NCBI RefSeq assembly: GCF_012913485.1
Contig: NZ_CP051774.1
Coordinates: 992,001 to 1,056,000 of the forward strand
Origin: Luteolibacter luteus
GTDB lineage: Bacteria > Verrucomicrobiota > Verrucomicrobiia > Verrucomicrobiales > Akkermansiaceae
Direction of reading: 5' to 3'
Length of the DNA stretch: 64,000 bases
Below the pieces are notes generated by a model. It worked only from the letters and a program-made list of their open reading frames with translations, was not told where the DNA came from and did no database searches. The first letter of the stretch is position 1. Every line of letters begins with the position of its first letter. A program made the position numbers and the translations under genes. Below, one piece after another: positions 1-64,000 of this stretch.

Positions 1-1
1 A

Positions 2-793
2 GGGGACAAGGTTTCCCTGGAGCCTTACGTCAATGATCCTGCTTCAGCCACCAGCCTGAAGGGCTCATCGAATTGCTGCCCCGGCGTGCAGGTGCTGGGT
101 GTCCATCAGGACGGTGGCTTGCGAGACTCATGGATCGTCCCTGCGCGGAAGCTGCACGCGGGAAATCATCTCTCCTACGACCAACTCGCCTTAGTCGAGA
201 CTCTGGCCATCGGCTTCCACGCGGTGCAGCGGGGCAATCCCCAGCCGGGAGAAACGGTCTTGGTCATCGGCGCCGGGCCCATCGGCTTGGCCTGCCTCGA
301 ATTCCTGAAGCTGATGGATCTACGGGTGATCGTCATGGACATGGTCCAAGGCCGCCTCGATTTCTGCCGGGAGAAGCTCGGCATCCCGCATGGCCTGCTG
401 GTCCGCGGCGATGGCACGGAACTGCCCGAACTGGAAACCATCACCGGCGGTCAACTCGCCGACGTGGTGATTGATGCCACCGGCTCCGCGGCATCGATGT
501 CGAACTGCTTTCAATACGCCGGTTTCACCGGGCGCATCGTCTATGTCGGCATCACCACACAGGAGCTGAAATTCCCGCACGCTCCGGTTTTCCATCGCCG
601 GGAGCTCACGCTGCTCGCATCCCGCAATGCACTCCCAAAGGACTTCACCCGGATCATCGAGCTGATTGGTGAAGGAAAGATCGATACCGACGCTTGGATC
701 ACTCATCGCATCCCCTTCGCCGAGGTGCCCACCGGATTTGCCCGCTTTACCGATCCTAATGTCGGTGCGATCAAGGTGATCATTGATCTATGA
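2..793 (+). CDS. Zinc-type alcohol dehydrogenase, C-terminal part (RspB/LgoD-like), cut by window edge
   Basis: The reading frame is open from base 2, so the first visible start (a GTG at 86) is internal and the N-terminus lies outside the window. The visible part covers the end of the catalytic domain and the whole Rossmann domain, with the NAD-binding motif VIGAGPIG and a following acidic residue region (VMDM). The family oxidises secondary alcohols of sugars and sugar acids; RspB, L-galactonate and L-idonate dehydrogenases are the closest types I recall. The stop overlaps the start of the gluconokinase gene (ATGA), which suggests coupled translation and a role in gluconate/idonate-type sugar-acid catabolism. 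The exact substrate is not readable from the sequence. Confidence 0.85.
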   Translation, partial: GDKVSLEPYVNDPASATSLKGSSNCCPGVQVLGVHQDGGLRDSWIVPARKLHAGNHLSYDQLALVETLAIGFHAVQRGNPQPGETVLVIGAGPIGLACLEFLKLMDLRVIVMDMVQGRLDFCREKLGIPHGLLVRGDGTELPELETITGGQLADVVIDATGSAASMSNCFQYAGFTGRIVYVGITTQELKFPHAPVFHRRELTLLASRNALPKDFTRIIELIGEGKIDTDAWITHRIPFAEVPTGFARFTDPNVGAIKVIIDL

Positions 794-1275
794 AAATCGT
801 CCTCGGAGGAGTCAGCGGCAGCGGCAAGACCACCATCGGCGTCCTTCTGGCCGAACAACTCGGCTATGAGTTCGCCGACGCGGACGGCTTTCATCCTCCA
901 GAGAACATCGCGAAGATGAGCGAGGGCACTCCTCTCACCGATGAAGACCGCGCGGGCTGGATCGACGCTTTGGGGACCTATCTTGCGAGCCATCAGAACA
1001 TCGTTCTCGCCTGCTCTGCCCTAAAGAAGATCTACCGCGACCGCCTCCGGGCCTTGGGTGGTGAGGTGAGATTTATCATTCTCACTGCTGGACGCTCCAC
1101 AATTGAGGATCGGATGGCGGAAAGAGAGCACTTCATGCCTTCCAGCCTTCTAGATTCCCAACTGGCGACCTTGGAATTGGGCGAAGACGTGACAGAGGTG
1201 GCGAACGACGCCAGTCCGGAGACAATCGCAGCCCGCGTCGTCGAAGGGCTCCAGATTCTCCCGCAAGCTCCGTGA
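790..1275 (+). CDS. gntK: Gluconokinase (GntK/IdnK family)
   Basis: The 161-residue product matches the usual length of the small gluconokinases. A P-loop (GGVSGSGKTT, residues 6-15) sits at the N-terminus, and the family-typical DADGFHPPENIAKM stretch (about residues 31-44) and LACSALKK (about 73-80) follow. The enzyme phosphorylates D-gluconate to 6-phosphogluconate, feeding the pentose phosphate or Entner-Doudoroff route. It overlaps the upstream dehydrogenase by four bases. The dehydrogenase plus kinase pairing suggests that an oxidised hexonate is channelled to gluconate; that pathway reading is inference. Confidence 0.9.
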   Translation: MKIVLGGVSGSGKTTIGVLLAEQLGYEFADADGFHPPENIAKMSEGTPLTDEDRAGWIDALGTYLASHQNIVLACSALKKIYRDRLRALGGEVRFIILTAGRSTIEDRMAEREHFMPSSLLDSQLATLELGEDVTEVANDASPETIAARVVEGLQILPQAP

Positions 1276-1312
1276 TCCTTGCGCCGGACCGCAAGATCGG
1301 CTAGCCCGTCCC

Positions 1313-2038
1313 GTGCGCAGCATTCTCATCACCGGCGGAAATGGCGGGCTCGGCCTCGGCATCGGACGCTACTTTCTGGAAAAGGATCCCGAGGCGAAAG
1401 TCTGGCTCGGAGTGCGTGCGAATCGCACGAACGCAGAAGCGCTTGTAGGGGAATTCCCTGACCGCTGCCAGCTGGTAGAGCTGGAGGTGACCTCCAAGGA
1501 AAGTTGGGAGGCCGCCGTGGCGACAGTCCTCGAAGTAGATGGCCGGCTCGATGTGCTGGTGAACAACGCCGGAATGCACCGCGATGGCCTGCTGGCCACG
1601 ATGGAGGACGACGCTTGGTCCTCCGTAATTTCCGCCAATCTCGATGCCGTCTTCCTCGGCTGCCGCGCCGTCATCCGTCCGATGATGGGCCAGCGCTTCG
1701 GCCGGATCGTCAATATCGCCTCGCTCAGCGCCGTCCTGCCCCCGCTCGGGCAGACCAATTACGCGGCCGCGAAAGCCGGGGTGGTCGCGCTGACCCAGAC
1801 GCTGGCAAAGGAAGTCGCCCGGGCCGGGATCACCGTGAATGCCCTTCTCCCCGGCTATATTCAGACCGAGGCCCTCTCCCACATGGACGAGGAAGCCGCC
1901 AAGCGGGCCAAGGCGGGAATCCCGATGCGCCGCTTCGGGACCCCTACGGAAGTGGCATCCGCGGTGTTCTTTCTCGCTTGCCAGGATGCGGCCTACGTCA
2001 CAGGGTCCGCCCTGAAAATCGACGGCGGCATTTTCTAA
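1313..2038 (+). CDS. Short-chain dehydrogenase/reductase, FabG-like ketoreductase
   Basis: The 241-residue SDR has the nucleotide-binding motif TGGNGGLG near residue 7, NNAG (about 85-88), a catalytic Ser and the YxxxK motif (YAAAK, about residue 150), then the C-terminal GSALKIDGG typical of FabG. The start is a GTG, 38 bases after the kinase stop. Because an acyl carrier protein gene follows after 13 bases, reduction of a 3-oxoacyl-ACP is the favoured role. A 5-keto-gluconate reductase (IdnO-type SDR) partnering the upstream sugar-acid genes is a real alternative; the sequence alone does not settle this. Confidence 0.85.
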   Translation: MRSILITGGNGGLGLGIGRYFLEKDPEAKVWLGVRANRTNAEALVGEFPDRCQLVELEVTSKESWEAAVATVLEVDGRLDVLVNNAGMHRDGLLATMEDDAWSSVISANLDAVFLGCRAVIRPMMGQRFGRIVNIASLSAVLPPLGQTNYAAAKAGVVALTQTLAKEVARAGITVNALLPGYIQTEALSHMDEEAAKRAKAGIPMRRFGTPTEVASAVFFLACQDAAYVTGSALKIDGGIF

Positions 2039-2051
2039 CAGACTCAGAATC

Positions 2052-2312
2052 ATGGCACAAGGCGCGGAACTGCGGCAAAAGATCAAGGAAGTGATGGTCG
2101 AGGAACTGATGCTCGACTTCGACGCGGCGGAGATCGCCGATGAAACCGCGATCTTCGGTGCCGGCGGCCTCGGCCTCGATTCCGTGGACGCCCTCCAACT
2201 GGTTGTCGCGATCGAAAAGCACTTCGGCCTCAAGATTGCCGACGCGGAGAAAGCCAAAGGCGTGCTCCAGAGCGTGGAGACAATTGCCAAGGCGATTGAG
2301 GCGAAGGGCTGA
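2052..2312 (+). CDS. Acyl carrier protein
   Basis: An 86-residue acidic helical protein with the phosphopantetheine attachment motif GLDSVDA; the modified serine is residue 44. The length and motif are those of discrete type II acyl carrier proteins. It sits between a FabG-like ketoreductase and a membrane protein of the YbhN family, away from any housekeeping fab cluster, so it is probably a specialised ACP for the lipid or polyketide pathway encoded up to 7.7 kb. A dedicated ketosynthase is not visible in the window. Confidence 0.93.
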   Translation: MAQGAELRQKIKEVMVEELMLDFDAAEIADETAIFGAGGLGLDSVDALQLVVAIEKHFGLKIADAEKAKGVLQSVETIAKAIEAKG

Positions 2313-2370
2313 CCGAGGAATGACGAATGTGTCCTGAGGAAGACAGCCGCCATCCCGGATCCGCCATTTC

Positions 2371-3372
2371 ATGAAGAAGTGGCTGCTTTTCTTGCTGAAG
2401 CTGGTCTTCACGATGGGCTGCCTGTGGTGGGCCTTTTCGGGGATTGATTTCAAGCATTCCGCCCTCGCCCACCCGGGTGACCTCGATTGGCGATGGATCG
2501 CCGGAGGCGTCCTTCTCGGTGGTGCCACGGTCGTGCTTTCGGCGGTGCGCTGGTGGCTGCTGCTGCGCGCCCAAGGCATCCAGGTCACGCTCTGGCGTAT
2601 CACCGAACTCACCCTGATCGGCAATCTATTCAATCTCTTCGCCGTCGGCGGTGTCGGCGGCGATGCCGCGAAGATCTTCCTTCTCATCCGCGATCACCCG
2701 GAGCGAAAGCTCGCGGTGACGATGACCGTGATGATCGATCACCTCGTGGGGCTCGCGGCGATGGCCATTGTATTCTTCGCCATGACCGCGGGACGCTTCC
2801 AAGCTTTGGAAGACCAGAGCGCCCTCGGAAAGGGTGCCATCAAGTTCGCCTGGTTCTTCTTCGGCGGGGGTCTTGCCTTCATCGCCTTCCTCTTCCTGAT
2901 GGCCAGCCCCTTGGTCCACGGCCGCATTCATAAGCCGGACCGCAAGATGAAATGGGAATTCCTCAAGCGGGTCCCCGAAATCTACGATGTCTATCGTAGA
3001 AAATGGGGCCTCGCCCTCATCGCGCTGTCCACCAGCGCATTCATGCTTCCCGTCTACTACGCCACTTTCTGGTGCGGAGCCCGCTCGATCGCGGGAAATG
3101 TGAATCTAGGCCAGGTCTTCACCGCCATGCCGGTGGTAGATGCGATCAGCGCCATGCCGCTCTCCGTCTCAGGCATCGGCGTCCGGGAAAAGACCTTTGA
3201 GATCCTCATGAATGACCTCGCCGGACTCCCCGCGGACGTCGCGGTTTCCGGTTCCCTCATTGGATTTGCCTGCAGTCTTGTGTGGGCAGCTCTCGGTGGC
3301 ATTCTCTTCCTTCGTCCGGGGGACCGGACGTCGATGAAGCAGATCGAAGAAGCAACCCAAGCCGAAGCATGA
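2371..3372 (+). CDS. YbhN/UPF0104 flippase-like integral membrane protein
   Basis: The 333-residue protein has an N-terminal membrane helix and about seven further hydrophobic segments, with the family-typical stretch NLFNLFAVGGVGGDAAKIFL (about residues 90-109) and a late glycine-rich segment PLSVSGIGVREKTF. It belongs to the lysylphosphatidylglycerol synthase transmembrane-region superfamily (YbhN, AglD-like), whose members are thought to move lipids across membranes. The stop overlaps the start of the patatin-like gene (ATGA). In this context it may translocate the product of the phenolic-lipid genes; that is inference. Confidence 0.8.
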   Translation: MKKWLLFLLKLVFTMGCLWWAFSGIDFKHSALAHPGDLDWRWIAGGVLLGGATVVLSAVRWWLLLRAQGIQVTLWRITELTLIGNLFNLFAVGGVGGDAAKIFLLIRDHPERKLAVTMTVMIDHLVGLAAMAIVFFAMTAGRFQALEDQSALGKGAIKFAWFFFGGGLAFIAFLFLMASPLVHGRIHKPDRKMKWEFLKRVPEIYDVYRRKWGLALIALSTSAFMLPVYYATFWCGARSIAGNVNLGQVFTAMPVVDAISAMPLSVSGIGVREKTFEILMNDLAGLPADVAVSGSLIGFACSLVWAALGGILFLRPGDRTSMKQIEEATQAEA

Positions 3373-4283
3373 ACGGCCTGCCACCAGAGCCCGGCCACGA
3401 TCCCGGACTGGCCGTCTGCCTGTCCTCTTCGTTTTTCGGCTACTATGCCCATCTTGGCCTTCTCAGCGCCATGGAAGAGCTCGGCTTGCGGCCGGGCCGG
3501 ATCGCCGGTGCCTCCGCGGGTGCCATGGCCGGCGGCCTCTGGACCGTGGGCCTGCGCGGCGAGGCACTGGAGAAAATCATCTACGATTTCCATTTCCGCC
3601 GCGCCTTCTTCGACCTGGGTGCCTTCTACCGCTGGCCGGGAATCCTGACCGGTCTCGCCGGAAGCGGACTCCTCTCCGGGGTGCGCCTGCGTCGCTATCT
3701 GGCCCGCCGCATTGGCACCCCCCGGATCGAAGAATTGCGTGGCCCCAAACTCGAGATCGCCGTGGCAAATCTCACGAAAAAGCGGAGCGAGATCCGCGGC
3801 CGCGGGCCCCTGAATGATTTCCTCATCGCCAGTTGCGCGATGCCGGTGCTCTTCAAACCCCAACGAATCGACGGTGAGAACTTCCTCGATGGCGGCGTGG
3901 CAAATGAAACCCCCTTCGAACACTGGCTGGAAGATCCCTCGATCCACACGATCGTGGTCCATCGTATCCAGCACTCCTCGGACATCCGCGGGCTTCCTTG
4001 GGAAACACCTGGCGGAATCATGGGAGCCTGCCACGCGGTCGCATCCAATGAGCTCTTCGATCACCGCGTCCGGCGTGCGGAGGAATTGGGCAAAACCGTG
4101 ATCCTTCTCGAAACCAGACACGATCACCCGGGCCTGCTCCACGGAGATCGCTCGCGAGGCTTCTTTGCGGCGGGCCAAGAGACCGCGCGCCGCCGCTGGA
4201 CCAAGCCGCTCACACCTCCAGCACCTGCCCCGGCACTTGCCGCCGGCGGCGCGACACGAGCAGCCGCAGAAGCAGCCCGCTAA
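3369..4283 (+). CDS. Patatin-like phospholipase/acyl hydrolase
   Basis: The 304-residue product has the nucleophile elbow GASAG (residues 47-51, Ser49) and the catalytic DGG (Asp174) of the patatin Ser-Asp dyad. The usual glycine-rich oxyanion loop is replaced by a serine/phenylalanine-rich stretch (LSSSFFGYYAHLG, about residues 18-30), which is unusual. The ATG at 3369 overlaps the preceding stop and is preferred over an upstream in-frame start inside the flippase gene. The Arg/Pro/Ala-rich C-terminus runs into the 3' end of the convergent lipoprotein gene, overlapping it by 74 bases. A role in trimming or releasing acyl chains in this cluster is inferred. Confidence 0.8.
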   Translation: MNGLPPEPGHDPGLAVCLSSSFFGYYAHLGLLSAMEELGLRPGRIAGASAGAMAGGLWTVGLRGEALEKIIYDFHFRRAFFDLGAFYRWPGILTGLAGSGLLSGVRLRRYLARRIGTPRIEELRGPKLEIAVANLTKKRSEIRGRGPLNDFLIASCAMPVLFKPQRIDGENFLDGGVANETPFEHWLEDPSIHTIVVHRIQHSSDIRGLPWETPGGIMGACHAVASNELFDHRVRRAEELGKTVILLETRHDHPGLLHGDRSRGFFAAGQETARRRWTKPLTPPAPAPALAAGGATRAAAEAAR

Positions 4284-4980
4284 GCGTCAGCCCGATCAGG
4301 CCGCCAGCAAGCCATACGGTTCGCGGCACCGGGATCCGTGCTTTGAAATGAGTCACCAATGGCTCCCTCATGGCATCGCCTAAGCTCGAATCCCATTTGA
4401 GTGTCTTCCCCTCATCCAGCACCTCCGTCGCATTCGTTTCACTCGCCTCGGTTGGCAAATGGATGATGTAAACGAGGCGGCGATCCCGACGATCCGCCTC
4501 GCGGACCGCAAAGCTTGCGAGCCCAAGTGCCTCCCGCACGCGGATGGTCCGCACGAAATCGATATCGAGGCCTCGCCGGTGAACCTCGAACTTTCCCGCG
4601 AGATCCACCGCAGCCGTCGGCATGGAACTGAAACCACCGCTATTTTTCAGATCACGCAGGGCGAGCACGGAGTCGGTCGACAGTTTTACTTCGACCGTGG
4701 CACGCTCCCCGTCGTCTTCGACACGCAACCCGTCGAGCCTTAGCTTTAGCTGCTTCTCGATCGCCTCGCGGATCTTTGTCTCCAGCGCCTCATTGCCACC
4801 GGCAAGCTTCACCGCCGAGCAGGGCACCTGATAGGTCAGCACGGCCCTTCCCGCGCCATCGCTTTCGATCCAGACCTCCTCCTTGATATCAAAGCACGAG
4901 CATGCCAACAGACATGCGATGCCCGCCAGAAGCCGAAGGAATATTGCCGGAAGCTTGCACATCGGCGCTAGGGTCTTCAC
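4210..4980 (-). CDS. Predicted lipoprotein with C-terminal membrane helix
   Basis: The 256-residue protein starts with a signal sequence ending in a lipobox-like LLACSC (cysteine about residue 27 or 29), followed by a beta-rich soluble domain and a C-terminal transmembrane helix (WLAGGLIGLTLSGLLLRLLV) with a basic tail. I do not recognise a characterised family; similar two-anchor lipoproteins occur in Verrucomicrobia. The start is 12 bases from the divergent methyltransferase start, so the two promoters must overlap one or both coding regions. An alternative start lies six codons downstream. Confidence 0.75.
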   Translation of the reverse strand: MKTLAPMCKLPAIFLRLLAGIACLLACSCFDIKEEVWIESDGAGRAVLTYQVPCSAVKLAGGNEALETKIREAIEKQLKLRLDGLRVEDDGERATVEVKLSTDSVLALRDLKNSGGFSSMPTAAVDLAGKFEVHRRGLDIDFVRTIRVREALGLASFAVREADRRDRRLVYIIHLPTEASETNATEVLDEGKTLKWDSSLGDAMREPLVTHFKARIPVPRTVWLAGGLIGLTLSGLLLRLLVSRRRRQVPGQVLEV

Positions 4981-4992
4981 GCTTTAGCCGCG

Positions 4993-5634
4993 ATGCTGCG
5001 CGTTGTAGAGCCCGAAATCATCGACCAATTGCCACCTGATCACCCTGATGTGATCCGCAGTCGCAGGGATCTGAAGGTCATCAATTTCCTCATGGGAAAC
5101 GAGCGCTGGATCACCCGGAAGATTGCGGAGTTTCCCTCGGCTCGGAACAAGGGAGTGCTCGAAATCGGTGCCGGTGAAGGCACTCTTCTCGATCGGCTCG
5201 CCAAGAAATACCCGGATATCCCGCTGACCGCCTGCGATCTGGCACCCCGCCCCCCTGGACTCCAGGGCCAGATCAAATGGGACCAGCGTGACGTGTTTGA
5301 AAGCCTCTCCTCCAGCCCCGGTGGTATCCTGGCTGCCAATCTCTTTCTTCATCACTTCGAATATGAGGAGCTGGAGCGATTCCGTCCCCACATGGAGAAA
5401 TTCGATGTCATCTGCATCAACGAACCCTACCGGACACAACAGACGCTCATGGATGCCAAGTTCATGCTCCCTTTCGTCGGTCGCGCCACGAAGCACGACA
5501 TGATCGTCAGCATCAAGGCCGGCTTCCTCCCGGGAGAGCTGCCCGAGCGGCTCGGACTCGATTCTTCGAGGTGGAAGCTAAGCGAGGAAACTTCATGGCG
5601 CGGGGGACTGCGCGTGCTAGCTTGCCGGGCTTGA
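4993..5634 (+). CDS. Class I SAM-dependent methyltransferase
   Basis: The 213-residue protein carries motif I (VLEIGAGEGTLLDRL, about residues 54-68), an acidic motif II region (TACDLAP) and an ANLFLHHFEYEEL motif IV/post-I region, as in small-molecule methyltransferases. It is followed without a gap by the flavin oxidoreductase and then the type III polyketide synthase. That trio resembles the SrsB/SrsC/SrsA logic of alkylresorcinol modification, although SrsB belongs to another methyltransferase family. The probable substrate is therefore a phenolic ring; this is inference from context. Confidence 0.85.
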   Translation: MLRVVEPEIIDQLPPDHPDVIRSRRDLKVINFLMGNERWITRKIAEFPSARNKGVLEIGAGEGTLLDRLAKKYPDIPLTACDLAPRPPGLQGQIKWDQRDVFESLSSSPGGILAANLFLHHFEYEELERFRPHMEKFDVICINEPYRTQQTLMDAKFMLPFVGRATKHDMIVSIKAGFLPGELPERLGLDSSRWKLSEETSWRGGLRVLACRA

Positions 5635-6647
5635 ACAAGGCGGTGACCATCGCAGGAGGAGGCTTGGCTGGGTTGTCGCTGGCGGCTGGTCTGCGTACCC
5701 GCGGCATCCCGGTGACCGTGCATGAAGCCGGAAGCTATCCCCGACACCGGGTCTGTGGGGAGTTCATTTCCGGCGTGGATGAAGCGACCCTTGGTAGCCT
5801 CGGCATCCCGGATGTGCTGAAAGACGCCACGCCTTGCAGCAGTGTCGCATGGTATCGCGAGGGCCGGAGGATCCATGACGGTCACCTCCCCCGCCCCGCT
5901 GCCGGCATCTCGCGCTATCGCTTGGATCGTTTGCTTCATGATCGCGCAGCTTCACTTGGAGCGGAAGTCATCGAGCAGTCACGGCAGCCTCGTGAAGTTC
6001 GGGAAGGTCTCGTCTGGGCCGCCGGACGTATTCCAGCCCGCAGCCGTTGGATCGGACTGAAGCTTCATTTCCGGCATCTCGCGATGGACTCCGATCTGGA
6101 GATGCATCTTGGGGCCAATGGATACGTCGGCCTCGCCCGGATCGAAGATGCTCGCGCGAATGTTTGCGGACTCTTCCGCGTGGACCGCTCGCTCCGCGGC
6201 TCCGGCATCGAGCTTCTCGCAAGCTATCTTCGCGAAGGAGGTAATGCCGCTCTTGCCGAACGCTTGGGAACCACGGACTGCGATTCTTCATCCTTCTGCG
6301 CGGTCGCCGGCTTCTCGCTCGGCCGGCAGAAAGCGGAGCAGCACCTTTGCACCATCGGCGATGCGGAGAGCATGATCCCGCCCTTCACCGGAAATGGCAT
6401 GAGCATGGCCTTTGAAGCAGCGGAACTCTCACTCGATCCTCTCGAGCGATGGAGCCGGCAAAAGATCGAATGGGACACGTGCCTCGCTGAAATCCGCACC
6501 CGTCTGCAGCAGCGTTTCCGCAAGCGCCTCGGCGCGGCGCAAGCTCTTCATCCCGTCCTGCTCAGCCATGGTGGCCGCATGTTCATCGAATCGATGGCTC
6601 GTGCCCGTATCTTGCCTTTCCGCCCGCTCCTCGCCCTTGTCCGCTGA
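5631..6647 (+). CDS. FAD-dependent oxidoreductase (UbiH/geranylgeranyl-reductase-like)
   Basis: The FAD-binding dinucleotide motif GGGLAGLSLAAGLRTRG is at the very N-terminus, followed by HRVCGEFISG (a geranylgeranyl-reductase-like signature) and GDAESMIPPFTGNGMSMAFEAA, the second flavin contact. I choose the TTG at 5631, which overlaps the upstream stop (TTGA) and gives 338 residues; an ATG at 5595 would add 12. The stop overlaps the next start as TGATG. It probably hydroxylates or oxidises the ring made by the polyketide synthase, but members of this superfamily also reduce double bonds. Confidence 0.85.
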   Translation: MNKAVTIAGGGLAGLSLAAGLRTRGIPVTVHEAGSYPRHRVCGEFISGVDEATLGSLGIPDVLKDATPCSSVAWYREGRRIHDGHLPRPAAGISRYRLDRLLHDRAASLGAEVIEQSRQPREVREGLVWAAGRIPARSRWIGLKLHFRHLAMDSDLEMHLGANGYVGLARIEDARANVCGLFRVDRSLRGSGIELLASYLREGGNAALAERLGTTDCDSSSFCAVAGFSLGRQKAEQHLCTIGDAESMIPPFTGNGMSMAFEAAELSLDPLERWSRQKIEWDTCLAEIRTRLQQRFRKRLGAAQALHPVLLSHGGRMFIESMARARILPFRPLLALVR

Positions 6648-7669
6648 TGTTCCTGGAATCCATTGCCACTGCCGTCCCGCCACACCGCTACACCCAGCCC
6701 GATTGCCTTGCAGCGCTCAAGGACACACCCGCGTATGCCGGGCTGAAGCCACGTTCCCGGGCGTTGGTGGAGAAAATCCTCGGCAACGGGGTCTCCGGGA
6801 TCGCGACACGGAGCTTCTGTCTTCCTGAGATCGCACCGGTGGTGTCCCAGGATGCGCAGGCTCTGAACGAAAGCTTCGAGCGTGAGGCCCCCCTGCTTGC
6901 GGCAGAGGCCCTGCTCCCCGCCCTGGAGAAAGCGGGCATCTCCGCCGCCGATCTCGATGCCCTCTTCATCTGTACCTGCACCGGCTATCTCTGCCCTGGC
7001 ATCACCAGCCACGTCGCCGAAAAGCTCGGGCTACGAGACACGGCGTACTTGCAGGATCTGGTGGGACTCGGCTGTGGCGCGGCGATTCCCATGCTGCGGT
7101 CAGCAGCAGGCTTCCTTGCCGCTCACCCGGGAGCCAAGGTGGCCACGGTAGCCGTGGAGGTTTGCTCCGCCGCTTTCTTTGCGGATGATGATCCGGGCGT
7201 GCTCATCTCGCTCTGCCTCTTCGGCGATGGCGCTGCAGCGGCGATTTGGTCGAACCAACCGGCCGACGGGAAATGGCAGGCCGGTCACTTCACCACCGTC
7301 CACAAACCCGAGCAGCGCGAGAAGATCCGCTTCGTGAATGCCGGCGGAAAACTCCGCAACCAACTCGACAAGGCGGTGCCAGGGCTCGCCGCGGAAGCGG
7401 TCGCCGAACTCTATGCGAAACGCAGCGAAGAACCCGACCGCATCCTTACCCACTCCGGCGGCCGTGATGTGATCGATGCGCTGGAAGCCGTCCTCCCGAT
7501 GTCACTCGGCGATACACGCGAAGTCCTCCGCGAACACGGCAACATGAGCAGCCCTTCCGTCCTCTTCGCTCTTGATCGGGCGCTGGCCTCCGCCAACGGC
7601 GACCGCAGGATGTGGCTAACGGCCTTCGGTGCCGGCTTCGCCGCCCATGCCTGCGAAGTCTGGCGCTAG
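6647..7669 (+). CDS. Type III polyketide synthase (chalcone/alkylresorcinol synthase family)
   Basis: The 340-residue length is slightly short for the family. The catalytic triad is recognisable: Cys143 in DLVGLGCGAA, His269 in ILTHSGG and Asn299 in HGNMSSPS. FGDGAAAAI and the C-terminal FGAGFAAHACEVW also match. Such enzymes extend acyl-CoA or acyl-ACP starters with malonyl units and cyclise them to resorcinols, pyrones or phloroglucinols. The neighbouring ACP, ketoreductase, methyltransferase and flavoprotein suggest a lipid-primed aromatic product later methylated and oxidised. The coding start overlaps the preceding stop. Confidence 0.92.
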   Translation: MFLESIATAVPPHRYTQPDCLAALKDTPAYAGLKPRSRALVEKILGNGVSGIATRSFCLPEIAPVVSQDAQALNESFEREAPLLAAEALLPALEKAGISAADLDALFICTCTGYLCPGITSHVAEKLGLRDTAYLQDLVGLGCGAAIPMLRSAAGFLAAHPGAKVATVAVEVCSAAFFADDDPGVLISLCLFGDGAAAAIWSNQPADGKWQAGHFTTVHKPEQREKIRFVNAGGKLRNQLDKAVPGLAAEAVAELYAKRSEEPDRILTHSGGRDVIDALEAVLPMSLGDTREVLREHGNMSSPSVLFALDRALASANGDRRMWLTAFGAGFAAHACEVWR

Positions 7670-7692
7670 GGCCCGCATCACGCGTGGTGCCC

Positions 7693-7746
7693 GGGAGCGC
7701 GGGCCTCCGGCCCGCAGAAAAAGTTCTGAAAGCACGCCGCGCTCCC
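7693..7746. repeat. Palindromic intergenic element between convergent genes
   Basis: Perfect 10-base inverted arms (GGGAGCGCGG and CCGCGCTCCC) enclose an inner GC-rich hairpin (GCGGGCC...GGCCCGC) and an A-rich stretch. The element lies in the 144-base gap between the polyketide synthase and eboC, which converge. It may serve as a terminator for both genes or be a REP/MITE-like dispersed repeat; I see only this copy in the window. Confidence 0.55.
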
Positions 7747-7813
7747 GTTCTCCTCCGAAAAGGCCTGCTCCTCCTTCGCAACGAACACTTGCGCCCCTAT
7801 CTTTGAACCCGCT

Positions 7814-8773
7814 TCAAGTAGCCGGTGCCAGCTTCTGCAAAGCCCGACCGAGAACAAAGGCACCAAATGGTAGAGCCGCCAGCCAAGGTTTCCCAGCCCA
7901 CCAAGCAAGCGGTGCCATCGCAATCAGATCGACCAAAGGAATCCCCGCGAGCAATGCCGATACATAGCGGGGAATCGGCTTTGCGAAATGCGTAAAGCAA
8001 AGCGCCAGCCACACGGCAAAGGGAGCCATTCCCAGCACCCTTATCCACGGCGATCCGGCATCCGCCACGAACAGGCAAGACATGGCGATCAAAGGGATGA
8101 TCAACATCGCCTTGGAAACGACACGGGGACCTGGCGGAGCGTCGCTCATCCCTTCGTAACGAGCCGACAGCGACAATCCCGCAATGTAGCTCAGCAGGCC
8201 GCTCGCCGGAATGGCCAAGGTGAGCAGCGCTCCCGCTAGGAACTTCGCTGGATCATATCCAGCATCACCAATGGCCTCCGCCTTGGACCAGAAGGCCGTC
8301 GCACCCAAAAAATATAAACCGGCACGACACAACCCCATCGGCAGCACCGACCAGATCGCCACCTTGTGGAAGCGCGTGTAAATGGAGATGAATGCCAGAA
8401 TCCCAAGCGCGCAGATCCCGCAAGCCGCGCCTTGAAAAAAGGCCAAGGCTGTTCCAGCGGCAGCACAAGACAAAGCCCCTGCCAAGTAACTTCCCGGCTT
8501 GAAGAGGCCGGAAGGAAGAGCTCGCTCCGGCCTGCGCTCCTCATCCCATTTCCGATCAAACCAATCGTTGGCGAGATTCCCGGAAAAGTAGAGGAGCAGT
8601 CCTGCCGTGGCGATGAGAACCGGAGCCTCGAAGTCAAGACCATGGATATCCGGGCGGAGGCGTAGCAGCCCAGAGCCCAGCATATACCCCAAAAACACAT
8701 TGCTCACCACGCTCGGCGCATTCGCGATCCGCAGCGTGGCGAGAAGCGCCCTGGCTTTTCCCGGATGACTCAT
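7814..8773 (-). CDS. eboC: UbiA-like prenyltransferase-fold membrane protein EboC
   Basis: The 319-residue polytopic protein has the UbiA aspartate-rich motif in NLANDWFDRKWDEE (Asn69, Asp70, Asp73, Asp77) and about eight hydrophobic helices. The ATG at 8773 is chosen because it overlaps the stop of eboE (ATGA); a longer frame runs backward into eboE. EboC is part of the ebo cluster (eboA to eboF), found in many phyla and linked in cyanobacteria to moving the scytonemin precursor to the periplasm. Only E and C are present here, facing a polyketide synthase, so a role in exporting or prenylating its product is plausible. Confidence 0.85.
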   Translation of the reverse strand: MSHPGKARALLATLRIANAPSVVSNVFLGYMLGSGLLRLRPDIHGLDFEAPVLIATAGLLLYFSGNLANDWFDRKWDEERRPERALPSGLFKPGSYLAGALSCAAAGTALAFFQGAACGICALGILAFISIYTRFHKVAIWSVLPMGLCRAGLYFLGATAFWSKAEAIGDAGYDPAKFLAGALLTLAIPASGLLSYIAGLSLSARYEGMSDAPPGPRVVSKAMLIIPLIAMSCLFVADAGSPWIRVLGMAPFAVWLALCFTHFAKPIPRYVSALLAGIPLVDLIAMAPLAWWAGKPWLAALPFGAFVLGRALQKLAPAT

Positions 8774-9909
8774 GATCCGCCGAGCACCCAGCGATACTCC
8801 GCCGCGATCTGTTCTTCCACCGGCCGCTGCATGCCCGCAGGCAGCACACCCCAAGTGTAGGTCTCGATCTCCCAGTGCTGGCAAAGATCCGGAATCTCCT
8901 CCGCAACCCGCAGCGCTTCGCGGGCATTTTCCCGCGTCGTCTTGAGCGGCTCCGCAGGCTCGGCATCCAGCGGGATGTGGAAGTGCACGCGCCACTGCTC
9001 GGCCTCCTTGCCATCCTCGGTCTGCAAGGAAGCAATAGCCTCCGGCAAATCCGTAAACCGCTCGATCCGGCCATCCGGATGGCGGGCCAGCACCTGATGC
9101 AGGTAAACCGGCTCATCAAAGGCGCTTACCGCCTTCACCGCTTCCGGGATCCGCGGATCCAGCGCCAGCGCCGCGGAAAGATGGATCTTCGATATCCGCA
9201 GCCCTTCTCCCTTCAGCGCCTTCAGCGAACTACGGGCATCCTCGTACTGGAGCGCGAAGTGACAACAGTCGTAATTGATCCCGAGGCGACGCTTGATCTG
9301 CTCGTGATCCGGAGCCGCATCCAGCAAGCGATCGAAGAAGCGGAGGGTCTCCTCCGTGTTCTCGAAATGCCCACGAGGCTCCGGCTCCACGCCGAGATGC
9401 AGGTCGCGGTCTGAAACCTCGCTCAGGGCATCCAGAAACTTCGCCAGCTCGATGAATTGCCCGATGATCAGCGACTCATCCGCTTCGAATTCCTTGAAGG
9501 ATCCCGGCAGGGTGGAAACCGACCCCTCAATCCCGAAGGGCACCAGCTCCGAGACGATCGTGAAAAGCTCCTTGGTATATTCGAGGCGCGCCGGATCGGT
9601 CCAATCCGGACGGAACACGTTCCGCTTCACTTCCGTGTCATGGAAATTTCCATACGGGAAGCCATTGATGGTGAAAACGTAGGCGTTTTGCCCTGCCATC
9701 CAGTCCTTGAAGCGCGGGAGCTGATCTCCCGTCAGGAGCTCCGAGGCCGCCTTTGCCGAAAGCCTCAGGCCGATCGCGAAGGCGTCTTGAGGCGATACCA
9801 GGTCACGGACCCGCATCGCGTGCGTCGAGATCGCGCGGAAGGTGCTCTCCCAATCCTGGGCCGGATGGATATTCGTGCAGTAGGCGAGGTGTCCGTGAGG
9901 AAATCGCAT
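8770..9909 (-). CDS. eboE: TIM-barrel metabolite traffic protein EboE
   Basis: The 379-residue product begins with the characteristic GHLAYCTNIHPAQDWE (residues 6-21), which I recognise from the EboE family of xylose-isomerase-like TIM barrels. Further matches are INYDCCHFALQYED and KIHLSAALAL, which contain probable metal ligands. EboE is cytoplasmic and of unknown chemistry. In other genomes it sits with EboD (a 3-dehydroquinate-synthase homologue) and EboF, neither visible here. It overlaps the downstream eboC by four bases, so the two are probably translationally coupled. Confidence 0.88.
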   Translation of the reverse strand: MRFPHGHLAYCTNIHPAQDWESTFRAISTHAMRVRDLVSPQDAFAIGLRLSAKAASELLTGDQLPRFKDWMAGQNAYVFTINGFPYGNFHDTEVKRNVFRPDWTDPARLEYTKELFTIVSELVPFGIEGSVSTLPGSFKEFEADESLIIGQFIELAKFLDALSEVSDRDLHLGVEPEPRGHFENTEETLRFFDRLLDAAPDHEQIKRRLGINYDCCHFALQYEDARSSLKALKGEGLRISKIHLSAALALDPRIPEAVKAVSAFDEPVYLHQVLARHPDGRIERFTDLPEAIASLQTEDGKEAEQWRVHFHIPLDAEPAEPLKTTRENAREALRVAEEIPDLCQHWEIETYTWGVLPAGMQRPVEEQIAAEYRWVLGGS

Positions 9910-9957
9910 GCCGCTAGAGTGGCGGATTCCCCGCCCCGCGCAAGGGGAGAGCGGGTT

Positions 9958-10725
9958 TTAAACTCCCACCTTCCGGGCTACTACCGTGATGATCTGGGCC
10001 TCTTCATCCACCGGCTGTTCCGGATCGAAGTCCGCAATCGCATGAATCGGCTCAAGGCCCGCTTTTGCCAGCATCCCGCGCAATTGCCTCGCCGTGAACC
10101 AGCGGATTGTCTGCTGCGACTCATGCTCTGCCTCCAAGCTGCCGTCAGCTCCGTGCAGCCGATAACGGTGCTCCCGGGTCAGGATCCGCGCCTTTCGGTC
10201 AAGCCCGTGCCGGGTCTCAAGTGTCGCGGAGCGGCCATCCGGCAGCTTCGCCCCATGATCCTCATACCACTGTCCTTCCGGCAGTTCCCGATGCAGCTCC
10301 GCCATCGGAATAAAGACGCTGAGATAGATCACGCCCCCAGCTTCCAGAAGCTTGCAAAAATGCGCCAAAGCCGCCGCCGGATCCGGAGCGAGCTGTAGCG
10401 TGAACGCCGGCACCAGCACCGAGCGATAAGTCTTTCCGGGATCAAAGGCTGTCATGTCAGCCTCATACAGCACCGGCTCCAGCGAAAGATCCGTCGCCGC
10501 CTTCCGGCACATTTCCAGCATCTCGGAAGAAAGCTCCACGCCCTCCACCTCATGCCCTTTCTGAAGGAGCGGCAGCAAAAGCCGGCCCGAACCACAGCCG
10601 ATCTCCAGCGAGGGCCCGGGATACTCACGCAATGTCTCTTCCAGCAGTTGCAGTTCCGCAGGCTCCCCCTCCTCCGCCCAAAAGATATCGTGCAAAGTGG
10701 CTTCGAGGGAGCTGTAGGCGTTCAC
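9958..10725 (-). CDS. Class I SAM-dependent methyltransferase
   Basis: The core has motif I LEIGCGSGRLLLPLLQKG followed by VEGVELSSEMLEMC, typical of the Methyltransf_25 group. I take the GTG at 10725 as the start (255 residues), because an upstream in-frame start would overlap the divergent GH43-like gene. The gene lies 48 bases upstream of eboE on the same strand and may be co-transcribed with eboE-eboC, which would add a second methyltransferase to the phenolic-lipid locus. The substrate is unknown. Confidence 0.8.
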   Translation of the reverse strand: MNAYSSLEATLHDIFWAEEGEPAELQLLEETLREYPGPSLEIGCGSGRLLLPLLQKGHEVEGVELSSEMLEMCRKAATDLSLEPVLYEADMTAFDPGKTYRSVLVPAFTLQLAPDPAAALAHFCKLLEAGGVIYLSVFIPMAELHRELPEGQWYEDHGAKLPDGRSATLETRHGLDRKARILTREHRYRLHGADGSLEAEHESQQTIRWFTARQLRGMLAKAGLEPIHAIADFDPEQPVDEEAQIITVVARKVGV

Positions 10726-10786
10726 GGGGACAAGCTGACACGCTCCGCTTGGAAAATCCAAGCATCCGTCCAGTATCGTTTGGCAG

Positions 10787-11773
10787 ATGAACAACGTTTT
10801 AGCATTGGCCGCAACGCTCCTCCTGACAGCCGCCTCCCCAAGCGCGGAGCGCGGCATGTTCACCAATCCCCTCAATCCCTCCGCGGATCCGTGGATGGGC
10901 TACAGCGAAGGCCAGTATCACCTCAGCACCACCCAGGGGAATCGCGTCGTGCTCTGGAGCGCGAAGTCATTGGAAAAACTGAAGGACGCGAAACCGCGGG
11001 TCATCTGGGAAAAAGGCAAGGGCGTCTGGGCCGCGGAGTTCCACCAGATGAAGGGGAAAAACGGGCAGCGCTGGTTCTGCTACTTCACCAAGACCGATGG
11101 CGAGGACGTGCGCCACCGCATGTTCGTGATGGAGAGCAAGTCGTCCTCGATCCTCGGTCCCTACGGCCCGCCGAAGCAGATCGAGACCGATCCGAAGGAT
11201 GAATTCTACGCGATCGATGGCACCGTCTTCGAGCACGCAGGAAGCCACTATTTCGTCTGGGCCGGCCATCCCGGTCACCGTCTCTTTATTTCCAAGATGA
11301 AAGACCCTTTCACCCTCGAAGGTGAGCGAGTTCTCATCCCCGCTTCCGGCTTCGGCTGCGAGGAAGTGCGGGAAGGCCCCTACATCTTGAAGCACGGCAA
11401 ACGACTCTTCCTGACCTACTCCGCCTGCGATACCGGCAAGCCGGACTACAAGGTCGGCTACGTCTGGATGGACGAAAACAAGGACCCAATGAAGGCCGCC
11501 TCCTGGACCCAGGAGCCCGAGCCGCTGCTAGGGCGAAACGATGGAGCGAATGTCTTCGGTCCCGGCCACCACAATTTCTTCAAGTCCCCCGACGGCAAGG
11601 AAGATTGGATCGCCTACCACGGCAAGACGACCTCCGAGTACACCTACCGGGGCCGCAGCACCCGGGCCCAAAAAGTGGAGTGGGATGCGGAGGGCTTTCC
11701 CAAAAAAATCGTCCCGCTGTCCTTGGACACCAAGATCCCCCTGCCCTCCGGTGATCCCGCCGCCAAGCGATAA
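10787..11773 (+). CDS. Secreted GH43-like glycoside hydrolase
   Basis: A 20-residue signal peptide precedes a five-bladed-propeller-type sequence of 328 residues in total. Candidate catalytic residues fit GH43: an early Asp in PSADPWM (base), Asp in AIDGTVF (pKa modulator) and Glu in EVREGPYIL (acid). The family acts on arabinose- or xylose-containing glycans, suggesting export to degrade plant or algal polysaccharide. It diverges from the methyltransferase at 9958-10725. The precise specificity cannot be read from the sequence. Confidence 0.82.
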   Translation: MNNVLALAATLLLTAASPSAERGMFTNPLNPSADPWMGYSEGQYHLSTTQGNRVVLWSAKSLEKLKDAKPRVIWEKGKGVWAAEFHQMKGKNGQRWFCYFTKTDGEDVRHRMFVMESKSSSILGPYGPPKQIETDPKDEFYAIDGTVFEHAGSHYFVWAGHPGHRLFISKMKDPFTLEGERVLIPASGFGCEEVREGPYILKHGKRLFLTYSACDTGKPDYKVGYVWMDENKDPMKAASWTQEPEPLLGRNDGANVFGPGHHNFFKSPDGKEDWIAYHGKTTSEYTYRGRSTRAQKVEWDAEGFPKKIVPLSLDTKIPLPSGDPAAKR

Positions 11774-11776
11774 GCT

Positions 11777-12505
11777 TCACTTCGCCAAGGCGCCCATCAG
11801 AGCTGCCATTTCTGAATCAACGTCCTCGTCACGTGTCACGGTGCGCGAAACCTCCTCGCGCACCATCACGCGGAACCGCTTCCGCAGCCGGTGGATGGCC
11901 ACGCGCGCCGCTCCCTCCGTCGTATCCAGTGCTGCCGCCAAAACCGCATAGTCCGTCTCACCGCGCCCCGCGGTGAGGCTGGGAACCAGATGCCGGTATT
12001 CCTCTTCCCGATCCGACTTCCGATACTCCGCTTCCAGGCGCGACATCGCCGCATCCAGCATCGCCAGCGCCCAGCGCCGGTCGAAAAGCTCATCCGGAGT
12101 GCGCGATTGCTCGCCCTCCGGCGCATAAAGCCGCTCCGCCAGATCCGCATCCAGCGGCACGACTTCCCTGCCCCCGCCGCGCTTGAAGGTGTGCTCTTTC
12201 CGCCACTCGTTGATCAGATAGCGCTTCAGCGCCGTGAGCAGGAAAGTGCGGAAGCGCCCCTGATCCTCATCGGCAATATCCAGCCAGCGTTTCTCCAGCA
12301 GCTTCGCGAAGAAACCTTGTGCCAGATCCGCCGCATCCTCGGTCGATCTTCCGGATTTCCGGATCACGGCATAAATCGGAAACCAGTAGATCCGGCACAA
12401 CTCCTCCAGCGCATCCGCGGATTCGCCATTCCCGGCGGCCGCCACGAGCGACCAGCGGGTAGTGGCAAAAAGAGGAGGCGGACGGTCAGCCACGGCGGTT
12501 CGCAT
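11777..12505 (-). CDS. ECF-type RNA polymerase sigma factor
   Basis: The 242-residue protein has a sigma region 2 (DAADLAQGFFAKLLEKRWL..RFRTFLLTALKRYLINEWRKE) and a region 4 helix-turn-helix (YAVLAAALDTTEGAARVAIHRLRKRFR). The N-terminal FATTRWSLV motif and long inter-domain linker are typical of the planctomycete/verrucomicrobial sigma factors. No adjacent anti-sigma gene is visible: the stop is 4 bases from the convergent GH43 gene, and the next upstream gene is also on another transcript. Its regulon is unknown. Confidence 0.9.
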   Translation of the reverse strand: MRTAVADRPPPLFATTRWSLVAAAGNGESADALEELCRIYWFPIYAVIRKSGRSTEDAADLAQGFFAKLLEKRWLDIADEDQGRFRTFLLTALKRYLINEWRKEHTFKRGGGREVVPLDADLAERLYAPEGEQSRTPDELFDRRWALAMLDAAMSRLEAEYRKSDREEEYRHLVPSLTAGRGETDYAVLAAALDTTEGAARVAIHRLRKRFRVMVREEVSRTVTRDEDVDSEMAALMGALAK

Positions 12506-12557
12506 GATGGATCAACCGTGGATTCAGGAAAGCTCCGGATTTGTTACCGGAGAAATC

Positions 12558-13178
12558 CTATTCCTTCAGACGGATCTTCAATTGCCCCGGCTCGACCGAC
12601 ATTTCCTCGATCCCGGCGACCTTACCGCCCTTTCCTCCACCCAGCACCTCGCCAAGGATATCCTTCCCCTTCAACTGGGCCAGCCAGTCGTTCGGCAGCG
12701 AAACGCCCCACACGGTGAGGTCATCCAGGATGAAACTCGGGTTTCCGTCGGTGGTCTTCACGATAAAGCGCGCTCGGGCCTTCAGCCGCTTGCCGCCCAC
12801 CACGGGCAGATCCGGGTCGAGATCCGTCTCGATCCGCGCATGCACGGCATTCGTCGCGAGCTCGAACTTCAGCTTTTCGCCCATCGTCGTGTGCTCGTTC
12901 ACCAGACCATTCAGCTCGCGCTCGGTCAGGATGATCTCCTTCTTGCCCTTCTCATACGTCGGCTCGGCCGGCTTTGTCGGGGCTTCCACGTTCTGCATCG
13001 CCTCCACCTTCGCCTCGACCACCGCCTTCTCCTCGGCACTCAGTTGCACCGGCTTGATCGGACGGTTGTGCCACCACATCAGACCGACGACGGCGAGCAG
13101 CACGACGATCAAACCGATGAGGACCGGCACCAGGCAGGACTTGCGCTTGGCAGGAACGGGAGGCGGAACTTCAGACAT
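12558..13178 (-). CDS. Membrane-anchored hypothetical protein
   Basis: The 206-residue protein has a short Pro-rich basic N-terminus, one strong transmembrane helix (residues 14-34) and an extracytoplasmic domain with the stretch ILTERELNGLVNEH. That pattern, a single helix followed by a 'sedlnrl..' type strand, is shared by several lipid-binding-like families, but I cannot assign one. A weak hairpin (12533-12552) follows the stop. Confidence 0.75.
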   Translation of the reverse strand: MSEVPPPVPAKRKSCLVPVLIGLIVVLLAVVGLMWWHNRPIKPVQLSAEEKAVVEAKVEAMQNVEAPTKPAEPTYEKGKKEIILTERELNGLVNEHTTMGEKLKFELATNAVHARIETDLDPDLPVVGGKRLKARARFIVKTTDGNPSFILDDLTVWGVSLPNDWLAQLKGKDILGEVLGGGKGGKVAGIEEMSVEPGQLKIRLKE

Positions 13179-13238
13179 GGTGGCGACAGGACTGGATTGG
13201 CGGAAAGATTAAGCCGGCACCAGAGGCCGGAAAGCAAA

Positions 13239-13271
13239 ATCCCGGACCGGAGACGGGCTCCGGGCCGGGAT
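13239..13271 (-). terminator. Rho-independent terminator of ssrA
   Basis: On the minus strand a 14-pair GC-rich stem (ATCCCGGCCCGGAG with CTCCGGTCCGGGAT, one G-U) closes a CCCGT loop and is followed by TTTGCTTT. It lies nine bases beyond the encoded CCA end of tmRNA. Confidence 0.8.
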
Positions 13272-13279
13272 CAGGAAAG

Positions 13280-13635
13280 TGGTGGAGGCGAGGGGAGTCG
13301 AACCCCTGTCCGAAACATCTTTCATGCGGGCTTCTACACGTTTATCCGCCGGTCTAAAGCTTCGGAAGTCGTAGGCCCGACGGCCGCGTTCTCCTTCCTA
13401 GAAACCTGTGGATCTCGCCAAAGTGTCCGGTTACCCGACGCCAAGGCCAGCACGCTAAGTGTTCACCATCCCCCACCGCGTGCGCATGAGTTCAGGTGTT
13501 GCTGTCAATTAAGCAGCAAGGGCAAGCTCGTTAGAGTCTGCATTTATTTGTTTTGAGCGGCTTTTTAGGAGGCCAGCCGATCAACCTCCACGTGCAGCCA
13601 GCACTGCGAACATCCCGTCGAAACCAGAACGCCCC
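13280..13635 (-). ncRNA. ssrA: tmRNA (ssrA), one-piece
   Basis: On the minus strand the 5' end GGGGGCGTTCTGGTTTCGAC and the 3' end TCGACTCCCCTCGCCTCCACCA region form the expected acceptor stem (GGGGGCG with CGCCTCC) and T arm, with CCA encoded. The gene is 356 nt long. The tag reading frame at 13541-13509 encodes ADSNELALAA followed by TAA, a typical LAA-ending degradation tag. tmRNA rescues stalled ribosomes together with SmpB and marks the product for proteolysis. It is a one-piece type; no permutation is seen. Confidence 0.97.
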
Positions 13636-13724
13636 CTTTGCTGACGGGCGAACCATGACGCCGGACGGCTCCGCGAGCAATTGGAATTTCCAAGCCGCTT
13701 TTGGAACGCCACGCTTACCACGGA

Positions 13725-14261
13725 ATGAAGGTGAACCACTATCAGGTGCAGCCCGGCCTCTTCGCCGGGGAATATCCGGGCAACCAAAGCCCGAACGTCG
13801 CCGAAACCCGCGTCCGCGAACTCGTGGACAAGGGCGTGCGCACCTTCATCGATCTCACCAGCCGCGCCGATTGGGACGATGGACTGACACCCTACCATCC
13901 CTACTTCCTCGAAGTGGATGTCGAAGGCACCATGGGGCTGAAGCGCTACTCCTTCGAGATCCCGGACATGGGCCTCCCCTCCGGCCCCGCCGTGATGCAG
14001 GGCGTGCTGGACCTCATCCGCTCGGAAATCGCCGCTGGCCGCCCATGCTACGTCCACTGCTGGGGCGGCATCGGCCGCACCGGCACCGCCATCGGCTGCT
14101 GGCTCCGCGAAAACGGCATGAGCGGTGACGAAGCCCTCGCCGAAGTCCAGCGCCTCTACGCGGCCCACATGGATGAGCGGAAACGGGCACGCTACCCGAA
14201 CTCACCCCAGCAGCCCCGGCAACTGGATTACGTGAGAAAGTGGGGCACTGGATCTCGCTAA
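13725..14261 (+). CDS. Protein-tyrosine/dual-specificity phosphatase
   Basis: The 178-residue protein holds the signature HCWGGIGRTG (Cys112, Arg118) of cysteine-dependent phosphatases and an upstream general-acid candidate Asp in EIPDMGLPSG. The gene starts 89 bases beyond the 5' end of tmRNA, on the opposite strand. The ATG at 13725 is preferred; a TTG at 13701 would add eight residues. The substrate (phosphotyrosine, nucleotide or inositol phosphate) is not evident. Confidence 0.85.
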   Translation: MKVNHYQVQPGLFAGEYPGNQSPNVAETRVRELVDKGVRTFIDLTSRADWDDGLTPYHPYFLEVDVEGTMGLKRYSFEIPDMGLPSGPAVMQGVLDLIRSEIAAGRPCYVHCWGGIGRTGTAIGCWLRENGMSGDEALAEVQRLYAAHMDERKRARYPNSPQQPRQLDYVRKWGTGSR

Positions 14262-14268
14262 GTCCCCT

Positions 14269-17200
14269 TCACCACCCCTCCGCCAGCCGCTTCTCGGAAA
14301 CCTTCATCTCCACCGGGATATCCGGCGCGAAGAGCGAAAGCCGATACTCCTCCAGCAGCCACCCGTATTCCCACAGCGCCGGATCTTCCGGCCGCTTGGT
14401 CCATTCGATGAACCACGGCTGCCAGTACTTCCGCACCCGCTCCATCTTCTCCAGATCCTTCACCAGCGGCAGGCTCGCGATCCTCCCGAGCCGGGAGCGA
14501 ATCCCGCGCAGGTAGCGATCGTGGCTCCGCATTCGCAGGAAGCCAGCCCTCCACACAAAGCGTGGCCGTAGCAGCCAGGCCAACTCCTCTTCGAGATCCG
14601 CCGCCACCTGCGAAAGATGGCGATCCTTCGAGTTCTCGTGGATCCACTGGCGCACAGGCCCGATCGCCTCGAACGAGGCATCCAGCGATTTCGAGAATGC
14701 ACTCGCCGCCTCGAACCACCTGCCCTTCCCGTCCTTCGCCTTCGCCGCGAAATCCTGTGGCTTGGAAATCCGCTTCCCGCCCAAAGCCCCCTCGCCTGCC
14801 AGGGCGATCAGATCGTCCATGCTGGTGCCCAGCCGCGGCAGCTCGACCTTCGCCATCAGCCCCAGCGGGAATTTCTTCTTCAAGTAAGCCACCTGGTCCG
14901 GCTGCGCCAGCATCAGCAATCTCACCTGCCCGGCGCGATGCGATTCCGCCGCCTCGGCAGGCTTTGAAAACGCCTTCACGCCCACCGATGCCCCCTCGTC
15001 CACCAGCGCCGGATAAGCAGGCCCGGCAGGCGTGTCCACCTGCTCCGGCACCTCGCCCTCGGTCCATGACTTCATGCCGCTGCGCTCCCACTCCGCATTC
15101 GCAGCAGCCTCGAAACGATCCGTGACCATCTTGCCCAGCTTCGCGCGCAGGGCCTTCACATCCTTGCCAAACGCCAGCTCGTTCTCCTCATCGTCGCAGA
15201 CCCAGATCTTCATCACCAGCTCCTCCGGCAGGCGTTCCAGGTCGAAGTCCTTCGGCTTGATGTCGTAGCCGGAAAACTTGGTCAAATACTGCGCAAGCCG
15301 TACTTCGAGCGAGGCATCCTTCTCGCGGTGCCGCCATTCATCGGCGAAGCCCTGTGAAGCCTCCGCCACCGGCTGGCACTCGCGGCGCAGATCCTTCGGC
15401 AGCGAGCGGATCAGCCACTCCGCACGCCACGGCACATCACCCGGTACACCCCAGCTTGGCAGCCACTCCGGCAGCTTGGGCAGCTGATCGATGTGCACGC
15501 CGAGTGTCACGCCATCATCCCGCTGCCCGGGTGCCGCCTGATAGTAGAGCGGATAGTCCTCCCCCGCGTGGTGGATCCAGTCCGGATATCCCTCCAGATC
15601 CAGCGAATCGAGATCCTCCAGCACCACGTCCGGCAGCCCGGCCATGATCCGTTCCTCATTCTTCGCCTGCCAGTCGTGAAAGGCCTTCGTCGTGAACATC
15701 TGGTCCGGCAGGCGGCTCTCGAAGAAATCGAGCACCGCTTCCTCGCTCCAGAGCCCGCCCGGTCGGCGCAGCTTGTGTTCGATCCCCGAAATCTCTTCCT
15801 TCAGCGCGGCCAGCCGCTCCAGCGCACGTGACTTCCCCTTGATGCGCCCCTGCAAAAGGCCCTCGCTCACGAAGATGCGCCGCGCTCCCGCAGGATCGAT
15901 GCGCCCGAAGTGCACACGGCGTCCCGCAATGATCGGCAAGCCACCGCACACCACTGTCTCCTTCGCATACACCGCGCCGTGCTGCTCGTCCCAGTGACCT
16001 TCGCCGTAGCGGCTGGTGCACAGATGGGGTGCCACCTTCTCGACCCATGCAGGATCGATCCGTGCCACACGCCGGGCCCAGAGCCGCGTGGTATCCACCA
16101 GCTCCATCGCCATCACCCAGTCCCAGCGCTTGCCGCCGAAAAGTCCGCTGCCCGGAAAAACCGCGAAGTGCCCGCCGCTCGCGCTGCGATACGCCCGCTC
16201 CTCTCGATCCCACAGGCCGAATTGCCGCGGCACTCCTGCCAGCAGCGAGCGATGAATCACATCATAGGTCGCCGCCTTCTCGACCGTTGCCGCCAGCGGC
16301 TTCACCTGCCAGCGCAGCTCGCGCTCGATGAGTTCCTTCAGCTCGTCATGGACGTTCGCCCACTCCTGCACACGCCGGTAATTCAGGAACGCATCCCCGC
16401 AGTACTTGCGCAGCTGGTTGCGCTTCCATCCCCTGCCCTCGCGGAAGCGCTGCACATCCAGCCACAGCCGCAGCATCCCGCGGAAGTCGGACTCGTTGTC
16501 CTTCCAACGGCCATGCGCGGAGTCGGCCTCTTTCTGTTTCTCCTGCGGCCGCTCACGCGGATCATTCGACTCCAGGCCGGAAACGATCGGCAGGATCTCC
16601 GCCAGGCAACGCTCGTCGTGCGCTTCCAGCAGCATGCGGGCGAGGCGCGGATCCACTGGCATCCGCGCCATGATCCGGCCGGCTTCGGTGAGCTGCTTGT
16701 CCTTGTCCAGCGCCCCCACTTCGCGCAAAGTACGATAACCCTCGGAGATCGCCTTCGGTGCCGGCGGATCAAGGAAAGGAAACTCCTCGATGTCCGGCAG
16801 CCCCAGCGACTTCATTCGCAGGATCACACCCGCCAGCGAACTGCGCCGGATCTCCGGATCCGTGAATTCCGGGCGATCCTGTAAATCCTCCTCCGAGTAA
16901 AGCCGCACGCACACGCCCTCCCGCACACGACCGCAGCGGCCCTTCCGCTGGCGCGCGCTCGCTTGGGACACCGGCTCGATCTGCAATCGCTGCACGCCAC
17001 GTGCCGGACTCCAGCGGCTCACGCGCGCCACGCCGCTATCCACCACGCTGACGATCCCCGGAATCGTAAGCGAGGTCTCCGCCACGTTCGTCGCCAGGAT
17101 AATCCGCCGCTTGGGACCGGGATTGAAGACGCGCTGTTGGTCGGAAAGTCCCAGCCGCGCGAAAAGCGGCAGGATCTCGGTCTGCCGGTAGCCCCGCCCG

Positions 17201-17931
17201 TCCAGCGCATCGGCGCAATCGCGGATCTCGCGCTCGCCCGGCAGGAAGACCAGCACATCGCCCCGCGGATCGACATCCGTCAGCCAATCTACCGCACGCG
17301 GCACATGGCGGGTGAGTTCTTCATCTTCATCCGCCGGCAGGAAAAACTCCTCCACCGGGAAAGTCCGGCCCTCCGCCTGGATCACCGGCGCGCCATCGAA
17401 AAACGCGGCAAACGCACCCGCGTCCAAGGTCGCCGAAGAAATCACCAGCTTCAGATCCCTCCGCCGCTCCAGCAGACGCTTCAGATAGCCCAGCAGGAAA
17501 TCGATGTTGAGCGAACGCTCGTGCGCCTCATCCAGAATCAGCGCATCATACTGCTTCAGATCCGGATCCCCCTGCGTCTCTGCCAGAAGGATACCATCGG
17601 TCATGAACTTGATCCGCGTCTCCTTCGAAGTCTTGTCCTCGAAGCGCACCTGGTAGCCCACGAAGCCACCCAGCGGCCCCTTCAATTCCTCCGCCACCCG
17701 GCGCGCCACGCTCGCCGCAGCGATCCGTCGCGGCTGGGTGCAGCCGATCTTCCTGCGGCTTCCCTCCAGCGCCTCCGCCACCATCTTCGGCAGCTGAGTG
17801 GTCTTCCCGGAGCCGGTCTCGCTCACCACCACCACCACCGGATTTTCACGGATCGCGGCCACGATCTCCCGGCGCATGCCGACGACCGGCAGGCTCTCGG
17901 GGTAGTTCAGCGGCGGCAGCATCTCCGGCAT
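14269..17931 (-). CDS. hrpA: ATP-dependent RNA helicase, HrpA family (DEAH box)
   Basis: The 1220-residue length is close to HrpA of Proteobacteria. Walker A is SETGSGKTT (about residues 37-45), the DEAH box appears as ILDEAHERS (about 152), motif III as SSATLD, and motif VI as QRKGRCGRV. The HA2/OB-fold region and the long HrpA-type C-terminal domain (DUF3418-like, with WYxP-type motifs partly recognisable) fill the rest. HrpA-type helicases remodel mRNA and rescue stalled or collided ribosomes. It converges with the phosphatase gene, the stops being 7 bases apart. Confidence 0.92.
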   Translation of the reverse strand: MPEMLPPLNYPESLPVVGMRREIVAAIRENPVVVVVSETGSGKTTQLPKMVAEALEGSRRKIGCTQPRRIAAASVARRVAEELKGPLGGFVGYQVRFEDKTSKETRIKFMTDGILLAETQGDPDLKQYDALILDEAHERSLNIDFLLGYLKRLLERRRDLKLVISSATLDAGAFAAFFDGAPVIQAEGRTFPVEEFFLPADEDEELTRHVPRAVDWLTDVDPRGDVLVFLPGEREIRDCADALDGRGYRQTEILPLFARLGLSDQQRVFNPGPKRRIILATNVAETSLTIPGIVSVVDSGVARVSRWSPARGVQRLQIEPVSQASARQRKGRCGRVREGVCVRLYSEEDLQDRPEFTDPEIRRSSLAGVILRMKSLGLPDIEEFPFLDPPAPKAISEGYRTLREVGALDKDKQLTEAGRIMARMPVDPRLARMLLEAHDERCLAEILPIVSGLESNDPRERPQEKQKEADSAHGRWKDNESDFRGMLRLWLDVQRFREGRGWKRNQLRKYCGDAFLNYRRVQEWANVHDELKELIERELRWQVKPLAATVEKAATYDVIHRSLLAGVPRQFGLWDREERAYRSASGGHFAVFPGSGLFGGKRWDWVMAMELVDTTRLWARRVARIDPAWVEKVAPHLCTSRYGEGHWDEQHGAVYAKETVVCGGLPIIAGRRVHFGRIDPAGARRIFVSEGLLQGRIKGKSRALERLAALKEEISGIEHKLRRPGGLWSEEAVLDFFESRLPDQMFTTKAFHDWQAKNEERIMAGLPDVVLEDLDSLDLEGYPDWIHHAGEDYPLYYQAAPGQRDDGVTLGVHIDQLPKLPEWLPSWGVPGDVPWRAEWLIRSLPKDLRRECQPVAEASQGFADEWRHREKDASLEVRLAQYLTKFSGYDIKPKDFDLERLPEELVMKIWVCDDEENELAFGKDVKALRAKLGKMVTDRFEAAANAEWERSGMKSWTEGEVPEQVDTPAGPAYPALVDEGASVGVKAFSKPAEAAESHRAGQVRLLMLAQPDQVAYLKKKFPLGLMAKVELPRLGTSMDDLIALAGEGALGGKRISKPQDFAAKAKDGKGRWFEAASAFSKSLDASFEAIGPVRQWIHENSKDRHLSQVAADLEEELAWLLRPRFVWRAGFLRMRSHDRYLRGIRSRLGRIASLPLVKDLEKMERVRKYWQPWFIEWTKRPEDPALWEYGWLLEEYRLSLFAPDIPVEMKVSEKRLAEGW

Positions 17932-18358
17932 CGCGCGCGGGACTTAGCCGGGGAAACCCGAACGCTCAAGCCCTGACTCCTCCCAACATCCATCAGCAAA
18001 GCGGCCCGGAGTGGCGCTTTTCGAAGCGCCATAACACGGGCGGGCTTCCTCCCTGAAGCCCCGGGCGAGGCTTAAACAAGCGAGATTCAATCGCCCATCG
18101 CGCAAGCGTCCCCATCCACGACAGACCGCCCCGGCCCGGATTCTTCACGCCCCGGCCCGACACCTCAACATCAGCTTCCAAAAGGAACGTCCCTTGCCTC
18201 GCTCCGCACCATTTCCCTCTCTCAATCCCATCCATCCAATCCATCCCGGCCCCGTCCTCTTCACCTGCGTCCATCCCGTTCAGCTGCGCCTAAATGACTG
18301 TGGCAACTACGCGGTAATCCCTCAGTAAATCCGACTCCCGCCCTCCCCAAAAACCTTT
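17932..18358. other. 427-base non-coding gap with one hairpin
   Basis: The gap separates hrpA from the ADP-ribosylglycohydrolase gene, both on the minus strand. The one clear element is a 7-pair stem with a TTCG loop (GGCGCTT-TTCG-AAGCGCC) at 18013-18030, a possible terminator without a T tract. The rest is GC-rich and shows no convincing gene; short frames here have no family resemblance I recognise. Confidence 0.5.
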
Positions 18359-19327
18359 TCACCCTCCCACCCCATCCTTCACCCGGAACTTTTCCGGCAC
18401 CCCTCCATTCGCTGCGGCCACCAAGCTCCCCACCACCGCGCCACGGTGACAATTGTCCCCGCCGCACATCGTGTTCGCGATGATCCCCGCCGTGAAATCC
18501 CCGGAATACTTCCACGCCAGATAGAGCGAGGAAGGCATCGAGTCCTCCACATAGCAGGCCGCACTGAAACGCGCGCCGACCACATGCAGGTCATCCTCAT
18601 CGATCCACGCCTCCGCATCCCCCGCGGACAACCACTCCCCGCCTTCCTTCCGGATCGCATCGCGCAGGCTTGCCCCCTCTGAGATCTCCCACAGTAGCCG
18701 GACCAAGGTATCCGCCGCCCCAAGCGCTCCCTCGTGCTTGTGCGTCAGGTTCACATGCTCCCTCACAAGTGCCCGCAGCTCCTCGCGGGACTTGCCCCCG
18801 CCTTCCAGCGCCGCCAACAGGGCCGGCACCGTCGCTAGCCCGCCGATGTGCTTGTCAGGAATCCCGCACTCCCGCAGCGGCTTGCCATTCGCATAGTTCG
18901 TAAAGAAGGCCCGGTGGCACTCCTCCACATAGGTATCCCCATGCCAACCCGGCTCCAGCATCCGCTCGACATAGCGCTTCAACCACGCATCCGCATCATA
19001 GCCCCCGCGCTCCTTCACCAGCGCATAGAGCTCCTTCGCCAGCTTGAAGTTCAGCGTGTTCTCCCCCGCCCTCAGGCACTGATGGTAGTGGATCTCCTTC
19101 TGCCCGTAGAACCGTGCCTGATCATGCAGGATATCCGCCTTCTCGTTCACCGGCGTGTAGCTCGCCTTCGCCATGAAGCTGTTCGGAAACGGATTCCTCG
19201 GCGCCATGAAATGATCCACCAACCCGTAATCCCGCACCAAGGCCTCCCGGTCATAATACCAGTGAACAGGCATCGAAAGGGCATCCGCGGCGAGCGAACC
19301 CTGAAAAGCGGCAGCAAAGGGAGTCAT
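18359..19327 (-). CDS. ADP-ribosylglycohydrolase family protein
   Basis: The 322-residue all-helical protein begins with a family-typical GSLAADALSMPVHWYYD (residues 10-26) and ends with the paired-aspartate metal motif AGIIANTMCGGDNCHRGAVVG, matching the GGDnD/t.a.r pattern of DraG/ARH hydrolases. These enzymes remove ADP-ribose from proteins or small molecules, using two magnesium ions. It diverges from the restriction-modification genes across 120 bases; no functional link to them is evident. Confidence 0.88.
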   Translation of the reverse strand: MTPFAAAFQGSLAADALSMPVHWYYDREALVRDYGLVDHFMAPRNPFPNSFMAKASYTPVNEKADILHDQARFYGQKEIHYHQCLRAGENTLNFKLAKELYALVKERGGYDADAWLKRYVERMLEPGWHGDTYVEECHRAFFTNYANGKPLRECGIPDKHIGGLATVPALLAALEGGGKSREELRALVREHVNLTHKHEGALGAADTLVRLLWEISEGASLRDAIRKEGGEWLSAGDAEAWIDEDDLHVVGARFSAACYVEDSMPSSLYLAWKYSGDFTAGIIANTMCGGDNCHRGAVVGSLVAAANGGVPEKFRVKDGVGG

Positions 19328-19380
19328 GCGCCTTTCCTTAATACGGAAACCGAGGGACGCAACCCGCCAAAAGGAAATAG

Positions 19381-19437
19381 GCCGCTGGGATAGAAATGAT
19401 ACTCATAGTCTGTCGATTCATAGTGTGTCCCAGCGGC
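19381..19437. promoter_or_regulatory. Candidate operator/promoter of the restriction-modification genes
   Basis: Perfect 10-base inverted arms (GCCGCTGGGA and TCCCAGCGGC) bracket an AT-richer core containing two near-identical direct repeats, TCATAGTCTGT (19403-19413) and TCATAGTGTGT (19418-19428), spaced by 15 bases. The element ends 10 bases before the methyltransferase start. M.EcoRII/M.SsoII-type methyltransferases repress their own genes through an N-terminal helix-turn-helix domain, so this is a likely target; that assignment is inference. Confidence 0.55.
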
Positions 19438-19447
19438 AATCTGGGGC

Positions 19448-20803
19448 ATGGCAAAAAAGGATCCCTTCAGCATCGAATTTGGCCAAAAAGTTCGCCAACT
19501 TCGGGAAGACAAGGGCATTTCCCAAGAACAGCTCGCGTTTAGTTCGGGACTCCATCGAACCTACATCGGAGGCGTAGAGCGAGCCGAGCGGAATCCAACG
19601 ATTCAACAAGCAGCACGACTTGCGAAGGCGCTCGGAGTCGAAGTGGCGGAACTTTTCGACGATATCAGCGCGCTACCTGCCGCCAAATCTGAAACGGAGG
19701 AGGTTGCCGTCGAGGTTAAGCCGACCCGAGCATCCCGCCTGCGAGAGGAACCATCCCCTCGAAGGAAATTGCGCTTCATCGATCTTTTCTGCGGGATCGG
19801 AGGATTTCGATATGCGTTCGAGAAAGCAGGCTGTGAGTGCGTCTTCTCGTCGGACTGGGACAAGCATTCCCAAGTAACCTATCAAGCAAACTTCGGAGAG
19901 AAGCCGCATGGTGACATCCATGCTGTGGCAGAAGCTGACATCCCGAAATTCGATATCCTTTGCGGCGGCTTTCCCTGCCAGCCCTTCAGCTTGGCCGGAG
20001 TGTCAAAAAAGAACAGCCTTGGTCGCAAGCACGGCTTCGATGACGAAAAGCAAGGCAACTTGTTCTTCAAGATCGCCGAGATCCTCGACTACCACAGGCC
20101 TCAAGCGTTCGTCCTAGAGAACGTGAAGAACCTCAAGAGCCACGATAAAGGCCGGACATTTGAGATCATTCACGAGACCCTGACGAAACACTTGGGCTAC
20201 ACCGTTTACACCAAGATCATCGACGGTGCAGCCTTCGTCCCACAACATCGCGAGCGAATCTTTCTTATCGGTTTCAAACCAAGACGAGACTTTGAGTTCC
20301 CGGAGTTCCCGAAGTCAGGCCCCAAGCTTTCATCGATCCTCGAGAAGAATGTCCCGGAGAAATACACTCTCACCGACCATCTCTGGAACTATCTTCAAAA
20401 CTACGCTGAGAAACATCGCGCAGCCGGCAACGGCTTCGGATTCGGACTTGTGACAGGTAATGACGTCACCCGCACATTGAGCGCCCGCTACCATAAAGAC
20501 GGTTCCGAGATCTTGGTTTCTCAAGGTAAGAATAAAAACCCTCGGCGTCTAACCCCGCGTGAGTGCGCGAGATTGATGGGCTATCCCGACGAAATGGTTA
20601 TTCCGGTATCCGACACCCAAGCCTATCGGCAATTCGGTAATTCGGTCGTTGTCCCAGTGGTCGAGAAATTGGCTGAGAGTGTCGTCCAGACTTTAAGAAG
20701 GCCGGCCAATCAGCCATTGGATTTGGTTCTTCGCGACTCTGCGACAGACTCCCCCCTAGCCAAACTAGAACGCACCAAAACAAACTACCGCCCTAAGAAA
20801 TGA
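19448..20803 (+). CDS. DNA (cytosine-5-)-methyltransferase with N-terminal HTH domain
   Basis: The 451-residue enzyme carries an XRE-type helix-turn-helix at residues 12-66, then the C5-methyltransferase motifs: I ([10 protein letters not shown], 111-120), IV with catalytic Cys177 (GGFPCQPF), VI (ENVKNL), VIII ([11 protein letters not shown]) and X ([11 protein letters not shown]). Fused HTH domains in this class repress their own promoter. Its stop overlaps the nuclease start (ATGA). It protects host DNA at the sites cut by the partner; by partner similarity the target is probably CCWGG or CCNGG, which remains inference. GC content is visibly lower than in neighbours, suggesting acquisition by transfer. 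Confidence 0.95.
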
Positions 20804-21963
20804 AGATTCAGGTGGAGGCCGCGATTTCCGATGCGCTAGCTGCTGGCAAGGCGCTCTGCAAATTCATCTCTCGCAACGATGCGGGCCTTACCGGGTCACA
20901 TCAATGCGGATTCTATCTGCCCAAATCGGCTTGGCAGATGTTCTCGCCACAAGCGCCAGTCAAAGATCTCAACCACAAATCGATCGTAAGGGTGAATTGG
21001 CCCGGAGACGTCTCCACCGAATCCGCAGTCACATGGTATGGTTCTGGAACGCGGAGCGAGTATCGACTGACTCGCTTCGGAAAGAATTTTGAGTGGCTCG
21101 GGGAAGACTATGTTGGAGCCCTCTTGGTAATCATCCCTTTCAGTCTAGAACTCTTCCATGCTTACGTCCTCAACTCTGAGGAAGAAATCGAGCTTCTTCA
21201 AGCCGCCCTCGGAATCGAGACCTTGGGTGAATGGGCAGTCTACACATCCGGACATGAAAAGATCGAAACAGAAGACGAATGCCTTCAAAGAGTATTCACA
21301 GATCGAATCAGCGAACTGGAGGCCTTCCCTACAGGTGCGTGGATGGCAGATAGCGCAAGACTGGGCGTTCAAACGTGCCAAAAATCCTCGGTAGGAACTC
21401 CCGATGCCACCCTCCTCAAATGGCTCTCGGCGGAGTATCAGTTGTTTCGTCTTTTGGAGAGAAAGCTATGCCTCGCCGATATCGCCGGGCCCTTCAAAGA
21501 GGTAGACGATTTCATCAGCAAGGCAGCAACAATCATGAACCGTCGGAAATCACGCGCGGGGCATAGTTTGGAGAACCACGTCTGTCATTTGCTTAAATCC
21601 GAAGGAATTGTTTTCGAAGGCCAAGCTCGGATCGACGGAAAAGTTCGCCCCGACATCTTGATCCCGGGGAGAACCGCATACGAGAACCCCGATTTCCCCG
21701 ACAAACAACTGATGGTGGTCGGCCTCAAGACTACTTGCAAAGACCGTTGGCGACAGATTCTGAGCGAAGGAAGGAGGATTCCTGAGAAGCACTTGCTTAC
21801 TCTCCAGGAAGCGATTTCCGCAGATCAACTTAGAGAGATGAATACAGCTAATGTTACATTGGTTGTCCCCGAGAGGTTCCACGGAGGTTACGACACGAGC
21901 ACCGGTATCCGACTCCTGACCGTCGGCGATTTCATCGATAAGGTTAAGACATTGGCGGCCTAA
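20800..21963 (+). CDS. Type II restriction endonuclease, EcoRII-like
   Basis: The 387-residue protein has an N-terminal effector-domain-like region ([20 protein letters not shown], about residues 64-83) and a C-terminal PD-(D/E)xK core: SLENHV (Glu258), RPDILIPG (Asp285) and [11 protein letters not shown] (Lys310, Lys314). The spacing of Asp285, Lys310 and Lys314 equals that of Asp299, Lys324 and Lys328 which I recall for EcoRII. EcoRII is a type IIE enzyme that needs a second site as effector; the preserved N-terminal region suggests the same here. It is translationally coupled to the methyltransferase. Confidence 0.88.
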
Positions 21964-22675
21964 ATCTTCCCCAAGCTCCTCCACATAGCATCACCGCTTG
22001 GAAGGTTTGAGAAATTTGACGCGACCCGACTCACACCGAAGACAAACTGGGGACCACTGCCAAAAGTGGCCTCCGCGCCTCACCCACGCCACCATGTTGC
22101 CCAAAGCGACATGGCCACCTCTCTCCTCTCCCTCCAGTCTTCCGTTCCGGCTTCACCCTCGCCCCTGCCCGCCCGGCTCAGGCTCGGACGGCCATCTCCC
22201 CACCCTTTTCTGAATTTTTGCGACCTCCTGCCCCTTTTCGCGGTAAAAACCCAAGCGCCACCCTCCCCGATCCAAGCCCCCTCCGGACCCATTCCGCCTG
22301 TTATTTTCCCTGTTTTAACAGGGATAACAGGCGCTCCCCGACCGCCAAAAACCTCCGGAATCGCAGCTCGAGGGGAAGGCACCGCCCCCCCCATCCGGGG
22401 TGGCTTGGGTAGATTCCCCCGCCCCCCTGCGTGGAAAAAGGCGTGAAATTTCCAATTTTTCACGCTAAACCTAAAGGTGAAGGTGCGGCGTTGATTTGTG
22501 AACCCGTGCCTTCCGCGTCTCCAGCCGCCCGGCCCCCTTCCCGGCGACCAGCGTCGGAGCGCGGTTTCGCTGTCCTAGATCATTGCCCTAAACCGACAAC
22601 CCAGCCGGTCAACGCGTCTTCATTTCCGCTCGTCAAACGACTGAATGAATCCCGCGGCAGCCGCGTCCAACGGTT
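21964..22675. other. 712-base gap with a strong nested palindrome, no gene recognised
   Basis: Downstream of the restriction gene the GC content rises back to background. The clearest element is the nested palindrome at 22295-22333 (annotated separately). GC-rich short frames in the remainder have low-complexity composition and no recognised domain. The last 200 bases must contain the promoter of the small secreted protein gene at 22676. Confidence 0.5.
22295..22333. repeat. Dispersed repeat copy 1: nested palindrome
   Basis: Outer arms CGCCTGTTAT/ATAACAGGCG (10 pairs) enclose an inner stem CCCTGTT/AACAGGG with two-base loop. The outer arms recur at 52786-52817 and 62172-62215. This copy has only the palindrome, without the flanking 'TTCGATGTTCA' block of the other two. 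Confidence 0.7.
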
Positions 22676-23005
22676 ATGATTTTCTCACGAACTATCCCAC
22701 TTTTCCTGTCGGCGCTCGCCCCGCTGACAGCGGCCAGCTTCCCGGTGGTCCCGCCATCGGCGCAGGTGCTTACCTCGGCCGACGTCAAAGGCTTTTGGCT
22801 CCAGCGTCTGGAGCGACAACGACAGCGCGAGTGCGACCTGCTGGCGGAGATTGCTGAAGGTCGCCACGATCTGGCTGCCGAGCTGGTCTGCCTCAGCCAT
22901 AACGTGAAAGCCTTCGAGCGACAGGGAAACGAGGAGATGGCCCGGGAGACAGCGGAGAAATTGCTAAAACTAAGGCAGGAGGTAGCGGAGCGGGAGATTG
23001 CGTGA
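22676..23005 (+). CDS. Small secreted protein, paralogue of the gene at 23287
   Basis: The 109-residue product has an N-terminal signal peptide (about 20 residues) and a helical, charged mature part likely to form a coiled coil. Its core LTSADVKGFWLQRLERQRQ and ELVCLSHNVKAFERQGN match the second small protein at 23287 closely, so the two are tandem paralogues. I do not recognise a family. It lies upstream in the same orientation with 281 bases between. Confidence 0.7.
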   Translation: MIFSRTIPLFLSALAPLTAASFPVVPPSAQVLTSADVKGFWLQRLERQRQRECDLLAEIAEGRHDLAAELVCLSHNVKAFERQGNEEMARETAEKLLKLRQEVAEREIA

Positions 23006-23083
23006 GGGAGGGACAGGAGGACGGATAGCGGGGAAGGATAACCAGCCGGTGGAATTGAGGGCGGCAGGCTGGGCTTGAATCAA

Positions 23084-23106
23084 GGGAGCTCGCGGAAAGA
23101 GCTCCC
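23084..23106. other. Hairpin in the gap between two small secreted-protein genes
   Basis: An 8-pair perfect stem (GGGAGCTC with GAGCTCCC) with a 7-base loop, 78 bases after the first gene. No T tract follows, so a terminator role is uncertain. The rest of the 281-base gap (23006-23286) shows nothing recognisable. Confidence 0.5.
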
Positions 23107-23286
23107 CATGGCAGGAAAAAAGCTGCCAAGCGGTCGGATTCTGGCGATCGGGAGATGTCAGCCGTGGAAAGATCCGCGATCAAGGGGCCAGCGGTTCTTC
23201 GGACGCACCCGCCGGGTATCAAAAAATCCCGGTCATCAGGCCAAACTTCCATCGAATAGGCAGCAGCCCTCGCGGGTCATATTCCC

Positions 23287-23784
23287 ATGCTCCTCCGTGC
23301 ACTTCTCCTGAGCCTTTGCGCCAGCCTTCCCATCTTCGCCGAATCCCTGCCCGATCTCCCGGCATCCGAGCGGATCCTGACGGAGACCGAAGTGAAGAAC
23401 TTCTGGCTGAACACGATCCGGCAGCGCCCCGTTCCGCCCACGCCTTCTCGCCTTTATCCGGAGCAACGGCAGCGTCGGCAGAACCTCATCGATTCACGGC
23501 TCGGCCTGATGAATGAGATCCGCGGCGGCAGCCACGACGTGAATGCTCGCCTCGTCTGCCTGGAGCACAACGTCGCCGCATGGAGAGCTCAGGGAAACCC
23601 GGACAAAGCTTGGGAAACCGAGAAGCAACTGCTTCTCCTCCGCGAACACTTGGCCAAGCTCGCCACCCTCCAAGCCGAGAAAGAGTCCGCGGAGAAGATC
23701 AGCGCGACAGCTGACGAAGTCGCGTCCCTCAGGGCGGAAATCGATCAGCTCCGTTCTCAGCTGAGCTCGATGCCCAGCTACTAA
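23287..23784 (+). CDS. Small secreted coiled-coil protein, paralogue of the gene at 22676
   Basis: A signal peptide (about residues 1-18, cut near IFAES) leads a 165-residue protein. ILTETEVKNFWLNTIRQR and RLVCLEHNVAAWRAQGNPDKAWETEKQLLLLREHL correspond to the same blocks in the gene at 22676. An extra C-terminal heptad-like helix (LRAEIDQLRSQL) is absent from the shorter paralogue. It probably acts outside the inner membrane; the function is unknown. Confidence 0.75.
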   Translation: MLLRALLLSLCASLPIFAESLPDLPASERILTETEVKNFWLNTIRQRPVPPTPSRLYPEQRQRRQNLIDSRLGLMNEIRGGSHDVNARLVCLEHNVAAWRAQGNPDKAWETEKQLLLLREHLAKLATLQAEKESAEKISATADEVASLRAEIDQLRSQLSSMPSY

Positions 23785-23831
23785 GTCTTCTCTCCGGCAG
23801 TTGAAAAGAAACCTAGGCTGCATCATGTTAG

Positions 23832-24381
23832 ATGCTGATGCCGCCCAAGCGAAGAAAACTGCTTCTCGGCTCCCTGCTGGTCATGGCCCTGTTCATCGCA
23901 GGAGGCTACGGCTGGTATCGGTATCAGTATCCCTATCGAACCACCCATCGCTGCAACATCGGCATCTACATATTTTTGAGGGAGTATGCCCACGACCACG
24001 ACGGAAATTTCCCTCAAGGGGAAGACTCCGCCACGGCGCTCTCAAAAACTCGTCACCGAATACCAAGTCCCGGAGAGCGTATGGGGACAGCTTGCCGGGA
24101 AGGCCTTCACCGATGAACAAGCGCTGGAATGCGTCAGGAAGCATGGCCGACTGACCGAGGAGTTCTGCTCTTGGCATCTGGTCCAAGGCCTCCGAAGCGA
24201 TAGCAGTCCGGGCTTGGCCCTCTTCTGGGATAAAACTGGCCTTTCCCACAACGGCCACCGGACCGATCCCCCGAATTACGAAGTCAGCTTTCTGGATGCC
24301 AGCCACCGTTCGATCCCAGCCTCCAAATGGCCGGATTTCCTGAAACAGCAGGAGGAACTGCGGGAGGAGGCCCTGCGCTAG
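23832..24381 (+). pseudogene. Membrane-anchored pseudopilin-like protein, frameshifted
   Basis: The first frame (from 23832 or 23838) encodes a basic N-terminus, one transmembrane helix (LLLGSLLVMALFIAGGYGW) and CNIGIYIFLREYAHDHDGNFPQGEDS, resembling the pseudopilin-like small proteins common in Verrucomicrobia. It then loses sense at an A5 run (24044-24048), after which the +1 frame continues sensibly (TEYQVPESVWGQL, then ALFWDKTG and SFLDASHRSIPASKWPDFL) to the stop at 24381. Removing one A restores a single protein of about 180 residues. The shift may be a true mutation, a sequencing error in a homopolymer, or a phase-variable tract. Confidence 0.6.
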
Positions 24382-24490
24382 CCCCCCGCGGAGGCACGTG
24401 TTTTTTCCCCCGTCAAGCAGGAGGCCCAAATATGTCACGAGAACTTAAGGAAGTTTCTCGACAGCACGCCCTCATTTGATACAACACAGT

Positions 24491-24874
24491 ATGCATATTG
24501 TATTTTCTTTTGATCTTACAGGTGCTGACGCTGAAAAAAACCGGGGGCTCTTCGAACTTTACCTCCGCGCGTTGGGATTCACGCGCGCTAGCTCCGTCTC
24601 CACGATGTGGAGAATGGCAGATAGCACGCTTACTTTGGGTGAGGTCCGCGACCTGATCGTGGGCCAAGCAAGGAACGCAGATGTCAGGCTGGGCGGCATC
24701 GCCCTGAGCCGCGGCACTGAATTCATCGAGGAGAACCACCCCACGACCTCGGCCTTGGACCGCCTGATCGCCTTGGGGATCGGTCCTGCTCCCGGCCTCA
24801 CCAGACCGGTCTCCCCATCTTGGTCCAGTATCCTCTCCGTGCCGACTCCGGTGCCGAGAAGCGGCATGGCGTGA
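24491..24874 (+). CDS. Hypothetical protein
   Basis: A 127-residue frame starting MHIVFSFDLTG follows an unusually AT-rich leader. The alternating hydrophobic N-terminal strand and helix (KNRGLFELYLRALGF) suggest a small ferredoxin-like fold, but I recognise no family. The C-terminal 25 residues are Pro/Ser-rich and less convincing. It is not clearly linked to the nuclease-helicase pair downstream. Confidence 0.5.
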   Translation: MHIVFSFDLTGADAEKNRGLFELYLRALGFTRASSVSTMWRMADSTLTLGEVRDLIVGQARNADVRLGGIALSRGTEFIEENHPTTSALDRLIALGIGPAPGLTRPVSPSWSSILSVPTPVPRSGMA

Positions 24875-24969
24875 CTCTCCACACGCCGGGACGATTTGAA
24901 GGCGGGTTGGAAACCCGCTTTCCTGATTTTTCCTTTCGTCTCCCCCTCTCTATCCCTTGAGATCGGCCC

Positions 24970-27690
24970 ATGCCGGAGCGCGTGTTTTTGGGTTGGGACC
25001 GGCCCTTTCTGGGACTTTTGACGGAGTGGCTACTCGCGCGCCGGGACCAACTGCCATCGACGCTCGTAGTGGTCCCCACTGCTCAGGGCGGCCGCCGCCT
25101 CCGCGAGGCCTTGGCTGAGGCCGCTGGTGCGATCCTCGCACCGAAGGTGGTCACCCCCGGCTTCTTCATGCTCACCGAGGGCGAGAACATCGCCCCCGAA
25201 GCCATCGAACAACTCGCTTGGGTCGAGACACTGGAGAACCTCGGCGACTGGGACAACTTCTCCGCCGTCTTCCCCATTCCACCCGGCGAGGGCGAACCCT
25301 CCGGCTGGGCGCTGGGCTTGTCCCGTTCGCTGGCAGGGCTGCGGGCCGGCTTGCAGGAGAATGCGCTCACCGTGGCCGATGCCGCACGGATCCTCTCGAA
25401 GACTGTGGAGGGCGAGCGTTGGCAACAGCTCGCCGTGCTCGAGGGGCGGGTGGAACGACTGCTCTCGCGCTGGGGTCTCAGCAGCCGCAGCTCCGCCTTG
25501 TCGCGGCTAAAGCCGGTCGCCTATCCGGGCGTAAAGTGGATCGTGCTGGCAGGAGTGGCCGATCTTCCGGTCGCGGCGGCAAACTTGCTTTCCGGCTCGC
25601 CCCTCAAGGTGATCTCGCTCATCGGCGCTCCGGCATCCTTGGAGGAACGCTTTGATGAACTCGGGCGTCCCCTCGCGGATGCCTGGGTTGACCGTTCAAT
25701 CCCATGGCCGGATGTCGGGCAGGGCGAAGTGGTGGTCGTGGCCAATCCGCGGCAGCAAGCAGCCGAGGCACTCCGCCTGACCTCGCTGGCCGCAAGCAAA
25801 CCGGAGCAACTCGCGCTCGGTTCTGCCGATGAGGAGACCGCGGGTGAACTGGTTCGCGCCTTCGGCCGTGCAGGCTGGGAGCTTCACGATCCCTCGCATG
25901 TGCCGCCCGCTCCCCTCACTTCGTGGTTGGGTGCATGGCGAAGCTTCCTGAAGTCCCCCGGCAGTTCTTCCGCGATCGATCTGATCGGCTTTCCGCAAAG
26001 CGGGGCTCTGGTCCACGGCAAGCGCGCCCAACGCGTGGAAGCGCTGTCCTACGCCCGCGACAAGTTCCTGGCACGCGACGGCAGCGACCTGACAAGCGCG
26101 AAAGCCCTCACCTCCCGTGACAGCGAGCGGGATCGCCTCGCCCTCGCGGCGGAGACCATGGAGCAGTTGGAGCGCGTCCGCGGCGCATTCCTCCGGGACG
26201 GATTCCATTTCAGCATGCGACGGATGATGGGAATCATCGATCCACGCGAAGAAGAGAGCTCGAATGTGATCGCATGGCTGGAAGCGACCCAGCCCTTGGA
26301 GAATAAGATCGATCGCGATCATGGCTTCTGGATCGATCTCATGCGGGCCACATTGCCCGATCCCATCGTGATCCCCTCCGATGACCGCGTGCTCGATGTC
26401 CAAGGCTGGCTGGAGCTTTTCCACGAACCGGGTGCTCATCTCATCATTTGCGGCATGAACGAAGGCAAGGTGCCGGGTCGAGCCAGCAGCGATGCATGGC
26501 TGCCTGAGGGCACGCGCAAGATCCTCGGGCTTTCCCACGATGCCACGCGTGCCGCACGTGACGCTTTCCTGCTCACCTCAATGGTGGAAGCACGACGCGG
26601 CTCCGGTCGAGTAGACCTCCTGCTGGCGAAAAGCGGCGCCGGCGGCGATGCCCTGTTGCCGTCACGGCTCCTCCTCGCCTGCGAGGAAGAGCAACTTCCA
26701 GCCCGTGTGAAGTGGCTCTTTCGGGAGATCGAGCCGCCGGAATCATCCATCGCATGGACGATGGACGAGGCCTGGAAATGGAAGCCCACGATCATCGACA
26801 AGGAAGCGAAGATCAGCGTCACCGCCTTTTCCGATTACCTCACCTGTCCCTTCCGCTTTTACCTGAAGCATGTTGTTGGCATGTCCGCACCGGAGCCCGA
26901 GCGCGTGGAGTGGAATGCCCGCGACTTCGGGAATGTCGCGCACATCGTTCTGGAGCGCTGGGCGCTGGACGAGGAAGCGCGGGATTTCTCCAAGACGGAA
27001 GCGATCGAGAAATGGGTCCACGAGGAACTTGATCGAGTGATCGCGGAGCGCTTCGGCGCGCGCGTGCCCTTGGCCGTCCGGATCCAGCGCGAGTCGATGC
27101 GCCAGCGTCTTTCTTGGTTTGCGCAGGTGCAGGCGAGCGAGCGAGCCAACGGCTGGCACATCGAGGAGGTGGAGAAAAAGTTCGAAGTGCCGATTGATGG
27201 GATCACCATCGTCGGCCGCGTCGATCGCATCGAACGGCATGAAGACGGCCGCCGCCGCGTGCTGGATTATAAAACCGGCAACGTCAGCGGCGGCGTGGAG
27301 TCCGCGCATCGCAGCGGCGTGGTGGCCAGCACGCGCTTTCCGCTTCACCTCGAAGGCGTCTCCGCGATCCTCAGCAGCGGTGCCGACGGTAAGACGAAGC
27401 GCTGGAAGAACCTGCAGGTGCCGCTCTATTCCGCCGGCTTGGCGAACATCGACGAGCTTGGATACTTCGCGCTGGGAACCACCGAGGCCGATGTTAGGCT
27501 TTCACTCTGGGAAGGCTTTTCCAAAGCCGACCGCGACTCCGCGATGGCCTGCGCGACGTGGGTAATCGGAAAAGTCCGCGACCGCGTCTTCTGGCCACCC
27601 GCCGAGAAAGCGGACTTCGACGACTACGCCGCACTCTCCGTGGGGCGCACGCTGATCGACACCGTGCTATGGAAGGGAGGCGCGCCATGA
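24970..27690 (+). CDS. addB: AddB-like nuclease subunit (PD-(D/E)xK, inactivated helicase fold)
   Basis: The 906-residue protein has an N-terminal helicase-like region without a true Walker A and a C-terminal RecB-type nuclease domain: FSDYLTCPFRFYLKHVVGM (about residues 620-638) and the catalytic RVLDYKTGNVSGG (about 766-778). This is the layout of AddB/RexB, the partner of AddA in double-strand-break processing. The four cysteines of the AddB iron-sulphur cluster are not evident, so this is a divergent form. Its stop overlaps the next start (ATGA), consistent with a stoichiometric complex. Confidence 0.85.
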   Translation: MPERVFLGWDRPFLGLLTEWLLARRDQLPSTLVVVPTAQGGRRLREALAEAAGAILAPKVVTPGFFMLTEGENIAPEAIEQLAWVETLENLGDWDNFSAVFPIPPGEGEPSGWALGLSRSLAGLRAGLQENALTVADAARILSKTVEGERWQQLAVLEGRVERLLSRWGLSSRSSALSRLKPVAYPGVKWIVLAGVADLPVAAANLLSGSPLKVISLIGAPASLEERFDELGRPLADAWVDRSIPWPDVGQGEVVVVANPRQQAAEALRLTSLAASKPEQLALGSADEETAGELVRAFGRAGWELHDPSHVPPAPLTSWLGAWRSFLKSPGSSSAIDLIGFPQSGALVHGKRAQRVEALSYARDKFLARDGSDLTSAKALTSRDSERDRLALAAETMEQLERVRGAFLRDGFHFSMRRMMGIIDPREEESSNVIAWLEATQPLENKIDRDHGFWIDLMRATLPDPIVIPSDDRVLDVQGWLELFHEPGAHLIICGMNEGKVPGRASSDAWLPEGTRKILGLSHDATRAARDAFLLTSMVEARRGSGRVDLLLAKSGAGGDALLPSRLLLACEEEQLPARVKWLFREIEPPESSIAWTMDEAWKWKPTIIDKEAKISVTAFSDYLTCPFRFYLKHVVGMSAPEPERVEWNARDFGNVAHIVLERWALDEEARDFSKTEAIEKWVHEELDRVIAERFGARVPLAVRIQRESMRQRLSWFAQVQASERANGWHIEEVEKKFEVPIDGITIVGRVDRIERHEDGRRRVLDYKTGNVSGGVESAHRSGVVASTRFPLHLEGVSAILSSGADGKTKRWKNLQVPLYSAGLANIDELGYFALGTTEADVRLSLWEGFSKADRDSAMACATWVIGKVRDRVFWPPAEKADFDDYAALSVGRTLIDTVLWKGGAP

Positions 27691-30689
27691 GCTTGGATAT
27701 CCTTTGGAAAAATCTGATGATCCTGGCCTCCGCCGGCTCAGGAAAAACCTTCCAACTCGGCAACCGAGTGATCGGCCTGGTGGGAGCGAAGCAAGTCGAT
27801 CCTGCCCGGATCGTGGCGCTGACTTTCACGAGAAAGGCCGCCGGGGAATTCGCGGACTCCGTACTTTCCAAGCTTGCCGAGTGCGCGGTGGATCCTGCGA
27901 AGGCGCGACAACTCTGCCAGCAGATCGGCGAGGATTTCGAAGTCGCCCCTGCCCTCGCCCGGGTCGTCAAAGCGCTACCGACTTTCCAGCTCGGCACCAT
28001 GGACTCCTTCTTCGCCCGTGTGGTGCGAGGATTCCAATATGAGCTTGGACTCACCGGTGGCACCTTCGAATTGATCGAAGGCCCGCGCCAGGAAGCAGCC
28101 GTGTCCGATATCCTCGCGGAGGTTCTTAGCGACGCAATCGAGCATGGCGACGCTAGTGATTTCCTCCATGCCTTCCGTCGCGCCACGCTGGGCAAGCAGG
28201 GCCAGGGCGTGCTTGCGGATGTCGAGAAGTTCCTCGGTTCATGGCATGGCCTGTGGAAATCAGGCATCACTCCCAACGGCTGGGGCGCACGTAATCTCTT
28301 TCCCCTGCTCCCGGATGTCGATGCATGGGAAGAGAACAAGCGTGGCATCATCGCCAAGCTCCGGGATGGTGAGGGCAACGAGCCCATCCTGAAGCTGCTC
28401 GACTTCTTCGAGCTTCACACCGTCGGAAGCGGCAAGGTCGCCAAGGCCGGCGTGACCTTCGATCGCTTCGTGTCGGAGATCAAAAACGGCGGGGACATCG
28501 AGATCCCCTACAGGAAGTCGCTCATCCGCGTCAGCGGAAAGGCCGCCGAAACCTGGCGCGAACTTTTCCATCTCCTCGCTGGCTGCGAACTCGCCGCAGC
28601 TGTCGCCCGTACTCGCGCCGTGGCGGATCTCGTAGGATCACTCGATCGCGAATGCGAGCGCCGCTTGCGCCGCCGTGGCATGCTCGGCTTCGATGACGTG
28701 AAGGTTCTGATGGGCCGCTGGACCGGCGATGAGGAAGCACGCATCCGTCGCGAAGCCGTGGACTTCCGGCTCGATGCCCGCTACGACCACTGGCTGCTCG
28801 ATGAGTTTCAAGACACCAGCCGGGCCGAATGGAATGGCATGGTGCCGCTGCTCGATGAAGCGGCGAGCCGGGAAGATGGCACCCTCTTCGTCGTGGGTGA
28901 CCGCAAGCAGGCCATCTACGGTTGGCGCGGTGGCGATGTCTCCCTCTTCGATGAAATCCAGCAGCGTTATGGGACAAACGATCATCTCAAGGTTCACACC
29001 ATGCCGGAGTCGTGGCGATCTTGCCCGGCGGTGCTCGATCTGGTGAACCGCGTCTGTGGCGACATCGAGACGATCCGCGAGCTCTTCGGCGACGAGGTAG
29101 CCGGGATCTGGCAATGGGAGGATCATTACTCCGCGAAGCCCAATCTAAGCGGTGAGGCAAAAGTCGAAATCGTGGCCAAAGACGATCGCGATGATCATCT
29201 GGTAAATCTTCTTCACTCCGTCGGCATCGGCTCGCGAAGCCTCACCTGCGGAGTGCTGGTACGGACCAATGACCAAGTGCGTTCCACCGCGGCTCTCCTG
29301 AGGGAACACGGCTTCGACGTCATCGAGGAAGGCCGACGTCAGCCTGTGGCGGACAACGCCCCCGGCGTCGTCCTCTTCCATCTGATCCGTTGGCTCGCCG
29401 ATCCAGCCGATCCCTATGCCCGCGAAGTCATCGCGATGTCGCCGGTTTCCTCGGTCATCCAGGAACGTTTCGGCATGGCGTGGCAAGCCGCTTGGGAAGG
29501 CCTGCTCAAGATCGCCCAGCAGAAAGGCTATGCCGCGATGGCGGAGCAGCTCGTCGAGCCGCTTTGGGCTGATCTCTCCGAATTCTCCCGCAGTCGTGCG
29601 GGCGACGTGATCGGCGCACTTGCCGAATTCGATGCCAGTGGCACGAACACCCCGCGCGAAGCAGTCCGCTGGATCGGGGATCTCGAAATCCCGCAGAGTC
29701 CCGGAGCTGCAGCGGTGCAGGTCCTTACCATTCATAAATCGAAAGGCCTCGGCTTCGACGTCGTGGTGCTTCCTCTTGTTGAAGACACGCAGGTTCCGGA
29801 TCTCGGAGATTTCCGCGTCGCCCGCGGCGAAGATCATGGCGGTCCATGGGTTCTGGAAACGCCTGCCGGTTGGGTGCGCAGCTTGATCCCCGCGCTCTCC
29901 AAGGCGGAAGCCGCTTGGTCCGACGCCCAACGCTACGAGGCGATGTGCGTTCAGTATGTCGCCCTTACCCGCGCCAAACGCGGCCTCTACGTCCTCCTGC
30001 CGGAAGTCCCGAAAAGCCGGAACGATCCTCATGCCTGGACCTCACCCGCCAATTGGATTGCGCGCTCGGCCGGCGATAGCCCCGGCCCCGTGATCTTCCA
30101 ATCTGGAGAACCCGACTGGTGGCGGGAAATTCCTGCACGCCACCTTCCCACCAGCGCCGAACTTCCAGTCCTCGCTCAAGCATCCCCAAAACGCCAGCGC
30201 ATCACGCCCTCAGGAGCGAAAGCGGACTCGCTCTCAAGCTCGCGGAGCGGAAGGAGCTTCGGCAACGACCTTCACGCCGTCTTCGAGACGATCGGGTGGC
30301 TCGACGACGCCACCCCGCAGCTTCCAAAAACTGCTGCGGGCAAGCTCGTCCGCGACCTCTTGGAGAAACCCTCCATCCGCGAAGTCTTCGAGCGCCGTGA
30401 CCGCAGCGCTGAACTCCACCGCGAGCAAGCCGTCGAAGCCATTTCCGACGACCGATGGATCAGTGGAATCATCGATCGCTTGCATGTCTTCCGCGATCCC
30501 CTTGGACTTCCCGAACGCATCGAGGTGATCGATTTCAAGACCGACGATGTCGCAAAGCCAGAACAACTCGCCGAACGCTACAGAGGCCAGATGGAGGCCT
30601 ATCGCAAAATCATCGCCACCGCCTTCGGTGGCGCACCCGTGATTTGTCGCATCCTGTCAACAAAGCTGCGCCGCTGGGTCGACTTCTAG
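27687..30689 (+). CDS. addA: AddA-like UvrD-family helicase/nuclease
   Basis: The 1000-residue enzyme has Walker A (ILASAGSGKTFQL, residues 11-23), motif II LLDEFQDTSR, motif III VVGDRKQAIYGWRGGD, motif V VLTIHKSKGLGFD, motif VI YVALTRAKRGLY, and a C-terminal nuclease motif VIDFKTDD (about residue 950). AddAB complexes unwind and resect broken DNA ends for RecA loading. The ATG at 27687 overlaps the addB stop and is preferred over a longer frame. No other recombination genes are nearby. Confidence 0.9.
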   Translation: MSLDILWKNLMILASAGSGKTFQLGNRVIGLVGAKQVDPARIVALTFTRKAAGEFADSVLSKLAECAVDPAKARQLCQQIGEDFEVAPALARVVKALPTFQLGTMDSFFARVVRGFQYELGLTGGTFELIEGPRQEAAVSDILAEVLSDAIEHGDASDFLHAFRRATLGKQGQGVLADVEKFLGSWHGLWKSGITPNGWGARNLFPLLPDVDAWEENKRGIIAKLRDGEGNEPILKLLDFFELHTVGSGKVAKAGVTFDRFVSEIKNGGDIEIPYRKSLIRVSGKAAETWRELFHLLAGCELAAAVARTRAVADLVGSLDRECERRLRRRGMLGFDDVKVLMGRWTGDEEARIRREAVDFRLDARYDHWLLDEFQDTSRAEWNGMVPLLDEAASREDGTLFVVGDRKQAIYGWRGGDVSLFDEIQQRYGTNDHLKVHTMPESWRSCPAVLDLVNRVCGDIETIRELFGDEVAGIWQWEDHYSAKPNLSGEAKVEIVAKDDRDDHLVNLLHSVGIGSRSLTCGVLVRTNDQVRSTAALLREHGFDVIEEGRRQPVADNAPGVVLFHLIRWLADPADPYAREVIAMSPVSSVIQERFGMAWQAAWEGLLKIAQQKGYAAMAEQLVEPLWADLSEFSRSRAGDVIGALAEFDASGTNTPREAVRWIGDLEIPQSPGAAAVQVLTIHKSKGLGFDVVVLPLVEDTQVPDLGDFRVARGEDHGGPWVLETPAGWVRSLIPALSKAEAAWSDAQRYEAMCVQYVALTRAKRGLYVLLPEVPKSRNDPHAWTSPANWIARSAGDSPGPVIFQSGEPDWWREIPARHLPTSAELPVLAQASPKRQRITPSGAKADSLSSSRSGRSFGNDLHAVFETIGWLDDATPQLPKTAAGKLVRDLLEKPSIREVFERRDRSAELHREQAVEAISDDRWISGIIDRLHVFRDPLGLPERIEVIDFKTDDVAKPEQLAERYRGQMEAYRKIIATAFGGAPVICRILSTKLRRWVDF

Positions 30690-30703
30690 AAAACAGAAAC
30701 AAG

Positions 30704-30734
30704 ACGCCCGCCACGGCGTGACCGGGGCGGGCGT
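30704..30734 (-). terminator. Hairpin terminator between addA-like gene and hpf
   Basis: Stem ACGCCCGCC/GGCGGGCGT (9 pairs) with a 13-base loop, followed on the minus strand by the T-rich GTCTTGTTTCTGTTTTC. It terminates hpf and may also serve the convergent helicase gene. Confidence 0.7.
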
Positions 30735-30753
30735 GAGTCGGGGAGGAAAATCC

Positions 30754-31341
30754 TCATTCCTTGATGTCCACCGCTCCATACTCGCCGTCCTTGCGACGGT
30801 AGAGAATGGTCAGGCAACCGCGGCGCGCACTCTTGTAAAGCACGAAGGGGCGGTCGGTGAGCTCAAGCTCCATCACAGCATCCTCCTTGTACATCGTGCG
30901 GAGACGATAGTTCTCCGGATGGACGATGAAGGGCTCGGGATCATGCTCGGATTCTTCCGGGTGATCGATGATATCCTGAGTGAAATAGCGTTCCTCAAGG
31001 TGCCGGATGGAGTCGTTCCGGTGTGGCCGCTTCTTCTTCATCAGGCGGGTCTTGTGCTTCCGCATGCGGCGCGCGATCTTGTCGATCGTTTCGTCGATGG
31101 CGGCATACATATCCTGTCCTTCCGTGTGGGCCTCGATCGTGATGTGGTTTGCGCAAAAGAGAATGATTTCGGCGATGTGCCGGTTTTTCTGAACGTCGAG
31201 AATGGCCTTCGCCTCGATGATGCGCGGATAGTCGAGATGGAGTCCCTCGATCTTCTTCTGAGCGTAGTCGCGCAACGAGTCGGTCACGGATTCGTGCCTT
31301 ACGGTCACCGTGATGGGCAGGTTCACATTTGCGGTTTGCAT
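30754..31341 (-). CDS. hpf: Ribosome hibernation promoting factor, long form
   Basis: The 195-residue protein combines the N-terminal S30AE/RaiA domain (ITVTVRHESVTDSLRDYAQKKIEGL, then DMYAAIDETIDKIARRMRKHKTRL) with the C-terminal dimerisation domain of long HPF (VMELELTDRPFVLYKSARRGCLTILYRRKDGEYGAVDI). Long HPF joins 70S ribosomes into inactive 100S dimers during stationary phase. A good Shine-Dalgarno (GGAG) precedes the ATG. It lies downstream of the HAD and rtcBA genes on the same strand, 185 bases beyond the HAD gene. Confidence 0.95.
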   Translation of the reverse strand: MQTANVNLPITVTVRHESVTDSLRDYAQKKIEGLHLDYPRIIEAKAILDVQKNRHIAEIILFCANHITIEAHTEGQDMYAAIDETIDKIARRMRKHKTRLMKKKRPHRNDSIRHLEERYFTQDIIDHPEESEHDPEPFIVHPENYRLRTMYKEDAVMELELTDRPFVLYKSARRGCLTILYRRKDGEYGAVDIKE

Positions 31342-31526
31342 GTCTAATCTCCTGTTTGTTTATGGGTGATTGGACGGCGGTTCTATCCGCCCTATCCACC
31401 TTGCAGGGTGGACCAGAATCCGTCGAAAGGCCACCTTCTTCTTGCGAAAAACGCGGCATCCCTTGACACCAATTGGTTAGCCGCGAGGGTCCGTATTGCG
31501 TATGTATTGACCCCTTCTCCCGCCGC

Positions 31527-32180
31527 TCAGAAGAGCTTGAAAAGCGCTCCCAGATCTGCCAGATTGGCGATTACCTCTCCCGCTCCGGCAGCCTCCAGAG
31601 CCGCCACGTCGTGATAGCCCCAGCCGACCATCACCGGCTTCATTCCGGCACCAAGCGCGGTTTCGAGATCAACGGTGGAATCTCCGATAAAGAAGCACTC
31701 CGCGGCATCCGCTTGCCAAAGTCCGGCAATCTGCAAAGCCGCGTCCGGATGAGGCTTGCGAGGAGTGTCCGGACGCTGCCCCAGCACAGGGTCAAAAGGA
31801 ATGCCTGGGAAAAGCCGCTCCACGATCTCTTGGGTGAAAGGATGTGGCTTATTCGAAAGAACCGCCATCCGGACACCTGCCGCAGCCAGCTTCCGGAGAA
31901 AATCCGGCACACCCGCGTAAGGCACCGTACCCTCCGGCCACGTCGTCGCGTAGTCCGCCTTGAAAGCATCCTCGACCGCAAGGATTTGCTCCGAAGAAGT
32001 TCCCTTTGGCGAGGCTTTGCGCACGAGCTCATAGGAACCATTGCCGATAAATCGCCGCACGTCCGCATGATCGTGACTGGCGAATCCGCAACGCTCCAAG
32101 GCGCGGTTCAAGGATCCGGCGATACCCGGAAGGGAATCCACAAGAGTGCCATCGAGATCAAAAATCAAACCGCCCTTCAT
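31527..32180 (-). CDS. HAD-family phosphatase (phosphoglycolate phosphatase-like)
   Basis: The 217-residue protein has HAD motif I FDLDGTLVDS (nucleophile Asp8), motif II VLSNKPH, motif III KPHPDAAL and motif IV FFIGDSTVDLETA, with a helical cap between I and II. This is the Gph/PGP class, which hydrolyses small phosphate esters such as 2-phosphoglycolate, including that formed at oxidatively damaged 3' DNA or RNA ends. The ATG at 32180 is the first with the HAD motif directly behind it. It lies 56 bases downstream of rtcA and may be part of the RNA-repair transcript. Confidence 0.85.
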   Translation of the reverse strand: MKGGLIFDLDGTLVDSLPGIAGSLNRALERCGFASHDHADVRRFIGNGSYELVRKASPKGTSSEQILAVEDAFKADYATTWPEGTVPYAGVPDFLRKLAAAGVRMAVLSNKPHPFTQEIVERLFPGIPFDPVLGQRPDTPRKPHPDAALQIAGLWQADAAECFFIGDSTVDLETALGAGMKPVMVGWGYHDVAALEAAGAGEVIANLADLGALFKLF

Positions 32181-32236
32181 CGCGCCGGGATGAGAGGCTG
32201 CGGCGGACTCTTTGGCAAGACCCGCCTCACCCCCGG

Positions 32237-33253
32237 TCACCTGCGGACCACCTCCACGACTTTCCTCCCGCGTTCTTCTTCCCTGATGTCGAATTTCACA
32301 TCGAGGAACTTCTCGATCACGGAAACGTTCGTTGGCACATGCTGGTCGAGCGACATCGTCGCAAATCTCCCCTCGCCTGCCAATGCCATCGGCAAGAGCA
32401 ACTGGTCGGCAAGATGGCGACCTATTGGCACACCGGCACCGAGGTAGTTGTTCATCGACTTCGCCGCATGGTGGCCGATTTGCTCCGCAGTCCTGCCTTT
32501 TTCCCCGAAGGTGCTGGTCATCTCCCGCGCCTCGCCAAAATCGCTTTCGACCAAACAACAGATGCCCATGCCCGCTCCGGGCTCACGGCTCTCTACGGCG
32601 GCGTCCTTGCAAGGAAGCACTTCAAGCGCCGCATCCAGCATGCGTCCGGCAATCGCCAAGGGAAGATGCCGGTAGAGCACGCGGATGCGGCTCTTCCCCT
32701 CTTCCGCACGTGTCATGAGCTCGAAGGGAAGAAGCTTTTCACAAGGATGCACCGTCGCGTGGAAGACACCACCACCGGCCGGCGCGAAACCTGCGCTCTC
32801 CAGTGAGACTTCGGCGCGCGGCCCAAGCTTCGCCAGCGAGTGTAGGAAAACGCGCTCGATGAAATCGAAGGGCGGGGCGAGCGGATTGTGCGTGCCGCCC
32901 TCCAGACGCAAGGTGGACGGCTGGTCCGCCGTCCACAGGGCTGGCAGCAAGGTCTGAAAAAGCAAGGTGGTGCTACCCGCCGTCCCAATGGCGAATTCAT
33001 ACGATCCGCCTCGTATTTTCCCTGCACGGAAGACCAGCTCGGTGGAGCCGATCTCGGCGCCATCCGCCGTGCCGCCGGAGATCTCGCAGGCGGCCTTCAC
33101 GCAAGTGAGATGCTGCCGCATCAAGCCGGGCCGCGAGCGTTTGCCACGGATATTCGTCATGCGGAATGGCTGTCCCGTGACCATGGCCAGGGAGAGCGCC
33201 GTACGCAGCATCTGGCCGCCGCCGGAGATGCCATCGAGTTGAATCGGTTTCAT
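32237..33253 (-). CDS. rtcA: RNA 3'-terminal phosphate cyclase RtcA
   Basis: The 338-residue protein starts with IQLDGISGGGQMLRTALSLAM, the family N-terminal signature, and has the catalytic histidine in SLDQHVPTNVSVIE (about His305), which becomes adenylylated in characterised RtcA enzymes. RtcA converts 3'-phosphate (and 2'-phosphate) RNA ends to 2',3'-cyclic phosphates. It follows rtcB on the minus strand with a 47-base gap containing a hairpin, and so belongs to the RtcR-controlled RNA-repair operon. Confidence 0.95.
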   Translation of the reverse strand: MKPIQLDGISGGGQMLRTALSLAMVTGQPFRMTNIRGKRSRPGLMRQHLTCVKAACEISGGTADGAEIGSTELVFRAGKIRGGSYEFAIGTAGSTTLLFQTLLPALWTADQPSTLRLEGGTHNPLAPPFDFIERVFLHSLAKLGPRAEVSLESAGFAPAGGGVFHATVHPCEKLLPFELMTRAEEGKSRIRVLYRHLPLAIAGRMLDAALEVLPCKDAAVESREPGAGMGICCLVESDFGEAREMTSTFGEKGRTAEQIGHHAAKSMNNYLGAGVPIGRHLADQLLLPMALAGEGRFATMSLDQHVPTNVSVIEKFLDVKFDIREEERGRKVVEVVRR

Positions 33254-33266
33254 TCTAAAAGGAGCT

Positions 33267-33297
33267 GATAGGTCCCATGATCTTCGCAGGACCTATC
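33267..33297 (-). promoter_or_regulatory. Hairpin in the rtcB-rtcA gap
   Basis: A 9-pair perfect stem (GATAGGTCC/GGACCTATC) with a 13-base loop starts four bases after the rtcB stop. It is followed by a short T run (CCTTTTAG) and the rtcA start. It could attenuate rtcA expression or protect the upstream mRNA 3' end. Confidence 0.5.
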
Positions 33298-33300
33298 AAA

Positions 33301-34785
33301 TCAATCGTCGGCAGCCGCCTCGTCTTTGATCACGAAGCGAGCCTGGAGTTTCGCCACCGTTTCGGCGAGACGGGCGCTTTCCACGCTACGCAGGACTTCA
33401 GGGAAGTTCTTGTAGGCCTCCGGCGCTTCGTCGATCGGGTAGTTGCGGCAGTTGGTCATGATGTCGGAGACATCGAATTCGGCATTCACGGTCTTCTGGT
33501 CAAGGGTCCGCGCCGCGTGCTTACGTCCCATCTGGCGGCCCGCACCATGATTCACGGACCACGCGGTGCGCTCGGCACCGGCACGTGCCACCATCACCAC
33601 CGAGCCATCGCGCGGATTCCCCGGCAGTAGAATCGGGTGACCGGTCTTCTCAAAGGGAGTGTCCTTCAGCGAGAAATGTCCGCCAGGGATCGCACGGGTT
33701 GCTCCCTTCCGGTGCACCCACGACTTCTGGCCGTCGACGATTTCTTCCCGCGCGATGTTGTGCGAGATGAAATAGACCAGCCGTCCCTTCGCTCCCGGAA
33801 GGACTTCCTGAAAGGCCTCCAGCACGAGGGCATTGATGAGCAGGTGGTTCACGGTCGCGAAGTTCGCGCCAAGCGCCATGTCATCCAGATAGGCATCCGC
33901 CTCCGGAGTTCCTAGTGGCGCGTAAACGAGCTGCTTGTCACCGGCTGGAAAAGGCGTGGACCAAGCGCGGAACTTGTTCTCCAGGTCTCTGAACTGACCT
34001 TGCGCGAGCAGGTTCCCAAAGCCACGGGATCCACAGTGGCTGAGGAAGGACACATGGCCGTCCCGCAGCCCGAAAGTCTCCGCGGTTTCGCGGGCCCACG
34101 GACGGTCGGTCACCTGCGTGATCTCACACTCGCCGAAATGGTTTCCCCCACCATAGGAGCCAAGCTGGGTCATCTTTTCTGCGAAATTCCGGATACGCCC
34201 GGCATCGAGAATGAAGTCCAAGCGGCTACGAAGGGCATCGTAGGTTCCATCATGGCCGACATGCGTGGAGTCCTCACATCGCTGTGCCCACTCGAACGGA
34301 ATCCCGAGAGCCTCGCAAACCTCACGGCTGGCCCCCTGCGTCACGGCACTTGCGCCGAGTTCCCGGTCAACCAAACGCGCTTTCTTCGCGGAGCGCTGCC
34401 CGCGGCCAGCACCAGTCGGGGTTCGCTCGACGATCGCATTGATCAGCGCACGCCGGGTCGCCTTGTCACGAATCGCATCCTCGGGAATATCGAGCTGAAG
34501 CAGGCTCATGGAGCACTTGATGTCCACCCCCACCGGCCCCGGATAGATGTGCGTAGGCGAAACCATCACGCATCCTACCGGCGCACCATAGCCCGCATGA
34601 GCATCCGGATTCAGGATCACATCCGTCACCCCCGGCGCCATTCGCGAATTGATCGCCTGCTGGATACAGGTCTCGTCGAAGTTGTCCCGGATCGCATCGG
34701 TTCCGATCACCGTGATCGGCTTGCCCTTGTTTTCGGGAAGAGGGAGGAAGCCGATGGCTTCGTCGGTCTTGTGGATGGAGTTCAT
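33301..34785 (-). CDS. rtcB: RNA-splicing ligase RtcB
   Basis: The 494-residue protein is an RtcB ligase: the manganese-binding Asp88 and Cys91 lie in GVDIKCSMS, further metal or GMP ligands in GGGNHFGE and FLSHCGSRGFG, and the guanylylated histidine in NHGAGRQMGR near the C-terminus. RtcB seals RNA with 2',3'-cyclic phosphate or 3'-phosphate to 5'-OH ends in a GTP-dependent reaction. It is transcribed after rsr and seven Y RNA genes, and before rtcA. Its length is that of the longer 'RtcB3-like' group rather than the 408 residues of E. coli. Confidence 0.95.
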   Translation of the reverse strand: MNSIHKTDEAIGFLPLPENKGKPITVIGTDAIRDNFDETCIQQAINSRMAPGVTDVILNPDAHAGYGAPVGCVMVSPTHIYPGPVGVDIKCSMSLLQLDIPEDAIRDKATRRALINAIVERTPTGAGRGQRSAKKARLVDRELGASAVTQGASREVCEALGIPFEWAQRCEDSTHVGHDGTYDALRSRLDFILDAGRIRNFAEKMTQLGSYGGGNHFGECEITQVTDRPWARETAETFGLRDGHVSFLSHCGSRGFGNLLAQGQFRDLENKFRAWSTPFPAGDKQLVYAPLGTPEADAYLDDMALGANFATVNHLLINALVLEAFQEVLPGAKGRLVYFISHNIAREEIVDGQKSWVHRKGATRAIPGGHFSLKDTPFEKTGHPILLPGNPRDGSVVMVARAGAERTAWSVNHGAGRQMGRKHAARTLDQKTVNAEFDVSDIMTNCRNYPIDEAPEAYKNFPEVLRSVESARLAETVAKLQARFVIKDEAAADD

Positions 34786-34943
34786 GAGTCAAGAGAGAGT
34801 GGATGAACGGAAAGAAGCCAAAAATGGCAAAGAATAGAATGGTCGCGACGGCCAAAAGAAGAACGGAAAGCCGTGAAGTGTCCGATTTTCGGCATGCACA
34901 CAGCACATCCAAGGTTCAATCGGAGCATTCATCGGAAAGAAAA

Positions 34944-35069
34944 GGCGACAAGGATTTGGCGAAACTTCCTGCTCTACCGCTGAGCTACCGGGCCGTCGAA
35001 GGTGGCCCGGGACGGACTCGAACCGTCGACCTGGTCATTATCAATGATGTAGTTCCGCCGGCATTCGCC
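34944..35069 (-). ncRNA. Y RNA unit 7 (YrlA-type, tRNA-like domain)
   Basis: A 126-nt RNA. The outer helix is GGCGA/TCGCC, the internal loop ATGCC opposite CCTTG, the inner helix GGCGGAACT/AGTTTCGCC (9 pairs). The permuted tRNA-like domain has a T arm (GACGG-TTCGAGT-CCGTC), a 7-pair acceptor-like stem (CCGGGCC/GGCCCGG) closed by ACCTTCGAC, then a D arm (GCTCAGCGGTAGAGC). The half preceding the T arm retains GATAATGACCAGGTC, like the 3' side of an anticodon arm. It is the unit nearest rtcB and is followed by CTTTTCTTT. Confidence 0.85.
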
Positions 35070-35083
35070 GGGACGAGAGGAGA

Positions 35084-35218
35084 AATCGTGACAAGGATTC
35101 CGAAGACATGAAGCGCGTCTACCTATTCCGCCACGGGCCTTGCGGCCCGGCGGGACTCGAACCCGCACGGCTTTCGCCGCTCACTGATGAGGTGTATTCT
35201 TCGGTGGCATTCACGATT
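35084..35218 (-). ncRNA. Y RNA unit 6 (YrlA-type, tRNA-Leu-like)
   Basis: A 135-nt RNA with outer helix AATCGTGA/TCACGATT, internal loop ATGCC opposite CCTTG and inner helix CCGAAGA/TCTTCGG. Its tRNA-like domain imitates a class II tRNA: a variable-arm hairpin GGC-GAAA-GCC, T arm GCGGG-TTCGAGT-CCCGC, acceptor-like stem CGGGCC-GCAA-GGCCCG with a GNRA loop, and the D region GTGGCGGAATAGGTAGACGCG, which is close to bacterial tRNA-Leu. The order (variable, T, acceptor, D) is circularly permuted relative to a tRNA. Confidence 0.88.
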
Positions 35219-35224
35219 GGGGAA

Positions 35225-35351
35225 ACGGCGACAAGGAGTTGTGAAACGTATGGTTCCTGCTCTACCAACTGAGCTACCCGCTTGCGCGGAGGCGGACTCG
35301 AACCGCCGACCAGGTCCTTAACAGGGATGTAGTTCCACGGGCATTCGCCGT
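35225..35351 (-). ncRNA. Y RNA unit 5 (YrlA-type, tRNA-like domain)
   Basis: A 127-nt RNA with outer helix ACGGCGA/TCGCCGT (7 pairs), internal loop ATGCC opposite CCTTG and inner helix GTGGAAC/GTTTCAC. The tRNA-like domain has T arm GGCGG-TTCGAGT-CCGCC, acceptor-like stem CCGC-GCAA-GCGG and D arm GCTCAGTTGGTAGAGC. CTGTTAAGGACC ahead of the T arm looks like the 3' half of an anticodon arm with a GTT anticodon (Asn-like), though this is only a resemblance. Confidence 0.87.
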
Positions 35352-35371
35352 CAAAGGGGCAGAATTTGAAT

Positions 35372-35480
35372 CGCGACAAGATTGGAAAGATCCTTGGTAA
35401 CTGCTCTACCAGACTGAGCTACCCGCCGCAACGGGATCGGATTTGAACCGATGACAGGTGTAATCTTTCGGGCATTCGCG
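35372..35480 (-). ncRNA. Y RNA unit 4 (YrlA-type, compact tRNA-like domain)
   Basis: A 109-nt RNA with outer helix CGCGA/TCGCG, internal loop ATGCC opposite TCTTG (one change from the other units) and inner helix GAAAGAT/ATCTTTC. The tRNA-like domain has T arm ATCGG-TTCAAAT-CCGAT, a short acceptor-like stem CCCG/CGGG with a 6-base loop and D arm GCTCAGTCTGGTAGAGC. It is the shortest of the five tRNA-mimic units. Confidence 0.85.
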
Positions 35481-35490
35481 GAGATGAACC

Positions 35491-35617
35491 ATGCCGACAA
35501 GGAATTGGCAGGACGATACTCACCGGCGAGCTACCACTGCTCCAATCCGCTCGCGCGGATACGGGACTCGAACCCGCGGCCTCCGGTGTCCAATGTAGTC
35601 CTGCCGGCATTCGGCAT
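35491..35617 (-). ncRNA. Y RNA unit 3 (YrlA-type, initiator-tRNA-like D arm)
   Basis: A 127-nt RNA with outer helix ATGCCGA/TCGGCAT, internal loop ATGCC opposite CCTTG and inner helix GGCAGGAC/GTCCTGCC (8 pairs). A further helix CACCGG/CCGGTG corresponds to an anticodon stem. The T arm is GCGGG-TTCGAGT-CCCGT, the acceptor-like stem ATCCGC-GCGA-GCGGAT has a GNRA cap, and the D arm GGAGCAGTGGTAGCTCG resembles that of initiator tRNA rather than the usual GCTCAG..GAGC form. Confidence 0.87.
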
Positions 35618-35687
35618 CAGAACAAGGGTGCGTCGGGGCTTCCCGGCATCACGAAGATTGTTAGATTAGAATTGAGAAGAGTGAGAA

Positions 35688-35777
35688 TTGCACGTGCGGC
35701 GGCAAGGGTGTGGCGAGACGTTTACGGTTCTTCTTATGAGTAAGATGTAGTCCCGCCGGGCATCCGTCGCACGGCAA
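35688..35777 (-). ncRNA. Y RNA unit 2 (short, without tRNA-like domain)
   Basis: A 90-nt RNA. The outer helix CGTGCG-A-CGG pairs with CCG-C-CGCACG (one A-C mismatch) and extends with TTGC/GCAA across one bulge. The internal loop is ATGCC opposite CCTTG, the inner helix GGCGGGAC/GTCTCGCC, then TACATC. The terminal loop of about 30 nt has no T or D arm. A 70-base spacer separates it from unit 3. Confidence 0.8.
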
Positions 35778-35799
35778 AGCTGGGGAAAGTCGGGAAGAT

Positions 35800-35889
35800 T
35801 GCCGGCACGGTGGCGAGGAATGCTGAGAGATGGCTTACGCCAATCGGTGTTGGAACGATGTATTCCCAGCGGCATCCACCGTGCCGGCA
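35800..35889 (-). ncRNA. Y RNA unit 1 (short, next to rsr)
   Basis: A 90-nt RNA starting 7 bases after the rsr stop. The outer helix is a perfect 14-pair stem (TGCCGGCACGGTGG/CCACCGTGCCGGCA). The internal loop is ATGCC opposite CCTCG, the inner helix GCTGGGA/TCTCAGC, then TACATC. The distal part forms a small hairpin TGGC-GTAA-GCCA with a GNRA loop in place of a tRNA-like domain. Confidence 0.85.
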
Positions 35890-35896
35890 AAGTGTT

Positions 35897-37468
35897 TCAC
35901 GCGATCTTCACGCGCGGGGTGAGGGATTGCTTTTCGATTTCACGGACCCAGTGATCGCTTCCATCCGCACCGGCCGCGAAGGCCGAGATGAGATCGAAGA
36001 CGGAGTCGCTGAATCCACCTATGTTCAGAATATCCCGGCGGTCCGGAGCCTGCGTCGTGGTGTTCGGCACCAGGTCGATGCAGACCAGCTTGGCCTTCGG
36101 GTTCCGCTGCTTGAGCTTCTCCCACTCGGCCATGACTGCGGTTCCGCGGCCCTGGCGTGGATCGGCCCACGATTCGTTGTCGGAGACGAAGATCACCAGA
36201 TCAGGCTTGGCCTTCTCCTGGTTGAGCTTTGCCAGCGGCGCGGAACAGTTGGTTCCCCCGCCGAACAAGCCAGCCAGCTTGGTCGCGTTGGTCATGACCG
36301 AATCCCGCGGGTTCAGGGAGACATCCTTTACTTGGAATTCGAATGGCAGGACCCGGGCAGAGCGGTTCTTCCGGAGGAAGGCCGCGGCCACCAGGGCTGC
36401 CACGTCGACGCAGCGCACCTTTGAAGAGGCTCCCGGCCGGTAGCCGGTGACGGACGTGCCCATCGATCCCGAGACATCCGGACAGACGACGACCTCGCCA
36501 TCGATCTGCGGGACATTCTCGACTGAAGCCTCCATCGCGTCCTGAAGCGCTTCCCGCAGCTTGAGCGGCAGCTCATGCGATGCGTTAAGGAAGGCAACAA
36601 GGAGTTGATAGGGGAAAACCCGGGAGCGACGGATCCGGTCCGGATCGGCAAGCCGTGCGGCGAGCAAGTCCACCATCGTCTCGTCACGGAACACGCCGTG
36701 GCGTTGGAAGGTGTTCAGGTTCATCCTCGTGGTCTGCCAGGAAGCCGTCACCGCGATGGCCGCCCATTCCTTTTCGCCCAGCTCCAGCGCGGTCAGCATC
36801 TGGAACGGGACTTCCGGAATAGAGCCCTCACGGGAAAGCTTCCATGCTTCGTAGTGGCGCAGCGCCTCCGGAAGCACCTCGGCATCCCAAGGCTTTCCGA
36901 TCAGCCATGCGTAGAAGGCTTCACGCTCCTTGGAAACCGGGCGCGGGTGGACCATCTTCACGACGTCGGCAAGCGACGGAGCATTGCCCACCGAGGCATC
37001 CAGAAGCTGGCGATCGCTGGCGCGCTCCAACCACTGGCGGATAAGCCGCTTCGGCGCGGAACCCAGGGACTTGCGGCCCGTGATCCCGGAACGAAGGACC
37101 TGCACGAAGTTCCGCAGCATCTTCCCGTTGTCGATGACCTGCGGGAAGATCTCGGCAAGCCGGTCGAGGTCGCGGGTGGCAAGCACCGCACAAAGCAAGG
37201 CCGGCATGTCCTTCATGAAGCCCTTGCGCCGGGCGTAGAGGGCGGTCTGTGCGATGAAGTCCGCATCCACCTTCGGCAATAGGGCCAGCACTCGATCAAG
37301 CTGGAGCTCCGGCGAAGCGTAGAAGGTCCGGCCGAAGCAACCCGTGACCGCGATGCGTGCCAGCGTGGCCTTCGGGGAAAGCTCGTAGGCGACTCCACCC
37401 GCGTCGTTGACCGTGGTGGTCTGCGGGACAAAGGCGCCGCGTATCGTCTGGAAGAGGTTCTTGTTCAT
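35897..37468 (-). CDS. rsr: Ro60 orthologue Rsr (TROVE domain and vWA domain)
   Basis: The 523-residue protein has an N-terminal TROVE alpha-helical ring domain (ELSPKATLARIAVTGCFGRTFY, then ALYARRKGFMKDMPALLCAVLA) and a C-terminal von Willebrand A domain with the MIDAS motif DVSGSMG and later SDNESWAD. Ro60 proteins bind the ends of misfolded RNAs in the ring cavity and Y RNAs on the outside; in bacteria Rsr works with the nuclease PNPase in RNA decay. The ATG at 37468 is chosen because the conserved NLFQTIRG follows directly. The gene is first in the rsr-Y RNA-rtcB-rtcA operon. Confidence 0.95.
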   Translation of the reverse strand: MNKNLFQTIRGAFVPQTTTVNDAGGVAYELSPKATLARIAVTGCFGRTFYASPELQLDRVLALLPKVDADFIAQTALYARRKGFMKDMPALLCAVLATRDLDRLAEIFPQVIDNGKMLRNFVQVLRSGITGRKSLGSAPKRLIRQWLERASDRQLLDASVGNAPSLADVVKMVHPRPVSKEREAFYAWLIGKPWDAEVLPEALRHYEAWKLSREGSIPEVPFQMLTALELGEKEWAAIAVTASWQTTRMNLNTFQRHGVFRDETMVDLLAARLADPDRIRRSRVFPYQLLVAFLNASHELPLKLREALQDAMEASVENVPQIDGEVVVCPDVSGSMGTSVTGYRPGASSKVRCVDVAALVAAAFLRKNRSARVLPFEFQVKDVSLNPRDSVMTNATKLAGLFGGGTNCSAPLAKLNQEKAKPDLVIFVSDNESWADPRQGRGTAVMAEWEKLKQRNPKAKLVCIDLVPNTTTQAPDRRDILNIGGFSDSVFDLISAFAAGADGSDHWVREIEKQSLTPRVKIA

Positions 37469-37565
37469 GGGAGAGGGAGTTGGGAGTTGGGAGTTCGTGG
37501 ATTCGGTGAGTGCCGCCGCTTGCCTCGGTGAGGCGGTGTTCGTCGGCGTTGATGGAAAGATAGAT

Positions 37566-37581
37566 TGCACCCACCGTGCCA
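37566..37581 (-). promoter_or_regulatory. Sigma-54 promoter of the rsr-rtcBA operon
   Basis: On the minus strand TGGCACGGTGGGTGCA matches the -24/-12 consensus, with GG and GC separated by the required 10 bases. It lies 97 bases ahead of the rsr ATG and points toward it, in the gap shared with the divergent sigma-54 activator gene rtcR. A probable activator site with inverted repeats (TTTCT-AACG-AGAAA at 37640-37653, overlapping GAAATTTC) lies upstream at an enhancer-like distance. Confidence 0.85.
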
Positions 37582-37719
37582 AACCCCATTTTAAGCCCTC
37601 GCAAGTTGAACCCAACCTATTGATTTCCAGGTGAATAATTTTCTAACGAGAAATTTCGAAGCCGTCTCAAGCCATTTCGATCTTCCATCTATATTATCAT
37701 TATTGCTAGGATCTTATCC

Positions 37720-39324
37720 GTGACGCGAGTGCTCATCGGGATCTTGGGAGTAAAGTTGGATGGCAGCACCATGCCGGAGCGCTGGGACCGCTGGAGACCG
37801 ACGGTCTCGCTCTTCCAGCACGAGGAGCTGCTCTTCGACCGGCTCGAACTGCTGACCGAACGGCAGTTCCATGTGCTCCGCGACCAAGTCGCCAAGGACA
37901 TCCGGATGGTTTCCCCTGAGACGGAGGTGAGGACCCACGAGCTAAACTTCGGGAAGGATCCTTGGGATCTGGAACGGGTCTATGGTGCGCTGCACGATTG
38001 GGCCCGCGCTTATCCCTTCGACCTTGAGCGGGAGGAATACTACATCCACATCACGACCGGCACCCACATCGCACAGATCTCACTCTTCCTGCTGGTGGAG
38101 GCCGGCTTCCTGCCCGGGAAGCTGGTGCAGACTTCACCGGAGGATACCTTCAAGCGCGATCGGAACCGCGCGGGGCGCTATGCTTTCATCGACCTCGACC
38201 TCTCGAAGTACGATGCACTTAGTACTCGCTTCGCCCAGGATCAGGAAACGACCACGGATTTCCTCAAGAGCGGGATCGCCACACGTAATGCCGGCTTCAA
38301 CAGGCTGATTGACCGCATCGAGCAAGTGGCCCTGCGCTCCCAGGCTCCAATCCTTTTGACGGGCCCTACAGGCGCAGGGAAATCTCACCTCGCCCGCAGG
38401 ATCTTCGAGCTTCGGAAACATCGCGGCCTGCGCGGCAGCTTCGTGGAGGTGAACTGCGCGACACTCACGGGCGACACTGCCGCTTCGGCCCTCTTCGGTC
38501 ACGTGCGCGGCTCCTTCACCGGAGCGCAGAAGGATCGGCCCGGCCTCTTGCGGGAAGCGGACGGCGGACTCCTCTTCCTCGATGAAATCGGCGAGCTTGG
38601 CCTGGACGAGCAGGCCATGCTGTTGCGTGCCCTCGAGGACAAGACCTTCCTGCCTGTGGGAGCAGATCGGCCCGTAAGCAGCGATTTCCAACTCATCGCG
38701 GGGACGAATTGCGACTTGCGGGAAGCCGTGGTCAAAGGACATTTCCGCGAGGATCTCTTGGCGCGCATTCACCTGTGGACCTTCGGCCTGCCCGCCCTGT
38801 CGCAGCGGCGCGAGGACATCGCGCCGAACCTCGACTTCGAACTGGAACGAGTGAGCGGCACCCAAGGCCGCCAAGCCGGCATGAACAAGGAGGCGCGACA
38901 AACTTTCCTCAAATTCGCCGAGGCGCCCGACACCCCCTGGCTCGGGAACTTCCGCGATCTCAACGCGGCGGTCACGCGCATGGCCACGCTTGCACCGCGC
39001 GGGCGGATCCGGGTAGAGGAAGTGGAAGAAGAAATCACGCGGCTCCAGGAGAGCTGGCAGCGTCCAGGCTCCAAGACCAAGGACGGCGGGATCGATCTCT
39101 CAGAGATGCTCGGCGAGGAAGCTTGCGCGGAGATCGACCCCTTCGATCAGGTCCAACTCTGCCATGTCATCCTGGTGTGCCGCAGCGCGAAGAGCATCTC
39201 GGATGCGGGCCGCTCGCTCTTCTGCGCCTCCCGGCTCAAGCGATCCATCGCCAACGACGCGGATCGACTGAAGAAGTATCTGGCCAAGTTTAACTTGGAC
39301 TTCGCCAAGTGTCAGGAGAAGTGA
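37720..39324 (+). CDS. rtcR: RtcR, sigma-54-dependent activator with CARF-like sensor
   Basis: The 534-residue protein has an RtcR-type N-terminal CARF-like domain (residues 1-180, with HITTGTHIAQISLFLLVE), a AAA+ domain with Walker A GPTGAGKS and the sigma-54 contact loop GSFTGA, then LFLDEIGELGLDEQAML, and a C-terminal DNA-binding region. RtcR activates rtcBA when RNA damage products with cyclic phosphate ends bind the CARF domain. The start is a GTG. It diverges from rsr, whose promoter is of sigma-54 type. Confidence 0.95.
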   Translation: MTRVLIGILGVKLDGSTMPERWDRWRPTVSLFQHEELLFDRLELLTERQFHVLRDQVAKDIRMVSPETEVRTHELNFGKDPWDLERVYGALHDWARAYPFDLEREEYYIHITTGTHIAQISLFLLVEAGFLPGKLVQTSPEDTFKRDRNRAGRYAFIDLDLSKYDALSTRFAQDQETTTDFLKSGIATRNAGFNRLIDRIEQVALRSQAPILLTGPTGAGKSHLARRIFELRKHRGLRGSFVEVNCATLTGDTAASALFGHVRGSFTGAQKDRPGLLREADGGLLFLDEIGELGLDEQAMLLRALEDKTFLPVGADRPVSSDFQLIAGTNCDLREAVVKGHFREDLLARIHLWTFGLPALSQRREDIAPNLDFELERVSGTQGRQAGMNKEARQTFLKFAEAPDTPWLGNFRDLNAAVTRMATLAPRGRIRVEEVEEEITRLQESWQRPGSKTKDGGIDLSEMLGEEACAEIDPFDQVQLCHVILVCRSAKSISDAGRSLFCASRLKRSIANDADRLKKYLAKFNLDFAKCQEK

Positions 39325-39359
39325 CCCGGAGAACACTCCCCGGGTCACCGCCTGAATCC

Positions 39360-40220
39360 TCACAACTCTCCCATCGCCCCCGCTTGGAAATCGCGGAAGG
39401 CTTGCAGGATCTCCATCTGGCTGTTCATCACGAAGGGACCTTGACCGACGATCGGCTCACCGATCGGCTTGCCGCTCATCAGCAGCAAGCGGGTATCCGA
39501 GGTGGCTTGGAAAAGGAACTCCTCCCCTTCCCTCTCGAATACCGCCAGCGCGCCTTCGCCCGCCTTTTGCTCACCTCCGATGATAACCTCCCCGCGGAGC
39601 ACAAGCAGGGCAGCGGTATGACCATCCTCGACCTTCAAGGTTGCGAACTTGCCTCCGGTCATGCTGAGTTCCCAAAGATTGATCGGTGTGAAGGTTTTGG
39701 CCGGCCCCCGATGCCCGTCGAATTCACCGGCGACGACGCGAACCGTTCCGGCTCCGTCGGGTAGGTCTACTACCGGAATCTCCTGCTTGAGCAGCGATTG
39801 GTAACGCGGCGGCGCGCTCTTGTCCTTGGCCGGCAGGTTTACCCAAAGCTGGGCCATCTCGAAGATGCCTCCACTGCGGGCGAAATCCTCCGAGTGATAC
39901 TCCTCGTGGAGCAAGCCGCTCGCGGCAGTCATCCACTGCACATCGCCGGGCCCGATCTTGCCACCGCCTCCGCTGGAATCGCGATGCTCCACCTCCCCCT
40001 GAAAACTGAGGGTTACGGTTTCAAAGCCGCGATGAGGATGAGGCCCCACTCCGCGACGCCGGGTGGTGGGATCGAAGGGATGCGGAGCCGCATAGTCGAG
40101 GAGCAGGAAGGGATCGAGCTCCTTGCCAAAGCGGTCATAAGAAAAGACCGAGCGCACTGGAAAGCCATCGCCAACCCAATGCGTGCCGGAACTCTGATGG
40201 ATGAACTTGAGCTTCTTCAT
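39360..40220 (-). CDS. Pirin family protein
   Basis: The 286-residue bicupin has the iron-binding motif GVGPHPHRGFETVTL and HRDSSGGGGKIGPGDVQWMTAASGLLHEE in the N-terminal cupin, ligands His, His, His and Glu. Pirins are iron proteins; some (YhhW) oxidise quercetin, others sense redox state. The ATG at 40220 is preferred over an upstream start. The gene converges with rtcR (stops 35 bases apart) and has no evident link to the RNA-repair genes. Confidence 0.9.
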   Translation of the reverse strand: MKKLKFIHQSSGTHWVGDGFPVRSVFSYDRFGKELDPFLLLDYAAPHPFDPTTRRRGVGPHPHRGFETVTLSFQGEVEHRDSSGGGGKIGPGDVQWMTAASGLLHEEYHSEDFARSGGIFEMAQLWVNLPAKDKSAPPRYQSLLKQEIPVVDLPDGAGTVRVVAGEFDGHRGPAKTFTPINLWELSMTGGKFATLKVEDGHTAALLVLRGEVIIGGEQKAGEGALAVFEREGEEFLFQATSDTRLLLMSGKPIGEPIVGQGPFVMNSQMEILQAFRDFQAGAMGEL

Positions 40221-40306
40221 GGCGCTATCATCGCTGGTGAGACCCCTTGAGTAAAATACCCGCTTGATCCGCTGAGCATGCCCTCCCGGCATGGGAGAAA
40301 GAAACG

Positions 40307-40329
40307 AAGGGGCTCGTGATGAGCCCCTT
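40307..40329 (-). terminator. Terminator of the isochorismatase-like gene
   Basis: On the minus strand AAGGGGCTC-ATCAC-GAGCCCCTT (9 pairs) followed by CGTTTCTTTC, eight bases after the stop of the hydrolase gene. Confidence 0.75.
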
Positions 40330-40337
40330 CCCGCAGC

Positions 40338-40973
40338 TCACTTCGCGGCTTGCTTTCCGTGGTTGTAGCTATTGATCAGGCAGCGGTAGCTCGGAAGATG
40401 ATTCGAGAAGAGCGTCCCCAGCCCCTCGATGTCGTTGCGCCAGTCGCGATGCAATTCACAGGCCACGCCGAACCAGCTCATCAGTTGTGCCCCGGCTGCC
40501 TGCATGCGGAACCAAGCAGCATCACGGGTCGTCTTGTTGAAGGTGCCTGACGCGTCCGTCACCACGAAGACCTCATAACCCTCCTCGAGCGCGGAGAGCG
40601 CGGGAAATGCCACGCAGACCTCGGTCACGATCCCGGCGATCAACAGTTGCTTCTTGCCCGTCGCTTTGACCGCCTTGACGAAATCCTCATTGTCCCACGC
40701 ATTGATATTGCCGGGGCGTGCGATGTAGGGTGCATCCGGGAACATCTCCTTCAGCTCCGGAACCAAGGGCCCGTTCGGACCGTCTTCGAAGCTGGTTGTT
40801 AGAATGGTGGGAAGCTTGAAGTACTTCGCCGCATCAGCGAGGGCCAGCACGGCATTTTTGAAGTCATCCGGGGAAAAATCCTGGACGCAATTGGTGAGGC
40901 CCGTCTGGTGATCGACCAGCAGCACGGCCACGTCGTTCTTATCGAGACGCTTGTATTTGAAGGAGTCACTCAT
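40338..40973 (-). CDS. Isochorismatase-like cysteine hydrolase (YcaC type)
   Basis: The 211-residue protein has the catalytic Asp in VLLVDHQTGL and the nucleophile Cys in AGIVTEVCVAF, with TDASGTFNKTTRDAAW typical of the YcaC branch. YcaC homologues are octameric hydrolases of unknown natural substrate. The start at 40973 lies eight bases from a 26-base palindrome shared with the divergent LysR regulator, which probably controls it. Confidence 0.88.
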   Translation of the reverse strand: MSDSFKYKRLDKNDVAVLLVDHQTGLTNCVQDFSPDDFKNAVLALADAAKYFKLPTILTTSFEDGPNGPLVPELKEMFPDAPYIARPGNINAWDNEDFVKAVKATGKKQLLIAGIVTEVCVAFPALSALEEGYEVFVVTDASGTFNKTTRDAAWFRMQAAGAQLMSWFGVACELHRDWRNDIEGLGTLFSNHLPSYRCLINSYNHGKQAAK

Positions 40974-40981
40974 GGTAGTTT

Positions 40982-41007
40982 TGGTAAATGGAATCTTCCG
41001 TTTACCA
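40982..41007. promoter_or_regulatory. Palindromic operator between the hydrolase and the LysR gene
   Basis: TGGTAAATGGAA-TC-TTCCGTTTACCA forms a 12-base inverted repeat with one mismatch. It contains the T-N11-A spacing favoured by LysR regulators and lies in the 101-base gap between divergent genes. Repression or activation of the hydrolase is expected; not demonstrated. Confidence 0.65.
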
Positions 41008-41074
41008 GAAACCGTCCTGCTTCTGAAATACTTCGTGGTTCCGCTGACCATGCTTCCGGGATATGGTGCCTCCC

Positions 41075-41995
41075 ATGGAACTGAGGCATCTGCGCTACTT
41101 CGTGGCGGTCGCTGAGGAAGAGAACGTCACGCGCGCCGCAGCCAGGTTGCACGTCGCGCAGCCATCCCTGAGCCGACAAATCCGCGACCTGGAACACGAG
41201 CTCGGGGTCGATCTCTTCGATCACGCCGTGCGCTCGGTTCGACTGACCGCGGCCGGCCGTCACTTCCTCGGGGAGGCCAGGGAAGCCATCGCCCGCATTG
41301 AACAAGCCACTCGTTCCGTTCAGGAATTTGTCCACGGTGCCGCGGGAGAACTCCACATCGGTTATGCCCCTTCCCTGAGCACCACCACGCTTCCCCGAGC
41401 GCTGCGGCTCTTCCTTGGCCGCTATCCAAAGGTGCAAGCGCAGCTCCACGACCTCTCCACGGAAGAAATGATCGCGGGCATCCGCGCCGGAAGCCTCGAT
41501 GTCGCCTTGATCGCAAAGACCTCCGAGCACCCTTGGGACGGAGTCGAATTCCGCGAGATCGCACGACATCGTCCCGCGGTCGCACTCCCACCGTCACACA
41601 ACCTCGCCAAGGCGGACGCCATCGACCTCAAAAGCCTGGGCGACCAATCCCTGCTGGCCTACGGTCGCACCCAGTATCCCGAATATCACGCGTGGCTGCA
41701 GCAGGTCTTCGGAGAGAAAGCCGTGCCAAAGATCGCCGGCGAATACGACAGCTCATCCAGCTTGATCGCCAGCGTCGAATCCGGCTGCGGCATCGCCTTG
41801 GTTCAGGAAGGCTTCGAAACCCTCGCAGGCTCCAGACTCTCGATCCGTCCGATCAAGGGCCTGAAGGGCGCGGGCTTCTCCTTCGGCGTCGCCTTCGATC
41901 CCAAAAAAGCCTCACCAAAAATCGAGGCCTTCATCACCAGTTGCCAGGAAGCCATCGATCCGGAGCAGACCGATCCCCTCGCGAATTCCAGATGA
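41075..41995 (+). CDS. LysR-family transcriptional regulator
   Basis: The N-terminal winged helix begins with MELRHLRYFVAVAEEENVTRAAARLHVAQPSLSRQIRDLE in the classical LysR pattern; a periplasmic-binding-like effector domain follows (LHIGYAPSLSTTTLPRALRLF). Length is 306 residues from 41075; an ATG four codons upstream (41063) is possible. It diverges from the isochorismatase-like gene, the standard arrangement for a LysR regulator and its target. Confidence 0.92.
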   Translation: MELRHLRYFVAVAEEENVTRAAARLHVAQPSLSRQIRDLEHELGVDLFDHAVRSVRLTAAGRHFLGEAREAIARIEQATRSVQEFVHGAAGELHIGYAPSLSTTTLPRALRLFLGRYPKVQAQLHDLSTEEMIAGIRAGSLDVALIAKTSEHPWDGVEFREIARHRPAVALPPSHNLAKADAIDLKSLGDQSLLAYGRTQYPEYHAWLQQVFGEKAVPKIAGEYDSSSSLIASVESGCGIALVQEGFETLAGSRLSIRPIKGLKGAGFSFGVAFDPKKASPKIEAFITSCQEAIDPEQTDPLANSR

Positions 41996-42001
41996 TCCGA
42001 C

Positions 42002-42038
42002 AAAAAAGGCAGGTCCCCGACGGACCTGCCTTTCTTTT
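42002..42038. terminator. Bidirectional terminator
   Basis: AGGCAGGTCC-CCGAC-GGACCTGCCT (10 pairs) with TTCTTTT on one side and a run of six A (six T on the other strand) on the other. It serves both the LysR gene and the convergent GH109-like gene. Confidence 0.88.
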
Positions 42039-42065
42039 GCTTGTGATGACTAACCCGGAAAGGAA

Positions 42066-43460
42066 TCAGGCAATGATGCCGAGCGGCTTGGTGGTCTTCC
42101 AACCACCGCGGGTGAAATCAGGGAAGTCCTGCGGCATGCCGTCCTCCTTCACCGACTTCTCGCTCAACGGTCCCACCGCGGACCAGAAGCAGCCTTCGTA
42201 AACGTTTTGGTCGAGTGGCTCGCCCTTGCGCAGGCACTCGATGATGCGGAAGAGCATCAGGAAATCCATGCCGCCGTGGCCGCCCATCTTCTGGGCAAGC
42301 TCGCCCACGCGCTTGAAGAGCGGGTGCTCATACTTCGCGGCGATCGCCTCGAACTCTTCGGTCTCCGTCCACTCGTGATAGCTCTTGGTCACCCCTTCGA
42401 TGGCCATGCCATTCGGGAAGCCCTTGAGCGTACCCTTGGTGCCTTGGATCAGGTTGTGGCGGGAATAAGGACGCGGGGAGGTTTCATCCCACTGTACCAT
42501 GACCGTGCGGCCCAGCGTCGTCTTGATGATGGAGGTGCTCATGTCGCCGCCTTCGAAGACCAGCGTCTTGAACGCCGGATTGGAGAGCTTCTCGGACTTC
42601 TGCGCGTAGAGCGCACGACCCTTCGCAGGAGAGGAATAAGACACCATCCGGCGGAAGTTGTCCTCACCGCGACCGAGGTTCATGTACTGCGCCACCGGAC
42701 CGAGGCCGTGGGTCGGATAGAGGTTCCCGTTGCGCTTGGCATACTGGAAGGTGCGCCAGGAGCCAGTGGTGTCGCCGTTCTCCATCTGGCTGCGCAGCTC
42801 GTGGATGTAGGCGGCCTCGCCATGGAGCAGCTCGCCGATCACGCCCTGGCGGACCATATTGAGGTAAAGGAGCTCTTCGCGACCGTAGTTCACGTTCTCC
42901 ATCATCATGCAATGACGGCCCGTGGACTCGGAGGTGTTCACGATGTCCCACATCTCCTCGATCGTCACCGCGATCGGCACTTCGGAGAAAGCATGCGCAC
43001 CGGCCTTCATCGACTCGATGCACATCACGGCGTGGACATTCCAAGGCGTGGCGATGAAGACCGCATCCGGCTTCACTTCCACCAGCATCTTCTTCCAGGC
43101 GTTCTCGTCGCCCGAGTAGAGCTTAGGCTTATGACCTTCCTTGGTCACCCGCGCCTCGGACTTCTTCACCAGATCCTCGCGAAGATCGCAGATCCCGACG
43201 AAATCAACACCCTCGATCGTGGCGAGCTGCGCCGCATGACCAGACCCGCGCGCACCCACACCGATGATCGCAACCTTCACCTTCTCCAGCTTCGGAGCAG
43301 CGAAGTCGCCCATATATTTCGCCCCGGACGGACGATCCGGCGAGCCCTGCGCCTTGACCAGAGCGGTGGTCGCCGCCATCGCGGCTCCCACGCCACCGAT
43401 GGACTTCAGGAAATTGCGGCGGCCAGTGGCAGCGATGTTCACTTTATCGTTCGGGTTCAT
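42066..43460 (-). CDS. GH109-like Gfo/Idh/MocA oxidoreductase, Tat-exported
   Basis: The 464-residue protein has a Tat signal (GRRNFLKSIGGVGAAMAA, residues 13-30) and a Rossmann domain with IIGVGARGSGHAAQLATIEG. The late motif GGHGGMDF and the conserved NPxxT-like/HGLGPVAQYMNLGRGED stretches fit family GH109 alpha-N-acetylgalactosaminidases, which use bound NAD to cleave glycosides. These are typical of glycan-degrading Bacteroidetes and Verrucomicrobia such as Akkermansia. The ATG at 43460 places the twin arginines correctly. Activity on N-acetylgalactosaminides is inferred. Confidence 0.85.
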   Translation of the reverse strand: MNPNDKVNIAATGRRNFLKSIGGVGAAMAATTALVKAQGSPDRPSGAKYMGDFAAPKLEKVKVAIIGVGARGSGHAAQLATIEGVDFVGICDLREDLVKKSEARVTKEGHKPKLYSGDENAWKKMLVEVKPDAVFIATPWNVHAVMCIESMKAGAHAFSEVPIAVTIEEMWDIVNTSESTGRHCMMMENVNYGREELLYLNMVRQGVIGELLHGEAAYIHELRSQMENGDTTGSWRTFQYAKRNGNLYPTHGLGPVAQYMNLGRGEDNFRRMVSYSSPAKGRALYAQKSEKLSNPAFKTLVFEGGDMSTSIIKTTLGRTVMVQWDETSPRPYSRHNLIQGTKGTLKGFPNGMAIEGVTKSYHEWTETEEFEAIAAKYEHPLFKRVGELAQKMGGHGGMDFLMLFRIIECLRKGEPLDQNVYEGCFWSAVGPLSEKSVKEDGMPQDFPDFTRGGWKTTKPLGIIA

Positions 43461-43598
43461 CTTTTTCGTGTCGCTTGAATACCCAGAGCTATCGGAATGT
43501 CTTTCGCATGGCAACCCCGGGACCCGCTGGCTTTTTGCGATTTTGCGTGGTTCGGCGGGGATTTCCGGGTGCCCGTCTATCAGGATGCCTTACGGCCC

Positions 43599-44360
43599 TC
43601 AAGGAGCCGTCTTTATCGACACTGCCAGCGGCCGGTGATCGGAGGCCACAGCCTCCGGCAGCACCACGACCGGACCAGCCGCTTCGAGCCCCCTCACGAG
43701 GATGTGATCGATCTCCACCGCGGGCTTCTCCGCCGGACAAGTCAGCACCGGCTCCTGCTTGGCCAGCGCCTTCCACGGCTCGCCGAAAACCGCGAGCACC
43801 GGCGATCCGGGCACATCATTGAAATCCCCCGCGAGAACCATCGGCTCATGATGATTCTCCAGCGCCTTGAGGACCGCCTCCGCCTGCTTCAGCCGACGCG
43901 GATCCTGCTGGTGATCCAAGTGCACCGTGATCATTCGGAGCGGCTTGCCATCCACCTTCACCTCCGCCTCGAACGCAATGCGCGGCTCGCCATCACCCGG
44001 CAGTTGGTGCACCTGAGTATCCTCGATCGGAAAGCGCGAGAGGATCGCCTGCCCATACTGGCCACCGTCGTAGTCCATCGCCTTGCCGAAGACCCCGTTG
44101 AGGCCCGTGAGCTTCGCCAGCTCCGCCGCCTGATCGATGCCCTCGCTGCGGCGGCACTTGTTATCCACCTCCTGTAGCGCGACGAGATCGGGCTTCTGCT
44201 CACGGATCACCGCCGCGATCCTCTCCAGGTCCAACTTGCCGTCCACACCCACCCCGTGGTGAAGGTTCCAGCACATCACACGAAGCTCCTTCGCGGGCTC
44301 CGCATGCAGAACTCCGAAGGCACAGAGGAAAGGGATAAGACGGCGTAGCAGCATGCCCAT
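43599..44360 (-). CDS. Secreted endonuclease/exonuclease/phosphatase (EEP) family protein
   Basis: After a signal peptide (about residues 1-20) the 253-residue protein shows the EEP motifs: VMCWNLHHG, DLVALQEVD (metal-binding Glu), GDFNDVPGSPV, and the C-terminal SDHRPL. Such proteins include DNase I-like nucleases and sphingomyelinase/inositol phosphatases. The substrate is undetermined. A second exported EEP protein is encoded at 60497-62068, but it has a different domain arrangement. Confidence 0.88.
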   Translation of the reverse strand: MGMLLRRLIPFLCAFGVLHAEPAKELRVMCWNLHHGVGVDGKLDLERIAAVIREQKPDLVALQEVDNKCRRSEGIDQAAELAKLTGLNGVFGKAMDYDGGQYGQAILSRFPIEDTQVHQLPGDGEPRIAFEAEVKVDGKPLRMITVHLDHQQDPRRLKQAEAVLKALENHHEPMVLAGDFNDVPGSPVLAVFGEPWKALAKQEPVLTCPAEKPAVEIDHILVRGLEAAGPVVVLPEAVASDHRPLAVSIKTAP

Positions 44361-44458
44361 AGCTACGCGTTAGGGTGGAAAGTCTCTCGTTTCGATTGAA
44401 ATCCTGACGGTGAAATCAGAAGTCGCCCGCTCCAACAATCCGTGCTTCAATCAGACGA

Positions 44459-45046
44459 ATGACACTCGCCAGCAAGATCACGCTGGGCCGCATCTTCCTG
44501 GTGCCGGTCTTCGCCGTGTACGTGGCGAGATACGGGCTCACCGTCGAGGCAGGATCGCCCCAGGAGAAGCTGCGCTGGATCGCCCTCTCCCTCTTCGTCT
44601 TCGCCTCCGCCACGGATGGGGTCGATGGCTGGATCGCCCGCCGCTTCAACCAGCGCTCGAAATTTGGCGCCTTCATCGATCCCTTGGCGGACAAGTTTCT
44701 CCTCATCACGGCCATCGTTTTCCTCAGCGCCTTCCCTTGGGGTGCCCATGATTGGAGGATCCCTCCTTGGTTCGCCTGGCTGGTGATCACCCGGGATACC
44801 CTTATCGTCATCGGGATCATTCTGGTGAAAAAACATGCCCGCCAGGTCCACTATTCCCCGCACTGGACCGGGAAGGTCTGCACCGTCACCCAGATGTTCG
44901 CCGTGGGCTGGGTGATGCTGAAAATAGGCCACCTCCCGCCTGTTTACCCCTGCCTTGTCGCCGCCGTTTTCACCCTGTGGTCCGCCTTCCACTACTACCT
45001 CGAGGCCTCCCGGCAGCTCCGGCGGGGTCCGGCGACTCATCCGTAA
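44459..45046 (+). CDS. pgsA: CDP-diacylglycerol-glycerol-3-phosphate 3-phosphatidyltransferase
   Basis: The 195-residue polytopic membrane protein contains the complete CDP-alcohol phosphotransferase signature DGVDGWIARR...GAFIDPLADK (first Asp at about residue 60). It begins with TLASKITLGRIFLVPVF, as PgsA does. It makes phosphatidylglycerol phosphate for anionic membrane lipids. Der follows 42 bases downstream in the same direction. Confidence 0.93.
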   Translation: MTLASKITLGRIFLVPVFAVYVARYGLTVEAGSPQEKLRWIALSLFVFASATDGVDGWIARRFNQRSKFGAFIDPLADKFLLITAIVFLSAFPWGAHDWRIPPWFAWLVITRDTLIVIGIILVKKHARQVHYSPHWTGKVCTVTQMFAVGWVMLKIGHLPPVYPCLVAAVFTLWSAFHYYLEASRQLRRGPATHP

Positions 45047-45088
45047 AGCCCTTGCTACGCGGGAATTGCTGCCCTAAAGCCCCTTCGC

Positions 45089-46564
45089 ATGCCTACCGTT
45101 GCCATCGTCGGTCGCCCGAATGTCGGGAAATCCGCGCTCTTCAACCGCCTCGCCAAGCGGAAGATCGCGATCGTCCACGACCAGCCGGGCGTGACCCGGG
45201 ACCGCATTTCCGCGCCCTGCATGGCCACGGAGACCCCATGCACCTTGATCGATACCGGCGGTATCGGCGGCACTTTGGACGATGGCTTCGGCGAAGCCGT
45301 GACGATCGAGGCCGATATCGCGATGCAGACGGCCGATCTGATCCTTTTCGTCGTGGATGCCCATGCCGGCCTGACCCCGGTCGATCTCGACCTCGGCGGG
45401 AAGCTCCGCAAGGCCAAGCCCCCCGTGATGCTCGTGGCCAACAAAGTGGACGACGACAAGCACACCCGCCATGCCGACGAATTCAGCCGTCTCGGCTTCG
45501 GTGAGGCGATCCGCGTCTCCGCGGAGCACGGCAAGGGCATGCAGTTCCTCGTCGAGAAGATTGATGAGTTCATGAAGCCCCTTGCAGGGGAGATTGAACA
45601 GGCCGTCGCCGAAGCCGAGGTCGCCGGCATCAAGCTCGCGATCATCGGCAAGCCAAACGCGGGTAAATCCTCATTGGTGAATGCCATTCTCAACGACCAG
45701 CGCACCATCGTCTCCGATGTCGCCGGGACCACCCGTGACGCGATCGACCTGCCCTGCGAGTTTGCCGGGGAGAAATTCACCCTGATCGATACCGCCGGGC
45801 TGCGTCCGCGTTCGAAGCAGGACACCTCGGTGGAAGTCTTTTCCGCCATGCGCTCGGAGCGCGCCATCCGCCGCGCCGATCTTTGCGTTCTTGTGATCGA
45901 TCTCGCAGCCGGAGTGAGCGCTCAAGACCGGAAGATCGCCCAAAAGATCCTGGAGGAAAACAAGCCCTGCCTGATCGTCCTGAACAAGTTCGACCTCTAT
46001 CATCCGGATGCCCCGAAGAAGGCACGGATGGAAGAAGCCTCCGAACACGTGAAGCGGGAGTTGTTCTTCCTTTCCTATGCACCCTTCGTCGCCGTCTCGG
46101 CGAAAAATGGCCAAGCGGTGGACCAAGTCCTCAAGGAGGTGTTGAAGATCCGCAAGGGGGCGAAGAACGTCCCCAGCACCGGCAAGCTGAATCGCATGCT
46201 GCAGGAGGCTTTCCAGATCAATCCACCGCCCACCGACAAACGCTCGGCGAAGCGCCTCAAGCTCTACTACGGCACCGCGGCAGTGGATGAAAAATACGGC
46301 ACCATCCCGGTGCCGACCTTCGTGCTCTTCGTAAATGACAAGAGCCTGATGCCTGCGAGCTACGAGCAGTATCTCTCGAACCGCCTGCGCGAGTTCAATC
46401 CCGTGGCCGGGGTGCCGATCGTGTTCTCGGTCCGCTCCCGCGACCGGCGTGAATGGGAGAAACGCGAACCCAGCGCCGCACCAAAGGCACGCAAGGCTGC
46501 CAGGAAGAGCGCGCCACCAAAGAGCGCCGCACGTAAGAATGCTCCGAAGCGGAAGAAGAAGTAA
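45089..46564 (+). CDS. der: Ribosome-assembly GTPase Der (EngA)
   Basis: The 491-residue protein has two tandem G domains: G1 motifs GRPNVGKS (residues 8-15) and GKPNAGKS (about 188-195), G3 motifs DTGG and DTAG, G4 motifs NKVD and NKFD, and a C-terminal KH-like domain. A Lys/Arg/Ala-rich tail of about 30 residues is added at the C-terminus. Der acts in 50S subunit maturation and is essential in most bacteria. Confidence 0.96.
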   Translation: MPTVAIVGRPNVGKSALFNRLAKRKIAIVHDQPGVTRDRISAPCMATETPCTLIDTGGIGGTLDDGFGEAVTIEADIAMQTADLILFVVDAHAGLTPVDLDLGGKLRKAKPPVMLVANKVDDDKHTRHADEFSRLGFGEAIRVSAEHGKGMQFLVEKIDEFMKPLAGEIEQAVAEAEVAGIKLAIIGKPNAGKSSLVNAILNDQRTIVSDVAGTTRDAIDLPCEFAGEKFTLIDTAGLRPRSKQDTSVEVFSAMRSERAIRRADLCVLVIDLAAGVSAQDRKIAQKILEENKPCLIVLNKFDLYHPDAPKKARMEEASEHVKRELFFLSYAPFVAVSAKNGQAVDQVLKEVLKIRKGAKNVPSTGKLNRMLQEAFQINPPPTDKRSAKRLKLYYGTAAVDEKYGTIPVPTFVLFVNDKSLMPASYEQYLSNRLREFNPVAGVPIVFSVRSRDRREWEKREPSAAPKARKAARKSAPPKSAARKNAPKRKKK

Positions 46565-46619
46565 GAGGCCCTACTATCTTCGCACGTATCCCCTCCTTCA
46601 GGCGGCTGCCTTCGTGTCT

Positions 46620-47018
46620 TCACTTCCCCGCCCCGGGAAACCACTCTGTGTGAGCATCACCTTGGCGTCCGTGATAGGTCACCCGCTGCCCTCTCAAGAA
46701 GGCATGGTAGCCCTGCACTCCCGCTAACATCGCACGACGGCTGAAGTCCTGATGCGATTGCCCCTTCTGCTGGCTATCCCGGATATTCTCCACCAGAGCG
46801 CTGGCATTGAAGTCCGCCGCAATCACCGGCAGACCTTCGTAGGGAAGCGGCACCACCACACTGCTACCACCACCATCGTAGTAAACGGTGCAGGCTCGCG
46901 CATAGTCCACGTAGTAAGACTCCACGCCGCCTTCCACCAAAAGACCGACGACTTCCGGAAATGGCAGGGTTCCTTGATGGGTGGCATCCGCCGCTTGAGT
47001 CACCAACTGGGGGTTCAT
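46620..47018 (-). CDS. DUF1398 family protein
   Basis: The 132-residue protein has the pattern GVESYYVDYARACTVYY and LVENIRDSQQKGQSHQDFSRRAMLAGVQGYHAFLRGQRVTYHG that I recognise from DUF1398. Members are small cytoplasmic proteins of unknown role. Its ATG overlaps the stop of the upstream gene (ATGA), so the two form a coupled pair. Confidence 0.8.
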   Translation of the reverse strand: MNPQLVTQAADATHQGTLPFPEVVGLLVEGGVESYYVDYARACTVYYDGGGSSVVVPLPYEGLPVIAADFNASALVENIRDSQQKGQSHQDFSRRAMLAGVQGYHAFLRGQRVTYHGRQGDAHTEWFPGAGK

Positions 47019-47380
47019 GGCACTATCCGTTTCAATCCTACTTCTCCTCCCTCATCAAGCGCCGCAGCTCCGCGTAAGAAATCCCATCCTTCATCCGGCG
47101 ATATGGGAGGTGCCTCCACCTCCTTGTCGAGCCAGTCGATCTTGGAAACACCATCGAAAAAGCGCGGGCTCAAATGCATGTGGGCATTCCATGCGATCAC
47201 TTCCTCGAAGTAAGTTTGCATCCCCCGGTCACCGCGCTCCATCGCAATCTCACGGTTCACGTAGGCCATCTTCGTCTCCTCCCTCGCATGGGTTTGATTG
47301 GGCTGCCAAATCATCACGCACCCGACCGCCAACGCCGCTCCGGAGAGAAAGGCACCGAAAATCTTGAGATTCCCACTCAT
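47015..47380 (-). CDS. Hypothetical membrane-anchored protein
   Basis: From the ATG at 47380 the product is 121 residues with one N-terminal transmembrane helix (LKIFGAFLSGAALAVGCVMIW) and a polar domain with no recognised family. An upstream start at 47407 would add nine residues. The stop overlaps the start of the DUF1398 gene. Confidence 0.6.
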   Translation of the reverse strand: MSGNLKIFGAFLSGAALAVGCVMIWQPNQTHAREETKMAYVNREIAMERGDRGMQTYFEEVIAWNAHMHLSPRFFDGVSKIDWLDKEVEAPPISPDEGWDFLRGAAALDEGGEVGLKRIVP

Positions 47381-47420
47381 CGGGTCATTCGACGCCAGCA
47401 GCACCATCGCTGCCAGACTT

Positions 47421-47451
47421 AAAAAGAAAAAGGCGGACCTTCCGGCCCGCC
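47421..47451 (-). terminator. Rho-independent terminator of dnaN
   Basis: On the minus strand GGCGGGCC-GGAA-GGTCCGCC (8 pairs) is followed by TTTTTCTTTTT. It begins 27 bases after the dnaN stop. Confidence 0.9.
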
Positions 47452-47478
47452 TCTTTCATTGGAATCTTTGAAGCCTCT

Positions 47479-48576
<1,098 letters not shown>

Positions 48577-48720
48577 GGGGAAATGGCGGAGAGCGCTCTA
48601 GGTGGGGTGATGCTCTTCGGAACCTCCGACCCTTGGCAAGCCAATCTATCGGGAATGCCAAGGAAGGTCGCCCGGACCGGACGACCTCCCGAAATTCCAA
48701 AAACTTGGCCCTGTCCCGTG

Positions 48721-50145
48721 CTAGCGCCGCAGACCAGCCTCGATGACCCCGATTGCGTCCCTCACGGAGGCGTCGGATTCCATCTGGGAACCGATTTTTT
48801 TGCAGGCGTGGATGACCGTCCCGTGGTCCCGACCGCCGAAGGCCTCGCCGATTTCCATCAGGGAACCCTTCGTCAGGGTCCGGCTCAGATACATCGCGAT
48901 CTGGCGCGGGAAGGCGATGCTGGCCGGTCGGCGGCGGCTGGTCATGTCGGCCAGACGGACGTCGAAGTGATCCGCCACCGCACGCTGGATGGTGTCGATG
49001 GTCACCTGCTTGCCCGCTTCCTCGCGCAGGAGGTCGCGCAGGAGGTGCTCCACGCGCTCCTCCGTCACGTGCTCCCCGGCGAGCGAGGCGAAGGTCGCCA
49101 CGCGCATCAGGGCGCCTTCCAGACGGCGGACATTGCTGCGGATCCGCTCGGCGAGGAACCGCATGATTCCTTCGTCAACCCGGACCTTCCACTCGTCCCG
49201 CTTCTTGCCAAGGATCGCCAGGCGAGTTTCGAAAACCGGCGGCTGGAGCTCGACCGTCAGACCGCACTCGAAACGCGAAATCAGACGCGGCTCGAGGCTC
49301 TTGATCTCGCTCGCCGGGCGGTCGCTGGTCAGCACCACCTGGCAACGCCCGTCGAGCAGGGTGTTGAAGGTATGGAAGAACTCTTCCTGCGAGCGGTCCT
49401 TGCCGGCGAGGAACTGGACATCGTCCAGCAGCATCACGTCGGCAGAGCGGTAGCGCTTGCGGAACTTCTCGAGGTCACCCTTGCGGACGGCATCGATGAA
49501 CTCGTTTGTGAACTTCTCGCAGGTCAGGTAAACGACCTTCGAGCCCGGCTGCTTGCGCAAGTACTCATGGCCGATGGCCTGCATCAGGTGGGTCTTCCCG
49601 AGACCCGGACCACCATGGATGAAGAGCGGGTTGTAGCCCGGGCCCTTCCGCTTCGCCACCGCTTCACTCGCGGCATGGGCGAACTGGCTGTTCGCACCGA
49701 CCACAAAGGAATCGAAGGTGAATTGCGGATTGAGTCCCGCGGCCTTCAGGCGCTTCTCGAAGCTCTCTGCCGCCACAGGGGCGACCACTGCCGCTTCGCG
49801 TGGCGCTGCCGGACGTGCCGGCCCGCGCGACGGATCAGCATCGAGCACCACGCCATCTTCAACCACCAGCTTCACCTCGCGCACGCCATCGATGGTCTCA
49901 GCCACCGCCGACGCAAGTTCAGGCAAGTAGTTCGTTTCGATCCACACCTGGTGGATCTCGTTCGGAACGGCAACCACCGCCCGTGAATCTTCCACACCGA
50001 CCAACCGCGAAGACCGGAACCACCTCTGGTAGGCATCCTTGCTCACCAGACGTCCGAGAACTTCGCAGGCTGCATCCCATTGCACTGCCGGATCGCCGGC
50101 AGTCGCTTCCCTCGCACCCTCATCGAACTCCTCCAGATCCATCAT
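48721..50145 (-). CDS. dnaA: Chromosomal replication initiator protein DnaA
   Basis: The 474-residue protein has the four DnaA domains: an N-terminal helicase-interaction domain, the AAA+ core with Walker A GGPGLGKTHLMQAIGHE and Walker B VMLLDDVQFLAGK, and the domain IV DNA-binding signature GRDHGTVIHACKKI. DnaA opens the replication origin. Two adjacent ATGs (50145 and 50142) are possible; the first has an AGAGAGA upstream. A non-coding, AT-rich region with a DnaA box lies directly upstream. Confidence 0.96.
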   Translation of the reverse strand: MMDLEEFDEGAREATAGDPAVQWDAACEVLGRLVSKDAYQRWFRSSRLVGVEDSRAVVAVPNEIHQVWIETNYLPELASAVAETIDGVREVKLVVEDGVVLDADPSRGPARPAAPREAAVVAPVAAESFEKRLKAAGLNPQFTFDSFVVGANSQFAHAASEAVAKRKGPGYNPLFIHGGPGLGKTHLMQAIGHEYLRKQPGSKVVYLTCEKFTNEFIDAVRKGDLEKFRKRYRSADVMLLDDVQFLAGKDRSQEEFFHTFNTLLDGRCQVVLTSDRPASEIKSLEPRLISRFECGLTVELQPPVFETRLAILGKKRDEWKVRVDEGIMRFLAERIRSNVRRLEGALMRVATFASLAGEHVTEERVEHLLRDLLREEAGKQVTIDTIQRAVADHFDVRLADMTSRRRPASIAFPRQIAMYLSRTLTKGSLMEIGEAFGGRDHGTVIHACKKIGSQMESDASVRDAIGVIEAGLRR

Positions 50146-50654
50146 TCTCTCTAGTCTTTTAAAAAGGTTTTTCACCGCGCCTGTTTGGGAGCGCCCCTTT
50201 GGTAGCGGCAGCCGCGGCGGAGGGAAGTGATAGACGGTTCTTTTGAAAGAGTGGGACTCAAAATTTTCACTCTCTAACAGAGCCCGGCGACGGTTCCCTT
50301 TTCCACAAGCGTTCCACGCCAAAATTTTTTAAAATCTTGACCACCCCTTTCGTTAATTTTCCCGAAGTATTGGCCTCTGAAACGTTAGCTCAAAAGGCGC
50401 GGAGCACTTGCAAATGAAGGGATTTTGCCAGCTTCGCCTCTACTACGGGACTTACGCAGTGAATACAAATTTCCGGAACTCCCCCAACGCCAACGCGATG
50501 GGAAAAAGCAAGGAAGCTTGTCCCTATTTTTCCAAAACGTGAGCGCGTGAAGAGATCCTTCAACAGGCCTGCAAAAATTGCAGATCAAGCCAAGGAAAGA
50601 ACCCTCCTTCCTCACCTCTTTTCACCACTTGTTCCCAAGTTATGAACAAGGGTT
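50146..50654. other. Candidate replication origin region upstream of dnaA
   Basis: This 509-base non-coding gap between dnaA and the symporter gene contains one perfect DnaA box of the TTTTCCACA class (50299-50307), an adjoining AT-rich run (AAAATTTTTTAAAATCTTG, 50322-50340) and several looser box-like sequences (TTTTCCAAAA, TTTTCACCAC). Its place next to dnaA-dnaN is where many bacterial origins lie. The symporter gene is followed at its end by a short TTGTTC/GAACAA stem. Confidence 0.5.
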
Positions 50655-52268
50655 TCAGGCCTCTGCGGCCTCTACTTCCGCGGCGTCTTTGACCTTGTCG
50701 GCGGGCGTGGCGAAACAGAGGGCGATCGCAACCGTCACGAAGGTCCCCAAGGTGACCCGCCACGGGAATGCGAGGATGAAGGGATTCTCGATGCCCATCG
50801 CCTGCTGCATGCCGAAAGGATTGCTGAGGAGGAACACCGCCACGAAGCCGCAGCACATGGCGATGATGTTGCCAGTATCATTGCCGCGGCTCTTCGTCAG
50901 GACGGCAACCAGGAAGACGCCCAGCAATGACCCGAAGGTGAAGCCAAGGATGCCGAGCACCAGCGGGATGATCTGCGCCTTAGGGTGATGCGCCATGTAC
51001 CAGGCGGTGATCAACCCCACGACTACAATGAAGGCGGCGAACAGGGCGGTGCTCCAACGCAGGATGCGCACCCGGCGGGACTCCGTGAGGTTCGCCTCAC
51101 CCACGCGAGGGAAGACGAAGTCGGTGGCAAAGCTGGTGCCGAGCGCATTCAACGCCGTGCTGAGGGAACCCATCGCCGTGGCCAGAAGACCGGCCACCAC
51201 CAGACCGCAGACACCATGCGGCATGCGGGTGAGAATGAAATGAGGGAAGACCTGGCCGGTTTCCAATTCACCGGTGACTTTCCGCGGCAGGGTCGGGTCA
51301 GGCACCGCTCCGTAGTAGGCAGCCAGCAGGATGCCGATGAAGATGAAGGCACCGACCACCGGGAAATCGATCACTCCCGACATGATCGTGGCGAAGGCGC
51401 TCTGCTTGCGGTTCTTGGCGGTGAGCATGCGCTGCACGGTGTCCTGGTCGATTCCGTGGGTGGCCATCGTGACGAAGGTGGAGCCGATGATGGCCGCCCA
51501 GATCGTGTAGTCAGAGGTGAAGACATTCCTTACCCAAGGCCAGAAACCGGGCTCGGCGGGCTTTGCGAAATTCAGGAACGCGGGCTCTTGGATCTGGGCG
51601 CTGACCGTTTCCCAGCCTCCCGGCATTTCCTTGAGCAGGAACCAAATGGTGAAGCCCAGCGCGGTGATGAGGACGCCGATCTGGATGAAGTCCGTCCAGA
51701 TGACAGCCCGGATCCCGCCTGCCGCGGTATAGAGGGCGGTGGCGACGGTGATAATCACCAGAGCGACCGCGAAGATCCAGAATTTCTCGGAATCCGTCAC
51801 CGCACCGCCCTTCCACATCGCATAGGCCAGCACCAGAATGATGGCCGAAACGTAGAGACGTGTGCCCATTGCAAGGACACGGGTTACCAAAAAGGTGGCG
51901 GACGCAAACCTGCGGGTCGCGTTTCCGAAGCGGGTACCAAGGTACTCGTAAAGTGAGACGACACCATGCCGGTAGAAGACCGGGATGAAGAGGTAGCTAA
52001 CAATGATCCGCGCCAGCAGGGTCCCGATCGCGAACTGCGCGTAGGTCCAGTTGTTCCGGACGTAGCCCGACTCCGGGGCGCCGATGAAGGTTGCCGCGCT
52101 GATCTCTGCCGCGAGGATCGAAGCCAGCACCGCCCACCAGGGCGTCTGGCGGTCGCCGAGGGCAAATCCCTCCACGGAATCGCTCTTGGAGCGCTGGGAA
52201 AACCCGATGGCAAAGATCACTGCAAAGTAGGCGAGCAGCACGAGGCCATCGATCCAGTATTGTCCCAT
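50655..52268 (-). CDS. Sodium:solute symporter (SSS family)
   Basis: The 537-residue protein has about 13-14 hydrophobic helices and the family signature GNATRRFASATFLVTRVLAMGTRLYVSA, then ATALYTAAGGIRAVIWTDFIQ. Members import sugars, amino acids, vitamins or anions with sodium. The start at 52268 is chosen from the hydrophobic N-terminus (YWIDGLVLLAYFAVIFAIGF). The substrate cannot be read from the sequence, and no adjacent catabolic gene points to one. Confidence 0.9.
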   Translation of the reverse strand: MGQYWIDGLVLLAYFAVIFAIGFSQRSKSDSVEGFALGDRQTPWWAVLASILAAEISAATFIGAPESGYVRNNWTYAQFAIGTLLARIIVSYLFIPVFYRHGVVSLYEYLGTRFGNATRRFASATFLVTRVLAMGTRLYVSAIILVLAYAMWKGGAVTDSEKFWIFAVALVIITVATALYTAAGGIRAVIWTDFIQIGVLITALGFTIWFLLKEMPGGWETVSAQIQEPAFLNFAKPAEPGFWPWVRNVFTSDYTIWAAIIGSTFVTMATHGIDQDTVQRMLTAKNRKQSAFATIMSGVIDFPVVGAFIFIGILLAAYYGAVPDPTLPRKVTGELETGQVFPHFILTRMPHGVCGLVVAGLLATAMGSLSTALNALGTSFATDFVFPRVGEANLTESRRVRILRWSTALFAAFIVVVGLITAWYMAHHPKAQIIPLVLGILGFTFGSLLGVFLVAVLTKSRGNDTGNIIAMCCGFVAVFLLSNPFGMQQAMGIENPFILAFPWRVTLGTFVTVAIALCFATPADKVKDAAEVEAAEA

Positions 52269-52345
52269 ACCGGGCTCTAGCCGCCCGGCCCGGGGACGTC
52301 GATGCCGCAATTGCCCGCGGCCGAATTTCAGGTTAGGGCGCTGGC

Positions 52346-52588
52346 ATGCACGAAGACCTCGCCGCCCTGCTACACCGCCGTCGCGACATTATTTCGGACC
52401 ACGAATTCCGCGACCGCGATACGCTCGGCCATCTCGAAGCCCTCAAGGAGGTCTCCGAAGCGATCACTACCTGGCACCAGGGGCACAAGGCCGAGATCCC
52501 CGCCCGGCTCGACCATTTCCTCACCAACGCCTCTTTCGACAAAGCACTCGTTTACATCGAAAGCGAGGGCACCTGGACCGGACACTAG
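52346..52588 (+). CDS. Small conserved-looking hypothetical protein
   Basis: An 80-residue helical, charged protein (MHEDLAALLHRRRDIISDHE start, then LKEVSEAITTWHQGHKAEI) with no membrane or signal segment. The start is 77 bases from the divergent symporter start. Codon use and a clean stop support a real gene; the function is unknown. Confidence 0.65.
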   Translation: MHEDLAALLHRRRDIISDHEFRDRDTLGHLEALKEVSEAITTWHQGHKAEIPARLDHFLTNASFDKALVYIESEGTWTGH

Positions 52589-52967
52589 GGGAAATCCCGG
52601 CTCCAAAGGCCCCCGAAGCTGTCAGGTTCCCAAATGGCACCAGTCTGTCAGTAGAAGCCCGCCACGGACCTGTGCGAAAGTCCCACCGGCATGCTTCCTA
52701 CTCGCCTTTCCATTTCACCCGGATCGCCCGGCTTCGACGTTCAGTATTGGATGTTCGATGTTCAGCGTTCGGCCCCGCTCCCCCACCGCCTGTTATTTTT
52801 CCAGTTATAACAGGCGGAACAGGCGGCAAATTTGACGGTTCCCGCGCAGCCCGGCTCTCCCCCTCCCCTTGGCAAAGGTCCGAACCGCCGGCTGATCCCG
52901 CTTTTTTCACCACCGCTCTTGCCCCGCGGCGGAGCGGCCCCTTACTGTCCCCGCCAGAGCATTTCCC
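52589..52967. other. 379-base gap holding a dispersed repeat
   Basis: The stretch carries copy 2 of the dispersed repeat (about 52690-52832) and then about 130 bases before the kdsB start, which must hold its promoter. No gene is recognised. Confidence 0.55.
52690..52832 (+). repeat. Dispersed repeat copy 2 with palindrome
   Basis: The unit begins with GCATGCTTCCTACTCGCC, continues with GCTTCGACGTTCAG and tandem ATGTTCGATGTTCAGCG-type words, and ends with a palindrome (CCGCCTGTTAT...ATAACAGGCGG, 52786-52817) followed by AACAGGCGGC. The same order of blocks occurs inverted at 62165-62300. 'GTTCGATGTTCA'-like words are a known dispersed repeat theme of Verrucomicrobia and relatives. Confidence 0.75.
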
Positions 52968-53734
52968 GTGAGTTCCGAAGCGCCTGAAATTCATATCGTC
53001 GGCATCCTCCCAGCACGCTGGGCCTCCACACGCTTCCCCGGAAAACCGCTTCACCTGATCGCCGGCAAGCCGCTGGTCCAGCATGTCTGGGAACAGTGTC
53101 GCCGTTGCCAGCGCTTGGACGATCTCTACATCGCCACCGACGACGAACGCATTTTCGCCGCCGCGGAAAGCTTCGGCGCCAAGGTCGTGATGACCTCGCC
53201 CGTCCACCCGACCGGCACCGACCGCATTGCCGAAGCTGTCCGCGCAATCCCCCGGGCCACCCACATCGTGAATATTCAAGGCGACGAGCCCCTGATCGAC
53301 CCCGGTCTGGTGGACGAGCTTGCCGCAACCATGGCCGCTGATCCGACCTTGGACATGGCCACCGCCGCAAACCCGCTGGATCCCGCCGATCCGGCTGTCC
53401 AGGATCCGAATGTCGTCAAGGTGGTGACCGCCCTCGACGGCCGCGCCCTCTACTTTTCCCGTTCTCCCCTGCCCTACTTCCGCAATGCGGTCCCGGGGCT
53501 GCCGGTCTTCCGTCACAAGGGGATCTACGCATACCGCCGTACCTTCCTTGAGAGATTCGTCACTTGGGCTCCTTCTCCACTGGAGCAAGCCGAATCCCTC
53601 GAACAACTGCGCGCCCTTGAAAACGGCGCATCCATCAAGGTCCTGCCGACCAATGACACCTCGCCCGGTGTTGACACGCCCGAACAAGCCGCCCACGTCG
53701 AAGCCATCCTAACCAGCCCCACCTCCTCACACCC

Positions 53735-53738
<4 letters not shown>
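52968..53738 (+). CDS. kdsB: 3-deoxy-manno-octulosonate cytidylyltransferase (KdsB)
   Basis: The 256-residue protein has the nucleotidyltransferase signature [16 protein letters not shown], then [22 protein letters not shown] and the metal site NIQGDEPLI. KdsB makes CMP-Kdo from CTP for lipopolysaccharide, so the organism has a Gram-negative outer membrane. The start is a GTG. It overlaps pyrG by four bases (ATGA), a pairing of the CTP user and the CTP maker. Confidence 0.96.
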
Positions 53739-55351
<1,613 letters not shown>

Positions 55352-55368
55352 GCCCGACTTTGGCCGCG

Positions 55369-55390
55369 ATGCAGCGCTCCGGCGCTGCAT
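55369..55390. terminator. Hairpin after pyrG
   Basis: ATGCAGCGC-TCCG-GCGCTGCAT forms a perfect 9-pair stem with a 4-base loop, 17 bases past the pyrG stop. There is no T tract, so it may work with Rho or stabilise the 3' end. Confidence 0.5.
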
Positions 55391-55443
55391 TGTGGCAATG
55401 AGTCCGGAAGTGGGTCATCCTCGCCGGATCTTTGGGATCGGAA

Positions 55444-55668
55444 TCAAGCAGGGTCCTCCCCTTCGCCCTCAACCGCCGGCTGTTCCGGCTCAAGGAGCTT
55501 CGCCCCGTGCAGCAGGCGGCAGAATTCCTTCTTCGTCAGGACGTGGTGGCTACCTTCCTTTGTCGACAGGTCGGCCATGCTCTTGTAGGCCACTTCGAAA
55601 CGCTCCAACCGAACGATCCGGATGAACTCCTTGCCCTTCTTCCAAATCTGGTTCTGTTGCAGCCGCAT
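55444..55668 (-). CDS. Small hypothetical protein, probably conserved in Verrucomicrobia
   Basis: A 74-residue basic protein (MRLQQNQIWKKGKEFIRIVRLERFEVAYKSM start would exceed a short quote; key words are NQIWKKG, FIRIVRLER and LTKKEFCRLLHGA). The pattern resembles small verrucomicrobial proteins that I recall, but no function is known. An acidic tail (EGEGEDPA) closes it. It converges with pyrG and diverges from the flavoprotein gene. Confidence 0.65.
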   Translation of the reverse strand: MRLQQNQIWKKGKEFIRIVRLERFEVAYKSMADLSTKEGSHHVLTKKEFCRLLHGAKLLEPEQPAVEGEGEDPA

Positions 55669-55718
55669 GCCGCAGACTGCGCCATGTGCAAGGCCATGAC
55701 CAGTCCCGACATTCGCTT

Positions 55719-56909
55719 ATGAGCAAGAAGATCGCGGTGATTGGAGGCGGTCCGGCAGGACTGCGCGCCGCGGAGGTAGCCGCAATTGCGGGAGCCAGCG
55801 TAACCGTCTTCGAGGCGAAGCCTTCGGTCGGCCGCAAATTGCTGGTCGCGGGACGCGGCGGACTCAATCTCACTCACGGGGAAGATTTTTCCTCCTTCAT
55901 CACCCGCTACTCCGGCCCGGACCAACCACCGGAGTTCTGGGAAAAGGTTCTATCAGCCTTCACTCCCTCCGACCTGCGCGATTGGGCAGCAGGATTGGGG
56001 ATCGAAACTTTCCAGCAACGCACCGGACGAATCTACCCGCGCGAGATGAAAGCCGCCCCCCTGCTCCGCCGCTGGGTAGAGTGCTTGCGTGGCCTCGGGG
56101 TGAGCTTCGAGATGAACCACCGCTGGTGCGGCCTTGTTCCGGGAAACCCTCATCAGGTGGAATTCCGCATCCACGATGAATCTCGTACTTTCACAGCCGA
56201 TGTCGTGATCCTGGCGATGGGTGGCGCATCATGGCCCATCACCGGCTCCGATGGGGGCTGGGTATCAACCTTGCAGGGCCTCGGTATCAAAGTGAATCCC
56301 CTGGCCCCGGCAAACTGCGGATGGGAAACCAAATGGTCTCCTCAACTTCTTGCCGCCGTTGAAGGGCAGCCTTTGAAAAATCTCGTTGTCCGTGCGGGCG
56401 CAACCGAAGCAAAGGGCGAACTGATGATCACCGCCTATGGCCTCGAAGGTGGAGCAATCTATCAGTTAGGCGCGGTCCTGCGCGACATGCCGCAGCCCGT
56501 CCTGCATCTCGATCTGAAGCCTACCTTCACTGAGGCCCAGCTAGCGCAAAAACTGGAATCCTCGCGTGGCAATCTGGTGGAGACTTGCAAGCGGCTGTGG
56601 AAACTCTCCGATGCAGCCCATGCAATATTCCGGGAAAATCTGTCAGCAGATGAAAATCCTGACTCACTTGCACGACACGCCAAGAATTGCCCCGTCCACT
56701 TGACCGGACCGCGTCCCATCGAAGAAGCGATTTCATCTGCGGGCGGTGTTTGTTGGAGCGAGTTAGATGAGAAGCTGATGCTGCGGAGATTGCCGGGAGT
56801 TTACGTAGCCGGAGAGATGATCGATTGGGAAGCACCGACGGGCGGCTACCTCATGCAAGGCTGCTTTGCTACGGGCACAATGGTAGGACGTTGTTTCACT
56901 GCTGTTTAA
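55719..56909 (+). CDS. BaiN/RdsA-like NAD(P)/FAD-dependent flavoprotein
   Basis: The 396-residue protein has the N-terminal dinucleotide motif IAVIGGGPAGLRAAEVAAIAG, KLLVAGRGGLNLTHGE, and a C-terminal GGYLMQGCFATGTMVGR closing motif, as in the HI0933/BaiN/PP_4765 group (TIGR03862 type). Their reaction is unknown; BaiN is linked to bile-acid reduction but many relatives are in other hosts. The ATG at 55719 is preferred because the flavin motif begins at once. Confidence 0.88.
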   Translation: MSKKIAVIGGGPAGLRAAEVAAIAGASVTVFEAKPSVGRKLLVAGRGGLNLTHGEDFSSFITRYSGPDQPPEFWEKVLSAFTPSDLRDWAAGLGIETFQQRTGRIYPREMKAAPLLRRWVECLRGLGVSFEMNHRWCGLVPGNPHQVEFRIHDESRTFTADVVILAMGGASWPITGSDGGWVSTLQGLGIKVNPLAPANCGWETKWSPQLLAAVEGQPLKNLVVRAGATEAKGELMITAYGLEGGAIYQLGAVLRDMPQPVLHLDLKPTFTEAQLAQKLESSRGNLVETCKRLWKLSDAAHAIFRENLSADENPDSLARHAKNCPVHLTGPRPIEEAISSAGGVCWSELDEKLMLRRLPGVYVAGEMIDWEAPTGGYLMQGCFATGTMVGRCFTAV

Positions 56910-57169
56910 AGCTGTTAGAGACAAGTTGTATCCGGAAACAAATCCGCCTCAATTTTAAGGGAGCGCTAAACCATCGGCACGAATCGCGCGTAGGAGAGCC
57001 GATGTCCTAAGAGTTCAATCGCCGTTCCCGGCTCAGATCTTTGCTCCGGCTGCGCACCTCCGTCGTGCTCTTCCGGAAGAGGCATCGCCGCCATAAGGGA
57101 AGGGTCATTGCTCGAGGGTCTGTTTTAGTACGTTCCCCCAGACGTTCTCTCGAAAAGAACAACGCCCCG
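56910..57169. other. 260-base gap, promoter region of the PATR protein gene
   Basis: No gene or repeat is recognised between the flavoprotein gene and the large surface protein gene. An open frame runs in-frame back to 57041, but the signal peptide argues for the start at 57170. Confidence 0.4.
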
Positions 57170-60100
57170 ATGACCAAACTATTGCCCGACCCCGATCAGC
57201 TCGCCGCACCTCGCGTGCGAATCTTGCCCGCGATTTTGACTCTCCTTGCCACGGGAAGCGCCGTGACCCAAGCGGTTGAAGTCACCTTCCAACATTATCG
57301 CTTCACTCCAACCGTCACGCAGTCCGACGCCGGTGTCACTCCTGCAGCGACCCAGACCCAAATGTCGGAGTTCATCTTCTACCGTCGCGGTGAGGTGATC
57401 GATCAATCCCTCATCACGGTCACCGGCGGTGGTAGTGAACCTGACAGTGGCGAAGGGTCTGCCAAACTCAACGATGGCAACCTTCAGACAAAGTGGTTCA
57501 GCGGGGCATTCAATCCTGTTACCTTCAGCTTCGCGGCACCGACCACGGTTGATTCTTACAATTTCGCGTCGGCGAACGATTCCCTCGACCGCACTCCACG
57601 CCGCTGGCTTCTTGAAGGAAGTAATGACAACGCCAACTGGGTGCTGATCGACAACCGCAATGGTGGCGACAACGCTCGCCCCGCCACCCTTTTCACCTAT
57701 CGCGGCATCGTGTCCATTGGTGGCGGATCCCCTCTGCCTGTCATCGCAGGCTCCTTCGGAACCCCGGTCACCCAAATCAATGCAAGCGGCCCGATCTTCG
57801 AAGCATTGCCTTCGATCGTCAAAAACGGCTCTGCCAGCGCACTGAAGTGGAGTGTCACCGGCAACACGAACGACCCGACCCTGACCCCGGGTGGAAGCGT
57901 CACGGCCGACAACACCAACTTCCCGGTCACCCCGGCTTCCGATGGTGACACCTACTACACTCTCGAAGCCAGCAATGCGAGCGGCAGCACCAGCCGCTCC
58001 CACAAATTCCGTGCCGTTCCAGGCGCCACCGCAACAGGCCGCTATGTCCGCTTCACCGGCATCGCACTGCGCGGCAACGGTCTCCTGACCCAGATCGGAG
58101 AACTGGAATTCTTCAACGCTGGAGTGAAAATTCCGGTCCAGAGCGTGACGAATCCGGGCGGTGACAATGGTGGCAATGCCGCGGAAGCGGTCGGCAGCAT
58201 CAACGACGGAAACTACGAAACGAAGTGGCTGAACCACAATAACCGTCCGGTCATCTTCGACTTCGGAAGCGCCCAGTCCTTCGATGCTTATCAGCTCACG
58301 ACCGGCAACGACGCATCGGATCGCGACCCCGTCCGCTGGATGCTTGAAATCAGCGACGATGGCACCACTTGGAAAACGCTCGAAGCAGCGAACAACTATC
58401 CGATGCCGGATGAACGCCGTGCCTTGACCGGCAAGCTTCCGCTTTCCGGAACTGCTGCCCGCTGGAGCGGCACCACCAGCGGCGAGTGGAACACCACTTC
58501 CACGGACTGGACCTTGGCCGGAACCACCACGCCCGCCATTGCCTTCCGCAACAACGAACCTGCCTTCTTCGACGAAGCGTCGTCCATCCGTGAGGTGAAC
58601 ATCACCACACCGGTCGCGCCTTCGATCCTGGACGTTGCAAACTCCACGGGCACCTACAGCTTCAGCGGCTCCCCGATCACCGGACTGGGCAGCATCGTGA
58701 AGCGCGGCGCAGGCGAACTGATCCTTCAAACGCCGAACAGCTTCAACGGTGGCGTCTACGTTTTCGGCGGCAAGCTGACGCTGAACGACTCCTTGGCCTT
58801 GGGTGCCCAGGATTCGATGCAACGCATCGAGTTGGGTAGCGGAGGCACCCTTGCCACCCCGGTCACCCAGCGTAACCAGCGCCGTCTGGTCGTTCGCGAG
58901 GACGGAGGCACCGTCGAAATCCAGGATGGAGCCACCTTCACGAAGCTCGGAGCAACCGACCTCATGGGAACCCTCCACAAGACCGGATCTGGAACGCTCC
59001 GTCTGGAGAACTATGCCGGCTCCCGTCCGGCCGCCGAAACGGACATCGTAATCGATGAGGGCACGATCGACTTCGCAACGAGCTACTACGGCAATAACGC
59101 CACCCCATATGCTCCTGCATCCTCGATGAAAATCGTGGTCAACGAGAATGGTCGGCTTCTTTTCAGCGCCAGCTCACCGCTCGGTGGTCACGATTCCTGG
59201 ACCACCCTGTCCACGGAGCAGATCCTGGTGAACGGCGGCCTCTTCGAAATCGGTTCCAACCTCACCTACCTGCCGCTGGGCAAGACCACGGCCGGACAAG
59301 GCCGGCTCGCCCTGCAAGGCGGTGCGGTTACCGGCGGCGGCATCTTCGAGCCTGTGCACGGTACAGCGACGGACGTCACCACCATCAGCGTGCTGCCCTC
59401 CGAGTTCCCGTCCTCGATCACGGGTACTGGCGAACTCGCTCTTAACCCGGGTCCGCTCTTGCTCATCACCGAGCCGGGCTCCGTGGTCAACGTCAACCGT
59501 CTGATCACCGGTGGCTACGGCTTCACCAAGGAAGGCACCGGCGAACTCGTGCTCGCCTCCGCGAACACCTATCGCGGAACCGACATCCCGGACTGGCTCA
59601 CCGCTCCGATCGGCACCAACATCACCGCAGGCACGCTCACGCTGGCGAACACTTCGGGAAGTGCCACCGGCACCTCCCCTGTCACGATCGCCGCGGGTGC
59701 AACCCTGCGCGGCAGCGGTTCGGCAAGCGGTGATGTCACGGTGGACGGCACCATCACTCCGGGTGACGAGGAGTTCACTCCTTATGCGACTCTGGCACTG
59801 GGTAACACCACCCTGAACGGCGTGGTGAAGTTGGAACTGGACGGCAATGAAGCCGACAAGATCGAGGTGACCGGCACGCTCAACATCGGAGCGAGCGCCA
59901 CGCTGCAGATCACGGGAACGCCGACTGCACCAAGCTACACGCTGGTCTCCTACACGGGAGCCCTGACCGGGACCTTCGCAGGCTTCACTCCGCCGACCGG
60001 CTACTCGCTGGTGTATGGCACGAGTGCGATCTCGCTGGTGTCGAACACGGCGGACCCCTACACGACTTGGGCTTCCGGTCTCACCGATCCTTCGCCTTCG

Positions 60101-60430
60101 GCCGACCCGGACGGTGACGGCATCCAGAACATCCTTGAGTTCGTGCTGAACTCCAATGGTGCGGCATCGAGCTTCGAGGACCTCCCGGTCGCGACGCGCA
60201 ATGCCGAAGGTGACTTCATCTTCACCTTTGTTCAGAATGCAGATTCCACCTACCTGAATCCGGTGATCGAATACACGACCACCTTGGATGGCGAGTGGAT
60301 CACCTTCACGGGAGCAGCCGTGCAGACCAACACGCCATCGGCGGGTCTGAATACGGTCACCGCCACGCTGCCCGCGTCGCTTGCCCCGGATGGCAAGATC
60401 TTCGCCCGCCTGCGCGTCGAAGTTCCTTGA
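57170..60430 (+). CDS. Large exported protein with discoidin-like domains and PATR repeat
   Basis: The 1086-residue protein has a signal peptide (hydrophobic segment ILPAILTLLATGSAVTQA), two discoidin/F5_F8-like beta domains (each with a LNDGNLQTKWFSG or INDGNYETKWLNH motif), and a passenger-associated transport repeat (GAGELILQTPNSFNGGVYVFGGKLTL, and a second TGELVLASANTYRG...GTLTLAN). The C-terminal part (DPDGDGIQNILEFVLNSNG) is a Verrucomicrobia-type ending rather than an autotransporter barrel. It is probably exported to or beyond the outer membrane and may bind glycans. A strong terminator follows. Confidence 0.85.
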   Translation: MTKLLPDPDQLAAPRVRILPAILTLLATGSAVTQAVEVTFQHYRFTPTVTQSDAGVTPAATQTQMSEFIFYRRGEVIDQSLITVTGGGSEPDSGEGSAKLNDGNLQTKWFSGAFNPVTFSFAAPTTVDSYNFASANDSLDRTPRRWLLEGSNDNANWVLIDNRNGGDNARPATLFTYRGIVSIGGGSPLPVIAGSFGTPVTQINASGPIFEALPSIVKNGSASALKWSVTGNTNDPTLTPGGSVTADNTNFPVTPASDGDTYYTLEASNASGSTSRSHKFRAVPGATATGRYVRFTGIALRGNGLLTQIGELEFFNAGVKIPVQSVTNPGGDNGGNAAEAVGSINDGNYETKWLNHNNRPVIFDFGSAQSFDAYQLTTGNDASDRDPVRWMLEISDDGTTWKTLEAANNYPMPDERRALTGKLPLSGTAARWSGTTSGEWNTTSTDWTLAGTTTPAIAFRNNEPAFFDEASSIREVNITTPVAPSILDVANSTGTYSFSGSPITGLGSIVKRGAGELILQTPNSFNGGVYVFGGKLTLNDSLALGAQDSMQRIELGSGGTLATPVTQRNQRRLVVREDGGTVEIQDGATFTKLGATDLMGTLHKTGSGTLRLENYAGSRPAAETDIVIDEGTIDFATSYYGNNATPYAPASSMKIVVNENGRLLFSASSPLGGHDSWTTLSTEQILVNGGLFEIGSNLTYLPLGKTTAGQGRLALQGGAVTGGGIFEPVHGTATDVTTISVLPSEFPSSITGTGELALNPGPLLLITEPGSVVNVNRLITGGYGFTKEGTGELVLASANTYRGTDIPDWLTAPIGTNITAGTLTLANTSGSATGTSPVTIAAGATLRGSGSASGDVTVDGTITPGDEEFTPYATLALGNTTLNGVVKLELDGNEADKIEVTGTLNIGASATLQITGTPTAPSYTLVSYTGALTGTFAGFTPPTGYSLVYGTSAISLVSNTADPYTTWASGLTDPSPSADPDGDGIQNILEFVLNSNGAASSFEDLPVATRNAEGDFIFTFVQNADSTYLNPVIEYTTTLDGEWITFTGAAVQTNTPSAGLNTVTATLPASLAPDGKIFARLRVEVP

Positions 60431-60447
60431 TCTGCCTCAAGTCAAAG

Positions 60448-60481
60448 GCCGCCACCGGTGCATGCCGGTGGCGGCTTTTTT
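60448..60481 (+). terminator. Rho-independent terminator of the PATR protein gene
   Basis: GCCGCCACCGG-TGCATG-CCGGTGGCGGC (11 pairs) followed by TTTTTT, 17 bases after the stop. It lies between two convergent genes. Confidence 0.95.
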
Positions 60482-60496
60482 ATTTCCTGGCAATCC

Positions 60497-62068
60497 TCAA
60501 GGCCAGGAAAGCTGGAAGGTGACGATCACCGAGGCGTGATCGCTCGGCCAGGTGTTGCTACGGGCGGCCTGTACGTTGTCGCCGTAGACGAAGCCTTTGT
60601 TTTCCACCGCATTCGTGAAGATCTCCGCGGCGAGGGGTGTGGCGGGGCTTCCCTTGTGGAAGACAAAGTCGATCCGGTCCTGCGGCTCATCCGGGCTGCT
60701 ATAAAGAGGCGACCAAGTGACGCCGGGATGGGAAACCGGGTTCGGATAGATCTGACGGAACGAGTCGGTGAGTCCCGCATTCGCGATGGCCACGGTTACC
60801 GGCCACTGCACTACTTTCCCGTAATGAGCAGAAGCATTCGTGGCGGTCCAATCGAGGTGCGATGGGCAATTGAAGTCCCCAGTGAAGAAGACCGGCACGG
60901 TATTGGCCGCGGCCAGATGCGAACTCATACCGCTGAGGACATCGGCGATCTGCTCATCGCGCTGGGAGGCCAGTTCCTCGGTGAGCACGCTGGCATTCGA
61001 GGAGCCTGAGCGCTTCGCCTCGTAGGGGCCATAGTGCAGGTAGTCGAGGTGGGTATTGAAGATCACCACTTCGCGTAGCGGCTGGCTGCAGAGACGGATG
61101 CGAGCCCCCTTGGCCACGCCGTTCGCGGCCGTGTAGGCAGCGGTGATCGGATAGCGGCTTGCGATCCCGCTATCGCCAGAGCCGGTGGGACTGTAGTACC
61201 AGCCGAGTTCGTTGGCGATGGTCTGGACCCGATAGGCATTCGAGCCGGAAGCGTTGTCGTCGGTCTCCTGGGTGCCGATGATATCCACGTCGGCTTCGAT
61301 GATCGAGCGGATCCCTTTGGCGGCACCTTGGTTTACCTGACCCCAGCCATGCCAGAGGTTATACGACATCACTCGTACTTCGGAGATCTGCTCCTGGCCG
61401 GCGAGATAAACCGGAATGGACATGGTCGCAGTGCTGGAATTCCCCAGCAGGTCGGTGGCGCGAATCACAAAGTTGCCCGTCCCGGCATCACCGTTCGCCG
61501 GGGTTCCCGAGATAGCGCCGGCGGTGGATACTTGAAGCCATGCGGGGCCGGACACCTTCGAAAAAGACAAGGCATCACCGGGATCAGGATCGTAGGCGTA
61601 GGAGTGAATCTTTCCCGTGTAGGCTTGCCCTGCGACCGCGTGGCGCTGGATGAAGCTGTTCACGACCCAAGTCGGTTGGGCGGGGCCGCCGGTGGGAGTG
61701 ATTGTGAAGGAAGCGGGCCCCGCAATTTTCGTGTAGCCGTTCGCGGCAAGATACCAAGCCTTGTAGCTGCCGGGAAGGAGGGTGGGATTGGCGAAGGTCA
61801 CGCTGCCGCTTTTCAAGTTTCCACCCGCGGTCTGCGTGCCGTTGGTGTAGCGCCAATCGAGGTAAGTTCCCGTGGAGGGATTCGTGATGCTGGCTGGGAA
61901 GAAGCCGATCCAGTCATCGGGATTGCCGGGACCGCCGCCGAAGGTCGCGGTGATCGGAGCGCCTGCGGGGTAAGACGCGGCATTGAGGGTGATGGTTTTC
62001 GGAGCGGCCGATGCGGTGATGGTCGCAGCCGCGAATCCGAGGATGCCGGAGACAAGGGTTTTCTTCAT
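60497..62068 (-). CDS. Exported EEP-family phosphodiesterase with Ig-like domains
   Basis: After a signal peptide (MKKTLVSGILGFAAATITASA) come two beta domains: an Ig-like segment (about residues 25-130) and a cadherin/dystroglycan-like segment (PGDALSFSKVSGPAWLQVSTAG). The C-terminal half is an EEP domain with VMSYNLWHGWG, IIGTQETDDNASG, VFFTGDFNCPSHLDW and SDHASVIV. The ligands Asp/Glu/His of this fold are present. It could be an extracellular nuclease or phosphatase. The start at 62068 follows the signal peptide; a longer frame runs into repeat DNA. Confidence 0.85.
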   Translation of the reverse strand: MKKTLVSGILGFAAATITASAAPKTITLNAASYPAGAPITATFGGGPGNPDDWIGFFPASITNPSTGTYLDWRYTNGTQTAGGNLKSGSVTFANPTLLPGSYKAWYLAANGYTKIAGPASFTITPTGGPAQPTWVVNSFIQRHAVAGQAYTGKIHSYAYDPDPGDALSFSKVSGPAWLQVSTAGAISGTPANGDAGTGNFVIRATDLLGNSSTATMSIPVYLAGQEQISEVRVMSYNLWHGWGQVNQGAAKGIRSIIEADVDIIGTQETDDNASGSNAYRVQTIANELGWYYSPTGSGDSGIASRYPITAAYTAANGVAKGARIRLCSQPLREVVIFNTHLDYLHYGPYEAKRSGSSNASVLTEELASQRDEQIADVLSGMSSHLAAANTVPVFFTGDFNCPSHLDWTATNASAHYGKVVQWPVTVAIANAGLTDSFRQIYPNPVSHPGVTWSPLYSSPDEPQDRIDFVFHKGSPATPLAAEIFTNAVENKGFVYGDNVQAARSNTWPSDHASVIVTFQLSWP

Positions 62069-62448
62069 GGCGTCCCCATCACGAGGCAGGAAGAAAATTC
62101 CGACAACGGGCAATATCGCCGGAGCAAGGGGCAAAAAGGTGCGGGATCCGGGGTGAAGACGCATGTCCAGAGCCGCCTGTTCCACCTGTTGATAATAGGG
62201 AAAATAACAGGCGGCGGGGGGAGGCGAACATCGAACGCTCAACATTGAACGTCGAAGCGGGGAATCCCGGTGAAGCGGACTGGCGTGTAGAAAGCATGCT
62301 GGAAGAAAGTTTGGCGCATGCCGGGGTGGGATTCTACTGCCAGAGTTGGCTCTCAGTCCCAGTTTTTCCGGATAAGGCCTCCTCATGAGTGGGCGGGGGC
62401 ATCCGACGGCACCGTGAGTGAGCCGGATGCCCCGCAGGCATCGTCCAT
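62069..62448. other. 380-base gap with dispersed repeat copy 3
   Basis: The gap separates the EEP protein gene from the flotillin-like gene, both on the minus strand. It contains repeat copy 3 (62165-62300) and a small hairpin-forming GATGCC...GGCATC just downstream of the flotillin-like stop. Nothing else is recognised. Confidence 0.5.
62165..62300 (-). repeat. Dispersed repeat copy 3 with palindrome
   Basis: On the minus strand the order is GCATGCTTTCTACACGCC, GCTTCGACGTTCAATG, GTTCGATGTTCG, then a palindrome (GCCGCCTGTT...AACAGGCGGC, plus-strand 62172-62215). This matches copy 2 at 52690 block for block with scattered changes. Confidence 0.75.
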
Positions 62449-64000
62449 TTACGCCGCCTTGTTCGGCTCGATGGGTGTGACCTCGGCTTCCGGGGCGTCC
62501 ACCTCCTTCAAGGTGTCCCAAGCCGTGAGGAGCTGGATCATGGCTTGGAAGACACCGGCTTGAGCGGCTTCTTTCCCGTCTCCGCCGAGCATCACAAGTT
62601 TTTCCGGAACCAGAGGCTGCTTGCTGTTTGCCAGTTCGCTCGCGACGAGGTTCAGGGCGTAGAGACGGTTGTCGCCGTACGCCTCGACCTTCTGGCGGCT
62701 AACGTCCGCCTCGGCTTCACCCACGCGAGCGATGCGTCCGGCTTCTGCTTCGGCAATCTGGCGAATTCGAGCTGCTTCACCAAGACCGGTGAGTTCGGCC
62801 ACGCGGGCCTGGCCTTCCGCCATCGCGATCTCACGTTTGGCAAGACGCTCGGCTTCGGCGAGCTGGGCCGAACCCCGGTTCGCCGCAACCTGGATCTCGA
62901 TCTGTGTCTCGGTGAGGTGGGTTTGACGGGCTGCCTCGGCTTGCGCTTGGTTCAGCTCTTTCAGACGGGCCGCAGCTTCCTGCTGCTTGGCGAAGGTTTC
63001 CTTCTGCTCTTCGGCCAAGCGGCGCTGGCGCAGCTGGTCGAAGAGACTATCGATCGGATCCTCCCCATCGTGACGCTTCGCGCTTTCCGGGCGACCGATC
63101 AGCACCGCAACGCAATTGATGTCATAGCTCTCAAAGCGACGACCCAGCTCTTCCGTGGCGTGGGCCTGGATCTCTTCGCGGCGAGTCAACAGGTCGAGCA
63201 TGTTACTGCTCTGCGCGACGTCGCGGAAATAGGCGGTAAGGATGGGATCGAGGGTCTGGCTGATCAGGCGATTCACATCCCCGAAACGCTGAACCACGCG
63301 AGGAGCCTTCTGGTAGTCGATGTGGAGAACCAGGCTCAGAGGAAGCAAAGGTTCATAGCCGTCCGCGGTGATCAGCGGAATGCTGGTGAGGTGTTCGTCA
63401 TATTTGTGGTTCTCCGTTTGCCCGCTGATCCAGCGGAGAACGAAGTTCACGGTGGGCACGAGCTCCACCTTCAAGGCGTAAGGATTCAGCGCGTATTTTC
63501 CGGGAGTGAGCGCCTGCTTCCAGACACCGCGGCGGCCGCTTTCCACCTGCTCGCCATAGCGGAAGTTCGCGCCGGTCACGTCCGTGCCATCGCCACCGAA
63601 ATAGCCGATCACCACGCCCACGTAGCCGATGGGGATCAGGGTCTTTGGCTTCAGCTCGACCGTGGCGAACCAACGGTTGATGAAATAGGTACCGTCGGTC
63701 AACACTTGGAGTTGCTTGCCGCGACGGCCACCGAGGGTGAGAAAATGCTCGGGGTCCTGATAGTAGTTATGACCACTGCCTTGCGAATCCCGAACGTCGG
63801 GAGCGATCACCTCGCCGCCTTCCAAGGTAGGGCCATCATGTACCGTCACCACGCCGACATTGTCCGACTCGGAAAGACCATTCGGAGTCGGCGGAGGCTC
63901 CACGGGACGGGCCTTCGGATTGCCAACGATCACCGGGGTGAAGCCGGAGACGCCTTGCAACTCCTCAAGCCAATGCTGTGCCATGCGGTTCTCTTCCGTC
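62449..64000 (-). CDS. SPFH/band-7 (flotillin-like) protein, running off the right edge
   Basis: The open frame continues beyond the window: codons upstream of the ATG at 63984 are sense to the edge, so the start is uncertain and the 511 residues seen may be only the larger part. It has a PHB/SPFH domain and a long Ala/Glu-rich C-terminal coiled coil (EAERLAKREIAMAEGQARVAELTGLGEAARIRQIAEAEA), as in flotillin and slipin-type scaffold proteins. These form rings or membrane microdomains and often accompany proteases. No TM helix is visible in the part present. Confidence 0.85.
   Translation of the reverse strand, partial: TEENRMAQHWLEELQGVSGFTPVIVGNPKARPVEPPPTPNGLSESDNVGVVTVHDGPTLEGGEVIAPDVRDSQGSGHNYYQDPEHFLTLGGRRGKQLQVLTDGTYFINRWFATVELKPKTLIPIGYVGVVIGYFGGDGTDVTGANFRYGEQVESGRRGVWKQALTPGKYALNPYALKVELVPTVNFVLRWISGQTENHKYDEHLTSIPLITADGYEPLLPLSLVLHIDYQKAPRVVQRFGDVNRLISQTLDPILTAYFRDVAQSSNMLDLLTRREEIQAHATEELGRRFESYDINCVAVLIGRPESAKRHDGEDPIDSLFDQLRQRRLAEEQKETFAKQQEAAARLKELNQAQAEAARQTHLTETQIEIQVAANRGSAQLAEAERLAKREIAMAEGQARVAELTGLGEAARIRQIAEAEAGRIARVGEAEADVSRQKVEAYGDNRLYALNLVASELANSKQPLVPEKLVMLGGDGKEAAQAGVFQAMIQLLTAWDTLKEVDAPEAEVTPIEPNKAA

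Follow-up and report, generated by a model that had tools for sequence, protein, structure and literature searches.

Y RNAs, the mimicry of tRNA by Y RNAs and the RNA-repair operon are already known, and circularly permuted tRNA genes exist in archaea and algae. We know of no settled answer to the purpose of the tRNA-like head of bacterial Y RNAs. For Salmonella, one study describes an operon ordered rsr-yrlB-yrlA-rtcB-rtcA, with a divergent rtcR and a sigma54 promoter, and reports that Rsr and YrlA bind PNPase (PMC9879122). Rsr, Y RNA and PNPase of Deinococcus radiodurans make up RYPER, in which the Y RNA is the tether, according to two papers (PMC4726728, PMC8394870); the second also names 6CU1 as the structure of Salmonella YrlA and reports that YrlA is modified by DusA and TruB (PMC8394870). 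Here we analyse an operon of this type in a 64-kb stretch of the Luteolibacter luteus genome (the window), which is part of a single 6.41-Mb contig.

The RNA-repair operon and its Y RNA units

On the minus strand stand rsr, the Y RNA array, rtcB and rtcA, in that order, with rtcR divergent, the genes being identified by Pfam and NCBIfam (Table 1); with rtcB and rtcA downstream of rsr, this is the layout of an RtcR-controlled RNA-repair operon. As listed, the rsr reading frame extends to a TTG at 37615. Many homologue alignments start at residues 46-51, some earlier, and we put the start at the ATG at 37468 because it is there that many of them begin. A predicted sigma54 promoter stands ahead of the operon. 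Between rtcR and the first part of rsr, the best site of this type agrees with at least 10 of the 12 consensus positions in 46 of 59 loci (a set that includes a few contigs twice, as repeat loci were kept); the same limit is reached in 4 of the 59 on the reverse strand and in none of them after each was base-shuffled once.

Seven consecutive minus-strand units lie at 34944-35890, between rsr and rtcB, and the outer and inner helices that an initial annotation had listed for them are present in the sequence. Its placing of Y RNAs within an rsr-rtcB-rtcA operon is likewise borne out, by the Pfam and NCBIfam assignments, the Rsr match of the rsr product and the Rfam YrlA family. U1 and U2 have the Y stem and a short head free of tRNA-like parts, and therefore we do not call them YrlA; by architecture (Y stem, no tRNA module, first in the array) they fit a YrlB-like Y RNA. 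U2, in which 8 of 9 outer-stem pairs and 8 of 8 inner-helix pairs are seen by eye, was missed by our strict detector because of the mismatch in its outer stem. Folding-energy z-scores extend from the value for U1 (Table 1) to -0.76 for U4 and are weak for some units.

Table 1. Features of the operon and of its Y RNA array, with positions in the window
Feature	Position	Strand	Basis
rtcR, sigma54 activator of RNA-repair operon, divergent	37720..39324	+	NCBIfam NF038308, 758.5 bits (cut-off 650); Pfam RtcR and Sigma54_activat
Sigma54-type -24/-12 site TGGCACGGTGGGTGCA, upstream of rsr	37566..37581	-	11 of 12 consensus positions
rsr (Ro60 orthologue)	35897..37468	-	Pfam vWA_Ro60 9e-18, TROVE 3e-6; best solved-chain match Rsr, PDB 2nvo, E 2.2e-26
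U1, predicted Y RNA unit without tRNA-like module (YrlB-like), 15-bp outer stem	35799..35890	-	Fold z -5.42
U2, predicted Y RNA unit without tRNA-like module, one A.C mismatch in outer stem	35694..35772	-	Sequence; fold z -2.49
U3, YrlA-type unit, initiator-type D-arm	35491..35617	-	Rfam YrlA 54.0 bits, E 4.1e-11
U3 D-arm TGGAGCAGTGGTAGCTCG with A11:U24, initiator form	35527..35544	-	1 of 48 host tRNAs with purine at position 11
U4, YrlA-type unit, elongator-type module	35372..35480	-	Rfam YrlA 65.0 bits, E 2.6e-14
U5, YrlA-type unit, elongator-type module	35224..35352	-	Rfam YrlA 65.6 bits, E 1.8e-14
U6, YrlA-type unit, leucine-tRNA-like module	35084..35218	-	Rfam YrlA 48.9 bits, E 1.2e-9
U6 hairpin GGCGAAAGCC, at position of class II long variable arm	35169..35178	-	Sequence
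U6 D-arm TGGCGGAATAGGTAGACGCG, leucine form	35114..35133	-	Score 18 for Leu, next kind 10
U7, YrlA-type unit, elongator-type module; loop closing acceptor helix begins ACC	34944..35069	-	Rfam YrlA 65.2 bits, E 2.3e-14; covariation in 30 sequences
Possible degenerate eighth unit just ahead of rtcB: GAATGC, perfect 7-bp inner helix TCCGATT/AATCGGA, outer stem of 3 pairs	34871..34934	-	By eye; missed by detector
rtcB RNA ligase	33301..34785	-	Pfam RtcB 3.4e-99
rtcA RNA 3'-phosphate cyclase	32237..33253	-	Pfam RTC 2.3e-75; NCBIfam above cut-off

The initial annotation had proposed a comparison with the Rfam Y RNA families. This brings out YrlA (RF02553) in five of the seven units, each matched over the whole model (E 1.2e-9 to 1.8e-14), with every score, from 48.9 to 65.6 bits, under the curated cut-off of 69; units at the rsr loci of four relatives (G003, G041, G050 and G127) score above it. 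The parts that define YrlA are found here as follows: a module of T-arm, acceptor helix and D-arm is present in U3-U7 and absent from U1 and U2, the outer stem, internal loop and inner stem are supported by covariation, and a Ro60/Rsr gene adjoins (Pfam; PDB match). ARAGORN calls no tRNA in the array. A general Rfam search at gathering scores returns tmRNA alone in the window (a gene at 13280-13636 with the tag ADSNELALAA), and YrlA surfaces only at an E-value threshold. Across 288 genomes of the phylum RF02553 has a match in 71, above the cut-off in 4, and it also matches, below the cut-off, in 6 of 14 control genomes including E. coli and B. subtilis. We had considered taking its genome-wide matches as a count of Y RNA genes and dropped this, since the matches in the controls, and overlapping matches outside rsr loci that resemble tRNA clusters, speak against it; counts are therefore limited to rsr loci.

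The initial annotation had staked its reading on covariation among homologous loci, and this proved strong in both of the sequence sets that we aligned, each hand-picked by type. In the 30 sequences of the U7-type set 97.5% of cells pair (shuffled mean 85.3) and 17 of 33 pairs have changed on both sides; none of 500 shuffles reaches four of our five measures and one of 500 reaches the fifth. Sliding the alignment by one column lowers pairing to 41.5-46.8%, a control that is somewhat favourable because the structure was drawn from the window's unit. The initiator-type set (16 sequences) has 88.2% of cells paired and 26 of 34 pairs changed on both sides, with 0 of 500 shuffles reaching any of the five measures. 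Relatedness of the sequences can inflate the shuffle control, and one row of these alignments, from locus L079, may belong to the U4 type. In both sets the outer and inner Y helices covary. We had also compared acceptor pairing within units (0.906, 143 units) with pairing between neighbouring units (0.543, 81 pairs; random 0.525). Parsing demands pairing, which biases this comparison, and it was set aside in favour of covariation.

tRNA-like modules of several kinds

Read 5' to 3', U3-U7 consist of a T-arm, an acceptor helix with a closing loop and a D-arm, which is a permuted tRNA order. Each predicted module thus has the form of a tRNA opened at the anticodon loop, with its former ends joined and the Y stem in the anticodon's place. 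The anticodon loop is absent from all five, so no tRNA can be made from them and they are not permuted tRNA genes. For comparison with tRNAs we began from 256 units, of which 76 have no T-arm and 21 of the remaining 180 could not be parsed; a score limit left 143 modules, a few of them with doubtful D-arms, and these were compared with the 48 tRNA genes of the window's own genome (the host). Of the 143 closing loops, 22 are GNRA tetraloops and 17 begin ACC; within the U7 set 14 of 30 begin ACC, five of these ACCA. This start may be a remnant of the tRNA 3' end, which is a guess. The elbow contacts, TTCRA in the T-loop and GG in the D-loop, are both present in 139 of the 143 modules, a figure raised by a detector and parser that favour these very motifs.

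By their D-arms, the five modules of this one array appear to be of three kinds: initiator, leucine and ordinary elongator. At a margin of 2, 109 of the 143 parsed D-arms cannot be assigned to one tRNA kind, being of the common elongator form or otherwise ambiguous, and many modules may therefore be interchangeable. With so many ambiguous, assigning an amino acid to each elongator-type module was abandoned; ten modules typed as Pro are distrusted because they rest on one D-loop form. The U7 module is nearest to Phe if the acceptor stem is counted and to Thr if it is left out, and none of the four D-stem pairs, which have the elongator form, varies among the 30 U7-type units. Another origin that we considered, in which T-arm and D-arm are read from two adjacent tRNAs, is opposed by the acceptor helix, which covaries within each unit as two unrelated tRNAs would not.

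U3 carries a flipped D-stem, GAGC/GCTC, and among the 48 host tRNA genes the initiator alone has a purine at position 11. The best match of its D-half is host fMet, and that of its T-half is Asp. Ranked by D-half, host fMet comes first for 12 of 15 initiator-type modules against 0 of 128 others; the T-halves of the initiator-type modules show no initiator signal, host fMet ranking anywhere from 1 to 36 of 48. With both halves together it is first in 8 of the 15, sixth for U3 and first in 2 of the 128 others. In the initiator-type units of L081 and L138 the best D-arm score belongs to Gln. Across the 16 aligned initiator-type units, from several genera and including a misparsed one from L079 that is absent from the trees below, three of four D-stem pairs (10-25, 11-24 and 12-23) are invariant, and each of the six acceptor pairs has changed on both sides in at least one unit.

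The five host Leu tRNAs take the first five places for the D-half of U6, with scores of 45 to 37.5 (the next tRNA has 25.5), and for its T-half two Leu tRNAs lead at 40 while a third ties with His and Asp at 39. A hairpin at the place of the variable arm is likewise found in L079 and L082. Both elbow motifs are kept in the Leu-type units of three of nine genomes and both are lost in six (L080, L084, L085, L086, L087 and L090), where AACCAA or ATCCAA forms replace the T-loop TTCGAGT and the D-loop has lost its GG, so that a true tRNA shape is not needed there. This joint loss is concordant, and possibly reflects just one or two events. Of other kinds, Arg-like D-arms occur in L088, L091, L115 and L133, a Gln-like one in L120 and, by pattern only, a Ser-like one in L117.

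Trees of modules and host tRNAs suggest that different modules are linked to different tRNAs, either by descent or by exchange of sequence, most firmly for the Leu modules; their limits are the small number of columns (65-66), the inclusion of paired columns and, in one case, the removal of rows after a result. In a tree of 37 modules from ten hand-picked loci with the 48 host tRNAs (66 columns), the five host Leu tRNAs are joined by three intact Leu modules (98/92), host fMet by nine initiator modules (94/90) and a pair of Arg tRNAs by unit 1 of L115 (100/99), and the test rejects a single clade of all modules (p 0.0078). A quick tree of all 143 modules recovers the Leu group (97); here the initiator clade is absent from the best tree and is not rejected (p 0.49), nor is a single clade of all modules (p 0.121). 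After this result we dropped eight long-branched modules and the host Tyr tRNA and applied a more careful method to the remaining 135 modules: the Leu group stands at 99/97, the initiator clade is slightly better than the free tree (p 0.51), and the single all-module clade is rejected (p 0.011).

Arrays in related genomes

Counting the window's own genome, 58 of 192 genomes have an rsr match, which in some is distant (E 1e-8 to 1e-26); of the 17 other genomes of the same genus, 12 have one. We looked for units in 82 loci, namely the window, 37 named records and 44 loci from whole genomes, and six of these are repeats; ten loci with a distant rsr (best segments 27-28% identical, L123-L132) were excluded from the unit counts. 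The counts come from the 52 non-repeat loci with a downstream rtcB more than 60% identical, leaving aside the 24 of 76 without such an rtcB. In their rsr-rtcB gaps the detector finds 221 units, six of them in the window; ten dinucleotide shuffles gave 1, 0, 0, 0, 2, 1, 1, 0, 0 and 0, and the reverse strand none. Over the whole window it reports those six alone, all on the minus strand within the array, and none on the plus strand. It therefore undercounts, the window truly having seven. By this count arrays hold nine units at two loci, eight at one, seven at one, six at four, five at ten, four at 18, three at ten and two at six. The initial annotation had regarded a seven-member array as exceptional; it is large, yet with 2 to 9 units in relatives it is not out of the ordinary.

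Number and order of units differ among relatives. A module-less unit first and YrlA-type units after it is the arrangement in the window and in many of them. Four-unit arrays also occur beyond the phylum, in Rhabdaerophilum (L151), Rhizobiales (L153), Beijerinckiaceae (L166) and a Proteobacteria record (L154). In Acanthopleuribacter pedis (L158) four units have a common T-arm stem, CCGAG/CTCGG, two of them with very long acceptor loops, as if a single Y RNA had been duplicated locally. Some units form a third class, in which the T-arm and a capped acceptor hairpin are present and the D-arm is missing (counting from 0, unit 4 of L082 and of L086, unit 2 of L104 and of L111, and others).

Genes inserted in the arrays were scanned in 14 long-gap loci. 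On the opposite strand there is a DUF5615/PIN-like gene in L080 and a PIN gene in L096. A protein with a CPCC or CPVC-type motif lies between rsr and rtcB in L079, L082, L085, L087 (twice), L090 and L091; the L079 copy, the only one analysed, matches Cys_rich_CPCC and DUF6714. Six loci (L079, L080, L084, L085, L087 and L091) encode a small protein, hydrophobic at one end, which adjoins rtcB in four of them; its L079 copy, again the only one analysed, has no Pfam match.

Possible functions and comparison with known systems

The reading that we prefer starts from what is established at the level of sequence: the operon, its seven units with covarying helices, and modules whose acceptor ends are sealed by a loop and in which the Y stem replaces the anticodon loop. 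We propose, with a probability of roughly 0.4, that the Y RNAs are likely held by Rsr through the outer stem, and that their permuted, anticodon-less tRNA bodies each dock a different enzyme that discriminates tRNA kinds. RtcR would sense broken tRNA and fire the sigma54 promoter, and the units would be cut out of the transcript. Rsr would bind near the AUGCC / CUUG internal loop of the outer stem, and the tRNA bodies, which could neither be charged nor be cut at the anticodon, would bring exonucleases, modifying enzymes or other binders of the tRNA body to Rsr. Damaged tRNAs would then be sorted between decay and repair by RtcA and RtcB. A kind-blind partner needs one body, so the several kinds suggest discriminating partners. 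We know of no discrimination of tRNA kinds by the recorded partners, namely PNPase and the modifying enzymes. The suggestion of the initial annotation that the units are different tethers fits modules that differ in kind; the partner that it gave to each we retain as conjecture.

The main rival, which we consider unlikely, takes the modules as decoys: tRNA doubles, with no anticodon loop to cleave, that would keep anticodon nucleases or other tRNA-cutting toxins engaged, one for each targeted kind. Since a decoy must match its target in kind, several kinds per array are what it would lead one to expect. Hughes et al. suggest that YrlA, uncut by the Salmonella nuclease, may be a competitive inhibitor, and the tRNAs that they find cut in Salmonella include fMet, Leu(UAG) and Phe (PMC7790460). 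This overlap in kinds is weak and proves nothing, because the tRNAs probed were a chosen set. The PIN-domain genes that two of the 14 scanned long-gap loci, L080 and L096, have inside their arrays also point this way, the PIN domain being a fold of tRNA-cutting toxins. However, many anticodon nucleases read the anticodon stem-loop, the very part that is absent from the modules, and we know of no demonstrated effect of Y RNAs on tRNA cleavage.

A somewhat less probable view is that copy number has grown and no specialisation has followed: tandem duplication would have multiplied the Y RNAs, tRNA sequence would have repaired or replaced some of them, and all would serve one purpose, for example as a PNPase tether to Rsr, with kind irrelevant. 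The 109 of 143 D-arms that have the common elongator form or are otherwise unassignable, and the varying number and order of units, are in keeping with this. It sits poorly with the initiator D-stem, three of whose four pairs are unchanged in every one of the 16 units, which come from several genera and whose remaining helices have turned over, and with outer-stem sequences that seem, by eye, tied to module kind across genomes. That the array is made of broken tRNA genes or of functionless structured spacer is very improbable. The below-cut-off YrlA matches in 6 of the 14 control genomes, where pairs of tRNAs probably imitate the family, would suit it; against it stand the covarying outer and inner Y helices, the 221 units set beside at most two per shuffle, and the lack of any ARAGORN tRNA call at the array.

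Put at its widest, and as a tentative claim that may well fail, our proposal would be that RNA-repair operons of Verrucomicrobia carry as many as nine Y RNAs held by Rsr, and that the heads of these were acquired independently from various tRNAs, including the initiator and leucine tRNAs: a kit of doubles that do not have the part cut by toxins and are matched to the tRNAs needing protection or repair. Among the titles and abstract openings listed from the literature searched, which did not extend to the main 2014 survey of bacterial Y RNAs, we found no report of arrays of up to nine Y RNAs with heads of different tRNA kinds. Heads of different kinds side by side on the same predicted type of Rsr-binding stem would amount to a natural experiment, in which heads can be exchanged and partners compared within one organism. 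Partners that differ by kind would make Y RNAs adaptors for the sorting of damaged tRNAs; heads that shield tRNAs would be an RNA-based protection against tRNA-cutting toxins.

Among known systems, the YrlA family (RF02553) shares with these units an outer stem and internal loop followed by T-arm, acceptor-like hairpin and D-arm, and it too adjoins rsr; the array differs in having five modules of three kinds by D-arm, the leucine one with a variable-arm hairpin, and in scoring below the family cut-off. In permuted tRNA genes, too, the 3' half of the body precedes the 5' half, but the array modules have the Y stem in place of an anticodon loop. As in RYPER, an Rsr orthologue goes with Y RNAs, whereas here the predicted modules are several and different. 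The operon of Salmonella is alike in gene order, divergent activator, sigma54-type site and the succession of module-less and then YrlA-type units; it has two units where this operon has seven.
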